The notes under the pieces are model-generated. The model was not told the DNA's origin, ran no database searches, and worked only from the letters and a program-made list of their open reading frames with translations. Source: Enterobacter sp. CC120223-11 (lineage in GTDB: Bacteria; Pseudomonadota; Gammaproteobacteria; Enterobacterales; Enterobacteriaceae). Taken from it: a stretch of 64,000 bases of DNA. This document shows, one piece after another, positions 1 through 64,000 of the stretch (position 1 is the first letter of the stretch; each line of letters starts with the position of its first letter). The stretch lies in the NCBI RefSeq assembly GCF_900215375.1, contig NZ_OBEF01000001.1, forward strand, positions 372,001-436,000. The letters are read 5' to 3'. The position numbers and the translations under genes are program-made.

Positions 1-421
1 TGGCGAACACCAGGGGCTGATGTACCACACCCTCGGCCAGCGTAAAGGCTTAGGCATTGGCGGCACCAAAGACGGCAGCGAAGAGCCGTGGTACACCGTC
101 GATAAAGACGTGGAAAACAACATTCTGGTTGTAGCGCAGGGGCACGATCATCCGCGCCTGATGTCCGTCGGCCTGATCGCCCAACAGCTTCACTGGGTCG
201 ACAGGGAGCCATTCACCGGCACTCTGCGCTGCACGGTGAAAACCCGCTATCGTCAGACCGACATTCCGTGCACCGTCACCGCGCTGGATAATGAAAGAAT
301 TGAGGTTCGCTTTGACGAGCCCGTTGCAGCCGTCACGCCTGGCCAGTCCGCTGTCTTCTACAGCGGTGAAGTGTGCCTCGGCGGCGGCATTATCGAGCAG
401 CGTCTGCCGCTGCCGGTTTAA
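1..421 (+). CDS. mnmA: tRNA-specific 2-thiouridylase MnmA (3' part only)
   Basis: This is the last ~140 codons of MnmA; the reading frame is open from base 2 and its start lies outside the window. MnmA thiolates U34 of the tRNAs for Lys, Glu and Gln, using sulfur relayed by IscS/Tus proteins. The visible part begins in the [21 protein letters not shown] segment and runs to the conserved end [13 protein letters not shown]. It covers the central/C-terminal beta-barrel domains and not the PP-loop catalytic domain. hflD follows after about 30 bp, the usual enterobacterial mnmA-hflD-purB arrangement. Identification rests on near-identity with the E. coli protein as I recall it. Confidence 0.96.
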
Positions 422-451
422 GACTCAGACAGCACACAGAAAGGAGTTTTC

Positions 452-1093
452 GTGGCGAAGAACTATTACGATATTACGCTCGCGCTGGCAGGGATCTGCC
501 AGTCCGCCCGTCTGGTTCAGCAGCTGGCGCACAATGGCCATTGCGACAGCGATGCCCTGCACGTGGCGTTGCACAGCGTTATCGATCTGAACCCGGACTC
601 CACCCTCAGCGTGTTCGGAGGCAGTGAAGCCAATCTTCGCCTCGGCCTGGAAACGCTGCTCGGTGTGCTGAACGCCAGCAGCCGTCAGGGTCTGAATGCT
701 GAACTGACGCGCTACACCTTAAGCCTGATGGTGCTGGAACGTAAACTCTTTGCCGCTAAAGGTGCAATGGACACCCTTGGCGAGCGTATTTCCGGACTCC
801 AGCGCCAGCTTGACCATTTTGATTTACAGTCCGAAACGCTGCTGAGCGCGATGGCCGCTATCTATGTCGATGTGATAAGCCCGCTCGGCCCGCGTATTCA
901 GGTCACCGGTTCCCCTGCCGTGCTGCAAAGCCCGCAGGTACAGGCCAAAGTGCGTGCCGGTTTGCTCGCAGGCATTCGCGCCGCGGTGCTCTGGCACCAG
1001 GTTGGCGGCGGCCGTCTGCAGCTGATGTTCTCCCGTAATCGCCTGACCACTCAGGCCAAACAAATTCTTGCTCATATAACTCCGGAGTTGTGA
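452..1093 (+). CDS. hflD: High-frequency lysogenization protein HflD
   Basis: A 213-residue protein, the same length as E. coli HflD (YcfC), starting [19 protein letters not shown] and ending ILAHITPEL. HflD is a peripheral inner-membrane protein that in E. coli binds lambda CII and favours its degradation; its housekeeping role is unclear. The start is GTG at 452, preceded by AAGGAG at a suitable distance. Only 3 bp separate it from purB, so the two are almost certainly co-transcribed and probably translationally linked. No membrane helix is obvious. Confidence 0.95.
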
Positions 1094-2467
<1,374 letters not shown>

Positions 2468-2476
2468 GCCGTTCCA

Positions 2477-2502
2477 CCACTCTTCCCGCCCGGGAAGAGT
2501 GG
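2477..2502 (+). terminator. Perfect hairpin after purB
   Basis: CCACTCTTCCCG and CGGGAAGAGTGG form a 12-bp perfect stem around a 2-base spacer, 10 bp after the purB stop. The sequence that follows is C-rich and lacks a clear T tract, so it may be a weak terminator or an mRNA 3'-end stabiliser. It isolates purB from the phoP promoter just downstream. Confidence 0.55.
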
Positions 2503-2511
2503 CCTCCCCCC

Positions 2512-2546
2512 TGTTTACATGATGTTTATCCCCACCCCGGCATAAT
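2512..2546 (+). promoter_or_regulatory. PhoP box and -10 element of the phoPQ promoter
   Basis: Two TGTTTA hexamers at 2512-2517 and 2523-2528, separated by 5 bp, form the classical PhoP box direct repeat. A CATAAT -10-like hexamer at 2541-2546 begins 12 bp after the box, the spacing typical of PhoP-activated promoters where the box replaces the -35. This supports positive autoregulation of phoPQ in low magnesium or with cationic peptides. Confidence 0.85.
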
Positions 2547-2589
2547 CGCGTTAAACTATTCAAATCGAAAATGAAAAAGGGGATACCCC

Positions 2590-3264
2590 ATGCGCGTACT
2601 GGTTGTGGAAGATAACGCCCTTCTGCGTCACCATTTAAAAGTTCAGCTTCAGGAGCTCGGCCATCAGGTTGATGCCGCTGAAGATGCAAAAGAAGCGGAT
2701 TACTATCTGGGTGAACACGTGCCGGACATCGCCATTGTCGATTTGGGCCTGCCGGATGAAGACGGTCTTTCGATGATTCGCCGCTGGCGAGGGAATGACG
2801 TTTCGGTGCCCGTGCTGGTGCTGACCGCCCGCGAAGGTTGGCAGGACAAAGTCGAAGTGCTCAGCGCCGGCGCGGATGACTATGTGACCAAGCCTTTCCA
2901 TATCGAAGAGGTTGCTGCGCGCATGCAGGCTTTGCTGCGCCGCAACAGCGGCCACGCCTCGCAGGTGATCTCCATGCCCCCTTTCCAGGTGGATTTGTCA
3001 CGTCGGGAGCTGTCGGTGAATGACGAAGTCATCAAGCTCACCGCCTTTGAATACACCATTATGGAAACGCTTATCCGCAACAGCGGCAAAGTCGTCAGCA
3101 AGGATTCGCTGATGCTGCAACTCTATCCCGACGCAGAGCTGCGCGAGAGCCACACCATCGACGTGCTGATGGGGCGCCTGCGCAAAAAAATTCAGGCCCA
3201 GTACCCGCAGGATGTGATCACCACCGTGCGAGGCCAGGGCTACCTGTTTGAACTGCGCGGATGA
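2590..3264 (+). CDS. phoP: Response regulator PhoP
   Basis: 224 residues: an OmpR-family regulator with an N-terminal receiver domain and a C-terminal winged helix. The acidic pocket is visible near the start (VVEDNALLR), the phospho-acceptor Asp in [13 protein letters not shown] (about residue 51), and the switch Lys in VTKPFHIEE. The DNA-binding domain ends [13 protein letters not shown]. It controls magnesium homeostasis, lipid A modification and resistance to antimicrobial peptides. The stop overlaps the phoQ start by 4 bp (ATGA), giving translational coupling. It is probably autoregulated through the PhoP box upstream. Confidence 0.97.
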
Positions 3265-4724
3265 AAAACATGCTCAGGCATATCCTGCCGCTGTCGCTGC
3301 GCTTTCGCTTTTTACTGGCGACAGCCGCCGTAGTGCTGGTGTTATCGCTGGCCTACGGCATGGTCGCGCTGGTCGGCTACAGCGTCAGCTTCGATAAAAC
3401 CACCTTCCGCCTGCTGCGCGGTGAAAGTAACCTGTTCTACACCCTCGCCCGCTATGAAAACAACCAGGTGAGCGTGGAGATCCCGGAAAATCTCAACCTG
3501 CAAAGCCCGACCATGGCGCTTATCTATGATCAGAACGGCAAACTGCTGTGGATGCAGCGCGACCTGCCCTGGCTGGCCAAACGTATTCAACCGGAGTGGT
3601 TGAAGGCCAACGGCTTCCATGAAATAGAAGCAGACGTGGGTTCGTCGAGCATGCTGCTGCATAACGATCATGAAGTGATGCGCCAGCTGAATGAGCTTCG
3701 CGAGCAGCAGGATGATTCAGAGATGACTCACTCGGTCGCGGTGAACATTTATCCGGCCACTGCGCACCTGCCGCAGATGACCATCGTGGTCGTCGATACT
3801 ATCCCGATAGAGCTCAAACGCTCCTATATGGTCTGGAGCTGGTTTATTTACGTGCTGGCAGCCAATTTACTGCTGGTCATTCCGCTGCTGTGGATGGCAG
3901 CCTGGTGGAGCCTGCGTCCTATCGAATCGCTGGCCAAAGAAGTGCGTGAACTTGAAGAGCATCATCGCGAAACGCTGAACCCGGAAACGACCCGCGAGCT
4001 GACAAGCCTCGTGCAGAACCTGAACCGCCTGCTAAAAAGCGAGCGTGAACGCTATGACAAATACCGCACCACGCTGACCGACCTCACCCACAGCCTGAAA
4101 ACCCCGCTGGCGGTGCTGCAAAGCACCCTGCGTTCGCTGCGAGGCAACAAGCTTAGCGTGGAAGACGCTGAACCGGTGATGCTGGAGCAAATCAGCCGCA
4201 TCTCACAGCAGATTGGCTACTACCTGCACCGCGCCAGTATGCGCAGCGGCAGCATCTTGCTGAGTCGCGAACTGCACCCGGTCGCCCCGCTGCTGGATAA
4301 CCTCACCTCGGCGCTGAACAAGGTGTATCAGCGCAAAGGGGTGAATATCACGCTCGATATCTCCCCGGAAATCAGCTTTGTCGGCGAGAAGAACGATTTT
4401 ATGGAAGTGCTCGGCAACGTGCTGGATAACGCCTGTAAATACTGTCTGGAGTTTGTGGAAGTGTCCGCCCGCCAGACCGACGACCACCTGCATATTTTCG
4501 TTGAAGACGATGGCCCAGGGATTCCACAGAGCAAGCGGGATCTGGTTTTCGATCGAGGGCAGCGCGCTGACACGCTGCGTCCGGGTCAGGGCGTGGGGCT
4601 TTCGGTGGCCCGCGAAATTGCCGAACAGTACGACGGGAAAATTATTGCCGCGGACAGCCCGCTCGGCGGTGCCAAAATGGAAGTCATTTTTGGCCAACAG
4701 CATCCGGAAAGCAAAGAAGGATAA
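3261..4724 (+). CDS. phoQ: Sensor histidine kinase PhoQ
   Basis: 487 residues. TM1 lies at about 17-39, then a periplasmic PAS-like sensor to about 190, TM2 at about 193-215, HAMP, a DHp domain with DLTHSLKTP (His277, computed from the codon position) and an ATPase domain with N (NVLDNACKY), G1 (EDDGPGIP) and G2 (GQGVGLSVA) boxes. It phosphorylates and dephosphorylates PhoP in response to Mg2+, acid and cationic peptides. The membrane-facing acidic stretch reads EQQDDSE where E. coli and Salmonella have EDDDDAE, so it carries fewer charges. phoQ overlaps phoP by 4 bp. Confidence 0.97.
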
Positions 4725-4809
4725 GTCATTTATTTGCCGTCGCCTGCATCGTCGGGCAACGGCTTCCGTTATACTCCCCAACAGAAACCTGCCTGTGGAA
4801 TAAAACATC

Positions 4810-5931
4810 ATGGAATATAACTTATCGCTTAACTGGCCCGACTTTATCGAACGCTACTGGCAAAAACGCCCGGTGGTGCTGAAGCGTGGCTTCACGAACT
4901 TTGTCGATCCCATTTCGCCGGACGAATTAGCGGGCCTTGCCATGGAAGATGAAGTGGACAGCCGCCTCGTCAGTCACCATGAAGGCAAATGGCAGGTCAG
5001 CCACGGGCCGTTTGAGAGCTACGATCACCTCAGTGAAAACAACTGGTCGCTGCTGGTGCAGGCGGTTAACCACTGGCATGAGCCAACGGCCGCGCTGATG
5101 CGCCCGTTCCGCGCCCTGCCCGACTGGCGCATAGATGACCTGATGATTTCCTTCTCCGTGCCCGGCGGCGGCGTGGGTCCGCACCTCGATCAGTACGACG
5201 TGTTTATCATTCAGGGTACCGGCCGCCGTCGCTGGCGCGTGGGTGAAAAGGTGCCAATGAAGCAGCACTGCCCGCATCCGGATCTGCTCCAGGTCGATCC
5301 GTTCGACGCCATCATCGACGAAGAGATGGAGCCGGGTGACATTCTCTATATTCCACCTGGCTTCCCGCACGAAGGCTATTCGCTGGAAAACTCGCTCAAC
5401 TACTCGGTGGGCTTCCGCGCACCAAGCGGGAAAGAGCTTATCAGCGGCTTTGCCGACTATGTTCTGCAACGTGAGCTGGGCACTCATCGCTTCACCGACC
5501 CGGACGTACCTGCCCGCGAACATCCGGCGGATATTCTGCCGCAGGAAATCGATAAGCTGCGCGACATGATGCTCAGCATGATCAATCAGCCGGAGCATTT
5601 CCAACAGTGGTTCGGCGAGTTTATCAGCCAGACCCGCCACGAGCTGGACGTCACCGCGCCGGAGCCGCCGTATCAGGCCGATGAAATCTACGACGCCCTT
5701 CAGCAGGGTGACAAACTGGTACGCCTCGGTGGCCTGCGCGTGCTGCGTATCAATGGTGAAGTGTTTGTGAACGGTGAGAAGATTGAATCGCCGCACCGTC
5801 CGGCGCTGGAAGCCCTGGCCAGCCATATCGTGCTGACCTCAGACCATTTTGGCGACGCGCTGGAAGATCCTTCCTTCCTCGCCATGCTCTCTGCGCTGGT
5901 TAACAGCGGCTACTGGTTCTTTGAGGACTGA
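4810..5931 (+). CDS. roxA: 50S ribosomal protein uL16 arginine 3-hydroxylase RoxA (YcfD)
   Basis: 373 residues, cupin/JmjC-type 2-oxoglutarate- and Fe(II)-dependent oxygenase that hydroxylates an arginine of ribosomal protein L16. The iron-binding facial triad begins in GPHLDQYD (His125, Asp127 by codon count), with the distal His in PPGFPHEGYS (about residue 187). A C-terminal winged-helix region follows the JmjC fold. It lies 85 bp downstream of phoQ in the same orientation and may share its transcript. It is convergent with pepT across a REP-containing gap. Confidence 0.95.
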   Translation: MEYNLSLNWPDFIERYWQKRPVVLKRGFTNFVDPISPDELAGLAMEDEVDSRLVSHHEGKWQVSHGPFESYDHLSENNWSLLVQAVNHWHEPTAALMRPFRALPDWRIDDLMISFSVPGGGVGPHLDQYDVFIIQGTGRRRWRVGEKVPMKQHCPHPDLLQVDPFDAIIDEEMEPGDILYIPPGFPHEGYSLENSLNYSVGFRAPSGKELISGFADYVLQRELGTHRFTDPDVPAREHPADILPQEIDKLRDMMLSMINQPEHFQQWFGEFISQTRHELDVTAPEPPYQADEIYDALQQGDKLVRLGGLRVLRINGEVFVNGEKIESPHRPALEALASHIVLTSDHFGDALEDPSFLAMLSALVNSGYWFFED

Positions 5932-5941
5932 TTAGACTGTA

Positions 5942-6052
5942 ATGCCCGGTGGCGCAAGCTTGCCCGGCACTGCCGGGCGGCACGTTGTTTGCCCGGCCTA
6001 CGTAACAATGCTGTTCTCGTAGGCCGGGTAAGCGACAGCGCCACCCGGCATG
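5942..6052. repeat. REP/BIME palindromic repeat between roxA and pepT
   Basis: Two inverted REP-like units: one reads TGCCCGGTGGCGCAAGCTTG, the other GGCCGGGTAAGCGACAGCGC followed by CACCCGGCA. Internal short GCCCGGC palindromes also occur. The element sits between convergent genes, the typical BIME location. It may stabilise mRNA ends or bind gyrase/IHF as described for E. coli BIMEs. Confidence 0.85.
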
Positions 6053-6055
6053 CCG

Positions 6056-7282
6056 TCATCTCGCTTTCGCGGTCAGCTCCGCGATCCGCACAATCACTTT
6101 CACCGCTTTCTCCATGCCCTCAAGCGTCACAAACTCGTGCTTGCCGTGGTAGTTGTAGCCGCCGGTGAAGATGTTCGGGCACGGCAATCCCATAAAGGAG
6201 AGCTGCGAGCCGTCGGTGCCGCCGCGAATCGGCTTCATGTCGGGTTCGATGTCGCAGTCACGCATCGCCTGCTGCGCAATCTCGATGATGTGCGGATGCT
6301 CCATCACCTTCTCATGCATATTGTAATAGCTGTCTTCAATGATGAGTTCGATATAGCAGTCCGGGTGCAGCCCTTTGCCGACCTTCTTGGCGATTTCCAT
6401 CATCTTACGCTTGCGAGCTTCGAACTCTTTGCGGTCAAAGTCGCGGATGATGTAGTGCATCTGCGCGCTGTCCACGCTGCCCTTGATGCTGGTGAGATGG
6501 TAGAAGCCTTCGTAGCCTTCGGTTTGCTCCGGGCTTTCTTCAGCGGGGACTTCGGCATGGATGCGTGAAGCCAGCGACAGCGCATTGACCATCACGCCTT
6601 TCGCCGTGCCAGGGTGCACGTTGTTGCCGACAATTTTGATGGTGACGGAAGCCGCGTTGAAGTTTTCATACTCCAGTTCCCCCACGCCACCGCCGTCAAC
6701 GGTATAGGCCCACTGCGCGTCAAACGCCGCGACGTCAAAGTGCTTCGCGCCTTTGCCGACTTCTTCGTCCGGCGTGAAGGCCACGCGAATATCGCCGTGC
6801 GGCACGTTATTGGCCTTCATTACCGACAGCGCGGTCATGATCTCTGCCACGCCTGCTTTGTCATCTGCGCCAAGCAGCGTTTTGCCGTCGGTGGTGATAA
6901 GCGTCTGGCCGAGCAGCTGATGCAGCACCGGGAACATCACCGGCGACAGCACTTCATCGCCCACGCCCAGCGCAATATCGCCGCCGCGGTAGTTTTCGAC
7001 GATCTGCGGATTGACGTTTTTGCCGCTAAAATCAGGTGAGGTATCCACGTGGGAAATGAATCCAATGGCGGGAATATCCCCCGGCACGTTCGCCGGCAGC
7101 GTGCCCATCACCGTGCCCTTTTCACTCAGGGTGACGTTGATAAGCCCCATCTCTTCAAGCTGCGTTTGCAGCAGGCGCAATAATTTCCACTGCCCTTCGG
7201 TGCTTGGCACCTGACGCACGCCAGGCTTCGACTGCGTGTCCAGAGAAACATACTGCAAAAAACGCTCAAGTAATTTATCCAT
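6056..7282 (-). CDS. pepT: Peptidase T (aminotripeptidase)
   Basis: About 408 residues from [21 protein letters not shown]. An upstream in-frame ATG at 7324 exists, but the E. coli protein begins at MDKLLERF, so 7282 is chosen. It is a zinc M20-family metallopeptidase that removes N-terminal residues from tripeptides in the cytosol. Visible metal/catalytic motifs are [29 protein letters not shown] and the C-terminal GKHEFV. In E. coli it is induced anaerobically through FNR; I did not identify a convincing FNR site here. It is convergent with roxA and divergent from potA. Confidence 0.96.
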
Positions 7283-7537
7283 GTCGTCGCCCTCATTTTT
7301 TGTGACAACATTATCAGGAAGCACCGATGCCCGGATATTGCGTCAGGTCACTTTTGGTCCGGCAATTGAGATTATTTTTTCAATCAGATAGATGAATGGT
7401 TTAAAGGTAGCCCACGAGGGCGCAGAATGATTGGCGATTTCAGAGGATTGCCGTAGAATGCCAGCCCTTATTTATGTGCCAAACCTCTAAGGTGGTTAAC
7501 CACACACCCCGTAGCGACCGCTTTTCGCTACGTTTAC

Positions 7538-8674
7538 ATGGGACAGCGTAAAAAATTGAATACACAATCGCGTTCGCTTTCACCGCTGGTCAAGCTGGCG
7601 GGGATTCGCAAAGGCTTTGAAGGTAAGACAGTCATTTCCGATCTCAATCTCACCATCAATAATGGTGAGTTCCTTACGCTGCTTGGCCCCTCCGGCTGCG
7701 GTAAAACCACCGTATTACGCCTGATTGCCGGACTCGAAAACGTCGATAAAGGCCGCATTCATTTAGAAGATATCGACATCACCGACGTCCCTGCGGAAAA
7801 CCGCCACGTCAACACCGTCTTCCAGAGCTATGCGCTTTTCCCACACATGACCGTGTTTGAAAACGTCGCCTTTGGCCTGAGAATGCAAAAAACCCCCGCC
7901 GACCAAATCACACCCCGCGTCACGGATGCCCTGCGCATGGTGCAGCTGGAAGAGTTTGCTCAGCGTAAGCCGAACCAGCTTTCCGGCGGCCAGCAGCAAC
8001 GCGTGGCGATTGCCCGGGCGGTGGTGAACAAACCGCGCTTATTGTTGCTCGATGAATCCCTTTCTGCCCTTGATTACAAGCTGCGTAAGCAGATGCAGAA
8101 CGAGCTGAAAGCCCTTCAGCGCAAGCTTGGCATCACCTTTGTGTTCGTCACCCACGATCAGGAAGAAGCCCTGACCATGTCCGATCGCATCGTGGTAATG
8201 CGCGACGGTAAAATCGAGCAGGACGGTACGCCACGTGAAATTTACGAAGAGCCAAAGAACCTCTTCGTTGCCGGATTTATCGGCGAAATCAACCGCTTCG
8301 ATGCGACGGTTATCGAGCGTCTCGACGAAAAGCGGGTCCGCGCGAGCGTCGAAGGCCGCGAGTGCATAATCTACGTCAATTTTGCGATAGAAAATGGCCA
8401 GAAGCTCAACGTTCTGCTGCGCCCGGAAGATCTGCGCGTCGACGAAATCAACGATGACAATCACATCGAAGGCCTGGTCGGCTACGTGCGCGAGCGAAAC
8501 TACAAGGGCATGACCCTGGAATCGGTTGTCGAGCTGGAAAACGGCAAAATGGTGCTGGTCAGCGAATTCTTTAATGAAGACGATCCTGACTTCGACCACT
8601 CTCTGGATCAAAAAATGGCCATAAACTGGGTCGAAAGTTGGGAGGTGGTGCTGGCCGATGAAGAACACCAGTAA
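7538..8674 (+). CDS. potA: Spermidine/putrescine ABC transporter ATPase PotA
   Basis: 378 residues. The ATPase domain has Walker [10 protein letters not shown], signature LSGGQQQR and Walker [13 protein letters not shown], followed by the H-loop [12 protein letters not shown]-terminal TOBE-type regulatory domain contains [10 protein letters not shown]. It energises polyamine uptake by PotB/PotC with the binding protein PotD. It is the first gene of potABCD, and its end overlaps potB by 17 bp. In E. coli, spermidine inhibits PotA activity and precursor PotD represses the operon. Confidence 0.97.
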
Positions 8675-9515
8675 ATTCCAGAAGGTGGCCATTGCCACCA
8701 TTGTCGGGTGGCTGGTTCTCTTTGTGTTCCTGCCCAACCTGATGATTATCGCCACCAGCTTCCTGACCCGCGACGACGCAAACTTCGTCAAAATGGTCTT
8801 CACGCTGGACAACTACACCCGCCTGCTCGACCCGCTCTACTTTGACGTGCTGCTACACTCGCTGAACATGGCGTTCCTCGCCACGCTGGCGTGCCTGATC
8901 CTCGGCTATCCGTTTGCCTGGTTTCTTGCCCGTTTACCGCAGCGCGTGCGTCCACTGCTGCTGTTCCTGCTGATTGTGCCCTTCTGGACCAACTCGCTGA
9001 TCCGCATCTATGGCCTGAAGATTTTTCTCAGCACCAAAGGCTATCTCAATGCGTTTCTGCTGTGGCTGGGCGTCATCGACACGCCGATTCGCATTATGTT
9101 CACGCCTTCGGCGGTGATTATTGGCCTCGTCTACATTCTGCTGCCGTTTATGGTGATGCCGCTTTATTCCAGCATTGAAAAGCTCGACAAGCCGCTGCTG
9201 GAAGCCGCCAAAGACCTGGGTGCCGGTAAGTTCCAGACCTTTATTCGCATCATTCTGCCGCTGACGATGCCGGGCATTATCGCCGGGTGTCTGCTGGTGA
9301 TGCTGCCCGCGATGGGGCTGTTCTACGTTTCGGACCTGATGGGCGGCGCGAAAAACCTGCTTATCGGCAACGTCATCAAGAGTCAGTTCCTGAACATTCG
9401 CGACTGGCCGTTTGGCGCGGCCACCAGCATTACGCTGACGCTGGTGATGGGCCTGATGCTGCTGATTTACTGGCGCGCGGCGCGTCTGCTGAACAAGAAG
9501 GTGGAGCTCGAATGA
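8658..9515 (+). CDS. potB: Spermidine/putrescine ABC transporter permease PotB
   Basis: 285 residues with six predicted transmembrane helices and the binding-protein-dependent permease EAA loop ([21 protein letters not shown]), which docks on PotA. It starts inside the end of potA and ends in an ATGA overlap with potC, so the operon is tightly coupled. It forms the inner-membrane channel with PotC. Confidence 0.96.
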
Positions 9516-10303
9516 TCGGTCGCCTGCTGCGCGGCGGCTTTATGACCGCCATCTATGCTTACCTTTATATTCCGATCATCATTCTGATCGTCAATTCGTT
9601 TAACAGCTCGCGCTTCGGCATTAACTGGCAGGGCTTTACCACAAAATGGTACGGCCTGTTGATGAACAACGACAGCCTGCTGCAGGCGGCTCAGCACTCG
9701 CTGACGATGGCGGTGTTTTCGGCCACCTTCGCCACGCTGATTGGCTCGCTGACGGCGGTGGCACTGTATCGCTACCGTTTCCGCGGTAAGCCTTTTGTCA
9801 GCGGCATGCTGTTCGTGGTGATGATGTCCCCGGACATCGTGATGGCGATTTCCCTGCTGGTGCTGTTTATGCTGATTGGCATTCAGCTCGGCTTCTGGTC
9901 GCTGCTGTTTTCACACATCACTTTCTGTCTTCCCTTCGTTGTCGTGACCGTCTACTCCCGCCTGAAAGGGTTTGACGTGCGGATGCTGGAGGCGGCGAAG
10001 GATTTGGGTGCCAGTGAAATCACGATCCTGCGCAAAATCATTTTGCCACTGGCGATGCCAGCAGTGGCCGCGGGCTGGCTGCTGAGCTTTACCCTGTCGA
10101 TGGATGACGTGGTGGTTTCCTCGTTCGTCACCGGCCCGGGCTATGAAATTCTGCCACTCAAGATTTACTCGATGGTCAAAGTGGGCGTTTCACCCGAGGT
10201 GAATGCGCTGGCGACCATTCTGTTACTGCTTTCTCTGGTTATGGTGATTGCCAGCCAGATTGTTGCTCGTGATAAAACGAAATCTCAGGGGACATCGAAA
10301 TGA
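9512..10303 (+). CDS. potC: Spermidine/putrescine ABC transporter permease PotC
   Basis: 263 residues from [20 protein letters not shown]; the ATG at 9512 overlaps the potB TGA, which decides the start over longer in-frame options. There are six hydrophobic helices and the EAA loop [21 protein letters not shown]. It is the second permease subunit of the polyamine importer. The stop overlaps the potD start. Confidence 0.96.
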   Translation: MIGRLLRGGFMTAIYAYLYIPIIILIVNSFNSSRFGINWQGFTTKWYGLLMNNDSLLQAAQHSLTMAVFSATFATLIGSLTAVALYRYRFRGKPFVSGMLFVVMMSPDIVMAISLLVLFMLIGIQLGFWSLLFSHITFCLPFVVVTVYSRLKGFDVRMLEAAKDLGASEITILRKIILPLAMPAVAAGWLLSFTLSMDDVVVSSFVTGPGYEILPLKIYSMVKVGVSPEVNALATILLLLSLVMVIASQIVARDKTKSQGTSK

Positions 10304-11334
10304 AAAAAATGCTCGCCGCCGCGGCGCTGGTACTTGGCATGGGTGCCGCGCACGCCGATGACAGCAAAACGCTCTACTTCTACAACTGGACCGAGTACGT
10401 GCCACCTGGCCTGCTGGAGCAGTTCACCAAAGAGACTGGGATCAAGGTTATCTATTCGACCTATGAATCGAATGAAACCATGTACGCCAAGCTGAAAACC
10501 TACAAGGACGGCGCGTACGATCTGGTGGTGCCATCGACCTATTTCGTCGACAAAATGCGCAAAGAGGGCATGATCCAGAAGATCGACAAGTCGAAGCTGA
10601 CCAATTTCAGCAACCTCGACCCGGAGATGCTGAACAAGCCGTTCGACCCGAATAACGATTACTCCATTCCCTACATCTGGGGCGCCACGGCGATTGGCGT
10701 CAACAGCGACAGCATCGACCCGAAAACCGTCACCAGCTGGGCCGACCTGTGGAAGCCGGAATACAAAGGCAGCCTGCTGCTGACCGACGACGCGCGTGAA
10801 GTGTTCCAGATAGCGCTGCGTAAGCTTGGCTTCTCAGGCAACACCACCGATCCGAAAGAGATTGAAGCGGCCTATAAAGAGCTGCAAAAGCTGATGCCAA
10901 ACGTCGCGGCGTTCAACTCCGATAACCCGGCGAATCCGTACATGGAAGGCGAAGTGAATCTCGGCATGGTGTGGAACGGCTCGGCATACGTGGCCCGCCA
11001 GGCCGGTACGCCGCTGGAAGTGGTGTGGCCAAAAGAAGGCGGTATCTTCTGGATGGACAGCCTCGCCATTCCGGCGAATGCTAAAAATGTCGACGGCGCG
11101 CTGAAGCTGATTAACTTCCTGCTGCGCCCGGATGTGGCAAAACAGGTGGCAGAAACCATCGGTTACCCGACGCCAAACCTTGCCGCGCGTAAGCTGCTGG
11201 ATCCGAAAGTCGCCAATGATAAATCGCTTTACCCTGACGCCGAAACCATTAAGAACGGCGAATGGCAGAACGACGTCGGCGACGCCAGCCGTATTTATGA
11301 AGACTATTACCAGAAGCTGAAAGCAGGACGCTGA
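10300..11334 (+). CDS. potD: Spermidine/putrescine-binding periplasmic protein PotD
   Basis: 344 residues with a Sec signal peptide (MKKMLAAAALVLGMGAAHA, then DDSK). The mature protein begins LYFYNWTEYVPPGLLEQF, typical of polyamine-binding type II periplasmic proteins. It delivers spermidine, and putrescine less well, to PotABC. It ends the operon and is followed by a clear stem-loop terminator. Confidence 0.96.
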   Translation: MKKMLAAAALVLGMGAAHADDSKTLYFYNWTEYVPPGLLEQFTKETGIKVIYSTYESNETMYAKLKTYKDGAYDLVVPSTYFVDKMRKEGMIQKIDKSKLTNFSNLDPEMLNKPFDPNNDYSIPYIWGATAIGVNSDSIDPKTVTSWADLWKPEYKGSLLLTDDAREVFQIALRKLGFSGNTTDPKEIEAAYKELQKLMPNVAAFNSDNPANPYMEGEVNLGMVWNGSAYVARQAGTPLEVVWPKEGGIFWMDSLAIPANAKNVDGALKLINFLLRPDVAKQVAETIGYPTPNLAARKLLDPKVANDKSLYPDAETIKNGEWQNDVGDASRIYEDYYQKLKAGR

Positions 11335-11343
11335 TCCCTCACC

Positions 11344-11368
11344 GGCGGGGCAACTGTCCCGCCCTTTT
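11344..11368 (+). terminator. Intrinsic terminator of potABCD
   Basis: GGCGGG pairs with CCCGCC around a GCAACTGT loop and is followed by CTTTTCTT, 10 bp after the potD stop. Confidence 0.8.
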
Positions 11369-11459
11369 CTTCCCCCAACTACGCCTTTCTGCTTACTACT
11401 GGCCTTGTCGATTTTCACTATGCTTGGATCATCCGCTGCAGACATCGCAGGCAACGCGT

Positions 11460-11966
11460 ATGGCAAAGCTCTGGCTGTTTCTCGAACTGGCTAATCTGCT
11501 GGTCTTTACTCTTTATATTGCGCCGGGCAAACAACCTCCAGGAGCAAGAATGCTGATCCCCGCAGCGGCCACAAAGCTACTGCGACTGATGTGGCTCCTG
11601 CCGATTCTGGCATTTGGCTATAGCTTATTTCTCGATTCGCCCGTCACGTCGCTGGACTGGATATGTCTGCTGATGGCGGTGGCGGGTAGCAGCCTGGTGA
11701 TAAAAGGGAAACGCGATCTTGGGAGATATCACACCTGGGCGGGGTACTATCTCCCCGGCGCGCCGAGGCTTAGAAGCGGCATCTTTAAATGGCTCGCGCA
11801 CCCAATGTACACCGGCATTATTATGGTTATCGTGTCGTGCAGCCTCGTCTATTTCACCCGACTGCCGACCTTCCTTAGCGCCGTGGCACTTGCCAGCTGC
11901 CTTTATATTGTGACTTTCCTGCTGATTGTGGCGGTGCGCGAGAGAAATGCCCTTATCGTTCAGTGA
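11460..11966 (+). CDS. Isoprenylcysteine carboxyl methyltransferase-like membrane protein
   Basis: About 168 residues from ATG 11460 (MAKLWLFLELANLLVF); a TTG at 11424 would add 12 residues. There are four to five hydrophobic segments and a C-terminal R-x-GIFKWLAHPMYTG motif. That motif is characteristic of the ICMT/phospholipid N-methyltransferase superfamily (RHP...Y), and a late Glu lies in AVRERNAL. Bacterial members methylate small lipids or unknown substrates, and the substrate cannot be told here. It lies between potD and the Dlt-like operon, pointing towards the latter, at the left edge of the accessory block. I know of no E. coli gene of this type at this site. Confidence 0.7.
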   Translation: MAKLWLFLELANLLVFTLYIAPGKQPPGARMLIPAAATKLLRLMWLLPILAFGYSLFLDSPVTSLDWICLLMAVAGSSLVIKGKRDLGRYHTWAGYYLPGAPRLRSGIFKWLAHPMYTGIIMVIVSCSLVYFTRLPTFLSAVALASCLYIVTFLLIVAVRERNALIVQ

Positions 11967-11998
11967 ACCCTATTCTGGCACTTCAGAATTTGTCGGCA

Positions 11999-12025
11999 GC
12001 AGGGAGCGAACGGTACGCTCTCTGC
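11999..12025. terminator. Hairpin between the methyltransferase-like gene and dltC
   Basis: GCAGGGAGCG pairs with CGCTCTCTGC (one G-U) around a 7-base loop. TATTTCC follows on the plus strand. It lies in the 67-bp gap between two convergent genes and may terminate both. Confidence 0.55.
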
Positions 12026-12033
12026 TATTTCCT

Positions 12034-12252
12034 TCAGCGATTAGCCTCAATATAAGCGGCCAGACTCGCTGGTGTTTTTAATACCGTTGCCACGTCGGTT
12101 GGCGAAATCATACAACCGAATTCATCCTGAACTTCAAGCACCACGTCCACCGCCAGGATGGAGTCCAGAATATCTGACTCGATCAGCTCATCGTGAAAGC
12201 CAACTTTACGGGACAGGATACGTTCAAATAACGCCAGAATTTGTTGTTCCAT
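12034..12252 (-). CDS. dltC: D-alanyl carrier protein-like acyl carrier protein (DltC-like)
   Basis: A small acidic carrier protein of about 72 residues. The phosphopantetheine site is the Ser in SDILDSILAVD (residue 31 with this start), followed by VVLEVQDEFG, the typical helix II of DltC-type carriers. A GAGGAG Shine-Dalgarno precedes tandem ATG codons; the second (12252) has the better spacing, though 12255 or a GTG at 12258 are possible. It is the last gene of the operon, 17 bp after dltA. It should receive an aminoacyl group from the DltA-like ligase as a thioester and present it to DltB. A holo-ACP synthase would be supplied from elsewhere. Confidence 0.85.
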   Translation of the reverse strand: MEQQILALFERILSRKVGFHDELIESDILDSILAVDVVLEVQDEFGCMISPTDVATVLKTPASLAAYIEANR

Positions 12253-12269
12253 CATCACTCCTCACTTCA

Positions 12270-13703
12270 TCAATTCACGCGGGCTTGCGCGTCTAATAAC
12301 TTACGGTCGATTTTGCCGTTCGGGTTCAGCGGCAAATTTTCTTTAATCAGGATCTGCCCGGGCACCATGTACGATGGAATCACCTCCGCCAGCGCCTGTT
12401 TAATGGCGTTCGGGGAAAGCTCCGTCACGCAAAACGCAGCGATACGAAGCACGCCGCCACCGGGCTTCATCAGCGGCATGACCACAGCTTCCTGCATGCC
12501 CGGCAGGTTCAGCAATCTGGCTTCAATTTCACTGATTTCAATACGATAGCCGTTGAGTTTGATCTGGCTGTCGTTGCGCCCCGAACAGTAGAAATAATCC
12601 TGTTCATAGCCAAGATCGCCGGTCCGGTACCCGCGCCATGGCGAATCATCACGCTTGAGTAACTTCGCCGCGTTTTCCTCATCCAGCCCCAGATAACCCC
12701 GCATCACATTTTTTCCCCAGATGATCAATTCCCCTTCCGGGGCGATTTCCATAAAGGAATTCGGCATCATCTGGCCGATGGGCAGCAAGTCTGAATCGCT
12801 CATGAGCATGGCATCGGTAATTTCGACCACGGTGGTGGCAATGGTCGCTTCCGTTGGCCCGTAGGCATTAATGATTTTTGCCGCAGGAAAGCGGCGGCGA
12901 AGCTGCTTCACCAGCGCCTTGTTCAGCACTTCGCCGATAAAGACAAATACCTTCAGCGCGGGCAAATACTCAGCGCTGAACCGGGGAGAGATCAGCTTCT
13001 GATACGCAAATGAAGGCGTGGAAACCCATGCGGAAACGCCCTTCTCGCTGAGCATATCAAGCCAGTTTTCAGCGGCTATGTGCTCTTTCGCATTGAGAAC
13101 GATATGCCCGCTGGTAGCTAAATTCGCTAACAGCGGGATCAGCGACAGGTCAAAGCTGAACACCGCGTGGTTCATCAGGACCGGGGATTCAGGCAGCACA
13201 AAATCCTGCCCGACCCACTGCATAAAGCTCCACACTGATTCCCGGCCAATCTGCACACCTTTCGGTTTCCCCGTACTTCCGGAGGTAAACATAATGTACG
13301 CCAGGTCCGGCTCCTCCAGCGGTTTCGCCGCAATACCCGTCGAGACAAACTCCCGCTGCGCGACATCGTAATACTGAGGCGCGCTTGCCAGCGTGCAGAT
13401 TTCCCGCAGACGCTCAGGCGGATAGATGCAATCGACCGGGATGTAGGGGATGCCGTGGAGTAAACAGCTGTAGATCGCGACGGCGAACTCTGCCTGTTGA
13501 TGGCCATAAAGCACAACCGGTACTGCTGGCGGCAGACGCAGCTCACGATAGCGCCCGACCCAGTCCATAACGGCCAGGCTCAGCTGCTGCCAGGTGAGCG
13601 CCTCTTCGCTGCCGCTAATAGCCAGCTGATTCGGACGGGCGGGATCCAGCAGAGCGCGGCGCAGAAACTCCCCCAGCGCCTGTAAATCAGATTGCATAGT
13701 CAT
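12270..13703 (-). CDS. dltA: DltA-like amino acid--carrier protein ligase (AMP-forming)
   Basis: 477 residues from the ATG at 13703, which overlaps the dltB stop as ATGA; a longer frame to 13832 lies inside dltB and is rejected. It is an ANL-superfamily adenylation enzyme: A3 loop YIMFTSGSTGKPKGV (about 136-150), FSFDLS with the substrate-amino Asp185, A5 NAYGPTEATIATT, A7 YRTGDLGY, A8 NGYRIEISEIE and catalytic Lys464 in NGKIDRK. It should activate a small amino acid and load the carrier protein. The segment VFIGEVL (255-260) has Ile256 where Gram-positive DltA has Cys in FCGEVLP. That Cys is linked to D-alanine stereoselectivity, so the substrate may not be D-Ala. Confidence 0.88.
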   Translation of the reverse strand: MTMQSDLQALGEFLRRALLDPARPNQLAISGSEEALTWQQLSLAVMDWVGRYRELRLPPAVPVVLYGHQQAEFAVAIYSCLLHGIPYIPVDCIYPPERLREICTLASAPQYYDVAQREFVSTGIAAKPLEEPDLAYIMFTSGSTGKPKGVQIGRESVWSFMQWVGQDFVLPESPVLMNHAVFSFDLSLIPLLANLATSGHIVLNAKEHIAAENWLDMLSEKGVSAWVSTPSFAYQKLISPRFSAEYLPALKVFVFIGEVLNKALVKQLRRRFPAAKIINAYGPTEATIATTVVEITDAMLMSDSDLLPIGQMMPNSFMEIAPEGELIIWGKNVMRGYLGLDEENAAKLLKRDDSPWRGYRTGDLGYEQDYFYCSGRNDSQIKLNGYRIEISEIEARLLNLPGMQEAVVMPLMKPGGGVLRIAAFCVTELSPNAIKQALAEVIPSYMVPGQILIKENLPLNPNGKIDRKLLDAQARVN

Positions 13704-14818
13704 AACGGTGACATTCCACTGAAGATGTAAAGAGATACCGCGGCCCCTGCAAGGGTGAGGACCCGGCCTGCAAAAGAGACAGGCGGCAATTGCAGCCAGC
13801 AGCCGAAGGCAGGACGTTTTTTCGCCGTCCACAGCAACATGTTATGAGTGACGGACATCAGCCCGAAAAGCACACCGCTGACAACATAATGCCGCTCCAG
13901 GCCATTCCACGCCCCCATACAAAAAAGCGTGCAGAAAATACCGATATTCTGGGCCAGCGTTTTATTAAGCCGAAAATAGTTCAGTCGCAGCAGATGCATA
14001 TAAACCGGCATGAAAATGACGTCACGCAGCCATTCAGACAGGCTGATATGAAAACGCCGCCAGAAGTCCTGCGGGTTTTTCGCCAGGATCGGCAGATTGA
14101 AGTTCGCCGGGATATTCAGCCCAAAGAGACGTCCAGCCCCCATCGCCATATTGCTGTAGCCTGCAAAGTCGAAATAGAGATAAAAGCTATAGGCAACCGA
14201 CAGGACAACGCCCTGCGTCCAGCTGAACGGCTGGTGCTGCCAGTGGCTGATAATTTCGCGGTCGATGAGCATCGCAAACAAAAACTTCTGCACGATACCG
14301 TAAAATATCTGCTGCATGGCCTGAAGAAAAAGATCGCAGGTCATGACGAAACTGGTCTGCTTAATATCTTTCAGCCAGCTGTTCCAGCGGTACATCGGAC
14401 CTGCGAGGATCACAAAGGGCATAAACAGATAGCAAAAATAGTAAATGAACGCGTGGGCATCTTCTTTTTTGCGATACAGCAAAACATCGATGGCCCTGAA
14501 GGTCATAAACGACAACCCAATCATGCCCCAGTGATTATTGAGATGGAGCTTAACCAGCAGCAGGGGTAGCAGCGTCAGGCTGACCGCCTGCCAGGTTTTC
14601 AGCCAGTGCTTCTCCTTCATCCAGGCCACGCCGTAAAAACAGGCAAACACGGCAACAGGAATAATGAACTGGTCACGGAAGATATGCACCCAGCCGAAAA
14701 GCGTCAGCACTGAAAAAGAGACCAGGTACGTAAGCCGATGTTTTAGATAACGGTTAACACCTGCAAAAACCAGTGCAGATGAAAAAAGCCAGACAAAAAA
14801 ATACGCATTCGAATACAT
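13700..14818 (-). CDS. dltB: DltB-like membrane-bound O-acyltransferase (MBOAT)
   Basis: 372 residues from MYSNAYFFVWLFSS (ATG 14818, 10 bp after the microprotein stop), somewhat shorter than typical DltB. It is polytopic, with about ten hydrophobic segments. The MBOAT core DFWRRFHISLSEWLRDV contains His257. The second family motif, normally WHG with the invariant His, reads MGAWNGLERHYVVSG: Asn305 replaces His, and His310 lies five residues on. The protein should move the activated acyl group from the cytosolic carrier across the inner membrane to an extracytoplasmic acceptor. It overlaps dltA by 4 bp. Confidence 0.87.
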   Translation of the reverse strand: MYSNAYFFVWLFSSALVFAGVNRYLKHRLTYLVSFSVLTLFGWVHIFRDQFIIPVAVFACFYGVAWMKEKHWLKTWQAVSLTLLPLLLVKLHLNNHWGMIGLSFMTFRAIDVLLYRKKEDAHAFIYYFCYLFMPFVILAGPMYRWNSWLKDIKQTSFVMTCDLFLQAMQQIFYGIVQKFLFAMLIDREIISHWQHQPFSWTQGVVLSVAYSFYLYFDFAGYSNMAMGAGRLFGLNIPANFNLPILAKNPQDFWRRFHISLSEWLRDVIFMPVYMHLLRLNYFRLNKTLAQNIGIFCTLFCMGAWNGLERHYVVSGVLFGLMSVTHNMLLWTAKKRPAFGCWLQLPPVSFAGRVLTLAGAAVSLYIFSGMSPL

Positions 14819-14828
14819 AGTTACACCG

Positions 14829-14951
14829 TCAGAATTGCTGATATTCGAACTGAACTTTGGGTTTTGACGCGTCATCCACCGTTGACCAGGCGACAATAGT
14901 CAGCGCCAGAAAAAAATAAAGCAGAAACAGTCGAATAGCTTTCTTGATCAT
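14829..14951 (-). CDS. dltX: DltX-like membrane microprotein with C-terminal FxYxxF acyl-shuttle motif
   Basis: A 40-residue ORF: MIKKAIRLFLLYFFLALTIV begins it and the C-terminus is KVQFEYQQF. The ATG (14951) overlaps the dltD TGA as ATGA, and the stop is 10 bp before dltB, so the ORF exactly fills the gap. A positively charged N-terminus, one hydrophobic helix (about 6-23) and a polar tail predict an outward-facing C-terminus. The last six residues fit the FxYxxF hexapeptide described for DltX of Staphylococcus and Streptococcus, where the Tyr accepts the acyl group from the MBOAT and passes it to DltD. Size, topology, motif and position all agree; assignment is by these features, not by a search. 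Confidence 0.82.
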   Translation of the reverse strand: MIKKAIRLFLLYFFLALTIVAWSTVDDASKPKVQFEYQQF

Positions 14952-16087
14952 TGGAAGTGCTCGTAAATAAAATGATCCATATCCACCCAAGCTAAATCAG
15001 TCGGATGCAGATAATCCTTATTCCAGCCGTTTTGGTAAGGCTGCTTATACATATCAAAATAAGGTATCTGATATTTTTTCAGCGTGGCCGCAATCATGTC
15101 GTCTGCTGCCTTAAATCGCTCAGGATGGTTGACCACCCAGGGATTTATTGGGTCGACGATGACCACGACGTTCACATGTCGCCTGTGCAGCATACCGATC
15201 ATTTTCTCAAAAACGGCCATCTGCTGTGCATCTGGAGCACGCGAGCTCCAGTCAAATTTCGACTTTTGTGTTTTAGCGTATTCTCGTGACACCCAATGGG
15301 TTGCAGCACTTACATGATGATCCGCCGTCATCTTCATTGCCTGTTGGCGTTGATATACCCAATCGATGCGGTCTGGTATTTTTCCGTCGGGGGACCAGCT
15401 ATCTGCATCATCTCTGTAGAAAGGAAGTTTCTGCTTGTAATAATTTTTTATCTGGTCGCAAAAATGCCCAAACTCCCAGGTTATCGTGCTTTTATTCAGG
15501 CCAAACAATCGGTCATGATGATGAGGTTTGTGCCATATTATGGACTCCATCTCTTCCCCGTTGAGGCTTGAAAAATAGGTTTTTAGCGACGGAGAAATGT
15601 CCTTGTCGGCGAGTAAAGAGTCAATAATTGACGCAGGAACATGATCTTCAAAAATATCCGGACGTAGTTTTGCACGATAAAAATTATCCGGGGACAGCAA
15701 TAGCACCATTTTTGTTTTATTGCTGAGATCTTTTTTAAAATGTGTTAACAAGGAAAACTGTATCAGACTCTCTACCAGTCCCCCTCCGTACGCCACGACA
15801 GGAATATGGAGATCTTTGTTGAAGTAATTATAGACAGCATAATGCTCATCCTCAGACCAACTGACCTCTGATGCACCCAAGAAGAAAATAGCATTCCCTT
15901 TTAATGCGTGAGAAAGCGTCATCATCTTTTCCCGCTGTTCATGGGCAGAGCCTGTCATGGAACTTATCATCGGCTGGAATATGATTCCATCGAGAGAGTT
16001 GCTCCATAAAGGTGGAATGCACAGTACCAATACGGCAGCGAATGCCATAGTGATATGCAAAATAATATTTTTATTCACTTTCATCAT
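14948..16087 (-). CDS. dltD: DltD-like periplasmic acyl transferase
   Basis: 379 residues. An N-terminal helix (about 8-28) anchors a periplasmic SGNH/GDSL-like domain. The nucleophile motif is FLGASEVS with Ser73 (G-x-S-E, as in DltD). The other catalytic pair is in KDYLHPTDLAW (Asp358 and His361, DxxH). DltD takes the acyl group from the DltX tyrosine and transfers it to an envelope acceptor. It is the first gene of the operon; no strong Shine-Dalgarno is seen before the tandem ATGs. Its base composition is clearly more AT-rich than its neighbours. The acceptor in this teichoic-acid-free organism is unknown. Confidence 0.85.
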   Translation of the reverse strand: MMKVNKNIILHITMAFAAVLVLCIPPLWSNSLDGIIFQPMISSMTGSAHEQREKMMTLSHALKGNAIFFLGASEVSWSEDEHYAVYNYFNKDLHIPVVAYGGGLVESLIQFSLLTHFKKDLSNKTKMVLLLSPDNFYRAKLRPDIFEDHVPASIIDSLLADKDISPSLKTYFSSLNGEEMESIIWHKPHHHDRLFGLNKSTITWEFGHFCDQIKNYYKQKLPFYRDDADSWSPDGKIPDRIDWVYQRQQAMKMTADHHVSAATHWVSREYAKTQKSKFDWSSRAPDAQQMAVFEKMIGMLHRRHVNVVVIVDPINPWVVNHPERFKAADDMIAATLKKYQIPYFDMYKQPYQNGWNKDYLHPTDLAWVDMDHFIYEHFQ

Positions 16088-16713
16088 CTAATCAATATGA
16101 TAAAACTTTGTTAAAGTATGTCTTATTTATAAATAACTGACCGTTTCTCTGACGTGTCGCAGAGTTAAAGCGCACTATAACTTATGATCTATTGATTGTA
16201 TGTAACCATATGTACAACGCCAGCGTAATCACTATCTCAAATTTTATTGGTGATTATTTTTTCGATACTCTTAGCTTAATATCATTATCCCACTAATAAA
16301 TAAAACTTTCTAAACAGTAGCTCTACAGGTACTTTCTATAGCATTAAACACCATAAAACCAATTTATAGCATGATAGTAATCCATAGCATCGTGCATCAT
16401 CAGCATCTGATAGGGAGGATGTCATACCAAATAGGGGATATTAAGATCGTCATTTCCCGTTTTGATAACATTACGATAATAATATTGTTATCATTCGCCT
16501 CTAAAACTGCTACCAGATATGCCTGAATGTAACCATTGATTTATAATAGACGCAGGCATCGATAAGAAATAATCGAGTATTGGCAATTTTCAAATGAAAC
16601 TCATTAGCAATTCATTTAGCTAAATGCTAAACGCAAAGTAAACCACAGCATGAATTTCAGAGAGATATTTGGGAAATATTAAACAAAGAAATGCCGCAAT
16701 AAACAGCAAAGGC
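16088..16713. other. AT-rich intergenic region upstream of the Dlt-like operon
   Basis: About 630 bp with no convincing gene. GC is far below the flanking genes; one 60-base line at 16261 is about 28% GC. It presumably holds the promoter of the minus-strand operon; a TATAGT hexamer on that strand near 16174-16179 is possible but its -35 match is poor. A near-perfect palindrome lies at 16475-16492, nested in GATAACA/TGTTATC arms at 16464-16492. ATAGCAT recurs three times between about 16335 and 16390. I saw no PhoP box. Such AT-rich DNA would be a natural H-NS target (inference). Confidence 0.6.
16475..16492. promoter_or_regulatory. Palindrome of unknown function
   Basis: GATAATAATATTGTTATC is an 18-bp dyad with one mismatched pair. 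It shares GATAA/TTATC ends with Fur-type sites but does not fit the 19-bp Fur consensus well. It lies about 390 bp upstream of dltD and about 250 bp beyond the cobB end, so a role in either direction is uncertain. Confidence 0.3.
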
Positions 16714-16741
16714 GGGTACGTGCAGAGTGCACATACCCGGA
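16714..16741 (-). terminator. Probable terminator after cobB
   Basis: Read on the minus strand, CGGGTATGTGCA pairs with TGCACGTACCCG (one internal mismatch) around a short loop, followed by CCTTTGCTGTTTATT. It ends the lolCDE-nagK-cobB transcript just past the cobB stop. Confidence 0.6.
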
Positions 16742-16747
16742 CAAGGC

Positions 16748-17569
16748 TCAGAGCCCTTTCAGCAATTTATCAATAAACTCTGGCACCACGGCGCTGGCCA
16801 GCCCGTAGTGTTTTTCTTCAAACTCACTGCCCACCTGGCTCGGTTCGAGATTGAGTTCCACGGTATGTGCCCCCTGCAGTTTCGCCTCATGCACGAAGCC
16901 TGCTGCCGGGTAGACATGGCCGGAGGTGCCGATGGCGATAAACACATCCGCCATGGCCAGCGCTTCGTAGATTTCGTCCATGCCGAGGGGCATTTCGCCA
17001 AACCACACCACGTGAGGACGCAGGGGTTGAGGGAACTGGCAGCAGTGACATTTATCATCCGGGGTCACGTCGTCCTTCCACTCCAGCACCTGCCCGCTCC
17101 AGGCACAGCGCACTTTCAGTAGCTCGCCGTGCATGTGCAGCACGCGTTTACTGCCCGCGCGCTCATGCAGGTTGTCGATATTTTGCGTCACCAACATAAA
17201 GCGGTCACCCAGCGCTTCTTCCAGCCTTGCCAGCGCCAGATGCGCCGCATTCGGCTGAATGTCAGACTGCTGTAACTGCCGACGGCGGGCGTTGTAGAAT
17301 GCCTGCACCAGCGCCGGGTCGCGGGCAAACCCTTCCGGCGTAGCCACATCCTCCACCCGATGCTCTTCCCACAAGCCGTCGGCAGCACGGAAAGTGCGGA
17401 TCCCGGACTCTGCCGAGATCCCCGCCCCCGTCAGGACCACCACTCGGGGTTTGTCCATCTCTTCGGGTGCCGCTCTGTCGCGGAAGAAAACCCGCTGGCG
17501 CAGCCTGTCGTGCAACCGACGTTTGCTGAGACGAAAACGGCTGAGTCGATGAAAGCGACGCGAGTGCAT
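16748..17569 (-). CDS. cobB: NAD-dependent protein deacylase (sirtuin) CobB
   Basis: About 273 residues from [14 protein letters not shown]. The ATG at 17569 has AGGGG at proper spacing and matches the basic N-terminus of E. coli CobB; an upstream ATG at 17635 is rejected. It is a class III sirtuin: [14 protein letters not shown] (NAD), [12 protein letters not shown], the catalytic His in HMHGE, and zinc-binding Cys residues including CHCC. It removes acetyl and succinyl groups from lysines of metabolic enzymes such as Acs. It is last in the lolCDE-nagK-cobB operon, 13 bp after nagK. Confidence 0.96.
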
Positions 17570-17582
17570 AATAACCCCTGTA

Positions 17583-18494
17583 TCAATCCGTAAGATGCAG
17601 GAATGCGGCACCGCGCATTCCTCCGGCATCGCCATGACGCGCGCGCTCGATACGCGGTACGCGGGCCACCGGCAACAGATGGCGCGGCAGTCGAGCCGCC
17701 AGTCCGTCTGTTATCGCACTAAAGTTAGACAATCCACCACCGATCACCAGCAAATCCGGGTCGACTATTGTCATAATATTGCCGAGGCACACCGCAAGCA
17801 AATCCAGGTAGCGCTCAACGTGTTCGCGGGCTTTGGCATCGCCTTGCTCCCAGAGCGCGACGATCTCCGGCGAACTTAACGGCTCTTGGTAATAGTGTTC
17901 ATACAGCCAGGCAAAACCGCGCCCTGAGAGATAATTTTCGATACAGCCCAGCTGGCCGCAGCCGCAGCGGGTGAGAGGAAAATCACGCCCGACTACCTCC
18001 AGCGCATCTACGGGCAGGCGGATATGGCCGAACTCGCCGGTGATGTAACTGTGACCGGTTATCGATTTACCGTTTAACACCAGCCCACCGCCCACGCCGG
18101 TGCCGAGGATGAGCCCCATAACCAGTGGATACTGCGTGAATTCGTCGTCCCAGGCTTCGGAGAGGGCAAAACAGTTGGCGTCGTTGTCGAGGCGCACGTC
18201 GCGCCCGAGGCGAGCGGAGAGATCTTTGCGCAGCGGTTTACCGCTGGCTGCGGGCACGTTGGCGGCATAGAGCGTGCCGTCGGCGGTTTCAGGCATGCCA
18301 GGAATACCAATGCCGACGCTGCCTTTCACAGCAAAACGTTCGTCAGCCTCCGCCACCAGGTCACACACGGCTTTCAGGAAGGATTCGTAGCTGTCGCGCG
18401 GTGTGGCGGTGCGCTTTTCCCACTGCAGACGCCGCTGTCCGTCAAACACTCCGAGGGCAATTTTGCTGCCGCCAATGTCAAATCCGTAGTACAT
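17583..18494 (-). CDS. nagK: N-acetyl-D-glucosamine kinase
   Basis: 303 residues, ROK family. The ATP-binding motif is [13 protein letters not shown] at the N-terminus and [12 protein letters not shown] lies mid-protein. A zinc-binding cluster CGCGQLGC is typical of ROK kinases. It phosphorylates GlcNAc from peptidoglycan recycling to GlcNAc-6-P, so it works with NagZ elsewhere in this window. AGAGGA precedes the start. It lies between lolE and cobB. Confidence 0.96.
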
Positions 18495-18552
18495 AGCAAT
18501 TCCTCTTTACTGACCGAAAAGGTCAGGACGTAAAGAGTGGATTGAAACCGCC

Positions 18553-18623
18553 CTGTAGGTCGGGTCAGGCATCGCCGCCACCCGACATGATGCCCGGTGG
18601 CGCTGACGCTTACCGGACCTACA
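18553..18623. repeat. REP/BIME repeat between lolE and nagK
   Basis: Two inverted REP-like units, GTAGGTCGGGTCAGGCATCG and GCCCGGTGGCGCTGACGCTT, occupy the 152-bp gap between lolE and nagK. Within an operon such elements can modulate relative mRNA stability. Confidence 0.8.
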
Positions 18624-18646
18624 AAACCAGGCCACATTCCACTGAA

Positions 18647-19891
18647 TTACTGGCCGCTCAGCACTCTTGCTGGATCAATCCGGCTGGCGCGACGGGCAGG
18701 ATACCAGCTCGCCAGCAGACTCAGCACCAGTGCTGTGACCAGCACATAAAAGACATCCAGCCAGTGCAGTTCAGACGGCAGGAAGTCGATAAAATAGATG
18801 TCACCGGAGAGGAACTGGTGACCGATAAGCTTTTCAATGCCGTTGATAATGGCCGTCAGATTCAGGGCACACAGCACGCCAGTCACCACGCCCAGCACGC
18901 TGCCGAGCAGCCCGGCCAGCAGGCCATACCAGACGAAGATGGCGCGAATCAGGCCATCTTTGGCACCAAGCGTACGCAATACGGCGATATCGCTGCTTTT
19001 GTCTTTCACCGCCATCACCAGGGTGGAAACGATGTTAAAGCAGGCCACGCCGATCACCAGGATCATCGCCAGATACATAATGGCGCGGATCATCTGAATG
19101 TCGCGGTACATATAGCCGTAGGTGCCAATCCAGCTTTTGATGTAGACGTAGCTGTTGGTCACTTCACCCGCGTCGCGCACCAGTTTGTTGGCGTTGAACA
19201 CGTCGTTCACTTTGATGGCGATACCGGTCACGCTGCTGCCCATATCGAGATACTGCCGGGCGTCCGGGATCGGGATCATCGCGAGGCTGTGATCGAGCTG
19301 ACCGCTCAGTTGCAGAATACCGGTCACGTGCAGGCGCACACGTTTAGGCTGCAGCAGCTGATGCTCTTTGTCGGAATTAGGGATCATGATCGACACCCAA
19401 TCACCCTGCTTCACCTTCAGCGCATCGGCCACGCCTTTGCCGAGAATAATCTGCTGGTCGCCCGCTTTGAAGTTCGCCCAGGCGTTGTTCTGCACGTAGT
19501 TCGGCAGTGCACTGAGCTTGCTTTCCTGCTGCGGATCGACGCCTTTAATCTGAATCGCACGCATGTTGCTGCCGCTTTCGATAAGCCCCGTGAAGTTGAT
19601 GTAAGGGGCCGCGGCTTCGATGCCTTTGACCTTCTCAACTTTGCTCAGCGCTTCGCTCCAGTTGGTCCACGGCTGGTTCACGGGTTCGATTTCACCGTGT
19701 GGCACCACCGCAAGCACGCGGTTATTGAGTTCACGCTCGAAGCCGTTCATTGCACTCAGGCCAACGATCAGAACCGCCACGCCAAGCGCAATGCCAACGG
19801 TGGAAATCACAGAAATCAGCGACACCATGCCGCCACGACGACGCCCACGGCTAAATCGCAGGCCGATAAGCAGGGATAACGGAGACGCCAT
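18647..19891 (-). CDS. lolE: Lipoprotein-releasing ABC transporter permease LolE
   Basis: 414 residues starting [20 protein letters not shown]. It has one N-terminal helix, a large periplasmic MacB-like domain, and three C-terminal helices. With LolC and LolD it extracts outer-membrane lipoproteins from the inner membrane and hands them to LolA. The start is adjacent to the lolD stop. It is homologous to LolC over its length. Confidence 0.97.
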
Positions 19892-20593
19892 TTACTGCGC
19901 TCCCATCAGGGTCAGTTCTGCGTTCAGGTGCCCATCGCGCATTTCCAGCTGACGACTCATGCGCTTCGCCAGCTGCAAATCATGGGTGACCACCAGGAAC
20001 GCGGTGCCCTGTTGTTTATTCAGCTCACCGAGCAGCTGGAAGATGCTGTCGGCGTTGCGGGCATCAAGGTTACCCGTGGGTTCATCTGCCATCACCAGGC
20101 GCGGGTTATTGACCAGCGCACGAGCGATGGCCACACGCTGACGTTCACCGCCGGAGAGTTCAGACGGGCGGTGTTTACGGCGATGATCGAGCCCTACGGC
20201 CGCCAGCATCGCGCGGGCGCGTTCCTGAATTTCAGCGGGTTTCTTTTTACCAATAAGCAGCGGCATTGCCACGTTTTCTTCGGCGGTGAAATCCGGCAGC
20301 AGATGGTGGAACTGATAGATAAAGCCCAGCTCGCGGTTGCGCAGGTCGGCCTTTGCCGCCAGCGACATTTTCGACAGCGGCTGACCGCTGAAAATCACGT
20401 CGCCCGAGGTTGGCGTATCCAGCCCGCCGAGCAGATGCAGCAGCGTACTTTTACCGGAGCCGGAGCTGCCGACAATCGCCATCATCTCCCCTTCCCCGAT
20501 GCTGAAGCTGACGTTGTGCAGGACATCAGTCTGCACGGTGCCTTCCTGATAGCGTTTGCACAGGTTGTCGCATTGCAACAGGATCTTATTCAT
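19892..20593 (-). CDS. lolD: Lipoprotein-releasing ABC transporter ATPase LolD
   Basis: 233 residues with Walker [10 protein letters not shown], signature LSGGERQR, Walker [13 protein letters not shown] and the LolD motif region [23 protein letters not shown]. It powers the LolCDE extractor. It overlaps the end of lolC by 8 bp and abuts lolE. Confidence 0.97.
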
Positions 20594-21785
20594 AACGTAA
20601 AGCCTCAGCGGGTTGGGTGGCGGCAGCGCGCCAGGAAGGATACAGCGTAGAAAGCAGCGCCAGCAGCATGGCCACCAGCGCGATGACGATCACCTGAACG
20701 GGTTCGATAGCCACCGGCAGCGCACCGCCGTCAACGAACGCGCCAATAATCGGCATCAAATTATTGAGCTGGCTTGCCAGCAACAGACCGAGCAGCGCGC
20801 CGAGCAGCGCGCCAATCACGCCAGCGCTGGCGCCTTGCACCATAAACACCGCCATGATCTGACGCGGCGTCAGCCCCTGGGTTTGCAGAATGGCGACTTC
20901 GCCCTGCTTCTCCATCACCATCAGGCCGAGAGAGGTAATGATGTTAAAGGCGGCAACGGCAACGATCAGGCTCAGCAGCAGCCCCATCATATTTTTTTCC
21001 ATGCGCACGGCCTGGAACAGCTCGCCTTTACGCTCGCGCCAGTCCTGCCATTTAGTGCCTTCCGGTAATTTTTGTGCGCTCAGGGTGTCCACTTCCAGCG
21101 GCTTGTCTAACCACAAGCGCCAGCCGGTGATATTGCCGAGCGGGTAGCGCATCAGACGTGAGGCGTCCTGAATGTTGACCAGCATCTGGTAACCGTCCAC
21201 TTCGCTGTTGGCGGCGAAAGTGCCAATCACGTTAAACAGGCGCTGGCTTGGCACGCGGCCCATCGGCGTGAACTGGCTTGCCGACGGCACCATGATGCGG
21301 ATTTGATCACCGCGCTTCACACCCAACTGCCCGGCAAGCTGTTCGCCGAGGATGACGTTGTACTGCCCGGTTTGCAGCGCGGTTTGTTTGACGTTAACGA
21401 GGTACGGCGTCAGCGGATCGTTCTGTGCCGGGTCGATGCCGAGCATCACGCCGACCGCCACGCTGCGCGGGCTTTGAATCACCACATCGCCGGTAGTGAG
21501 CGGCGCAACGCGGGTCACGCCCTGCAATTTCGCCTCAGCTTCAGGTATTTTTTGCGGATCGAGCGACCCTTGCTGTGCGCTGAGCACCGCCTGCGGCATC
21601 AGCCCAAGAATGTTGTTTTGCAGCTCGCGTTCAAACCCATTCATGACCGAAAGCACGGTCACCAGCGCCATAACGCCAAGCGTAATGCCGATAGTCGACA
21701 GCCAGGAGACAAAGCGACCGAAGCGGTCCGCTGCGCGCCCACGCATATAACGCAGGCCAATAAATAGTGCGACAGGTTGGTACAT
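20586..21785 (-). CDS. lolC: Lipoprotein-releasing ABC transporter permease LolC
   Basis: 399 residues starting [17 protein letters not shown], with the same topology as LolE. LolC is the subunit that recruits LolA through its periplasmic hook/pad. It is first in the lolCDE-nagK-cobB operon and divergent from ycfT. Confidence 0.97.
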
Positions 21786-21977
21786 GTAATCCGTCTGGTT
21801 GCTGTTGGCAGTGGCACGAGTATATAAGCGAAAGCGTGGAGCGTAAACGGCAGAACGCGGATCCGTTCAGCCTGACCTTTATCTGAAAATGAATGAAATA
21901 CAGAATGTTACCCGTTACACCTGCGAGGAAGGTCTTAGGATGGACCCCTGTTTATGGCATTCTGAACGTGGACCGTT

Positions 21978-23042
21978 ATGAAAGAAAAAGCACTCTGGCT
22001 CAATCAAATCAAGGGGCTATGCATCTGCCTTGTGGTCTTTTACCACTCGGTTATCACCTTCTACCCGCAGCTTCACGCCTTCCAGCATCCGTGGTCGCCG
22101 ACGCTGGCGAAGTGCTGGGTCTACTTCAATCTGTACCTTGCGCCATTCAGAATGCCGGTGTTCTTTTTTATCTCCGGTTTTCTTATCCAGCGCTATATCG
22201 ACGGGGTGTCCTGGCGTGACAGCCTCGGCAAACGCGTCGGCAACATTCTGTGGGTGTTGGCCCTGTGGGGCGTATTACAATGGCAAGCGCTGAGTCATAT
22301 TTCACACTGGCTCGCCCCGGAGAGGGATATCAGCAGCAGCGCTAACGCCGCCTATGCAGGCAGCTTCGGCGAATTTGTGCAGGCAATGCTCACGGCCAGC
22401 ACCAGCCTGTGGTATCTCTACGCGCTGATTGCCTACTTTGTGCTCTGCAAGCTGACTTCTCGCGTGAAAATACCGATGCTCGCCGCGCTTGCCATGCTTA
22501 GCGTCGCCATCAATTTCCTGCCGACGCCGTGGTGGGGCATGAACAGCGTGCTGCGTAACGTCATTTATTATGCGTTGGGTGCCTGGTTTGGCATGCCGCT
22601 GATGGCGTGGATGAAAACGTTTGATATTCGTAGCCGCTGGCTCCCGCTGGGGCTGTTTGCGTTTATCGCCGTTGCCCTGTGGTTTATGCGCACGCCGCTG
22701 CTGCTTTCTCTGTTGTCGATTTTCATCATCATGAAACTGTTCTACGCGGTCGGGCGTCGCTTCCCGCCGTCGGAACGCTCGTTACTGAACGTTGTGGGTT
22801 CCAATACCATCGCCATTTACACCACCCATCGCATTCTGGTGGAGATCTTCAGCCTGCTGTTGATTGGCTGGCTCGGTAGTCAGGCCCGTTCGTCGTCAGT
22901 CGAACTGGGCATCCTGCTGTTTTATCCGTTCTTCAGCCTGCTGCTGTGTATCGTCACGGGCCTGCTGGCCCGTCGTCTTTCTCAGCACCTGACGGGCGAT
23001 ATTCTCTTTTCGCCCCCGAAGGTTGCGCTGAATCGAAGCTAA
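21978..23042 (+). CDS. ycfT: Inner-membrane acyltransferase 3 family protein YcfT
   Basis: 354 residues with about ten membrane helices and the acyltransferase-3 signature near the N-terminus (CLVVFYHSVITFYP with the conserved His; RMPVFFFISGFLI). The E. coli YcfT counterpart is uncharacterised; family members O-acetylate glycans or lipids. It is divergent from lolC and separated from mfd by 111 bp. Substrate unknown. Confidence 0.92.
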   Translation: MKEKALWLNQIKGLCICLVVFYHSVITFYPQLHAFQHPWSPTLAKCWVYFNLYLAPFRMPVFFFISGFLIQRYIDGVSWRDSLGKRVGNILWVLALWGVLQWQALSHISHWLAPERDISSSANAAYAGSFGEFVQAMLTASTSLWYLYALIAYFVLCKLTSRVKIPMLAALAMLSVAINFLPTPWWGMNSVLRNVIYYALGAWFGMPLMAWMKTFDIRSRWLPLGLFAFIAVALWFMRTPLLLSLLSIFIIMKLFYAVGRRFPPSERSLLNVVGSNTIAIYTTHRILVEIFSLLLIGWLGSQARSSSVELGILLFYPFFSLLLCIVTGLLARRLSQHLTGDILFSPPKVALNRS

Positions 23043-23153
23043 TTCAGGGCTCATTTGCTAATGTCGGTCGATAGAGGATAATAATCTTCATTGAAGAGCG
23101 GCGGTTTGCCCCCATAATCAGGGGTAAACCTTTACGGGACCCCGACATTATCT

Positions 23154-26100
23154 ATGCCTGAAGCACAACAACGATACGCCCTGCCCGTCAAAGCGGGCGA
23201 ACAGCGTCTGCTGGGAGAATTAACCGGCGCCGCTTGCGCCACGGAAGTGGCGCAGATCGCCGAACGTCATCGCGGCCCGGTGGTGCTTATCGCCCCGGAC
23301 ATGCAAAACGCCCTGCGCCTGCAGGATGAAATCAGCCAGTTTACCGACGAACTGGTGATGAATCTTGCCGACTGGGAAACGCTGCCGTATGACAGCTTCT
23401 CGCCACATCAGGAAATCATCTCCTCGCGCCTGTCGACGCTCTACCAGCTGCCGACCATGCAGCGCGGCGTGCTGATTGTGCCTGTGAATACGCTAATGCA
23501 ACGCGTATGCCCGCACAGCTATTTGCACGGGCACGCGCTGGTGATGAAAAAAGGCCAGCGCCTGTCACGTGATGCGCTCAGGGAGCAGCTCGACAGCGCC
23601 GGGTACCGCCACGTCGATCAGGTGATGGAGCACGGCGAGTACGCCACGCGCGGCGCGCTGCTGGATCTGTTCCCGATGGGTAGCGATCGCCCTTACCGTC
23701 TCGACTTCTTTGATGATGAAATCGACAGCCTGCGCCTGTTTGATGCCGACACTCAGCGCACGCTGGAAGAAGTCGACGCCATCAATTTACTGCCCGCGCA
23801 CGAATTTCCCACTGACAAAAACGCCATCGAGCTGTTCCGTAGCCAGTGGCGCGACAAATTCGACGTTAAACGCGACGCCGAGCACATCTATCAGCAGGTG
23901 AGCAAAGGCACCCTGCCCGCCGGGATCGAATACTGGCAGCCGCTGTTCTTTAGCGAACCGCTTTCGACGCTTTTCAGCTACCTCCCGGCCAACACGCTGC
24001 TGGTCAACACCGGCGATCCGGAAGCCAGCGCGAAGCGTTTTGAGGCCGACACGCAGGCCCGTTTTGAAAACCGCGGCGTTGACCCGATGCGTCCTTTGCT
24101 GCCACCGGAAGCGCTGTGGCTGCGCACTGATGAGCTGTTCAGCGAGCTGAAAAAGTGGCCGCGTGTACAGCTCAAAACAGAGCAACTGGCCGATAAGGCC
24201 GCGAACGTCAATCTTGGCTATCAGAAGCTGCCGGACCTGGCGGTTCAGGCGCAGCAAAAAGCGCCGCTCGATAACCTGCGCCGCTTCCTCGAAGCCTTCG
24301 ACGGCCCGGTTGTTTTCTCCGTGGAAAGCGAAGGCCGCCGCGAAGCGCTGGGCGAGCTGCTCTCACGCATTAAGCTCTCGCCAAAACGCATCCAGCGTCT
24401 CGACGAGTGCGACGGCACGGGCCGCTATCTGATGATTGGCTCCGCCGAACATGGCTATATCGACACGCTGCGCAACCGGGCACTGATCTGCGAAAGTGAC
24501 CTGCTGGGCGAACGCGTGGCGCGCCGTCGCCAAGACTCCCGCCGCACCATTAACCCGGATACGTTAATCCGTAACCTTGCGGAGCTGCACGAAGGCCAGC
24601 CTGTGGTCCACCTGGAACACGGCGTGGGCCGCTATGCAGGCATGACAACGCTGGAAGCAGGCGGCATCACCGCCGAGTACCTGATGCTGATCTATGCCAA
24701 TGACGCAAAACTGTATGTGCCGGTTTCGTCGCTGCACCTGATCAGCCGCTATGCGGGCGGTGCCGAAGACAACGCACCGCTGCACAAACTGGGCGGAGAC
24801 GCGTGGGCTCGCGCACGGCAGAAAGCCGCCGAGAAAGTGCGCGATGTGGCCGCCGAACTGCTCGACATTTATGCCCAACGTGCGGCGAAGTCAGGCTTCG
24901 CCTTTAAGCACGATCGCGAACAGTACCAGCTGTTCTGCGACAGCTTCCCGTTTGAAACCACGCCGGATCAGGCCCAGGCCATCAACGCCGTGCTGAGCGA
25001 CATGTGTCAGCCGCTGGCGATGGACCGACTGGTCTGCGGCGACGTAGGCTTCGGGAAAACGGAAGTCGCCATGCGTGCCGCCTTCCTCGCCGTGGAAAAC
25101 AACAAACAGGTCGCGGTGCTGGTGCCAACAACCCTGCTGGCGCAGCAGCACTTCGACAACTTCCGCGACCGTTTCGCCAACTGGCCAGTGCGCATCGAAA
25201 TGCTCTCCCGCTTCCGCAGCGCCAAAGAGCAGACACAAATTCTGGAAGCCGCCAGCGAAGGCAAAATCGACATCCTGATTGGCACCCACAAGCTGCTGCA
25301 AAGCGAGGTGAAGTGGAAGGATCTCGGCCTGCTGATTGTCGATGAAGAGCACCGCTTCGGCGTGCGTCACAAAGAGCGCATCAAAGCGATGCGTGCCGAC
25401 GTTGATATCCTGACGCTGACCGCCACGCCAATCCCGCGTACGCTGAACATGGCGATGAGCGGCATGCGCGACCTGTCGATTATTGCTACTCCACCTGCGC
25501 GTCGACTGGCGGTGAAAACCTTCGTGCGCGAATACGATAATTTAGTGGTTCGCGAGGCCATCCTGCGTGAAGTGCTGCGCGGCGGGCAGGTTTACTACCT
25601 TTATAACGACGTGGAAAACATTCAAAAAGCAGCCGACAGGCTGGCCGAGCTGGTGCCGGAGGCGCGTATTGCCATCGGCCACGGACAGATGCGTGAGCGC
25701 GAGCTGGAACGGGTGATGAACGACTTCCACCACCAGCGTTTCAACGTGCTGGTGTGTACCACCATTATCGAAACCGGGATCGACATTCCGACCGCCAACA
25801 CCATTATTATCGAGCGGGCCGACCACTTCGGTCTGGCGCAGCTGCACCAGCTGCGCGGGCGCGTCGGACGTTCGCACCATCAGGCCTACGCCTGGCTGCT
25901 GACGCCGCATCCAAAAGCGATGACCACCGATGCGCAAAAACGCCTTGAGGCCATCGCCTCGCTGGAAGATTTAGGCGCAGGCTTTGCCCTGGCAACGCAC
26001 GATCTGGAAATTCGCGGCGCGGGTGAACTGCTCGGTGAAGATCAGAGCGGTTCGATGGAAACCATAGGCTTCTCGCTCTATATGGAGCTGCTGGAAAACG

Positions 26101-26603
26101 CCGTGGATGCGCTGAAGGCCGGACGCGAGCCGTCGCTGGAAGATTTAACCAGCCAGCAGACGGAAGTCGAACTGCGGATGCCTTCCCTGTTGCCGGACGA
26201 TTTCATTCCGGACGTCAACACGCGGCTGTCATTCTACAAGCGCATCGCCAGCGCCAAAGGTGAAGCGGCCCTTGATGAGCTGAAGGTGGAATTAATCGAC
26301 CGCTTCGGCCTGCTGCCGGATGCGGCCCGCAACCTCCTGGATATCGCGCGTCTGCGTCAACAGGCGCAGAAGCTTGGAATCCGCAAACTGGAAGGCAACG
26401 AGAAAGGCGGCGTGGTGGAGTTCAATGAGAAAAACCACGTCAATCCGGCGTGGCTTATCGGCCTGTTGCAGAAACAGCCGCAGCACTATCGCCTCGACGG
26501 CCCTACGCGCCTGAAGTTCTTCCAGGATCTGGCCGAACGTAAGACCCGCATGGACTGGGTGCGCAATTTTATGCAGCAGCTGGAAGAGAACGCAGTCGCA
26601 TAA
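23154..26603 (+). CDS. mfd: Transcription-repair coupling factor Mfd
   Basis: 1149 residues. It has an N-terminal UvrB-homology region (damage-recognition handoff to UvrA), an RNA polymerase-interacting domain around LHEGQPVVHLEHGVGRY, and a RecG-like translocase with Walker A CGDVGFGKTEVA, DEEH box, SAT-like TATPIPRT and the RVGR motif near LHQLRGRVGRS. A C-terminal TRCF domain contains RMPSLLPDDFIPDVNTRLSFYKR. It displaces RNA polymerase stalled at lesions and recruits UvrABC. It is monocistronic by appearance. Confidence 0.97.
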   Translation: MPEAQQRYALPVKAGEQRLLGELTGAACATEVAQIAERHRGPVVLIAPDMQNALRLQDEISQFTDELVMNLADWETLPYDSFSPHQEIISSRLSTLYQLPTMQRGVLIVPVNTLMQRVCPHSYLHGHALVMKKGQRLSRDALREQLDSAGYRHVDQVMEHGEYATRGALLDLFPMGSDRPYRLDFFDDEIDSLRLFDADTQRTLEEVDAINLLPAHEFPTDKNAIELFRSQWRDKFDVKRDAEHIYQQVSKGTLPAGIEYWQPLFFSEPLSTLFSYLPANTLLVNTGDPEASAKRFEADTQARFENRGVDPMRPLLPPEALWLRTDELFSELKKWPRVQLKTEQLADKAANVNLGYQKLPDLAVQAQQKAPLDNLRRFLEAFDGPVVFSVESEGRREALGELLSRIKLSPKRIQRLDECDGTGRYLMIGSAEHGYIDTLRNRALICESDLLGERVARRRQDSRRTINPDTLIRNLAELHEGQPVVHLEHGVGRYAGMTTLEAGGITAEYLMLIYANDAKLYVPVSSLHLISRYAGGAEDNAPLHKLGGDAWARARQKAAEKVRDVAAELLDIYAQRAAKSGFAFKHDREQYQLFCDSFPFETTPDQAQAINAVLSDMCQPLAMDRLVCGDVGFGKTEVAMRAAFLAVENNKQVAVLVPTTLLAQQHFDNFRDRFANWPVRIEMLSRFRSAKEQTQILEAASEGKIDILIGTHKLLQSEVKWKDLGLLIVDEEHRFGVRHKERIKAMRADVDILTLTATPIPRTLNMAMSGMRDLSIIATPPARRLAVKTFVREYDNLVVREAILREVLRGGQVYYLYNDVENIQKAADRLAELVPEARIAIGHGQMRERELERVMNDFHHQRFNVLVCTTIIETGIDIPTANTIIIERADHFGLAQLHQLRGRVGRSHHQAYAWLLTPHPKAMTTDAQKRLEAIASLEDLGAGFALATHDLEIRGAGELLGEDQSGSMETIGFSLYMELLENAVDALKAGREPSLEDLTSQQTEVELRMPSLLPDDFIPDVNTRLSFYKRIASAKGEAALDELKVELIDRFGLLPDAARNLLDIARLRQQAQKLGIRKLEGNEKGGVVEFNEKNHVNPAWLIGLLQKQPQHYRLDGPTRLKFFQDLAERKTRMDWVRNFMQQLEENAVA

Positions 26604-26610
26604 CCTCCCT

Positions 26611-26640
26611 CCCTGGCGGCTTTCGTCGCCGGGTTCTCCT
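26611..26640 (+). terminator. Probable stem-loop after mfd
   Basis: CCTGGCGGC pairs with GTCGCCGGG (two wobble pairs) around TTTC; it is followed by TTCTCC. The T tract is weak. Confidence 0.45.
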
Positions 26641-26748
26641 CCCTGCCCGAAATTTACACACTCTTTGCAAAGTGCTGAAACATTAAGACACGAGCTGACG
26701 CCATAATGAGGGTTTTCCCTGCTCGATCACCGTTATGGATGTGCTGTG

Positions 26749-27714
26749 ATGATGATTCAATCGCGTTTTCTGCGCTCGCTCGCCCTGTTTGCGGTCGTCC
26801 TGACCGCCATCGCGGCGCTGCCTGCCCGAGCCAATACCTGGCCTCTTCCCCCGCCCAACAGTCGTCTTGTGGGCGAAAACCGCTTTCATGTCGTTGAAAA
26901 CAATGGCGGCTCGCTTGAGGCTATTGCCAAAAAATATAACGTCGGTTTCCTGGCGCTGCTCCAGGCCAATCCGGGCGTTGACCCTTATGTGCCCCGTCCG
27001 GGGAGCGTGTTAACCATTCCGCTGCAAACCCTGCTGCCGGATGCCCCGCGCGAAGGCATCGTCATCAACCTCGCCGAACTGCGCCTCTACTATTACAAGC
27101 CTGGAACCAACAGCGTGACGGTGTATCCCATCGGAATCGGCCAGCTTGGCGGCGACACGCTGACGCCCACGATGGTGACCACGGTTTCCGATAAGCGCGC
27201 GAATCCAACCTGGACCCCAACAGCCAACATTCGCGCCCGCTATAAGGCTAACGGCATTGATTTACCCGCCGTCGTACCCGCCGGGCCGGATAACCCAATG
27301 GGCCACCACGCCATTCGCCTGGCCGCTTTCGGCGGTGTTTATTTGCTGCATGGCACGAACGCTGACTTTGGCATTGGGATGCGCGTAAGTTCCGGCTGCA
27401 TTCGTCTGCGAGACGGCGACATCGAAACGCTGTTTAAGCAGGTGACGCCGGGGACCAAAGTGAACATTCTCAACACCCCGATTAAAGCCTCCGTAGAGCC
27501 AAACGGCGTGCATCTGGTGGAAGTGCATCAGCCTTTATCGAAGCATATTGACGACGATCCGCAGGTGCTGCCGATTGCGCTGAACGGTACGATGAGTGCG
27601 TTTAAGGATGCGCCACAAACGGATGCGCAGGTGATGGAGCACGTGATGGAAGTGCGATCGGGGATGCCGGTGGACGTCACCCGACACAGCGAGCCTCCGC
27701 TGCAAAATTTGTAA
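26749..27714 (+). CDS. ldtC: L,D-transpeptidase LdtC (YcfS)
   Basis: About 321 residues from the ATG at 26749; a GTG one codon earlier is possible. The signal peptide ends PARA-NTWPLP. A LysM-like segment (FHVVENNGGSLEAIAKKYNV) precedes the YkuD domain with HGTNADFGIGMRVSSGCIRL, where the Cys is catalytic. It attaches Braun's lipoprotein to peptidoglycan diaminopimelate in the periplasm. It is convergent with bhsA and shares a bidirectional terminator. Confidence 0.95.
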   Translation: MMIQSRFLRSLALFAVVLTAIAALPARANTWPLPPPNSRLVGENRFHVVENNGGSLEAIAKKYNVGFLALLQANPGVDPYVPRPGSVLTIPLQTLLPDAPREGIVINLAELRLYYYKPGTNSVTVYPIGIGQLGGDTLTPTMVTTVSDKRANPTWTPTANIRARYKANGIDLPAVVPAGPDNPMGHHAIRLAAFGGVYLLHGTNADFGIGMRVSSGCIRLRDGDIETLFKQVTPGTKVNILNTPIKASVEPNGVHLVEVHQPLSKHIDDDPQVLPIALNGTMSAFKDAPQTDAQVMEHVMEVRSGMPVDVTRHSEPPLQNL

Positions 27715-27722
27715 AAAAAAAA

Positions 27723-27751
27723 CACCGCGACTTATGTCGCGGTGCTCTTTT
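27723..27751. terminator. Bidirectional terminator between ldtC and bhsA
   Basis: CACCGCGAC pairs with GTCGCGGTG around TTAT. The plus strand continues CTCTTTTA; the minus strand continues with a run of ten T residues, so it is strongest for bhsA. Confidence 0.85.
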
Positions 27752-27791
27752 ATGGCAGTGGCATTGCCGAGGGTTCTAAATAAGGCAGGCC

Positions 27792-28049
27792 TTATTTATA
27801 AATTACCGCTGTCCCGTGCAGAGTGTTCGGGCCGGTAACAGAGGTAATACGGAAAGATTTAGCACCCATTGCTTCCGCTTTTTGCGCCAGCTGGTTTTCC
27901 AGAGAGCCCAGGTTGGTGCCCGCATCAGCAGAAATCACGCCCACTTTGTGTTGATCAACCGGGGTGGACTGCACTTCTACAGCAGCAAAGCTTGCGAATG
28001 ACAGAGAACTCAGAACAGCGGCAACGGCCAGGGTTTTGATGCTTTTCAT
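27792..28049 (-). CDS. bhsA: Multiple stress resistance protein BhsA (YcfR)
   Basis: 85 residues with a signal peptide (…FASFA-AVEVQSTP) and a YdgH/BhsA/McbA domain ending SFRITSVTGPNTLHGTAVIYK. In E. coli it is an outer-membrane-associated small protein that lowers copper permeability and affects biofilm; it is induced by copper and other stresses. It is divergent from comR, whose product represses it. Confidence 0.95.
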   Translation of the reverse strand: MKSIKTLAVAAVLSSLSFASFAAVEVQSTPVDQHKVGVISADAGTNLGSLENQLAQKAEAMGAKSFRITSVTGPNTLHGTAVIYK

Positions 28050-28294
28050 AATTTTTATACCTATGCAGATGAAATTGGCAGGTCGTTATGATTAACTTAA
28101 CGATCGATAGGGAAATGATAGTGTGATCTGCGTCACACGTCAAATCATTTTTATAATGATTATTATATTATTTATTAATCTCTTGTTTTTCATAACGATA
28201 TGAAAATTTTATTTTGTTGGACTGGACGCTGGTTATGGCTGGGGTTTGTTTTTATAATGGGGGCTTAACACAACCACAGAGGTACAACGGCATC
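28050..28294. promoter_or_regulatory. bhsA/comR divergent control region
   Basis: 245 bp of AT-rich DNA between divergent genes. By analogy with E. coli, ComR binds here to repress bhsA until copper relieves it. I could not assign a precise operator. Confidence 0.5.
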
Positions 28295-28930
28295 ATGACA
28301 ACTGAAGTTGCAAGTTGCACAAAAAAAAGCCGTGGCCGACCAAAAGTGTTCGACAGGGATGTGGCGCTTGATAAGGCCATGACGCTCTTCTGGCAGCACG
28401 GGTATGAGGCAACGTCCCTTGCGGATTTAGTCGAAGCCACGGGCGCGAAAGCCCCCACGCTGTATGCAGAGTTTGTAAATAAAGAAGGTCTGTTCCGGGC
28501 CGTTCTCGACAGATATATTTCGCGCTTTGCGGATAAGCACGAAGCCCAGCTGTTTTGTGAAGAGAAACCGGTCGAAACCGCGCTGCGTGACTATTTCACC
28601 GCCGTCGCGACCTGCTTTACCAGCAAAGACACCCCGGCGGGCTGTTTTATGATTAACACCTCCGCCGCCCTCGCTGCTTCCTCAAAAGAGATTGCGCATA
28701 CGATTAAATCTCGCCATGCAATGCAGGAAAAAACGCTGCAGGAATTTTTGACCAAGCGTCAGGCGAACGGTGAGATCCCCGCAGACAAATGTGTTGCTGA
28801 ACTGGCGCAGTTTCTGAGCTGTATTCTGCAAGGCATGTCAATCAGCGCCCGCGAAGGTGCCAGCTTAGCAACGCTGATGCAAATCACCGAAACGACCCTT
28901 CGCCTGTGGCCACAGATGCTGAAAATCTAA
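28295..28930 (+). CDS. comR: TetR-family copper-responsive repressor ComR (YcfQ)
   Basis: 211 residues from MTTEVASCTKKSRGRPKVFD. The ATG at 28295 is chosen because it matches the E. coli length; an upstream ATG at 28214 adds unrelated residues. The TetR helix-turn-helix lies in LFWQHGYEATSLADLVEATGAKAPTLYAEF. It represses bhsA and is inactivated by Cu(II) in E. coli. A strong hairpin terminator follows. Confidence 0.93.
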   Translation: MTTEVASCTKKSRGRPKVFDRDVALDKAMTLFWQHGYEATSLADLVEATGAKAPTLYAEFVNKEGLFRAVLDRYISRFADKHEAQLFCEEKPVETALRDYFTAVATCFTSKDTPAGCFMINTSAALAASSKEIAHTIKSRHAMQEKTLQEFLTKRQANGEIPADKCVAELAQFLSCILQGMSISAREGASLATLMQITETTLRLWPQMLKI

Positions 28931-28942
28931 TCCGCGCCATAA

Positions 28943-28978
28943 AAAAGGCCCCTCAGCCTGAGCGAATGAGGGGCCAAT
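28943..28978. terminator. Terminator between comR and ycfJ
   Basis: GGCCCCTCA pairs with TGAGGGGCC around a loop of about 11 bases, flanked by an A-run on the left (a T-run for the minus-strand ycfJ transcript) and AATTAA on the right. Confidence 0.75.
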
Positions 28979-29001
28979 TAACACGTAACGGCAGTGCTTT
29001 T

Positions 29002-29541
29002 TTACGCTTTGTTATTCAAAACCAGCTGACCGTTGCTGTCGAGTGGGATCTGGCTTCCCGGGTCCTTATCCATACGGATTTTCCCCTGCTGATCGCCAAT
29101 TTTGTAGGTCACATCGTAACCCAGCATTTTGTCAGATTTGTCATACACCGTTTTACAACGCTGCTGCGTGGTGGTGTACGTGTCGTTATCCTGCATTGAG
29201 CCCTGGATCTGGTTACCTGCGTAACCGCCACCCAGCGCACCGGCAATCGTCGCCACGTCTTTACCACGGCCGCCACCGAACTGGTGACCAATCACACCAC
29301 CGGCCACCGCACCCAATACTGAACCGGCGATACGGTTTTCATCCTGCACCGGACGACGGTGCGTCACGGCTACATTACGGCACTCCTGACGCGGCGTTTT
29401 GACAGACTCTTTAATCGGTGTGGCTGAAATAACCTGTGCATACTGCGGGCCACGATCTAACACGTTCAGACTGGCCACCGCTGCCACACCCAGCGCAGCA
29501 GCTACGCCAATCCCTATACCCGCTAACATTGATTTATTCAC
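29002..29541 (-). CDS. ycfJ: Glycine-zipper protein YcfJ
   Basis: 179 residues. An N-terminal hydrophobic segment (MNKSMLAGIGIGVAAALGVA) is an anchor or signal. A glycine-zipper 2TM domain includes GSVLGAVAGGVIGHQFGGG and IAGALGGGYAGNQI. The E. coli counterpart is linked to biofilm/envelope stress but its biochemical role is not known. It is convergent with comR. Confidence 0.9.
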   Translation of the reverse strand: MNKSMLAGIGIGVAAALGVAAVASLNVLDRGPQYAQVISATPIKESVKTPRQECRNVAVTHRRPVQDENRIAGSVLGAVAGGVIGHQFGGGRGKDVATIAGALGGGYAGNQIQGSMQDNDTYTTTQQRCKTVYDKSDKMLGYDVTYKIGDQQGKIRMDKDPGSQIPLDSNGQLVLNNKA

Positions 29542-29662
29542 GGGAGTTCCTCCTTTGTTGCTGTTGGTAACAATTTTGCAACCAGAAGACCGGGATGGAT
29601 ATAAGAAAAGGGATGAAAAAGTGGGGTGACTACGCGGAGGAGAGCGTGATTCGGAGAAGTCC

Positions 29663-29700
29663 GAAGCATGCTGCCCGGCAAGCTCACGCCGCCGGGCAAT
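29663..29700. repeat. REP-like element between ycfJ and ndh
   Basis: CTGCCCGGCAAGCTCACGCC followed by GCCGGGCA forms a single REP-like palindrome just past the ndh stop. Confidence 0.6.
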
Positions 29701-29710
29701 CGGGCAAAAC

Positions 29711-31015
29711 TTAGTGCAGCTTCAGGCGCGGGCGAATCACCCGGTTGATACTGCCCACCAGCATCATCAGCCCGGTTTTAAAGTAGCCGTGCAGCGCGAT
29801 CTGGTGCATACGGTACAGCGAGATATACACGAAGCGCGCGATGCGCCCTTCCACCATCATCGAGCCACGCATCAGGTTGCCCATCAGGCTGCCCACGGTG
29901 GAGTAGTTCGACAGCGAGACCAGCGAGCCGTGATCTTTGTAGGTGTACGATTTCAGCGGCTTGCCCTTGGTTTGCGCCAGAATATTGCTGAGCGCAAGGC
30001 TTGCCATCTGATGTGCAGCCTGGGCACGCGGAGGTACAAAGCCACCTTCAGGACGCGCACAGGAAGCGCAGTCGCCAATAGCATAGATGTCGGCATCACG
30101 CGTGGTCTGAAGCGTTGGCTCAACCACCAGCTGGTTGATACGGTTGGTTTCGAGGCCGCCGATCTCTTTCATAAAGTCCGGGGCTTTGATACCTGCCGCC
30201 CACACCATCAGATCGGCATTGATGTATTCGCCGTCTTTCGTGTGCAGACCGCCCGCATCAGCGCTGGTGACCATCGTCTGCGTCAGGACACGCACGCCCA
30301 TTTTGGTGAGTTCGCTGTGCGCGGCGCTGGAGATGCGCGGCGGCAGCGCAGGCAGGATACGCTCCCCGGCTTCTACCAGCGTCACATTCAGCGCATCGTT
30401 GGTCAGCCCTTTGTAGCCGTAGCTGTGCAGCTGTTTTACCGCATTGTGCAGTTCAGCAGAAAGCTCAACACCGGTCGCGCCACCGCCGACAATGGCAATA
30501 TTGACCTTGCCGTTCGCACCCAGATTGCTTGAGTGTTTCAGGAACAGATTAAGCATTTCCTGGTGGAAACGACGCGCCTGATGCGGGTTGTCGAGGAAAA
30601 TGCAGTTTTCCTTCACGCCTGGCGTGTTGAAGTCGTTGGAGGTACTGCCCAGCGCCATCACCAGCGTGTCGTACGGCAGCTTGCGCTCCGGCACCAGCAG
30701 TTCGCCCTTCTCATCGCGCAGTTCGGCCAAAGTGATCGTTTTGGCTTCGCGATTGATATCCACAACCGACCCCAGCTGGAACTGGAAGTGGTGGTTGCGG
30801 GCGTGTGCCAGGTAGCTCAGCGCGTCCACACCTTCGTCCAGCGACCCGGTTGCCACTTCGTGCAACAGCGGTTTCCACAGGTGGCTGTGGTTACGGTCCA
30901 CCAGCGTGATTTTCGCTTTTTTGCCACGGCCAAGCTTTCTACCCAGTTGAGTAGCCAACTCCAGCCCGCCGGCACCACCACCCACAATCACAATCTTTTT
31001 CAATGGCGTAGTCAA
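29711..31015 (-). CDS. ndh: NADH:quinone oxidoreductase II (NDH-2)
   Basis: 434 residues. The FAD-binding Rossmann motif is [16 protein letters not shown] at the N-terminus, with a second nucleotide fold [16 protein letters not shown]. The C-terminus is basic and amphipathic for membrane attachment. It is a single-subunit, non-proton-pumping NADH dehydrogenase feeding the quinone pool during aerobic growth. The upstream region carries PdhR-like and FNR-like sites, consistent with the known repression of E. coli ndh. Confidence 0.97.
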
Positions 31016-31040
31016 CGTGACCCCCTAAATTATTAACCAA

Positions 31041-31080
31041 TTGTTAATTAAAAGTTATTGAAATAGCTTTTAATTAACAA
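31041..31080. promoter_or_regulatory. Perfect 14-bp inverted repeat upstream of ndh
   Basis: TTGTTAATTAAAAG (31041-31054) and CTTTTAATTAACAA (31067-31080) are exact inverted copies around a 12-bp spacer, 26 bp upstream of the ndh start codon. It could be an operator or a leader RNA hairpin. It lies too far downstream of the FNR-like site to be the same element. Confidence 0.6.
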
Positions 31081-31133
31081 CAAGTTACCAGCCTGAAACC
31101 TGACATTGACGGCAAGAATATCACGCGAGGTGC

Positions 31134-31148
31134 ATTGGTCATACCAAA
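31134..31148. promoter_or_regulatory. PdhR-like operator upstream of ndh
   Basis: ATTGGTCATACCAAA matches the pyruvate-sensing PdhR site ATTGGTnnnACCAAT with one mismatch. PdhR is known to repress ndh in E. coli. Confidence 0.7.
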
Positions 31149-31149
31149 A

Positions 31150-31163
31150 TTGATATGAATCAA
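31150..31163. promoter_or_regulatory. FNR box upstream of ndh
   Basis: TTGATATGAATCAA is a perfect TTGATnnnnATCAA FNR site, directly next to the PdhR-like site and 135 bp upstream of the start codon. FNR represses E. coli ndh anaerobically. Confidence 0.75.
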
Positions 31164-31251
31164 GTTTTACCGCTGAAAAGTTGAGCAAGTGTAGCTGATG
31201 CGAGGGAGATTGCGCGCCTGGAAGCGGGTTGCCACCAGGCGCAGAGCAGGA

Positions 31252-31794
31252 CTAGCCGAGGGTTTTAAACGCTTTGATACGCTGCAGATGCGGAGAGATG
31301 TTTTTGAACTTGTGCGTCTGCACTTCGTCCCAGATGATTTCGTAATAGTGATGCAGCAGATCCGCCGAGCGCTGGCTGTTCAGGGCTTCATCCTGACGGG
31401 AAAGCACCACCAGGCAACGATCGCGGTTCTTCTCACGGAAGTTGCTCACGCATTTGGTGGCAATATCGCTGTACTCTTCCGGACGGTCAATCTTCCCTTC
31501 CATGTTCTCATTCGGGAACAGGTTCGGGTTGAAGATAACCTGACGAATATCGCACAGGAAACCGATGCGCTCCGCCCAGAAGCCGCCGAGCCCGACGCCA
31601 CAAATTAGCGGACGGTCGTCCGCATTCAGCTGCAGCATTTTGTCCACTTCCTTCAGCAGATGCTGCATGTCGTGCTTCGGATGACGTGTGCTGTAGCTTA
31701 TCAGGCGAACGTCCGGGTCGATGAACTGCAGCTGCAGCACCTTCTCGTGGTTTCCCGGACTGTTTGAATCGAAACCGTGCAAATAAATAATCAT
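31252..31794 (-). CDS. ycfP: YcfP, alpha/beta-hydrolase-fold protein
   Basis: 180 residues starting [19 protein letters not shown]. It has the HGF oxyanion-type start and [13 protein letters not shown], where the usual nucleophile Ser position of GxSxG is replaced (GVGLGG). It may therefore be a non-hydrolytic member of the UPF0227 family. It is last in the hinT-ycfL-lpoB-thiK-nagZ-ycfP run, 36 bp after nagZ. Function unknown. Confidence 0.9.
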
Positions 31795-31830
31795 ACGTCC
31801 TCACAACACTGCTAATCCCGTAGCGGGAGA

Positions 31831-32856
31831 TTAAGGAGCGGCTTTGTGGGCCTGCCAGCGTTCGTGCAGTTCATTCAGCTGCGCGCTGACTGTCTTCCAG
31901 CGAGCGGAATCCATCAGCTCCTGACGGGTAAATGAACCTTTATGATACAATTTTGTAACACGCTCAGCTTTGATCGGCGACAGGTTATCCAGCACGCTAA
32001 CCGCACCTTTACGATTATTGCAGACCAGGATCATATCGCAACCCGCGTCCAGAGAGGCCTGACCGCGCTCCGCATAGCTACCCATAATGGCCGCGCCTTC
32101 CATGGACAGATCGTCAGAGAAAATCACGCCGTCAAAGCCCAGTTCACCGCGCAGCACGGTTTTCAGCCAGTGCGGCGAGCCGCTGGCAGGACGTGGATCA
32201 ACATCGTTGTAAATCACGTGCGCAGGCATAATGGCGTCGAGGCGATTTTCGGTGACCAGCGTCTGGAACACGGCCATATCTTTGGCACGAATCTCTGCTT
32301 CGTCACGCGGATCATGCGGCGTTTCCTTGTGTGAATCGGCAGTGACCGCGCCGTGGCCCGGGAAGTGTTTCCCGGTGGTTTTCATGCCTGCGTCGTGCAT
32401 GCCGTCAATAAAATGGCGCGCCATTGCCAGCGCCTTGTGCGGATCGGCGTGATAGGAACGCTCGCCAATCGCCGCGCTGATATGCCCGACGTCCAGCACT
32501 GGCGCGAAGCTGATGTCGATGTCCATGGCGATCATTTCAGACGCCATCAGCCAGCCCGCGGCCTTCGCCATTTCGCCGCCCTGCTCCATACCCAACAGTT
32601 CAGCGAAGGATTGTGCGGCAGGCAGACGAGTGAAGCCTTCGCGGAAGCGCTGCACGCGCCCGCCTTCCTGATCCACGGCGACAACCAGATGATTTTTTGA
32701 AGCAGCGCGGATCTGGCGAACCAGCTCGCGCAGCTGGGCCGGATCGTGGTAATTACGGGTAAACAAAATCAGCCCACCGACCAGCGGGTGCGCCAGAATT
32801 TCCCTCTCTTCCGCATCCAGCTCATAGCCTTCAACATCTAACATCACTGGGCCCAC
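31831..32856 (-). CDS. nagZ: Beta-N-acetylhexosaminidase NagZ
   Basis: 341 residues, GH3 family. [14 protein letters not shown] carries the His/Asp dyad loop and the nucleophile Asp lies in [11 protein letters not shown]. This cytosolic enzyme removes GlcNAc from 1,6-anhydro-MurNAc-peptides in peptidoglycan recycling, generating the AmpR inducer ligands in species with inducible ampC. The released GlcNAc is a substrate for NagK in this window. It lies 11 bp downstream of thiK. Confidence 0.97.
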
Positions 32857-32867
32857 ATAAACCTCTC

Positions 32868-33677
32868 TTATCCTTTATTCGTAAACTGACGCCAGCCTTC
32901 ATCGGCAAGCGTAATAAATTGTTGGTCGCCGGTCTGCTGCCAGCGGTACTCATACCAGGTCGTCATCAGCAGCTGCGTCCAGGGCCGCCATTTTTTGATT
33001 TGCCGAATCAGAATGGCTTCACTCAGATGCGCCCGCCTGGCGTAAGCGGCAATGAGCGTCGTCTTATCATCCGCCCACAACGCGGCCAGTTCGAGGGCGA
33101 TATCACCGTCGGCGGCATATTCCCAGTCAATCAGCCTGAGCCCCGCTGGCGTATCAATGATATTCCCTGCGTGAACGTCCATGTGCAGCGGCGCCAGCCG
33201 TAAGGGCTGCGGTTCTCCCCGTTTGCGTAGCCGTTTTAATAAACGTAGCCAACGCGGCGTGCGGCGGGATGGACTGGCACCTTGCCAGTAACGTTCAAGC
33301 AAAGGCAAGAGCGAGACTCGCCAGCCAAAAGGCTTTTGCTGATGCAAATGATACAACAGCGCCGCCGTGGCGTCGGCATCCGGAAGCGTGGCGGGTATCT
33401 CACCTTCGAGATATTCCACCGCCATCCAGCCGGAAAAATAGCCGAGTGGTTTTGGGGCGAGCGTCGAAGGCAAGGAATGCAGCGCGCGATACTGGCGCAG
33501 GAAGTGAAAATCAGGTGCGGACGGGTCGTGATGCTGTCGCAGAACAACCCGCTGCCCCTGACCTTCGATAATGCAGCTTCCTCCGCTCAGCCCCGCCGTA
33601 GCGGAGCGAGTCAGAGGTTGAAACCCATGAAAATGGCGTGACAGGCATTCGTCACGAGTCAGCTTACTGTTGCGCAA
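32868..33677 (-). CDS. thiK: Thiamine kinase ThiK
   Basis: 269 residues, APH/choline-kinase fold: the Brenner motif is LHMDVHAGN and the metal-binding Asp is in [11 protein letters not shown]. It phosphorylates salvaged thiamine to thiamine monophosphate. It overlaps the end of lpoB by 14 bp and precedes nagZ. Divergence from E. coli is greater than for the neighbours, as is usual for thiK. Confidence 0.92.
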
Positions 33678-34305
33678 CCGAACCTTTACCTGACCAGACG
33701 ATCTCGCCCGTCTGGACCATCATCAGCTGCGAGGAGAGCGTTGGCGTGTTGACGTTACCTGTCGCATTGGAATAAAGCACGTACTGCGCGCCCACGGTGC
33801 GGGCCAGGCCCATCGCTTTGTTGCGGGAACCCAGGCTATCCTGTGGTGAGAGGCCCAGCTGCTGCTTCGCCACGGCCAGCTGCTGCGGCGACACAAGGGT
33901 AAACGTCGTATTGCCTTTCAGCGCACTGGCCAGCGCACTTGTCGCTTCCGCCGTGTTCAGTGAGCCGTTGGTGCGGTTATTTACGCTATCGACCAGCAGC
34001 ACGCTGCCCGCCGTCACGCCATCGGCCTTCAGCATTTTCGCCACCAGAGGCTGTGCGGCGCCATTCCAGTCGTAATGACGCACGCGCGGAGCAGGCTGCT
34101 CAGGCTGTGCGGCACCGTTTTCGATTGGGCCCGGCTGAGTTGGGATAGTGGGCACCGTCGGTACGGTCGTGGGTGGCGGCGTCTGCGGTTGTTCAGGCGT
34201 GGGCTTTGCTTCTTCTACCGGTGCGGGCTGTTCACGATGCCCCACGCACCCTGCCAGAAAAACGGCCACCGCCGCGATAAACGCATAGCGACTCAGTTTA
34301 CTCAT
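33664..34305 (-). CDS. lpoB: Outer-membrane lipoprotein activator of PBP1B, LpoB
   Basis: 213 residues with lipobox FLAGC, giving a lipidated Cys near residue 19. A long Pro-rich linker ([15 protein letters not shown]…) lets it cross the periplasm, followed by the globular domain that binds the UB2H domain of PBP1B (MrcB). It stimulates peptidoglycan synthesis from the outer membrane. It sits between ycfL and thiK. Confidence 0.96.
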
Positions 34306-34318
34306 TACATTTTACCCC

Positions 34319-34693
34319 TCAAAGATAAAGATAAAGCCGGACTTTGTGCGCACCCAGACTGTTTGCGCTGCCGTAAAGTGTGACCGAAGACCTGGCCGGG
34401 ATCGTCACCGTACGCGGTGTTTCCAGCGGATGCATTTCCAGCCCTCGCGCGTCATACCAGTAGAAACGATAGTGAAGCTTGACCGGCGCGGAGCGTTCGT
34501 TATAGATCCGCGAGGACGCTGTCGCCTGAATTTCTGAGGAGGTCAGTTCAGGATTTTCCGCACTGATCCCGGCCGCCAGCACGTTGGCTTCCATCACCAG
34601 CGTCTGCTGTTCTCCGACCGGGATCTCCGGGTGCGAGCCGCAACCCGCCAGCAGCAACGCCCCCAGCAAAGCAGCAATTCGGCCACTTTTCAT
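34319..34693 (-). CDS. ycfL: Lipoprotein YcfL
   Basis: About 124 residues from MKSGRIAALLGALLLAGCGS. The ATG at 34693 gives a perfect lipoprotein signal (LLAGC), whereas the longer frame to 34738 does not. It is a DUF1425 protein; a beta-rich domain ends LGAHKVRLYLYL. It is uncharacterised, co-transcribed with lpoB and 4 bp after hinT. Confidence 0.9.
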   Translation of the reverse strand: MKSGRIAALLGALLLAGCGSHPEIPVGEQQTLVMEANVLAAGISAENPELTSSEIQATASSRIYNERSAPVKLHYRFYWYDARGLEMHPLETPRTVTIPARSSVTLYGSANSLGAHKVRLYLYL

Positions 34694-34697
34694 TTTA

Positions 34698-35054
34698 TTA
34701 TCCTTTATGCGCCAGCATTGGCCCAAGCGGACGACCACCCAGCAGGTGCATATGGATGTGGTAAACCTCCTGCCCGCCGTGGCGATTGCAGTTCATGATC
34801 AGCCGATAGCCCTCTTCTGCGATGCCTTCCTGTGCTGCAATTTTTGCCGCTACCGTCATCATGCGGCCTAAGGCCAGTTCATGCTCAGCCGTGACGTCAT
34901 TGACCGTCGGGATCAGTACATTCGGGATAATCAGAATATGGCTTGGTGCCTGGGGCGAGATATCACGAAAGGCGGTGACCAGTTCATCCTGATAAACAAT
35001 ATCTGCCGGAATTTCACGACGGATAATTTTGCTGAAAATTGTCTCTTCTGCCAT
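34698..35054 (-). CDS. hinT: Purine nucleoside phosphoramidase HinT
   Basis: 118 residues, HIT family with the histidine triad [10 protein letters not shown]. It hydrolyses adenosine phosphoramidates and acyl-adenylates. It starts the hinT-ycfL-lpoB-thiK-nagZ-ycfP operon and is divergent from fhuE. Confidence 0.96.
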
Positions 35055-35297
35055 GGCCTGTTCCTTTTTATAGAATACCCTTCGGTGCCGGGTTTTTATC
35101 TGACAACGTAAGAGTATGAGCGACTTACTTCCTCTCTTTCAAGCCGAACCCTCTATTTTCTTCCTCAATTCTGGATTTGTTGCTGCTTGCCTGAGCACAG
35201 CGACTTCCTCCTCGTCTCAGCGGATTTCAAAACAAAGTTTCAGATGCACTCTTACATTTGTTTACAGGGGTAATATGAATGCGTATATTTCGCATTT

Positions 35298-35318
35298 GCA
35301 TTTTCATGCAGTGGCTTT
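35298..35318. promoter_or_regulatory. Possible Fur box upstream of fhuE
   Basis: GCATTTGCATTTTCATGC resembles three Fur-type hexamers in tandem and lies about 35-50 bp upstream of the fhuE start. It is a weak match to the Fur consensus. E. coli fhuE is iron-repressed, so a site is expected nearby. Confidence 0.35.
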
Positions 35319-35349
35319 TATATAACACAACAACATTAAGGGTTTATCG

Positions 35350-37536
35350 ATGCCTTCCGTTTTTGACACCAGAGACAAGCAGCAAAGACTTGCCACCTCA
35401 CCCTCCCGACTCGCCGCCTGTATTGCTTTCGCACTGATGCCCGCAGCCGCCTATGCCGCTGACACCAGCAAGGAAGAAACCGTGGTCGTGGAAGGAACAG
35501 CAAATGCTGTTACCGATAACGCACAGGATCAGGATTACAGCGTCAAAACCACCACCACCGGCACTAAACTTTTATTGGTGCCGCGCGATATTCCGCAGTC
35601 CGTCAGCGTTATCAGCCAGCAGCGTATGGAAGATCAGAATCTTCAGACTATCGGCCAGGTTCTGACCAACACCACCGGCGTCACGGCGCAGGTGCAGGAC
35701 AGCGATCGTACGGTGTTTTATTCACGCGGCTTCTTCGTCAGCAACTACGCGTATGACGATCTGCCCACCTCCATCAGCGAAGTGTGGAACTTCGGCGATA
35801 CCGCGACCGATACCGCTATCTATGACCGTATTGAAGTGGTGCGTGGCGCAACGGGCCTGATGAGCGGCACCGGCAACCCGGCGGCCTACGTCAATATGGT
35901 GCGCAAACATGCCGACAGCCGGGAATTCCAGGGCAACGCCACCGTCAGCTACGGCAGCTGGGACAAGCAGCGCTATGTGCTGGATTTGCAGGCGCCGCTG
36001 GTGGAATCTGGCAATGTGCGCGGGCGCGTGATTGCGGGTTATCAGGACAACGATTCGTGGATGGACAACTACCACTATCGTAAGAAATTCCTCTACGGCG
36101 TTGTGGATGCAGACATTACCGACAGCACCACGCTGTCTCTTGGCTATGAATATCAGGAAAGCAACACCGCCGATCCAACCTGGGGCGGCCTGCCAACCTG
36201 GTATGCGGACGGCAGCAAAACCCATTACAACCGCAGCGATACCGTCGCACCAGACTGGGCCTATTCCGATAAAGACAGCACCAAAGTCTTTGCCAACTTT
36301 ACCCAGCGCTTTGATAACGGCTGGGAAGCCCACGTCAACGGCATGCACACAGATACCAACTTCGATACCAAAATGATGTACATGTACGGCTATCCGGACA
36401 AAGAAACCGGCAGCGGTATGGTAGGCTACGGCGGATGGAACCGCGGCGAACGCAAGCAGGATGCGGTGGATGCCTTCCTGCGCGGCGGCTTCGACCTGTT
36501 TGGTCGCCAGCATGAAATGATGATCGGCGGCAGCCTCAGCCATCAGAAGAACCATTACGACAACTCACTGCCGGATTCGCTGTACGGCATGGTCGATATT
36601 GGCAGCTTCAATAACTGGAACAGCAACATCGCGGATCCGCAGTGGACCGCCTGGAAGCTCTACAGCAAAGACGATATCAACCAGTCTTCCGCTTACACCT
36701 CCGCGCGCTTCTCGCTGATGGATCCTCTGCATCTGATCGTCGGGGCGCGTTATACCAACTACAACATTAAGTACAACCCGGCAGGCGCCCCGGACACGCG
36801 TCTTGAGAGCACCAAAGACGACGTCACACCGTATGCGGGCCTGGTTTACGACATTAACGAAGACTGGTCGGCGTATGTCAGCTACACCAACATCTTCCAG
36901 CCGCAGGACAAGCGTGACGCCAATGGCCGTTATCTCGATCCGACCACCGGGAAGAGTTACGAAGCCGGGGTGAAGGCTGACTGGTTTAACACCCGCCTGA
37001 CGACCTCACTGGCCGTGTTCCGCATCGAGCAGGACAATGTGGCGAACAACACCTACACCTATCTGCCAAGCGGTGAATCGATCTATGAATCGCTCGATGG
37101 CGTGGTGAGCAAAGGGGTTGAGTTTGAACTGAACGGTGCACTGACGGATAACTGGCAGCTCACCTTCGGCGCGACTCGCTACGTGGCGGAAGACAAAGAG
37201 GGCAACGCGGTCGCTTCCGATCAGCCGCGCACCACGTTCAAATTGTTCACCCGTTACCAGCTACCGATGGTGCCTGAGCTCACCGTCGGTGGCGGTGTGA
37301 ACTGGCAGAACAAAACCTGGGCCAACGTCGACGGCGGACCGAACGGTCGCGACTATATCGACCAGGGCAGCTACGGCCTCGTCAACCTCTTCAGCCGCTA
37401 TCAGGTCACGAAGAACTTTGCCCTGCAGGCTAACGTCAACAACCTGTTCGATAAAGAGTACTACGACTACGTAGGGTCATACCTTGTGTATGGCGCACCG
37501 CTGAACTTCTCGGTTTCCGCCAGCTACGACTTCTGA
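35350..37536 (+). CDS. fhuE: Ferric coprogen/rhodotorulate outer-membrane receptor FhuE
   Basis: 728 residues. The signal peptide ends AAAYA-ADTSKEE and is followed by a TonB box (ETVVVEG). Next comes a plug domain (LLLVPRDIPQSVSVIS…GTGNPAAYVN) and a 22-stranded barrel ending in the C-terminal Phe of SVSASYDF. It imports fungal hydroxamate siderophores with TonB. It resembles E. coli FhuE in length and order; it is convergent with ptsG. Confidence 0.94.
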   Translation: MPSVFDTRDKQQRLATSPSRLAACIAFALMPAAAYAADTSKEETVVVEGTANAVTDNAQDQDYSVKTTTTGTKLLLVPRDIPQSVSVISQQRMEDQNLQTIGQVLTNTTGVTAQVQDSDRTVFYSRGFFVSNYAYDDLPTSISEVWNFGDTATDTAIYDRIEVVRGATGLMSGTGNPAAYVNMVRKHADSREFQGNATVSYGSWDKQRYVLDLQAPLVESGNVRGRVIAGYQDNDSWMDNYHYRKKFLYGVVDADITDSTTLSLGYEYQESNTADPTWGGLPTWYADGSKTHYNRSDTVAPDWAYSDKDSTKVFANFTQRFDNGWEAHVNGMHTDTNFDTKMMYMYGYPDKETGSGMVGYGGWNRGERKQDAVDAFLRGGFDLFGRQHEMMIGGSLSHQKNHYDNSLPDSLYGMVDIGSFNNWNSNIADPQWTAWKLYSKDDINQSSAYTSARFSLMDPLHLIVGARYTNYNIKYNPAGAPDTRLESTKDDVTPYAGLVYDINEDWSAYVSYTNIFQPQDKRDANGRYLDPTTGKSYEAGVKADWFNTRLTTSLAVFRIEQDNVANNTYTYLPSGESIYESLDGVVSKGVEFELNGALTDNWQLTFGATRYVAEDKEGNAVASDQPRTTFKLFTRYQLPMVPELTVGGGVNWQNKTWANVDGGPNGRDYIDQGSYGLVNLFSRYQVTKNFALQANVNNLFDKEYYDYVGSYLVYGAPLNFSVSASYDF

Positions 37537-37542
37537 TGAAAT

Positions 37543-37612
37543 CCCCGGTGGCGCTTCGCTTACCGGGGCTACAGTTTCGTAGGCCCGGGCAAACACAGTG
37601 CCGCCGGGTCAT
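37543..37612. repeat. REP/BIME repeat between fhuE and ptsG
   Basis: Two inverted units, CCCCGGTGGCGCTTCGCTTA and GTAGGCCCGGGCAAACACAG followed by TGCCGCCGGG, lie between convergent genes. Confidence 0.8.
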
Positions 37613-37628
37613 TATTTTGATATGTGCA

Positions 37629-37662
37629 ATAAAAAAGGCAGCCATCTGGCTGCCTTTTGTTT
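37629..37662. terminator. Terminator of ptsG (bidirectional)
   Basis: AAAAAAGGCAGCCA pairs with TGGCTGCCTTTT. The A and T runs on both sides suit termination of both fhuE and ptsG. Confidence 0.85.
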
Positions 37663-37678
37663 CTCCCCAATTCACAAC

Positions 37679-39115
37679 TTAGTTGTTGCGGATGTAATCA
37701 TCCATTTCGGTTTTCAGGTTATCGGACTTGGTGCCGAAAATTGCCTGAACGCCGGAGCCTGCAACAACCACACCTGCCGCGCCCAGTTTCTTCAGGCCTG
37801 GCTGGTCAACTTTTGCCACGTCGGCAACGCTGACGCGCAGACGAGTGATACAAGCGTCGAGGTTGGTGATGTTTTCTTTACCGCCGAATGCCGCAACCAG
37901 TGCTGGGGCCATTTCGCCGCCGGCTACGCCTGCTTTGGACTCTTCGGTTGCATCTTCACGACCCGGGGTCTTCAGATCCAGTGCTTTAATCAGCACGCGG
38001 AACACGGTGTAGTAAATCGCCGCATAGCACAGACCAACGATCGGGAACAGCCACAGCTTGCTGCTGTTGCCGGACAGAACGATGAAGTCGATCAGACCGT
38101 GGGAGAAGGACGTACCGTCACGCATACCCAGCAGGATACAGATTGGGAACGCCAGACCCGCCAGAATCGCGTGAATGATGTACAGGATCGGCGCCACGAA
38201 CATGAAGGAGAATTCGATTGGCTCGGTGATACCGGTCAGGAATGAGGTCAGCGCAGCAGAGATCATGATCCCGCCCACTTTCGCGCGGTTCTCTGGCTTA
38301 GCAGAGTGCCAGATAGCGATAGCGGCAGCCGGCAGACCGTACATTTTGAACAGGAAGCCGCCGGACAGTTTACCTGCGGTCGGGTCACCTGCCATGTAGC
38401 GTGGGATGTCACCGTGGAACACCTGACCTGCGGCGTTGGTGTATTCACCAATCTGCATCTGGAATGGAACGTTCCAGATGTGGTGCAGACCGAACGGCAC
38501 CAGGCAGCGTTCAATGAAGCCATAGATACCGAACGCGACAACCGGGTTCTGGTAAGCAGCCCACTGGGAGAATTCCTGAATAGCCGTACCAATTGGTGGC
38601 CAGATGAAGGACAGAACAACACCCAGGAAGATAGCGGTCAGGCCGGAGATAATCGGCACAAAGCGTTTGCCCGCGAAGAAGCCCAGGTACTCTGGCAGCT
38701 TGATGCGGTAGAAACGGTTGAACATGTAGGCCGCAATAGCACCCGCGATGATACCGCCGAGAACACCGGTATCAGCCAGGTGTTTCGCTGCGATCTCTTC
38801 TGCAGGTAAATGCAGAACCAGTGGCGCAACAACCGCCATGGTTTTGACCATGATGCCGTAAGCAACGACGGAGGCCAGGGCCGATACACCATCGTTATTG
38901 GTGAAGCCCAGCGCCACGCCGATAGCAAAGATAAGCGGCATGTTAGCAAAAACAGAACCGCCTGCTTCCGCCATAACGTGGGAGACGACGGCTGGCAGCC
39001 AGCTGAAGTTTGCAGACCCGACGCCCAGCAGGATACCTGCGATAGGCAGTACGGATACTGGCAGCATCAGCGATTTACCGACCTTCTGCAGGTTAGCAAA
39101 TGCATTCTTAAACAT
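37679..39115 (-). CDS. ptsG: PTS glucose-specific EIICB component PtsG
   Basis: 478 residues. The membrane EIIC domain of about ten helices includes the conserved GITEPIEF signature, then a linker. The EIIB domain carries the phospho-Cys in [11 protein letters not shown] (about residue 421). It imports and phosphorylates glucose, receiving phosphate from EIIA-Glc. The leader contains an Mlc-like operator, a CRP-like site and the conserved SgrS pairing region, so the complex E. coli control appears retained. Confidence 0.97.
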
Positions 39116-39137
39116 AATTGAGAGTGCTCCTGAGTAT
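39115..39137 (-). promoter_or_regulatory. SgrS pairing region and ribosome-binding site of ptsG
   Basis: Read on the minus strand, CTCAGGAGCACTCTCAATT directly precedes the ptsG ATG and matches the E. coli sequence that the sRNA SgrS base-pairs with to block translation during sugar-phosphate stress. The sgrS gene is not in this window. Confidence 0.7.
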
Positions 39138-39213
39138 TTGTGCTTTTTTTACGCTTTCACGCATTGGCGAGGGGGGAGAACCTTGCCGTATACAGGACAT
39201 CTAAGTGTCCTTT

Positions 39214-39239
39214 TATTTATTACGCAGAGTAAAATAATT
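39214..39239. promoter_or_regulatory. Mlc operator of ptsG
   Basis: On the minus strand AATTATTTTACTCTGCGTAA continues into TAAATA. This AT-rich dyad closely resembles the E. coli ptsG Mlc operator near the transcription start. Mlc is titrated by dephospho-PtsG when glucose flows. Confidence 0.6.
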
Positions 39240-39251
39240 CGGATTAATTTT

Positions 39252-39271
39252 GTTTGACAGCCATCACGTTT
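39252..39271. promoter_or_regulatory. CRP-like site of the ptsG promoter
   Basis: On the minus strand AACGTGATGGCTGTCAAAC has the TGA-N6-TCA core of a CRP site. It sits just upstream of the inferred start, as in E. coli. Confidence 0.5.
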
Positions 39272-39338
39272 CAGCCAGCAATCACAGAAAACCTTGCACT
39301 ATTTTACAAAAGTTGTTTCTGACCGTTACAAAGAGGAG

Positions 39339-39366
39339 GTTCACCGCCCCTTTGAAGGCGGTGAAC
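39339..39366. terminator. Stem-loop after tatD
   Basis: GTTCACCGCC and GGCGGTGAAC form a perfect 10-bp stem with an 8-base loop, 50 bp past the tatD stop. There is only a modest T-rich tail (CCTCCTCTTTG on the minus strand). It probably ends the long fab-tatD transcript before the ptsG promoter. Confidence 0.5.
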
Positions 39367-39414
39367 TTTACTCGCTTTGAATATTAATTACGAGCTTTAA
39401 AATAAGCAGACGAA

Positions 39415-40209
39415 TCAGGCAGATTGCAGGCGGGAGGGGGCGATGTGGAACAGCGTGGCGAAGTTTTCGGTGGTCTGCTGCGCCAGTTGCTCAAGCGACA
39501 CCCCTTTCAGTACAGCCATGTATTCTGCGACATCGCGCGTCATCGCCGGCTGGTTCTCTTTCCCACGGTGCGGAACCGGCGCCAGATACGGCGAGTCCGT
39601 CTCCACCAGAATCCTGTCGAGCGGTACGTAACGTGCGGCATCGCGCAGCTGTTCAGCGTTGCGGAACGTCACAATGCCCGAAAACGAGATGTAGAATCCC
39701 AGATCGAGCAGCTTACCCGCCGTCTCTTTGTCCTCTGTGAAACAGTGTAGTACGCCTCCGCAATCCGTCACTTTTTCATCGCGAAGGATAGCCAGCGTGT
39801 CTTCACGCGCATCACGGGTATGCACGATAACTGGCTTGTTCAGCTCACGGCCGATGCGGATGTGGTTGGCGAAGGACTCCTGCTGCCGAGGTTTAGTTTC
39901 CGGCGTGTAATAATAGTCGAGGCCCGTCTCGCCGAGGGCTACTACGCCCTCTTCTGCCGCCATCCGGCGCAGATCTTCCACGTCATACATCTCATCCTGA
40001 TTCAGCGGATGGACACCACAGGAAAACACCACATTGTCGCGCGTACCAACCAGATCGCGCATCCCGCGATAGCCAGGCAAGGTGGTTGCCACAGCCAGGC
40101 AGAACTTCACGTCCCGCGCTGCGGCTTTCGCCAGCACGTCGTCCACGTCTTTGTGCAGGGACTGATAATCGAGGCCATCAAGATGGCAGTGCGAATCGAC
40201 TAAAAACAT
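39415..40209 (-). CDS. ycfH: TatD-family metal-dependent DNase (YcfH)
   Basis: 264 residues, TatD/YcfH family amidohydrolase fold: N-terminal DSHCHLD, GETGLDYYY, VIVHTRDA, CFTEDKE and ETDSPYLAP supply the metal ligands. It is annotated as a 3'-5' DNase; the E. coli orthologue at this position is YcfH. It is last in the pabC-mltG-tmk-holB-ycfH run. Confidence 0.92.
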   Translation of the reverse strand: MFLVDSHCHLDGLDYQSLHKDVDDVLAKAAARDVKFCLAVATTLPGYRGMRDLVGTRDNVVFSCGVHPLNQDEMYDVEDLRRMAAEEGVVALGETGLDYYYTPETKPRQQESFANHIRIGRELNKPVIVHTRDAREDTLAILRDEKVTDCGGVLHCFTEDKETAGKLLDLGFYISFSGIVTFRNAEQLRDAARYVPLDRILVETDSPYLAPVPHRGKENQPAMTRDVAEYMAVLKGVSLEQLAQQTTENFATLFHIAPSRLQSA

Positions 40210-40246
40210 ACTCTTTATCCTGGGTTATATTCTGACAGGTGATCTT

Positions 40247-41251
40247 TTACAGCGAAGGCGTTGGCAGCGGATCAGCCGAGCGCAGCCAGTGCTCCCAGCG
40301 TAATAAACAATCGTTGAGCATCAGCTCCCGGTTAAGACCCGTGACGCTCTGGAGCCGTTCACGACATTCACTGGCATCGCGAACCATTGCCTGCAGGCGT
40401 GCGGAAGATAGCTGATTTGCCACGCGCTGAACCAGCGCCCACGCGTCCACATTGGTCAACAGCGTGATGCCTTGTTGCATCTTCTGCGCGTCCAGCAGCA
40501 GCGAAGCCAGCCAGTACAGACGATCGGCAACGCTGTCGTGATTCAGGACCGGCAGTAGCGATAGCCAGTCGCCGCTTTGCAGCGCACCGTCGAGCGCCGC
40601 ACAGAGCTGCTGGCGCGGAGCGGAATGTGATTCTGCCAGAAGGTCAAGCGCAGCGGCGGGAGCACCAGCGGTCAAACGCAGCGCAGTCAGCAGATGCTCT
40701 TGTGACATTGTCACTTCTCTGCCCAACCACGCCAGCCCATAATTCTCGGCAGGTGGAGCCAGATGAAAATGGCGGCAGCGGCTGCGAAGCGTGGCCAGCA
40801 GCCGGGCGGGCTCCTCACACTGCAGGAAGAACCAGGTGTTTTCCGGCGGCTCCTCCAGCGTTTTCAGCAGCGCATTGGCGGCCGCTTCCGTCAGCAGGGC
40901 CGCATCGTTCAGCCACACCACTTTCGCGCCGCCGAGACGCGCACGTTCATAGAGCTTTTCGGTGATATCCCTTACGGCATCAATCCCCAGCGTGCTCTTG
41001 CCCTTTTCTGGCGCGAGCTGATAGTAGTCGGGATGCGTGCCCGCCTGCATTAGCTGGCAGCTGTGACATTTGCCGCAGCTTTTTTGTCCTTCCGGCGAGT
41101 GGCACATCTGGAAGCGCACCAGCGCATATACCAGCGCCTCTGCGCCCATACCGGGCAACGCCTGCACTAGCAGCGCATGGTGACCGCGACCGGACTGATA
41201 GCTGCTGACCAGCTGTTCAAACGGCGGGCGCAGCCACGGATACCATTTCAT
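40247..41251 (-). CDS. holB: DNA polymerase III delta' subunit HolB
   Basis: 334 residues, AAA+ clamp-loader subunit. A zinc module has four Cys ([16 protein letters not shown]), and the sensor 1-like segment is [17 protein letters not shown]. It has a degenerate P-loop, as expected for a non-ATPase delta'. It overlaps tmk by 4 bp (ATGA). Confidence 0.96.
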
Positions 41252-41889
41252 GCGCCCTGCTCCTCAACCCAGGCAGCCAGCGTGTTGCGGATGTCCTGCA
41301 TCACGGCTTCAAGCGGCTGCGTGGCGTCAATGGTACGGATGCTTGGGTCCTGAGCCGCCAGTTCCAGATAGCGCGCACGGGTGCGGTGGAAGAAGTTGAA
41401 CGACTCCTGCTCAATGCGATCGAGATCGCCGCGAGCACGGGCGCGCTTAAGACCGACTTCAGGCGTAACATCAAGATAGAGCGTGAGGTCCGGGCGGAAA
41501 TCGCCCAGCACGGCATCACGCAGCGTCGCCAGCAAATGTTGATCGATGCCACGCCCGCCGCCCTGATAGGCCTGAGTGGAGAGATCGTGGCGATCGCCAA
41601 TGACCCATTTGCCTTCGGCCAGCGCCGGTTTGATGACCGTTTCTACAAGCTGCACGCGGGCTGCGTAGAACATCAGCACTTCCGCTTTGTCAGTAATGAC
41701 TTCATCGCCGACGGATTTGATATCCAGCACCAGGCTGCGCAGTTTTTCGGCAAGCACAGTGCCACCCGGTTCACGGGTAAACACCAGTTCACGGATGCCC
41801 ATCTGTTCCAGAGTCTCCACCACCAGATTGCGAGCGGTGGTTTTCCCTGCGCCTTCCAGGCCTTCGATGACGATATACTTACTGCGCAT
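41248..41889 (-). CDS. tmk: Thymidylate kinase
   Basis: 213 residues with P-loop GLEGAGKTT, the DR motif [17 protein letters not shown] and a lid with Arg residues ([12 protein letters not shown]), as in E. coli-type TMP kinases. It converts dTMP to dTDP. The start overlaps the end of mltG by 11 bp and the end overlaps holB. Confidence 0.97.
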
Positions 41890-42901
41890 TTTTTTCCTTA
41901 AGTGCTTTCAGGTAATCCTGCACGGAGCGATTGTGGCTCGCAAGATTGGTATTAAAAGTGTGCCCGCCTTTGCCGTCGGCCACAAAATAGAGATACGGCG
42001 TTTTCGCCGGATGCGCGGCGGCGTTCAGTGACGCTTCGCCAGGCGTGGCTATCGGGCCCGGCGGCATACCGGCAATCACATAGGTATTGTAGGCCGTTGG
42101 CGTCTCGAGATCCTTGCGACTCAGCTTGCCATTATAGCTTTCACCCATGCCGTAAATCACCGTCGGGTCGGTTTGCAGGCGCATGCCAATCCGCAGACGA
42201 TTGATGAACACCGAGGCCACGTTGTCGCGCTCTGCGGCGACGGCCGTCTCTTTTTCGATGATGGACGCCATGGTCACCAGCTGGTTTTTGTCCTGGTACG
42301 GCAGATTCTCCATCCGCCCTTCCCAGACCCGATCGACGGTTTCCACCATTTTTTGATGGGCGCGTTTGAGGATCTGCAAATCGGTGGTGTTGGCGGTATA
42401 CATCCAGGTGTCCGGCCAGAACCAGCCTTCTACCCAATCGGCATGCTTCAGCTGCAGTGCCTCGGCAAGGGTCGCATAGCTGTCATCTTTCAGCGTGTGT
42501 TTCACGTAAGGCGCTTCGCGCAGCTGCTTGAGGTAATCGCTCACGCGCATCCCTTCGATAAAGCGCAGCGGGAACTGCGCCTCTTTGCCGCTGGCGAGAA
42601 GTTGCAGCATTTCACGCACGCTCATGCCTGACGTCAGGCGATAGGTGCCAGCTTTAAAGTGCGAAAGATCGGGCTCAACACGCAGCAGCCACTGAAATAC
42701 GCGCGGGCGATTGATGATTTTTTCCGCATACAGCGAATCACCCAGCGCCATGCGGCCAGTGCCGGACTTGAGGGTAAAGATGGTGTCTTCTTTAATCAGG
42801 ATTTTACTGGTCGCAAACTCGCGAACCTTCCACATCCCGACGCCTGCAGCGAGGGCAAACAGAACCAACAGCAGGAGGACAAAGCGAAACATTTTCTTCA
42901 T
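41879..42901 (-). CDS. mltG: Endolytic murein transglycosylase MltG (YceG)
   Basis: 340 residues with one N-terminal transmembrane helix ([16 protein letters not shown]). The YceG domain has the catalytic Glu in [16 protein letters not shown] and substrate motif [12 protein letters not shown]. It cleaves nascent glycan strands in the periplasm and may set chain length. It overlaps pabC by 4 bp. Confidence 0.96.
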
Positions 42902-43713
42902 GACTTCTTCGACTGCTCACAAAGGGGGGCCAAAAATTCAAACAGCTCGCGGGAAAGGTAGCGAGCCTCAGCATACTGGTTCACGGATACAACGGGCATC
43001 AGCGCATTACAGATCAGGACTTCATCCGCCTGGCGGACAGCCTCCTCCCTGGCACTGACTTCGACAACGCGAAAGCGACTTTGTGCCAGCAGCGACAGGC
43101 AATGCTGCCGCATGATGCCGTTAACGCCAGCGTGATCGAGGCGCGGCGTAAAAACCGTGTCGCCTGCACGCCAGAATAAATTCGCGGCACAGCATTCCGT
43201 AACCCAGCCTTCGCTGTCAAGCACCAGCGCTTCGTCGGCCTGCGTCTGTTCAAGATGCGTGCGAATCAAAACCTGCTCAAGGCGATTGAGATGCTTCAGA
43301 CCCGCCAGCATCGCATTTCGACCGAGCCTGACCGGGCTCAGCGCAAGCGTAATGCCCTGCTGCTGCCAGAGAGGATAGTGTGCAGGTGCGGCAGAAACGC
43401 TAAGAATACGGCTGGGACGCTGGCAGGCTGACGGACTATACCCTCGCCCGCCGCTGCCACGGCTGATAATGACCTTCAATACACCATTCTGCTGGCTTTG
43501 TGCCAGAGCGTGCATTTCCTGACTGAGCAAGGTCCAGTCGGTGAAAGGGATCATTAATGTCTGACAGGTTTGCTGCAGGCGTTGCAGATGCCGGTCAAAA
43601 AATTCGGGGATACCGTTGGCAATTCGTGCCGTGGTGAAGCAGCCATCGCCAAACTGGACGCTGCGGTCGCTGGCAGCGAGTGAGTCCTGCTTCACACCAT
43701 TAATCAAGAACAT
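42898..43713 (-). CDS. pabC: Aminodeoxychorismate lyase PabC
   Basis: 271 residues, PLP fold type IV. It begins [20 protein letters not shown], the PLP Lys is in [12 protein letters not shown], and [15 protein letters not shown] is conserved. It makes 4-aminobenzoate for folate from aminodeoxychorismate. It lies downstream of the fabF terminator and begins the pabC-mltG-tmk-holB-tatD run. Confidence 0.95.
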
Positions 43714-43784
43714 CGCGGCTCCTTGTCAGTGGCCCGTTAGTCTGGCAGGGGGAAGATAGGATCTCAAGCGGAGAAACCTTAAAG

Positions 43785-43812
43785 AAAAGGCCTGCATTGC
43801 AGGCCTTTTTCA
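43785..43812 (-). terminator. Terminator after fabF
   Basis: AAAGGCCTGCA and its inverted copy around a short loop are flanked by A and T runs; read on the minus strand it continues TTTTCTTT. It separates fabF from pabC. Confidence 0.8.
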
Positions 43813-43825
43813 GCGGGTCGGAGCC

Positions 43826-45393
<1,568 letters not shown>

Positions 45394-45438
45394 ACTCTTA
45401 AATTTCCTATCAAAACTCGCTTTCGCGATGGTTTTCGT

Positions 45439-45466
45439 AGTGTATAAAATGTTGAAAAATTTGCAA
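45439..45466 (-). promoter_or_regulatory. Likely acpP promoter
   Basis: On the minus strand TTGCAA (-35) and TACACT (-10) are 16 bp apart in the 210-bp fabG-acpP gap. The region matches the arrangement of E. coli acpP, which has its own strong promoter. Confidence 0.5.
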
Positions 45467-45603
45467 CTAAATCCCGGCAGGTCGTACCACGATTTTGCGC
45501 TATTTTGCGGGTGTTTGCCCTAATAACGCAAATCATTTTGCACATATTACTGCTCAGAGTCGCACAGACTGCGCGGATCCTGAGCATTTTGTGCAAACTA
45601 CGG

Positions 45604-46338
45604 TCAGACCATATACATCCCGCCATTGACGTGGAGAGTTTCACCAGTGATGTAACTCGCTTCGTCAGAGGCTAAAAATGCAACCGCGCTGGCAATTTCT
45701 TTTGGATCGCCTAAACGACCCGCTGGAACCGCTGCCAGCGTACCCGCACGCTGATCATCAGTCAGCGCACGCGTCATGTCCGTTTCAATAAAGCCCGGAG
45801 CAACAACGTTCACAGTAATACCGCGAGACGCGACTTCACGCGCCAGCGATTTACTGAAGCCGATCAGACCCGCTTTCGCCGCAGCGTAGTTGGCCTGACC
45901 CGCATTTCCCATGGTACCAACCACAGAACCGATAGTGATAATACGACCATGACGCTTTTTCATCATAGCTCGCATTACCGCTTTTGACAGACGGAAAACT
46001 GATGACAGGTTGGTTTCGAGAATATCGTTCCACTCGTCATCTTTCATTCGCATTAACAGGTTATCGCGAGTGATTCCGGCATTATTGACCAGAATATCCA
46101 CTTCGCCAAACTCTGCGCGAATATTTCCCAGAACAGATTCGATAGATGCCGGATCGGTCACATTCAACATCAGACCTTTACCGTTGACACCCAGATAATC
46201 GCTGATGGCCTGCGCACCGCTTTCGCTGGTCGCAGTGCCGACAACTTTCGCTCCACGGGCAACGAGCATTTCAGCGATAGCACGGCCAATGCCGCGGCTT
46301 GCACCGGTAACCAGTGCAACTTTTCCTTCAAAACTCAT
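45604..46338 (-). CDS. fabG: 3-oxoacyl-ACP reductase FabG
   Basis: 244 residues from MSFEGKVALVTGASRGIGRA; an upstream ATG at 46368 adds ten residues not expected. Short-chain dehydrogenase with TGxxxGIG, NNAG, Ser in IGSVVG and YAAAKAG (Tyr/Lys). NADPH-dependent reduction of beta-ketoacyl-ACP. Confidence 0.97.
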   Translation of the reverse strand: MSFEGKVALVTGASRGIGRAIAEMLVARGAKVVGTATSESGAQAISDYLGVNGKGLMLNVTDPASIESVLGNIRAEFGEVDILVNNAGITRDNLLMRMKDDEWNDILETNLSSVFRLSKAVMRAMMKKRHGRIITIGSVVGTMGNAGQANYAAAKAGLIGFSKSLAREVASRGITVNVVAPGFIETDMTRALTDDQRAGTLAAVPAGRLGDPKEIASAVAFLASDEASYITGETLHVNGGMYMV

Positions 46339-46357
46339 GGTTTTGCTTTCCCTCTTC

Positions 46358-47287
46358 TTATTGTTCAAGCGCCGCTGACATCGCCGCCGGCTCGTTAATG
46401 GCCGAGGCAGTCAGGGTGTCAACAATGCGTTTCGTCAGGCCGGTGAGGACTTTACCCGGGCCCACTTCATACAGGTGCTCAACGCCCTGAGCGGCCATAA
46501 ACTCAACGGTTTTGGTCCACTGTACCGGGCTGTAGAGCTGGCGAATCAGCGCATCACGAATCGCGTCTGCCGCCGTTTCGCACTTCACATCCACGTTGTT
46601 GATTACGGAGATCTGCGGTGCATTGAAGGTGATATTGGCGAGCTCTGCGGCGAGTTTCTCTGCGGCAGGCTTCATCAGCGCACAGTGAGAAGGCACGCTT
46701 ACCGGCAGCGGCAGCGCACGCTTGGCGCCCGCAGCCTTACAGGCAGCGCCTGCGCGCTCAACGGCTTCTTTATGGCCAGCGATAACCACCTGGCCCGGTG
46801 AGTTAAAGTTCACCGGAGAAACCACCTGCCCTTCAGCGGACTCTTCACAAGCTTTGGCGATGGCCGCGTCATCCAGACCGATAATCGCAGACATACCGCC
46901 AGTGCCTTCCGGCACAGCTTCCTGCATGAACTTGCCACGCAGCTCAACCAGTTTTACCGCATCGGCGAAAGCAATCACGCCAGCGCAGACCAGCGCGGAA
47001 TATTCACCCAGGCTGTGACCGGCCATCAGCGCAGGGGTTTTACCGCCCTGCTGCTGCCAGACGCGATACAGCGCCACGGAGGCGGTCAGCAGCGCAGGCT
47101 GAGTCTGCCAGGTTTTGTTCAGTTCTTCTGCCGGACCCTGCTGAGTCAATGCCCACAGGTCATAGCCGAGTGCCGCAGAGGCTTCTGCGAAGGTTTCTTC
47201 GATAATCGGGTAGCTCGCGGCCATGTCAGCTAGCATGCCGACGGTCTGAGAGCCCTGCCCCGGAAACACAAATGCAAATTGCGTCAT
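46358..47287 (-). CDS. fabD: Malonyl-CoA:ACP transacylase FabD
   Basis: 309 residues with FPGQGSQ at the N-terminus, the nucleophile in GHSLGE and the catalytic His in VPSHCALM. It transfers malonyl from CoA to ACP. It lies 14 bp downstream of fabH. Confidence 0.97.
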   Translation of the reverse strand: MTQFAFVFPGQGSQTVGMLADMAASYPIIEETFAEASAALGYDLWALTQQGPAEELNKTWQTQPALLTASVALYRVWQQQGGKTPALMAGHSLGEYSALVCAGVIAFADAVKLVELRGKFMQEAVPEGTGGMSAIIGLDDAAIAKACEESAEGQVVSPVNFNSPGQVVIAGHKEAVERAGAACKAAGAKRALPLPVSVPSHCALMKPAAEKLAAELANITFNAPQISVINNVDVKCETAADAIRDALIRQLYSPVQWTKTVEFMAAQGVEHLYEVGPGKVLTGLTKRIVDTLTASAINEPAAMSAALEQ

Positions 47288-47301
47288 CTTATAATCCTTA
47301 A

Positions 47302-48255
47302 TTAGAAACGAACCAGTGCGGAGCCCCAGGTGAAACCGCCACCGAAGGCTTCGAGCAGCACCAGCTGACCGCGTTTGATACGGCCATCACGTACGGCTTC
47401 ATCAAATGCGCAAGGCACGGAAGCGGCAGAGGTGTTGCCATGACGGTCAAGGGTGACCACCACGTTATCCATCGGCATACCGAGCTTTTTCGCCGTGGCG
47501 CTGATGATGCGCAGGTTGGCCTGATGCGGCACCAGCCAGTCAAGCGCAGAGCGATCGAGGTTATTGGCCGCCAGCGTCTCTTCGACGATGTTCGCCAGCT
47601 CTTTCACCGCCACCTTGAACACTTCGTTCCCTGCCATCGTCAGGTGAATTGAGTTTTCCGGGTGAACGCGATCGGCGTTCGGCAGCGTCAGCAGCGCACC
47701 GTAGTTACCATCAGCATGCAGATGCGTGGAGATGATGCCTGGCTCTTCTGAAGCACTCAGTACGACGGCACCCGCGCCGTCGCCAAAAATAATAATTGTG
47801 CCGCGATCGGTTGGATCGCAGGTGCGTGCCAGGACGTCTGCACCGATAACCAGGGCGTGTTTCACCGCACCTGATTTGACGTACTGATCGGCGATGCTCA
47901 GCGCGTAGGTGAAGCCCGCGCAAGCGGCGGCGACGTCAAACGCCGGGCAGCCTTTAACACCCAGCATGGACTGAATCTGGCAGGCCGCACTTGGGAAAGC
48001 ATGCGTCGCGGAGGTGGTTGCCACCACGATCAGACCAATCTGTTCGGCATCGACACCCGCCATTTCCAGCGCGCGCTTCGCAGCTTCATAGCCCATTGTG
48101 GACACGGATTCATCTGGCGCGGCGATACGACGCTCACGGATACCTGTGCGGGTGACAATCCACTCGTCAGACGTATCTACCATTTTTTCCAGATCGGCGT
48201 TCGTACGCACTTGTTCAGGCAGATAGCTGCCGGTACCTACAATCTTCGTATACAT
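47302..48255 (-). CDS. fabH: 3-oxoacyl-ACP synthase III FabH
   Basis: 317 residues with the catalytic Cys in [12 protein letters not shown], His in [11 protein letters not shown] and Asn in NTSAAS. It starts fatty-acid synthesis by condensing acetyl-CoA with malonyl-ACP. It follows plsX by 6 bp. Confidence 0.97.
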
Positions 48256-48261
48256 GTACGC

Positions 48262-49296
48262 TCAGTCTTTTGGTGGTAATACAGATTCGAGGCGAGCGGC
48301 GATCCGCTGTGGGACCTCACGCTGCACCGCCTGCACTGCCTGTTCAATCGCCACGCTGAACGCGCGCTGATTGGCTGCACCATGACTCTTAATCACCGTG
48401 CCGCGCAATCCTAACAGACAGGCGCCATTATACTGGTCGGGGTTGAGGTGACTGAATCGCCTTGAGAGGCTTTTTTGTAACCAATGCTTCACTATTTTCA
48501 GCCACCACGGTCGTTTTTTCCCCTCGCCCTGAGATTTCAGCAGGGAAAGAAACATTCTGACAACGCCTTCCATCGTTTTTAATGTGACGTTTCCCGTAAA
48601 TCCGTCACAAACCAGCACATCAGTCTTGCCGGTTAATAATTCGTTCGCTTCGAGATAACCAATATAGTTGAGGGAATCGACATTTTTCAGCATCGCGGAG
48701 GCATCACGGATGCTGTCGAGCCCTTTGGTTTCTTCTTCACCGATATTGAGCAGCGCAACGCGTGGTTTGTTAATGCCGACCACTTCTTCGGCCATCACCG
48801 CGCCCATCACCGCAAACTGCACCAGCATCGTGCTGTCACAATCGACGTTGGCGCCTAAATCAAGCACCACCGTTTTGCCCTTTTGCTGATGCGGCAGAAC
48901 GGTCATCAGCGCCGGACGCTCAATGCCTTCAATAGGCTTGAGCAGTAATTTGGCCAGCCCCATCAGCGCACCAGTATTACCGGCGCTGACGCAGGCCTGC
49001 GCCCTTCCTTCTTTCACTAACTCAAGCGCAATGCGCATCGAGCTTCCCCGGCTGTTGCGAATCGCCTGGGCCGGGCGGACATCACTGGCAATAACTGACT
49101 GGGCAGGGATAATCTGCAGACGTGAACGTTGTTCGAAGTCAGCTTTGGCAAGTAATGGCGTTATGGTGTCGGGATCGCCGACGAGAAGAAGCGAGAGTTG
49201 CGGGTTAGCGTGCAGTGCCTGCAATGCTGCAGGCACCGTCACGGTAGGGCCAAAATCGCCCCCCATGACATCCAACGCTAAGGTCAGACGTGTCAA
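48262..49296 (-). CDS. plsX: Phosphate acyltransferase PlsX
   Basis: 344 residues from a TTG codon at 49296 ([17 protein letters not shown]). It converts acyl-ACP to acyl-phosphate for phospholipid synthesis by PlsY. The core [14 protein letters not shown] and [13 protein letters not shown] are conserved. The C-terminus (LESVLPPKD) is about a dozen residues shorter than E. coli PlsX as I recall it. It lies between rpmF and fabH. Confidence 0.95.
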
Positions 49297-49376
49297 GGTT
49301 TCGTCGCCGCCTGGTTCGGTGTATCCCCCGCTTGCGCGGGGAAATCCTCACTAAGCTTCATCACGCTCGCGCGTGA

Positions 49377-49562
<186 letters not shown>

Positions 49563-49566
49563 TCAA

Positions 49567-50088
49567 TTACTTACGCTTTAAGCTGGCTAATACGGCAAAT
49601 GGGTTTGGTTTTTGTGCCTCTTCAGGCAGTTCGCCAAAGACCATGTCCGCGTCGGACACTTCACAGTGTTCAGAATCATGCACCGGAACTACAGGTAAAG
49701 AGAGGATAATTTCATCCTCAACTAAAGCCCGCAGATCGATTTCGCCGTATTCGTTAACCTGAATAGGCTCATACGCTTCCGGGAGTGCTTCAGCCTGCTC
49801 ATCATTTTTGACCGGGCTGAAACAATACGTTGTGTGAACGGCAAGGGGGAACGGTTTCCCGCAGCGCTGGCATTCGAGAGTCACCGACACCTTTGCATCG
49901 CCCTTAATAACGGCGAGACGCTGGTTGTCGATGGCGAATGTCATATCGCATTCCACATCACTGTCCACACTGACTACAGACTCGGCAAGACGCTCCACCT
50001 GCTCCGGGGTGTAAACACCCTCGTAGTCGAGGCGTTTTTGAGCGGTGCGAACCGGATCAAGAGTCAGGGGTAATTTTACCTTTTGCAT
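49567..50088 (-). CDS. yceD: 23S rRNA accumulation protein YceD (DUF177)
   Basis: 173 residues. The DUF177 core has [10 protein letters not shown] and [14 protein letters not shown]. It is required for normal 23S rRNA levels in E. coli. It is first in the yceD-rpmF-plsX-fab operon and divergent from the maf-type gene. Confidence 0.93.
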
Positions 50089-50130
50089 AGGGCGCGCATA
50101 TTAACTTTGTAACGTCATAGAGTCAAAGAA

Positions 50131-50153
50131 AAAGGCACCCGCGGGAGCCTTTT
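50131..50153. terminator. Terminator-like hairpin in the yceD/yceF divergent gap
   Basis: AAAAGGCACCCGCGGGAGCCTTTT is a strong G+C-rich dyad flanked by A and T runs, located between divergent starts rather than after a gene. It may lie in a leader transcript of either gene or block spurious transcription. Confidence 0.5.
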
Positions 50154-50229
50154 GCCAATTATTCGCACACATTGCGGCCTGTAGTTTAAAATGTCGCAAT
50201 CCGAATCACCAGATCCTGGTAAAAAAAAT

Positions 50230-50814
50230 ATGCCACAGCTTGTTCTTGCTTCCACTTCTCCCTGGCGTCGCGAACTGCTCAAGAAGCTTGAGATCCCTTT
50301 CCAGTGTGCGGCACCTGAGGTGGATGAACTCGCCCTGCCCGGCGAATCACCCCGCCAGCTCGTACTGAGACTTGCCCAGGCCAAAGCAATGGCGCTGGCG
50401 GAGCGCTTTCCCAACAACCTCATCATTGGTTCCGATCAGGTTTGCGTGCTGGGCGGGAAAATCACGGGAAAACCGCACACCGAAGAGAACGCGCGTCGCC
50501 AGCTGCGTGAAGCCAGCGGGCACGTCGTGACGTTTTATACCGGCCTTGCGTTGTATAACAGCGCTAACGGGCATTTGCAGACCGAATGCGAGCCCTTTGA
50601 CGTCCACTTCCGCCACCTGACCGACGCTGAGATTAATCATTACATCCAGAAAGAGCAGCCGCTGAGCTGCGCAGGCAGCTTTAAAAGTGAAGGACTGGGG
50701 ATTAGCTTATTTGAAAGGTTGGACGGACGTGACCCGAATACTTTGGTCGGGCTGCCGCTGATTGCGCTGTGCAAAATGCTGCGCAACGAACATTACAATC
50801 CGTTGATGCAATAG
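50230..50814 (+). CDS. yceF: 7-methyl-GTP pyrophosphatase YceF (Maf family)
   Basis: 194 residues from [20 protein letters not shown]; the ATG at 50191 would add 13 residues not found in E. coli YceF. Maf/HAM1 fold with [11 protein letters not shown], the catalytic Asp in IIGSDQV and a C-terminal GLPLIALC. It hydrolyses m7GTP, housecleaning modified nucleotides. Convergent with rluC. Confidence 0.94.
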
Positions 50815-50821
50815 ACAGCAA

Positions 50822-50842
50822 AACGCCCCTTTCGGGGCGTTC
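50822..50842. terminator. Terminator between yceF and rluC
   Basis: ACGCCCC pairs with GGGGCGT around TTTC. The minus strand continues TTTTGCTG, so it serves rluC best. Confidence 0.75.
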
Positions 50843-50847
50843 AGCTA

Positions 50848-51801
50848 TCATTTCTTACTGCGTAACACCTTCAGACAATGTTTTAGCCCATTGTCCATTG
50901 GCGCTTCAACGCGCAGCGTTTCGCCAGTGCCCGGATGGGTAAACTTTAGCGCTGCGGCGTGCAGGAACAGGCGATTCAGCCCCGTGCCCGCCAGCTGTTT
51001 ATCAAATTCACGATCGCCATAACGGTCGTCAAAAGCAATCGGGTGCCCGGCATGCAGCGTATGTACGCGGATTTGATGCGTGCGGCCTGTCACCGGGCTA
51101 CAGCGTACCAGCGTCGCAAATTCGAATCGCTCTTCGACTTTAAAACGCGTTTCCGACGGTTTCCCTTCCTGGCTCACACGCACAATACGCTCGCCGCTTT
51201 GCAGAATGTTTTTCAGTAACGGCGCCTGCACCACTTTGGTGTGCGACTGCCATTGGCCGCGAACCAGCGCCAGATAATCCTTCTGCATGCCTTTGTCACG
51301 CAGTTGCTCATGCAAAGAGCGCAGCGCAGAACGCTTTTTGGCGACCAGCAGCACGCCTGACGTATCACGATCCAGACGATGCACAAGCTCCAGGAAGCGC
51401 GCTTCAGGCCGCAGCGCACGCAGCCCTTCAATCACGCCGAAGCTCAGCCCGCTGCCGCCGTGCACTGCCGTACCGGAGGGTTTGTTCAGCACCAGAATAT
51501 GGTCATCTTCATAAAGGATAACGTCGTTCAGCGCCGCCACTTTTTGCAAATGCGGCGATACGGCGTCTTCTTCACGCTCGGCAACGCGAACCGGCGGAAT
51601 GCGCACTTCATCGCCCGCTTCCAGTTTGTACTCCGGCTTCACGCGCTTTTTATTCACGCGCACTTCGCCCTTACGCAGGATGCGGTAAATCATACTTTTC
51701 GGCACGCCTTTCAGCTGAGTGCGCAAAAAGTTATCAATTCGTTGCCCGGCCTCATCGTCGGCAATGGCAACCATTTTTACGGTCGGTGTCTCAGTTTTCA
51801 T
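50848..51801 (-). CDS. rluC: 23S rRNA pseudouridine synthase RluC
   Basis: 317 residues. An N-terminal S4 RNA-binding domain (QRIDNFLRTQLKGVPKSMIY) precedes the RluA-family catalytic domain with Asp in HRLDRDTSGVLLVAK. It makes pseudouridines at 955, 2504 and 2580 of 23S rRNA. It is divergent from rne. Confidence 0.96.
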   Translation of the reverse strand: MKTETPTVKMVAIADDEAGQRIDNFLRTQLKGVPKSMIYRILRKGEVRVNKKRVKPEYKLEAGDEVRIPPVRVAEREEDAVSPHLQKVAALNDVILYEDDHILVLNKPSGTAVHGGSGLSFGVIEGLRALRPEARFLELVHRLDRDTSGVLLVAKKRSALRSLHEQLRDKGMQKDYLALVRGQWQSHTKVVQAPLLKNILQSGERIVRVSQEGKPSETRFKVEERFEFATLVRCSPVTGRTHQIRVHTLHAGHPIAFDDRYGDREFDKQLAGTGLNRLFLHAAALKFTHPGTGETLRVEAPMDNGLKHCLKVLRSKK

Positions 51802-52154
51802 GGGGGGCGATTCTAAAGAGGCACAGGCATTCGCGCCACTCCTTTTTCTGTGCTTATATTAACTTCGCTGCGGTGCTCATTTTTGCCTTCGCTTGTCGGA
51901 TTGCTGCTTATTAGAGCAATCGGTTCCGGAAAGTGAAGAAACTGTGAGTAACCGGGTGATAAATGGCAAAAGTCATCTTGCTATAACAAGGTTAGCAGGG
52001 AATAATGATGCAGTTTCCGTGTAGAACCTTGTGAATAACAAGTGTGTATCGGAATGACCCATTTTGTCTGAACGATCTTTTATGCAGCAATGGCGTAAGA
52101 CGTATTTATCTTTCAGACAGTTAGCGGGCTGCGGGTTGCAGTCCTTACCGGTTG
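51802..52154. promoter_or_regulatory. rluC-rne divergent promoter region
   Basis: About 350 bp without a gene. It should hold the rluC promoter and the upstream rne promoters. I could not single out confident -35/-10 pairs; TTGTGA at about 52029 and the AT-rich tract near 52078-52110 are candidates only. Confidence 0.4.
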
Positions 52155-52275
52155 ATACTCTCTATTTCAAGCTGCAGGAAGGCGGCAAACCTGGGATCTC
52201 CAGGCGCTACTCCAGTAGATGACTGGGGTAAGCAGGTGAAGCCAACGCACCTGCAACTTGAAAGACAATGAGTAT
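52155..52275. repeat. ~121-bp palindromic dispersed repeat in the rne leader
   Basis: Imperfect terminal inverted repeats of about 25 bp bound the element: ATACTCTCTATTTCAAGCTG then CAGG on the left; CCTGCAACTTGAAAGACAAT then GAGTAT on the right. The GC-rich interior contains further complementary segments (CTGGGATCTCCAGG; CTACTCCAGTAG). The ends resemble a dispersed palindromic repeat common in Serratia, Yersinia and related genomes (CTTCAAGTTGCAGG ends), from memory. E. coli lacks it at this place, to my knowledge. It would form a large hairpin if transcribed. Confidence 0.65.
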
Positions 52276-52289
52276 AGAAGGAACCTTGC

Positions 52290-52496
52290 TCTGGAGAATT
52301 ATTCCCAGGCTGTTCCCCTGAATAATTGCGCTGTGTTTCCGTTTGAAACGCAGGCTACCGACACTCTGCGCCTCTTAAGCGAGCGACAACCGTGAGGTTG
52401 GCGACGTGAACAGTCACGAGGCCATCGGTTTACCCCCGGCAAGGAAAACTCTGCCCGTAGCTTAGTCGTCAATGCAAGAATAATGAGTAAGTTACG
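52290..52496 (+). promoter_or_regulatory. rne 5' untranslated autoregulatory element
   Basis: The sequence from about AGGCTGTTCCCCTGAATAATT to the start codon is very similar to the E. coli rne leader. It includes the stem-loops through which RNase E cleaves and destabilises its own mRNA (the rne5/hp2 element). GCGACAACCGTGAGGTTGGC forms an obvious hairpin. Confidence 0.75.
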
Positions 52497-55400
52497 ATGA
52501 AAAGAATGTTAATCAACGCCACTCAGCAAGAAGAGTTGCGTGTCGCCCTCGTTGATGGGCAGCGTCTGTACGATCTGGATATTGAAAGCCCAGGACACGA
52601 ACAGAAAAAAGCGAACATCTACAAAGGCAAAATTACCCGTATCGAACCCAGCCTTGAAGCCGCATTCGTAGACTACGGTGCCGAGCGTCATGGTTTCCTC
52701 CCTCTCAAAGAAATCGCCCGCGAATATTTCCCTGCTAATTACAACGCTCATGGCCGCCCGAACATCAAAGATGTACTGCGCGAAGGTCAGGAAGTGATTG
52801 TGCAGATTGATAAAGAAGAGCGCGGCAACAAAGGCGCAGCGCTGACCACCTTTATCAGCCTCGCAGGCAGCTATCTGGTGCTGATGCCAAACAACCCACG
52901 TGCCGGTGGTATTTCACGCCGTATCGAAGGTGACGATCGCACCGAGCTGAAAGAAGCCCTTTCCAGCCTGCAGTTGCCAGACGGCATGGGCCTGATTGTG
53001 CGCACCGCAGGCGTCGGTAAATCTGCCGAGGCGCTGCAGTGGGATTTAAGCTTCCGTCTGAAGCACTGGGAAGCAATTCAGAAAGCTTCTGAAAGCCGCC
53101 CTGCTCCGTTCCTGATCCACCAGGAAAGCAACGTCATCGTGCGTGCCTTCCGTGACTACCTCCGTCAGGACATCGGTGAAATCCTTATCGACAACCCGAA
53201 AGTGCTGGAGCTGGCTCGCCAGCATATCTCCGCGCTGGGCCGTCCGGATTTCAGCAGCAAAATTAAGCTCTACACCGGTGAAATCCCGCTGTTCAGCCAC
53301 TATCAAATCGAATCGCAGATTGAGTCTGCCTTCCAGCGTGAAGTGCGCCTGCCGTCCGGCGGTTCTATCGTTATCGACAGCACCGAAGCCCTGACCGCTA
53401 TCGACATCAACTCCGCGCGTGCAACCCGCGGCGGCGACATCGAAGAAACCGCGTTCAACACCAACCTGGAAGCGGCCGATGAAATCGCTCGCCAGCTGCG
53501 TCTGCGCGACCTCGGCGGCCTGATCGTTATCGACTTCATCGACATGACTCCCGTTCGCCACCAGCGCGCGGTGGAAAACCGCCTGCGTGAAGCGGTTCGT
53601 CAGGATCGTGCGCGTATCCAGATTAGCCATATCTCCCGCTTCGGCCTGCTGGAAATGTCCCGTCAGCGTCTGAGCCCGTCGCTCGGCGAATCCAGCCATC
53701 ACGTCTGCCCACGCTGTAGCGGCACCGGCACCATCCGTGATAACGAATCGCTGGCGCTCTCCATTCTGCGTCTGATTGAAGAAGAAGCGCTGAAAGAGAA
53801 CACCCAGGAAGTCCACGCGATCGTCCCGGTTCAGGTGGCCTCTTACCTGCTGAACGAAAAACGTGCGGCCATCAGCGCCATCGAAACCCGTCAGGGTGGC
53901 GTGCGCTGCATCGTCGTGCCAAACGATCAGATGGAAACCCCACACTACTCCGTGCTGCGCGTACGCAAAGGCGAAGAGACTCACACCCTGAGCTATCTGC
54001 TGCCGAAACTGCATGAAGAAGAGATGGCGCTGCCGTCGGAAGATGAACCGGCAGAACGTAAACGCCCTGAGCAGCCTGCTCTGGCAACGTTCGTGATGCC
54101 TGATGCGCCGCCGGCACCGGTTGAAGAAGCGCCTAAAGCCGCTGCGCCACAGCCAAAAGCTGCCGCTGCAACCGCAGCTGCGCCTGGCCTGGTATCTCGC
54201 CTGGTTTCTGCCCTGAAGTCTCTCTTCAGTAGCGAAGCCCCTGTTGTGGCAGAGCCAGAACCGGTTAAGAAAGAAGAGAAGCCAGAGCGTCAGCAGGATC
54301 GTCGCCGTTCCCGCCAGTCCAACCGTCGTGACCGTAATGACCGCAACGACCGTCGTGATAACCGCGATAATCGTGGTGAGCGCAACGATCGTGACAACCG
54401 TGGTGACCGTGGTGAAAACAACGAAGGTCGTGAAGACAATCGTCGTAACCGCCGCGAGAAGCCGCAGCAAAATGCTGAAACCCGCGAAGCACGTCAGCAA
54501 AACGTCGTGGAAGACGCAGATAAAGCGAAATCCCGCGACGAGCAGCAGCCGCGCCGTGAACGTAACCGTCGCCGTAACGACGACAAGCGTCAGGCACAGC
54601 AGGACGTCAAAGTTCAGACTGAACAGCCCGCTCAGGAAACCGAGCAGGAAGAACGCGTTCAGGTAATGCCACGCCGCAAACAGCGCAATCTGTCGCAGAA
54701 GGTTCGCTTTGAATCTGCTGAGACTGTTGCCGCAGCAGAAACCGCAGCAGTGGCCACTGCGCCAGTTGAAGCCGCTCCGGCAAAACGTACTGAACTGGCG
54801 AAGGTCGATCTGCCAGCCGTTATCGACGCGCCAGCGGAAGAAGAAAGCACCGAAGGCCGTGATGCAGCCGGTATGCCACGCCGCTCCCGTCGTTCTCCGC
54901 GCCACCTGCGCGTAAGCGGCCAGCGTCGTCGTCGTTACCGTGACGAGCGTTACCCGGCTCAGTCAGCCATGCCGCTGACCGTCGCCTGCGCATCGCCGGA
55001 GATGGCTTCCGGTAAAGTGTGGATCAGCTACCCGGTTGCCCGTTCTCAGGAAAGCCAGGTGGAAGAGACCCGCGAGCAGGAAACCGTTGCACCGGTCATT
55101 GAAATCGCGCCAGTGGCAGCCGCCGTTGAAGCTCCGGTGGTTGAGCAGGTTGCTGCTGAACCGGTTGTTGTGGCTGAGCCGCAGGCTGTGGAAGCTGAAG
55201 TGGCTGCGCCAGTGGTTGAAACCACCCATCCTGAAGTGATTGCCGCGCCTGTCAGCGAAGCGCCGCAGGTCATCGCGCAGGAAGATGCCGTCGTGGCAGA
55301 AACCGTTGCCGAAGAAGCTGCGCCAGCTGCTGTGGTTGAAGAAGTGGAACAGGTCATTGTGGCTGAGCAACCAGTGGTTGAAGAAGCGCCAGCTCCGGCA

Positions 55401-55655
55401 CCGGTTGTTGAAACCGCTCCGGTTGCGCCTGAAGTGGTTAAACCGGCTGTTACAGAGCAACCTGCCGCTGTAGCCAACAAGCACGCTACTGCGCCAATGA
55501 CGCGCGCGCCTGCTCCGGAGTATGTGCCGGAAGCTCCGCGCAACAGCGACTGGGTTCGCCCGGCCTTCGGCTTCGAAGGTAAAGGTTCCGCCGGTGGCCA
55601 CAGCGCCACTCATACGGCAACCGCAGGCCCGACCCGTCCGCAGTCCGTGGACTAA
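52497..55655 (+). CDS. rne: Ribonuclease E
   Basis: 1052 residues. The catalytic half has an S1 domain (about 35-125), 5' sensor, RNase H-like and DNase I-like regions (VIDFIDMTP) and the Zn-link CPRCSGTG with Cys404/Cys407. Residues about 563-580 ([16 protein letters not shown]) form the membrane-binding amphipathic helix. Arg/Asn/Asp-rich tracts (about 600-760) bind RNA and RhlB, a Val/Ala/Glu/Pro-rich acidic tract binds enolase or is linker, and the C-terminal [20 protein letters not shown] region matches the PNPase-binding site. It organises the RNA degradosome. Strong terminator downstream. Confidence 0.97.
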
Positions 55656-55673
55656 GCTTTAAAGCTCTGACTA

Positions 55674-55697
55674 AACCGCCTTCGGGCGGTTTTTTTA
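55674..55697 (+). terminator. Terminator of rne
   Basis: AACCGCC-TTCG-GGCGGTT followed by TTTTTTA, 20 bp after the stop: a classic intrinsic terminator with a UUCG-type tetraloop. Confidence 0.92.
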
Positions 55698-55713
55698 TGC
55701 CCTCAGTAATCCC

Positions 55714-55786
55714 TGATGCCGGATGGCGCTGGCTAATCCAGCCTACAAATCCCCAGCATGTCAGGTAAGCCCAGCGCCACCTGACA
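55714..55786. repeat. REP/BIME repeat between rne and flgL
   Basis: GATGCCGGATGGCGCTGGCT and GTCAGGTAAGCCCAGCGCCA are divergent inverted REP-like units in a convergent gap. Confidence 0.7.
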
Positions 55787-55811
55787 ACATTTTGTCACCC
55801 GTAAGCAGATA

Positions 55812-55846
55812 AAAAAAGCCCGCGCCGGGGTGAGTGGCGCGGGCAC
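55812..55846 (-). terminator. Terminator of flgKL (possible 3'UTR sRNA end)
   Basis: On the minus strand GCCCGCGCCACTCACCCCGG continues CGCGGGC then TTTTTTT: a strong intrinsic terminator. In E. coli an Hfq-bound sRNA (FlgO) derives from the flgL 3' end; the same may occur here, but that is inference. Confidence 0.88.
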
Positions 55847-55887
55847 AGAGAACATGGCTGATTCAGGGCATGTTCAAAACCGTTAAA

Positions 55888-56841
55888 TCACTTGTTCAGC
55901 TGGAACAGCGACATGCCCTGCATATCGCTGAACGCTTTGTAGGAGGCCTGAAGCGCCGCCTGTTGCATGGTGTAGTTGGAGATGGTCGAGTTCCAGTCCA
56001 CGTCAACGAGGTCGCTCATTTGCTGGGTCTGGTTGAGCTTGCGGTCATCGCCAAGCGCATTGAGCTTATCGAGTTCGTTCAGCTGCGTGCCGACCTCCGC
56101 CTGTACGCTCAGCACGTTGTTGAGCGAGTTACGCAGTCCACGGTTGGTTTCATCAATAGTCGCCTGAGCCGTTGCCTGCAGGGCATCATCCCCAGCCACT
56201 GGCTTGTTCAGCGCGTCAATGGCGTTATCCAACAACTTAAAGATATTTTTCTCCGGCAGAGTACCGTCCGGATTTTTCACCGCGTTTAGCGTGACGGCAT
56301 CGAAAATTTTGTCGCCAGTGTGGCCGATGACCATCGAGCGGGAGGAGTCCACCTGCTGTTCAACGTTGGTGTTGCCGCCACCATAAACGCCCGAGGATGA
56401 ATCAAACGGCGCGCTGTCCGTTTTATAGCCGGCAAACATATAACGACCGTTGCCGTCCTGGCTGTTGGCCAGGTTCATCAGCTGATCGCGAATTCCCTGT
56501 AATTCCGTCGCCATCGAGGCGCGGTCATCGTCGCTCAGGGTGCCGTTACCGGCGTAAACGATTTTTTCCTGCGCCGTCTGAATGGCGGTCGTCACCGACG
56601 CCAGGGTGTTGGTTTCCTGCGAGATACGCTGCGTTGCGAAACTGCGGGCGGAAGCAAACTGCGCCGTCTGGGCCTGCGCCTGGGACAACACCACCGCCTG
56701 AGAGGCTGCAATCGGATCGTCTGAAGGACGGTTGACGCGCTGGCCGGTGGACATCTGCTCGCCATATTTCAGCCAGGAGGACTGGGAGTTGGTGATCCCG
56801 CCCATCGTCTGCTGGTACATCATTAAGGTACTGATACGCAT
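55888..56841 (-). CDS. flgL: Flagellar hook-filament junction protein FlgL (HAP3)
   Basis: 317 residues starting MRISTLMMYQQTMGGITNSQ, flagellin-like N- and C-terminal helices. It joins the FlgK ring to the flagellin filament. GGAG precedes the start; it lies 13 bp after flgK in the late flgKL operon. Confidence 0.96.
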   Translation of the reverse strand: MRISTLMMYQQTMGGITNSQSSWLKYGEQMSTGQRVNRPSDDPIAASQAVVLSQAQAQTAQFASARSFATQRISQETNTLASVTTAIQTAQEKIVYAGNGTLSDDDRASMATELQGIRDQLMNLANSQDGNGRYMFAGYKTDSAPFDSSSGVYGGGNTNVEQQVDSSRSMVIGHTGDKIFDAVTLNAVKNPDGTLPEKNIFKLLDNAIDALNKPVAGDDALQATAQATIDETNRGLRNSLNNVLSVQAEVGTQLNELDKLNALGDDRKLNQTQQMSDLVDVDWNSTISNYTMQQAALQASYKAFSDMQGMSLFQLNK

Positions 56842-56854
56842 TCGTCACGTCTCC

Positions 56855-58501
56855 TTAGCGAATATTGATCAGCGCGTCGAACAGCGTGCTGGCGGTCTGC
56901 ATCACCTGGGCATTCGCCAGGTAGTACTGCTGATACAGCTGCAGGTTGCCGTACTCTTCATCGAGGTTAACGCCAGAAATGGACTGCTGCTGTTTGGTGA
57001 GCTGGGTAACGACGTTGCCCTGCGTAGTGCTGCTGGTTTCCAGCGTCGAGGTTTTGTTGCCCACGTCGCTGACCAGAGAAGCATAAGCATCGTTGACTGT
57101 TTTATTGCCGCCCACCAACTTGCTGTTTTGCAGATCCAGCAGCGCCTGGCCGTTGCGGTTATCGCTCTCGCCCGTTTCTAAGTCATCAACGCCCATGGCA
57201 ATTTTGCTGGAGTCGCTCAGCGCCACGCTCATGTTCACAATGGCGTTAGCCACTGGCTTGACGGTAAAGCTGTCATTGGTCTGAACGTTGCCGCTGCTGA
57301 TTTTGACACTCAAGCCGTCGAAATTGAGGCTGCCATCGGTTCCGGTCGTCGTTTTTACCGCCGTGTTATCCGATAAGCGCGTCACGTTCCAGTTCGTGCC
57401 GTCCCAGCTGACTTTATAATCCGTGGCCTGAACCTGGGTGCTGTCCGTCATGCTGACGCCGAGGCTGGCATCACCGGCGTTTTTGGTATTGCTAAGGGTC
57501 GTCGGGCCGCCGATATTGAAGAAATCACCGCCGTCATCGCCGTTGGCGTCAATGCCCTGCGCGTTCTGCTTGTTGAAGGCATCGGCAAAGGCCAGCGCCA
57601 TCTGGTTCAGGCTGTTACGGGTCTGGTCCAGATCCTGCGAGCGGAAGGTCAGCAGGCCGCCGAGGGAGCCGGTGGTCAGCAGCTTCTCAGGAATTTCAAT
57701 ATTGCCCGCAACGTTGTCTACATAGGCCACGGTCGTACGAGAAGGATCTGCGCTGCTCGGTACAGCCGCCAGCTGGCGCGCAGTGCTGCCCTGCACCAGG
57801 CTGTAACCGTTCGCCATGGTGATGTTGTAGGTGCCGCCGTCCTGCACGTTCACTTCCACACCCACCAGCTGATTCAGCTGGCTGACGAGCTGGTCGCGCT
57901 GATCCAGCAGATCGTTAGGGGAAGCACCTGCCCCGACGCCGGTCAGTTTGGAAATTTTGTCGTTGAGCGTCGCAATCTGCTGCGAGTAGTTGTTGATCTG
58001 CGAAACGGTGGAGGCGATGGCGCCATTGACCTGTTTGTCCTGATCGCGCAGATACTGATCTGTAGTCTTAAACTGATTCACCAGCCCCTGAGCTTTGCCG
58101 AGCACGGACTGGCGCGCAGCCGGATCTTCGGCGTTGCTGACCAGCGTTTGCAGGCTGGAGTAGAAATCCTGCAAGGTCGCGGAAATAGAGTTGGTGGTGT
58201 CCGACATCAAATCATCGATTTTCGACATCTGCTGGTAACGCGTCGTCAGGCCGCTGCTCTGGTTCTGCGCCGCATTCAGCTGGTTGGTGATGAAGGCATT
58301 GTACTCGCGCTGTACGCCGGAGACCGTCACCCCGTTGCCCACCCAGCCGCCTGCGCCCAGCGTGCTGTTCGCCGCGGAGAGCACCGTCGTCTGACGGGTG
58401 TAGCCAGAGACGTTGTAACTGGCAATGTTGTTACTGACGGTGTTCAGTGCCGCCTGAGCCGCACCGAGCCCGCTCATGGCGCTATTCATTAAACTGGACA
58501 T
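56855..58501 (-). CDS. flgK: Flagellar hook-associated protein FlgK (HAP1)
   Basis: 548 residues. Conserved N-terminal MSSLMNSAMSGLGAAQAALN and ASYNVSGYTRQ, variable centre, and C-terminal NLDEEYGNLQLYQQYYLANA coiled-coil. It caps the hook and connects it to FlgL. A clear sigma-28 promoter lies just upstream, matching class 3 expression. Confidence 0.96.
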   Translation of the reverse strand: MSSLMNSAMSGLGAAQAALNTVSNNIASYNVSGYTRQTTVLSAANSTLGAGGWVGNGVTVSGVQREYNAFITNQLNAAQNQSSGLTTRYQQMSKIDDLMSDTTNSISATLQDFYSSLQTLVSNAEDPAARQSVLGKAQGLVNQFKTTDQYLRDQDKQVNGAIASTVSQINNYSQQIATLNDKISKLTGVGAGASPNDLLDQRDQLVSQLNQLVGVEVNVQDGGTYNITMANGYSLVQGSTARQLAAVPSSADPSRTTVAYVDNVAGNIEIPEKLLTTGSLGGLLTFRSQDLDQTRNSLNQMALAFADAFNKQNAQGIDANGDDGGDFFNIGGPTTLSNTKNAGDASLGVSMTDSTQVQATDYKVSWDGTNWNVTRLSDNTAVKTTTGTDGSLNFDGLSVKISSGNVQTNDSFTVKPVANAIVNMSVALSDSSKIAMGVDDLETGESDNRNGQALLDLQNSKLVGGNKTVNDAYASLVSDVGNKTSTLETSSTTQGNVVTQLTKQQQSISGVNLDEEYGNLQLYQQYYLANAQVMQTASTLFDALINIR

Positions 58502-58542
58502 GGAGGTTCCTTTATTCTTTTAGACACGAGTCCTGACCAGAA

Positions 58543-58569
58543 TTATCGGCACCGGTCAGCCGAACTTGA
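58543..58569 (-). promoter_or_regulatory. Sigma-28 (FliA) promoter of flgKL
   Basis: On the minus strand TCAAGTTC, 11 bp, then GCCGATAA: an excellent match to the FliA consensus TAAAGTTT-N11-GCCGATAA. The -10 is about 42 bp upstream of the flgK start, giving a short leader. It allows flgKL transcription separately from the class 2 flgB-J operon. Confidence 0.92.
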
Positions 58570-58575
58570 GCGGTT

Positions 58576-59529
58576 TCAGAACAGATTCTGGATATCGTTG
58601 CCGTAAGCCTTGCTCACCTTCTCACCCATCGCTTTCAGCTGCTGGATCATCCCGGTCAACTTACGGGCATAGTTTGGATCGGTGGCATAGCCCGCTCTCT
58701 GCAAAGCCTGTGCGCCCTGCTCTGGCGTTGCCGCTGATGTCACTGCCGCATAGCGCGGGTTACGGGTCAGTAGGCCGACGTAGTCGGAGAGCGCTTCAAG
58801 GTAAGAGCCGTAAACGCGGAAACGGGCTTTCACCTTCTTCATCTCCCCGTTTTCATATTCGGTGGTGGTGATTTCAGTGACTTTACCTTTCCAGTCGTTC
58901 GAGGCTTTCACGCCGAACAGGTTGAAGCTCGGCTCGCCATTTTCACGACGAATTTGCCGCTGGCCCCAGCCGGACTCGAGCGCCGCCTGGGCAAGGATCA
59001 GGTGATGTGGGATCCCGCTCTGTTCACTGGCAAGCTTAGCCGGGAGCGAAAGCTGGGCGAGGAAGTCGTGGCTGTCGCCCGGCAGATCTGCGGCATCGCT
59101 GGCATCCGGGGCTTTCGGCATCGCTTTGCGCACCATCTGCGTCAGCGCTGAGTTCTGATAGCTGGTGACGGTTTCCAGGTCAAACTTCAGCGGCACCTGG
59201 GCAGGCGCATCTTTCGGCCCGCCCTGTGCCGCGGTCATCTGACGGACCATTTCGTCCGCCAGCCCCAGGCCTTTGCCCGCGGTCATCTGCTGGGCAATTT
59301 GCTGATCGTACATACTGGTGTAGAGGCGCGTCTGGTCGCTGTTGAACAGGCCGTCTTTCGGCAACGCCTCGCGCATGCTTTTCAGCATCATCTGCACGAA
59401 CATGCCCTCGACCTGCCGGGCCACAGGCCTTAAGTTTGCCTGCGGATCGTTCCCGGCCTTCACCTTCAGCTCGTTCAGCGACTGCGCGTCCCAGGCCGCG
59501 CTCGCCATTAGCTTGCTGTCGCCCAGCAT
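58576..59529 (-). CDS. flgJ: Flagellar rod-cap muramidase FlgJ
   Basis: 317 residues. The N-terminal rod-capping domain has RPVARQVEGMFVQMMLKSMR; the C-terminal GH73 glucosaminidase domain has the catalytic Glu in AALESGWGQRQI. It bores through peptidoglycan and scaffolds rod assembly. The start abuts the end of flgI. Confidence 0.96.
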   Translation of the reverse strand: MLGDSKLMASAAWDAQSLNELKVKAGNDPQANLRPVARQVEGMFVQMMLKSMREALPKDGLFNSDQTRLYTSMYDQQIAQQMTAGKGLGLADEMVRQMTAAQGGPKDAPAQVPLKFDLETVTSYQNSALTQMVRKAMPKAPDASDAADLPGDSHDFLAQLSLPAKLASEQSGIPHHLILAQAALESGWGQRQIRRENGEPSFNLFGVKASNDWKGKVTEITTTEYENGEMKKVKARFRVYGSYLEALSDYVGLLTRNPRYAAVTSAATPEQGAQALQRAGYATDPNYARKLTGMIQQLKAMGEKVSKAYGNDIQNLF

Positions 59530-60626
59530 CAGATAATTTCCACTTTGGCGCGCAGGCAGCCTGCGGTTTGCATCGACTGGAGAATCGACATCAATTCCAG
59601 CGGGGAAGCACCCAGCGCGTTCAGTGCCCGCACCACGTTGTTCAGGTTGGCGCTGGAACGAATGCTCTGCATCGCCCCGCCGCTCTGGCGCAGATCGATT
59701 TGCGTTTGCGGCGTCACCACCGTTGACCCTCCGCCAAATGGCGTATCCGGCTGGCTGACCTGGGCAGAACGGTTCACCGTTACCGACAGATTGCCCTGTG
59801 CCACCGCACAGCTATCGAGCGTCACTTCGCGGTTCATCACCACCGAACCGGTGCGAGAGTTGATTATCACTTTCGCATCCTGAGGCGTGACGTTCACTTC
59901 CATATTCTGAATATCCGCCAGCATCCGCACCTGATTGCTGCCGCCACTTGAAGCACGGATCTGCACGGTACGCGCATCAAGCGCCGTGGCACTACCGAAG
60001 CCGCCGCGGCGGTTGATGGTGTCGGCAATCTGCTGCGCCATGCCAAAATCATCGTCATTCAGCTGCAGGTTGATGGTGTTACCGGCGCCAAACTGCGTCG
60101 GCAGTTCACGCTCGATGGTGGCGCCATTGGTGATGCGCCCGCCGTTCAGCTGGTTGACCTGCACGCTGCTGCCGCCTGCCGAGGCACCTGCGCCGCCGAC
60201 CAGGATGTTCCCCTGCGCCAGCGCATACACCTGGCTATCGACGCCCTTCATAGGCGTCATCAGCAGCGTCCCGCCGCGCAGGCTTTTGGCGTTGCCCATT
60301 GAGGAGACGACGACGTCAATCATCTGTCCCTGACGGCCAAACGCCGGAAGCTGCGCGGTTACCATGACAGCCGCCACGTTCTTCAGCTGCATGTTGGTGC
60401 CCGCAGGCACGGTAATGCCTAGCTGGGACAGCATGTTGTTCAGCGTTTGCGTGGTGAAAGGTGTCTGGGTTGTCTGGTCGCCCGTGCCATCGAGGCCGAC
60501 GACAAGGCCGTAGCCAATCAGGGAGTTTTCGCGCACGCCCTGCACGCTGGTGAGGTCGCGAATACGCTCGGCCTGAGCGAATCCCACCACCAGAATCAGA
60601 GCAATACCTAGCAGAGTTTTAAACAT
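59529..60626 (-). CDS. flgI: Flagellar P-ring protein FlgI
   Basis: 365 residues from [25 protein letters not shown]. The ATG at 60626 is chosen because GAGGTGG sits just upstream, inside the longer reading that begins at 60638. Sec signal peptide, then the conserved [20 protein letters not shown]. It forms the periplasmic P ring around the rod; the assembly chaperone FlgA is outside the window. Confidence 0.95.
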
Positions 60627-60637
60627 GTTCCACCTCA

Positions 60638-61336
60638 TTACATCGGCGACAGGTTAAGGAAGAAACGCTGCAGCCAGCCCATGTTTTGCGCTTCGTTAAT
60701 ATAGCCGTTGCCGACATACTCAATACGGGCATCCGCCACCTGAGTAGACGGCACGGTGTTGCTGCCGCTGATGGTGCGCGGGTTAACGACGCCGGAGAAG
60801 CGAATAAATTCGGTCCCCTGGTTGATGGCGATTTGCTTCTCGCCCACCACGTGCAGGTTGCCGTTCGCCAGCACCTGATCGACCGTTACCGTCAGCGTGC
60901 CGCTGAAGGTGTTGCTGGCGTTGGCCCCGCCTTTACCGTTAAAGGAGTTGCCGCCGGAAGCCTCCACATCGGCGCGCGCATTGCCAAACAGGCCCTGCAG
61001 ATAGCGCGGCACGGTGTCGAAGCCGAAATTGGTTTTGCCATCGCGGCTGGCGTTCGCCGACGAGCTTTTCGACGCGCTGACGTTCTCCTGCAGCTGGATG
61101 GTCAGCGTATCGCCGATGTTGCGCGGACGTCGGTCTTCAAACAGCGGCTGATAGCCGTAGTTAATGGGCTGCGCGCTCTGGAAAATTGAGCCATTGACCA
61201 CCGGTACCGGGCCGGGTACGGGCTGTGCGGTTGTCGCCCCTTCCACCAGCGGTTTTGAGGGGATCCATGCGCATCCGGCCTGAGTCAGGGCCAGGACCAC
61301 GAAAAGCGGATAACGAAACGCTGAGGATTTTTGCAT
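60638..61336 (-). CDS. flgH: Flagellar L-ring lipoprotein FlgH
   Basis: 232 residues from [24 protein letters not shown]. The ATG at 61336 gives a proper lipoprotein signal (lipobox TQAGC), whereas longer frames run through the upstream gap. It forms the outer-membrane L ring. Ends 11 bp before the flgI start. Confidence 0.96.
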
Positions 61337-61355
61337 TGCTCTTATCTTCTGAATC

Positions 61356-61385
61356 AAAAAACCGGTGCAGGACATCTGCACCGGT
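61356..61385 (-). terminator. Terminator-like hairpin between flgG and flgH
   Basis: ACCGGTGCAG and CTGCACCGGT form a perfect 10-bp stem with a 5-base loop; on the minus (coding) strand five or six T residues follow. It lies wholly in the 55-bp gap between flgG and flgH inside the flagellar operon. Confidence 0.75.
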
Positions 61386-61391
61386 AGAGTC

Positions 61392-62947
<1,556 letters not shown>

Positions 62948-62967
62948 AAAACCGTCCCGTCAGGCGC

Positions 62968-64000
62968 TTAGCGCAGGTTAACCAGGGTGTTGAGGATCTG
63001 ATCCTGGGTTTTGATGGTCTGCGCGTTCGACTGATAGTTACGCTGCGCGACAATCATGTTCACCAGTTCTTTACTCAGATCGACGTTCGAGGCTTCCAGC
63101 GCGCCGTTGGTCAGGGTGCCGAAGTTGCCGGTGCCTGCGGTGCCGAGCAGCGCCACGCCAGAGGCCTGCGTCGCCGACCAGACGTTGTCGCCTTCGGACT
63201 GCAGCCCTTCGTTGTTGGCGAAGTTTGCCAGCGTGATCTGCCCCAGCAGCTGCGTCTGTTCGTTGGAATAGTTGCCTACCACGGTGCCATCGTCGTTGAT
63301 CTGATAGCTCACCAGGTTGCCCGGCTTATAGCCGTTCTGGTTGGTGGCCACGATGTCGTTGGAGCCGGTGTTCTGCTGCATGGAGTTCAGGAAACTCAGC
63401 TGGAAGGTGCTGGCCGCGGAGCCGTTCAGGCTGGCCAGGCTTACCTGGAAATCTGGCGTTGCGTTAGGTGCCGTGTTGAGGACGCCGCCGACGTAGTTAT
63501 AAACGCCTTTCAGCGAACCGTTGTCATTAAACTGCATCTGCGCCTGCTTCACGGCAGTTGCCCCTGCCACGCTGGAATCCTGGGTATAAACATCCCAGTT
63601 GTTGGCGCTGTTTTTCACGTAATAGATGTTGACGTCGTGGGAGTTACCCAGGCTGTCAAACACCGTCACGGTGCCTTTTTTGTTGTAAGTGTCGGCGTCG
63701 GTGGCATCAAACGGGGCTTTCGTCGGAACGGCGTCCGTGGAGTTCAGGTTGATCTGCATGGAGGCGTTGGAAGTCACTTTCGCCGCCATCAGCGTGTTTG
63801 GAATGGTCAGGCCCACAGGGTTAGCACCCTGCTGGATGGTTGGCGGCGTGCCAGTTGCCGGGTAGCCGGTCAGCTGCAGGCCCTGCATGTTCACCAGGTT
63901 GCGGTTTTCATCCAGCTTGAACTGACCGTTACGGCTGTAGTACACGGAGCCGTTGGCGTCGGTCAGACGGAAGAAGCCGTTCTGGCTGATGGCCACGTCC
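62968..64000 (-). CDS. flgE: Flagellar hook protein FlgE (5' part missing)
   Basis: About 344 codons are visible; the frame is open to the window edge (…DVAISQNGFFRLTDANGS), so roughly the first 75 residues by comparison with E. coli are outside. The C-terminal KELVNMIVAQRNYQSNAQT and TQDQILNTLVNLR are typical. It builds the hook. First visible gene of the flg operon on this side. Confidence 0.96.
   Translation of the reverse strand, partial: DVAISQNGFFRLTDANGSVYYSRNGQFKLDENRNLVNMQGLQLTGYPATGTPPTIQQGANPVGLTIPNTLMAAKVTSNASMQINLNSTDAVPTKAPFDATDADTYNKKGTVTVFDSLGNSHDVNIYYVKNSANNWDVYTQDSSVAGATAVKQAQMQFNDNGSLKGVYNYVGGVLNTAPNATPDFQVSLASLNGSAASTFQLSFLNSMQQNTGSNDIVATNQNGYKPGNLVSYQINDDGTVVGNYSNEQTQLLGQITLANFANNEGLQSEGDNVWSATQASGVALLGTAGTGNFGTLTNGALEASNVDLSKELVNMIVAQRNYQSNAQTIKTQDQILNTLVNLR

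Follow-up and report, generated by a model that had tools for sequence, protein, structure and literature searches.

The minus-strand ORF at positions 14829..14951 of the window (the whole analyzed stretch of 64,000 nucleotides) is a real gene of 40 codons located within a dltDXBAC operon. The encoded microprotein most likely functions as DltX, judging by its operon, its C-terminal motif, and the separation of this motif from the partner MBOAT. What looks new, and is odder than the microprotein, is the changed active site of this partner, DltB.

Structure of the operon and the dltX gene

The earlier note described a 40-codon ORF between dltD and dltB with an ATGA overlap, a 10-bp gap, and an FEYQQF end, and all these coordinates were correct upon re-reading. 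Minus-strand positions 14951..14829 are translated into MIKKAIRLFLLYFFLALTIVAWSTVDDASKPKVQFEYQQF followed by a stop. The start codon of dltX and the stop codon of dltD share the sequence ATGA (14948-14951). The dltX frame closes with a TGA whose last base is 14829, and a spacer of 10 bases precedes the dltB ATG at 14818. An alternative upstream TTG in the window would give a 53-aa product; in many relatives the frame is closed immediately before the 40-aa form, which makes the ATG at 14951 the start codon that is conserved. A basic N-terminus and one hydrophobic helix were read by eye from the translation, and the product is a predicted single-pass membrane microprotein with Tyr37 of the tail as the presumed acyl carrier. 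Of all stop-to-stop frames with at least 20 aa in the window (1,771 in 64 kb), only 1 terminates in FxYxxF.

All other genes of the operon are also on the minus strand. The gene dltD (14948..16087) encodes an SGNH-type periplasmic transferase with Ser73, Asp358, and His361, matching Pfam DltD with 92.4 bits (cut-off 22.7), and dltB (13700..14818) encodes an MBOAT of 372 aa (32.4 bits against PF03062, cut-off 27). The product of dltA (12270..13703) is an amino-acid adenylating ligase, and dltC (12034..12258, start at GTG 12258 or ATG 12255) encodes a carrier protein with the LDS phosphopantetheine motif. These four large neighbors of dltX matched the Pfam families DltD, MBOAT, AMP-binding, and PP-binding above the cut-offs. 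They also matched the NCBIfam Dlt equivalogs, all below the curated cut-offs, including 192 bits for DltB against the LTA_dltB equivalog TIGR04091 (cut-off 375) and 65.6 bits for DltD against TIGR04092 (cut-off 150). A sequence search with the window's DltD gave no convincing match to solved structures. DltD diverges far faster than its neighbors, with 45-54% identity within the genus vs 80-82% for DltB and 90-93% for DltC.

Conservation of dltX

The 40-residue query searched against 60 relatives matched 18 genomes at E≤1, of which eight matches, including the own genome, were strong (E≤2.4e-8); the remaining weak matches (E 0.025 to 1) look like chance. Profile A1, built from eleven sequences that all share FEYQ and the last Phe in their tails, matched 33 of the 343 genomes of the family; a partial match in genome G967 (E 8.5e-4), which contains a stop, was dropped as chance. 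At the class level (369 genomes), the sole full-length match of the DltX profile was the window's own, and two weak partial matches carry stops. Since a DltX-profile search itself selects for the ORF, genomes found via DltB alone provide the fair test, and all 10 genomes with close DltB identified in this way (8 and 2 more) contained the dltX ORF just upstream. It was also present on 3/3 plasmids bearing the operon and in 6/6 of the genomes with Pfam DltD; these six, out of 398 searched across the phylum, all belong to this family.

Altogether 35 genomes, most of them found by the DltX search, were examined. The tail FEYQ[QK]F was present in 33 of the 34 readable genomes, and YEYQQF was found in the deepest member, G1034; two plasmids read alongside these genomes have FEYQKF. 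The unreadable case, locus L097 of genome G034, is frame-disrupted and comes from a genome that is 49% complete. The set of loci analyzed in detail consisted of 20 fetched regions, the window, and two plasmids, and the spacing between dltD and dltX was -4 nt in 22 of these 23 loci, the exception being L097. The operon order was D-X-B-A-C throughout this set except in G1034, where it is C-D-X-B-A.

The length of dltX is nearly constant (39-41 codons), and the differences from the window are distributed over the codon positions as 194/79/428 (19 comparisons). The pN/pS ratio was 0.23 (190 pairs of 20 sequences, leaving out the duplicate L054, L096, and L097; synonymous sites were near saturation), with a median of 0.18 over 79 pairs with pS of 0.05-0.6. 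A chance or spacer ORF that merely couples the translation of dltD and dltB would fit the ATGA overlap and the short length, but it is already contradicted by the excess of third-position differences, the low pN/pS, the constant length, and the conserved C-terminus, and such an explanation is hardly credible. A chance ORF is ruled out because the dltX frame is conserved. Comparison of the gap between dltD and dltB in relatives, proposed in the earlier note, thus revealed a conserved ORF with terminal FxYxxF and a low pN/pS, and not the loss of the ORF or tail or the frame-disrupting substitutions that would have spoken against a gene. The proposal of a conserved DltX-like gene within a dltD-X-B-A-C operon, bearing a shuttle motif separate from the MBOAT, is likewise supported by the 23-locus set, the pN/pS values, and the motif comparison.

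Relation to known DltX proteins

The DltX microprotein of Gram-positive bacteria carries D-alanine on the Tyr of its FxYxxF motif from DltB to DltD (PMC12148441), and dltX is essential for D-alanylation in Bacillus thuringiensis (PMC5541007). The enterobacterial protein is likewise small, encoded in the dlt operon, and terminated by FxYxxF. However, the search with a DltX profile suggested in the earlier note did not recognize it: three enterobacterial DltX sequences had no matches to Pfam DltX (PF12459) at E≤10, whereas two Gram-positive controls matched with E-values of 2e-20 and 9e-16. By sequence profile, therefore, the enterobacterial microprotein is not a member of PF12459. The hhalign comparison of the enterobacterial profile with three Gram-positive DltX gave a probability of 1.9%, being a weak test with few and short sequences, and the NCBIfam search was uninformative for enterobacterial DltX, since no DltX was found even in two Gram-positive controls. 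Searches of DltX against solved structures yielded no convincing match.

In a 7-row alignment with Gram-positive DltX, the only shared invariants were the last Phe, the Tyr of the tail, and one Tyr within the hydrophobic stretch. Gram-positive DltX ends with FIYNEF in operons of the order X-A-B-C-D, and its partner DltB keeps the invariant His; the enterobacterial protein ends with FEYQ[QK]F in the order D-X-B-A-C, and its partner has Asn. The shared C-terminal motif is the link of the enterobacterial microprotein to DltX.

In kind, a separate enterobacterial microprotein is nothing new. The earlier note considered its presence in Enterobacteriaceae notable, but dlt genes in Dickeya and Pectobacterium were reported and a Gram-negative DltX was mentioned in print in 2017 (PMC5541007). 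There it is said to have the same topology as in Gram-positives, with the basic N-terminus inside and the tail outside, and no sequence similarity; a shared C-terminal motif is not mentioned for Gram-negative DltX in the available portions of this paper. A 2025 study describes the MBOAT/SGNH pathways other than Dlt as having neither a DltC-like carrier nor a DltX-like microprotein (PMC12148441). Through their tail, the separate microproteins encoded in Gram-negative dlt operons are connected with the acyl-Tyr shuttle. The earlier note considered the gene probably unannotated; its homologues on three plasmids are annotated in RefSeq as 'hypothetical protein' (WP_255423173.1). The operon was reportedly written as dltDXBAC in the abstract of Pandin et al. 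(2016) on Dickeya and Pectobacterium.

Separation of the shuttle motif from the MBOAT

The order-wide search for DltB matched 88 of the 394 genomes and revealed eight close orthologues along with more distant MBOATs. Of the distant MBOATs, 22 were fetched; their open frames span 444-658 aa, and all 22 carry F[IL]YxxF at the C-terminus. The window's DltB is 372 aa long and ends with SLYIFSGMSPL, without this motif; the explanation that it is a fused MBOAT was therefore rejected. This agrees with the expectation of the earlier note that the motif is fused to the MBOAT in other systems, including Gram-negative ones, and is split here. At the phylum level, the motif was C-terminal in 21 of the 24 MBOAT rows, and two of the 24 show no such motif; one of these rows, from G018, duplicates a locus already present among the 22 order-level rows, so that the 46 fused rows represent 45 different loci. 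In fused MBOATs of the PatA/AlgI type, the same C-terminal hexapeptide carries the shuttle Tyr, but it is located on the end of an MBOAT with a His/His active site, whereas in the window it belongs to a separate microprotein accompanied by a His/Asn DltB. In three Gram-positive operons from plasmid records DltX is separate as well and ends with FIYNEF, the L111 copy being an unannotated frame.

In the tree of 57 MBOATs, the enterobacterial DltBs formed one clade (support 100/100), sister to the Gram-positive DltB (99/92, with a program warning of long branches between the two groups). Outside were 39 of the 46 fused rows, seven near-copies or short rows having been left out. One further dltB, at 3174-4361 of L110 from the Ligilactobacillus murinus plasmid pLmYK1, stands alone beside a bactofencin A family bacteriocin gene, with no dltX, dltA, dltC, or dltD annotated around it in the stretch shown.

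Altered active site of DltB

Catalysis by MBOATs is thought to employ the invariant His of TM6' together with Asn, Asp, or His on re-entrant loop 2 (PMC12979248), and in Streptococcus thermophilus DltB these positions are occupied by the invariant His336 and the conserved His289 (PMC11035591). The window's DltB is homologous to this protein (6BUG, 8JEM) over residues 2-335 with E 6e-30. According to the HMMER alignment, in which the positions were counted, His257 corresponds to His289, which is thus kept, but Asn305 is found in place of His336. Trp288 and Tyr345 of S. thermophilus DltB are replaced by Phe256 and Ser314. The combination of the loop His and the TM6' Asn was observed in all 36 enterobacterial DltBs read (34 genomes and 2 plasmids). 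In contrast, the fused MBOATs were His/His in 22/22 order-level and 24/24 phylum-level rows, as were 5/5 Gram-positive DltBs. His310 was rejected as a replacement catalyst, since Asn occupies this position in the LELNY lineages G025, G333, G1048, and G1034.

A second change affects the microprotein. The shuttle Tyr is preceded by Glu in all enterobacterial DltX read, and by Ile, Leu, or Val in the fused and Gram-positive motifs seen. Every readable member of the clade has both the His to Asn and the Ile/Leu to Glu replacement, and neither was observed in the other MBOAT and DltX proteins examined. Since the deepest member, G1034, shares them, both probably arose at the base of the clade. These replacements represent one joint event on one branch and not independent replicates, which suggests their coupling but does not prove it statistically.

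Because the MBOAT His required in PatA and DltB is absent, the first transfer, to DltX, cannot be taken for granted. The loss of MBOAT chemistry along with the TM6' His, with DltB and the microprotein now acting as a transport or regulatory subunit or in some other role, would be consistent with the Asn in all 36 DltBs and with the replacement of the pocket residues Trp288 and Tyr345. Still, the 15 rows aligned show no variation at His257, Trp253, Trp304, and many further core positions, the shuttle Tyr and Asp185 of DltA are kept, as are Ser, Asp, and His of DltD (25/25 rows), and the dltB mutant of Dickeya has a strong phenotype. Such strong conservation, like the Dickeya phenotype, speaks against an inactive DltB, and we consider its loss of acyltransferase function unlikely. 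A structural or assembly subunit of DltB-DltD with a non-acylated Tyr is a role that would agree with the few invariant residues (two Tyr and the last Phe) shared with Gram-positive DltX in the seven aligned rows. This role appears very unlikely for the microprotein, since FEYQ and the final Phe are invariant in the 11 profile sequences and PatA, which needs the MBOAT His, is acetylated on the Tyr of this hexapeptide (PMC12148441).

DltB of this lineage most likely works with a reversed active-site pair, with His on the re-entrant loop and Asn on TM6' instead of the usual Asn, Asp, or His opposite the invariant His. It is tentatively possible, although doubtful, that this MBOAT dispenses with the His regarded as universal by using His257 with Asn305 opposite, and that the Glu of DltX helps to activate the acceptor Tyr. 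The invariant His is treated as the hallmark and a catalyst of MBOATs, a family ranging from human acyltransferases to bacterial enzymes that acylate polymers (PMC12979248, PMC10213974). A whole conserved lineage lacking it, perhaps with an active site contributed by two genes, would amount to a natural experiment in which the role of this His can be studied. The parts of the literature covered by the search contained no mention of the His to Asn change in enterobacterial DltB.

Proposed relay and its substrate

We consider it probable that the enterobacterial ORF is the counterpart of DltX and that the operon encodes a relay from DltA via DltC, DltB, and Tyr37 to DltD. DltA would activate D-alanine or a closely analogous amino acid and load it on DltC. 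The inner-membrane MBOAT DltB would then move the acyl group from DltC to Tyr37 of the FEYQQF tail, predicted to be periplasmic, and the tail would hand it over to Ser73 of DltD for esterification of an envelope polymer. Transfer of an amino-acid group across the inner membrane is thus the very probable role of the microprotein. To our knowledge, Gram-negative bacteria have no teichoic acid.

The nature of the amino acid can be assessed from DltA. The Cys268 of Bacillus cereus DltA selects D- over L-alanine (PMC8972799). The equivalent position is Ile256 in the window and Ile in 21 of the 22 enterobacterial rows; Cys is found in G1034 (L096) and in three Gram-positive rows. Asp185, which binds the amino group, is kept. 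D-alanine is therefore a probable but not secure substrate, and the carried amino acid may be a different one.

Probable link to the Dickeya dlt genes

In Dickeya dadantii, dltB is induced in aphids and needed for survival of polymyxin, and the mutants are polymyxin-sensitive (PMC3544676). The same paper names Photorhabdus luminescens as a further holder of dlt genes. The published D. dadantii dltB primers were best matched, in sum, by genomes G1425 and G1427, with 1 and 2 mismatches, and the predicted product of 1,675 bp compares with the published 1.7 kb (PMC3544676). Both loci carry the FEYQKF ORF and the DltB Asn. In genus g57, the same primers matched only 1 of the 25 genomes, with 2 mismatches. 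The characterized Dickeya dlt genes thus probably belong to the same orthologue group as those of the window, although they come from another genus and the window's operon sits between potD and cobB. One published result does not fit an obligatory relay via DltD: a Dickeya dltD mutant is reported to equal the wild type in resistance (Pandin et al. 2016, cited via PMC5541007), unless the gene in question is the 'dltD (or pbpG)' named in the 2013 paper, the ID of which is far from those of dltB, dltA, and dltC (PMC3544676).

Distribution and genomic location

Within the window's genus, the operon was found in 4 of the 7 genomes, in all four between potD and cobB; two other DltB matches in the genus were weak (31% identity). 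In the three genomes G002, G004, and G006 (loci L149, L150, and L152, compared with window region 11334-17569), potD and cobB are direct neighbors with no dlt genes between them, so that this site, either empty or restored, has seen a gain or a loss of the operon. In the window, the stretch between potD and cobB (11335..16747) contains, in addition to the dlt operon, a plus-strand ORF at 11424-11966, located between potD and dltC and coding for a small protein with ICMT/PEMT methyltransferase profiles. This ORF was also found in G003 and is absent between potD and dltC in G001 and G005.

A scan of named genome contigs with DltB revealed two loci only, and neither version of the operon matched any of the 5,426 Escherichia coli genomes at megablast sensitivity. 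The operon, linked to antimicrobial-peptide tolerance in Dickeya, is also carried by plasmids of Klebsiella electrica, Enterobacter cloacae, and Klebsiella pneumoniae, where it lies beside transposase genes of the IS1, IS5, IS110, IS903, and IS26 types. The plasmid loci L053, L054, L055, and L114 (NZ_CP041250.1, NZ_CP071862.1, and NZ_CP063883.1) are 99.8-100% identical in the aligned parts; a fourth plasmid record with the operon was not found. The deep-branching dlt operon of G1034 (L096, L124) combines YEYQQF in DltX, Asn in place of the MBOAT His in DltB, and the retained Cys in DltA, and an ORF next to it appears aspartokinase-like by eye.
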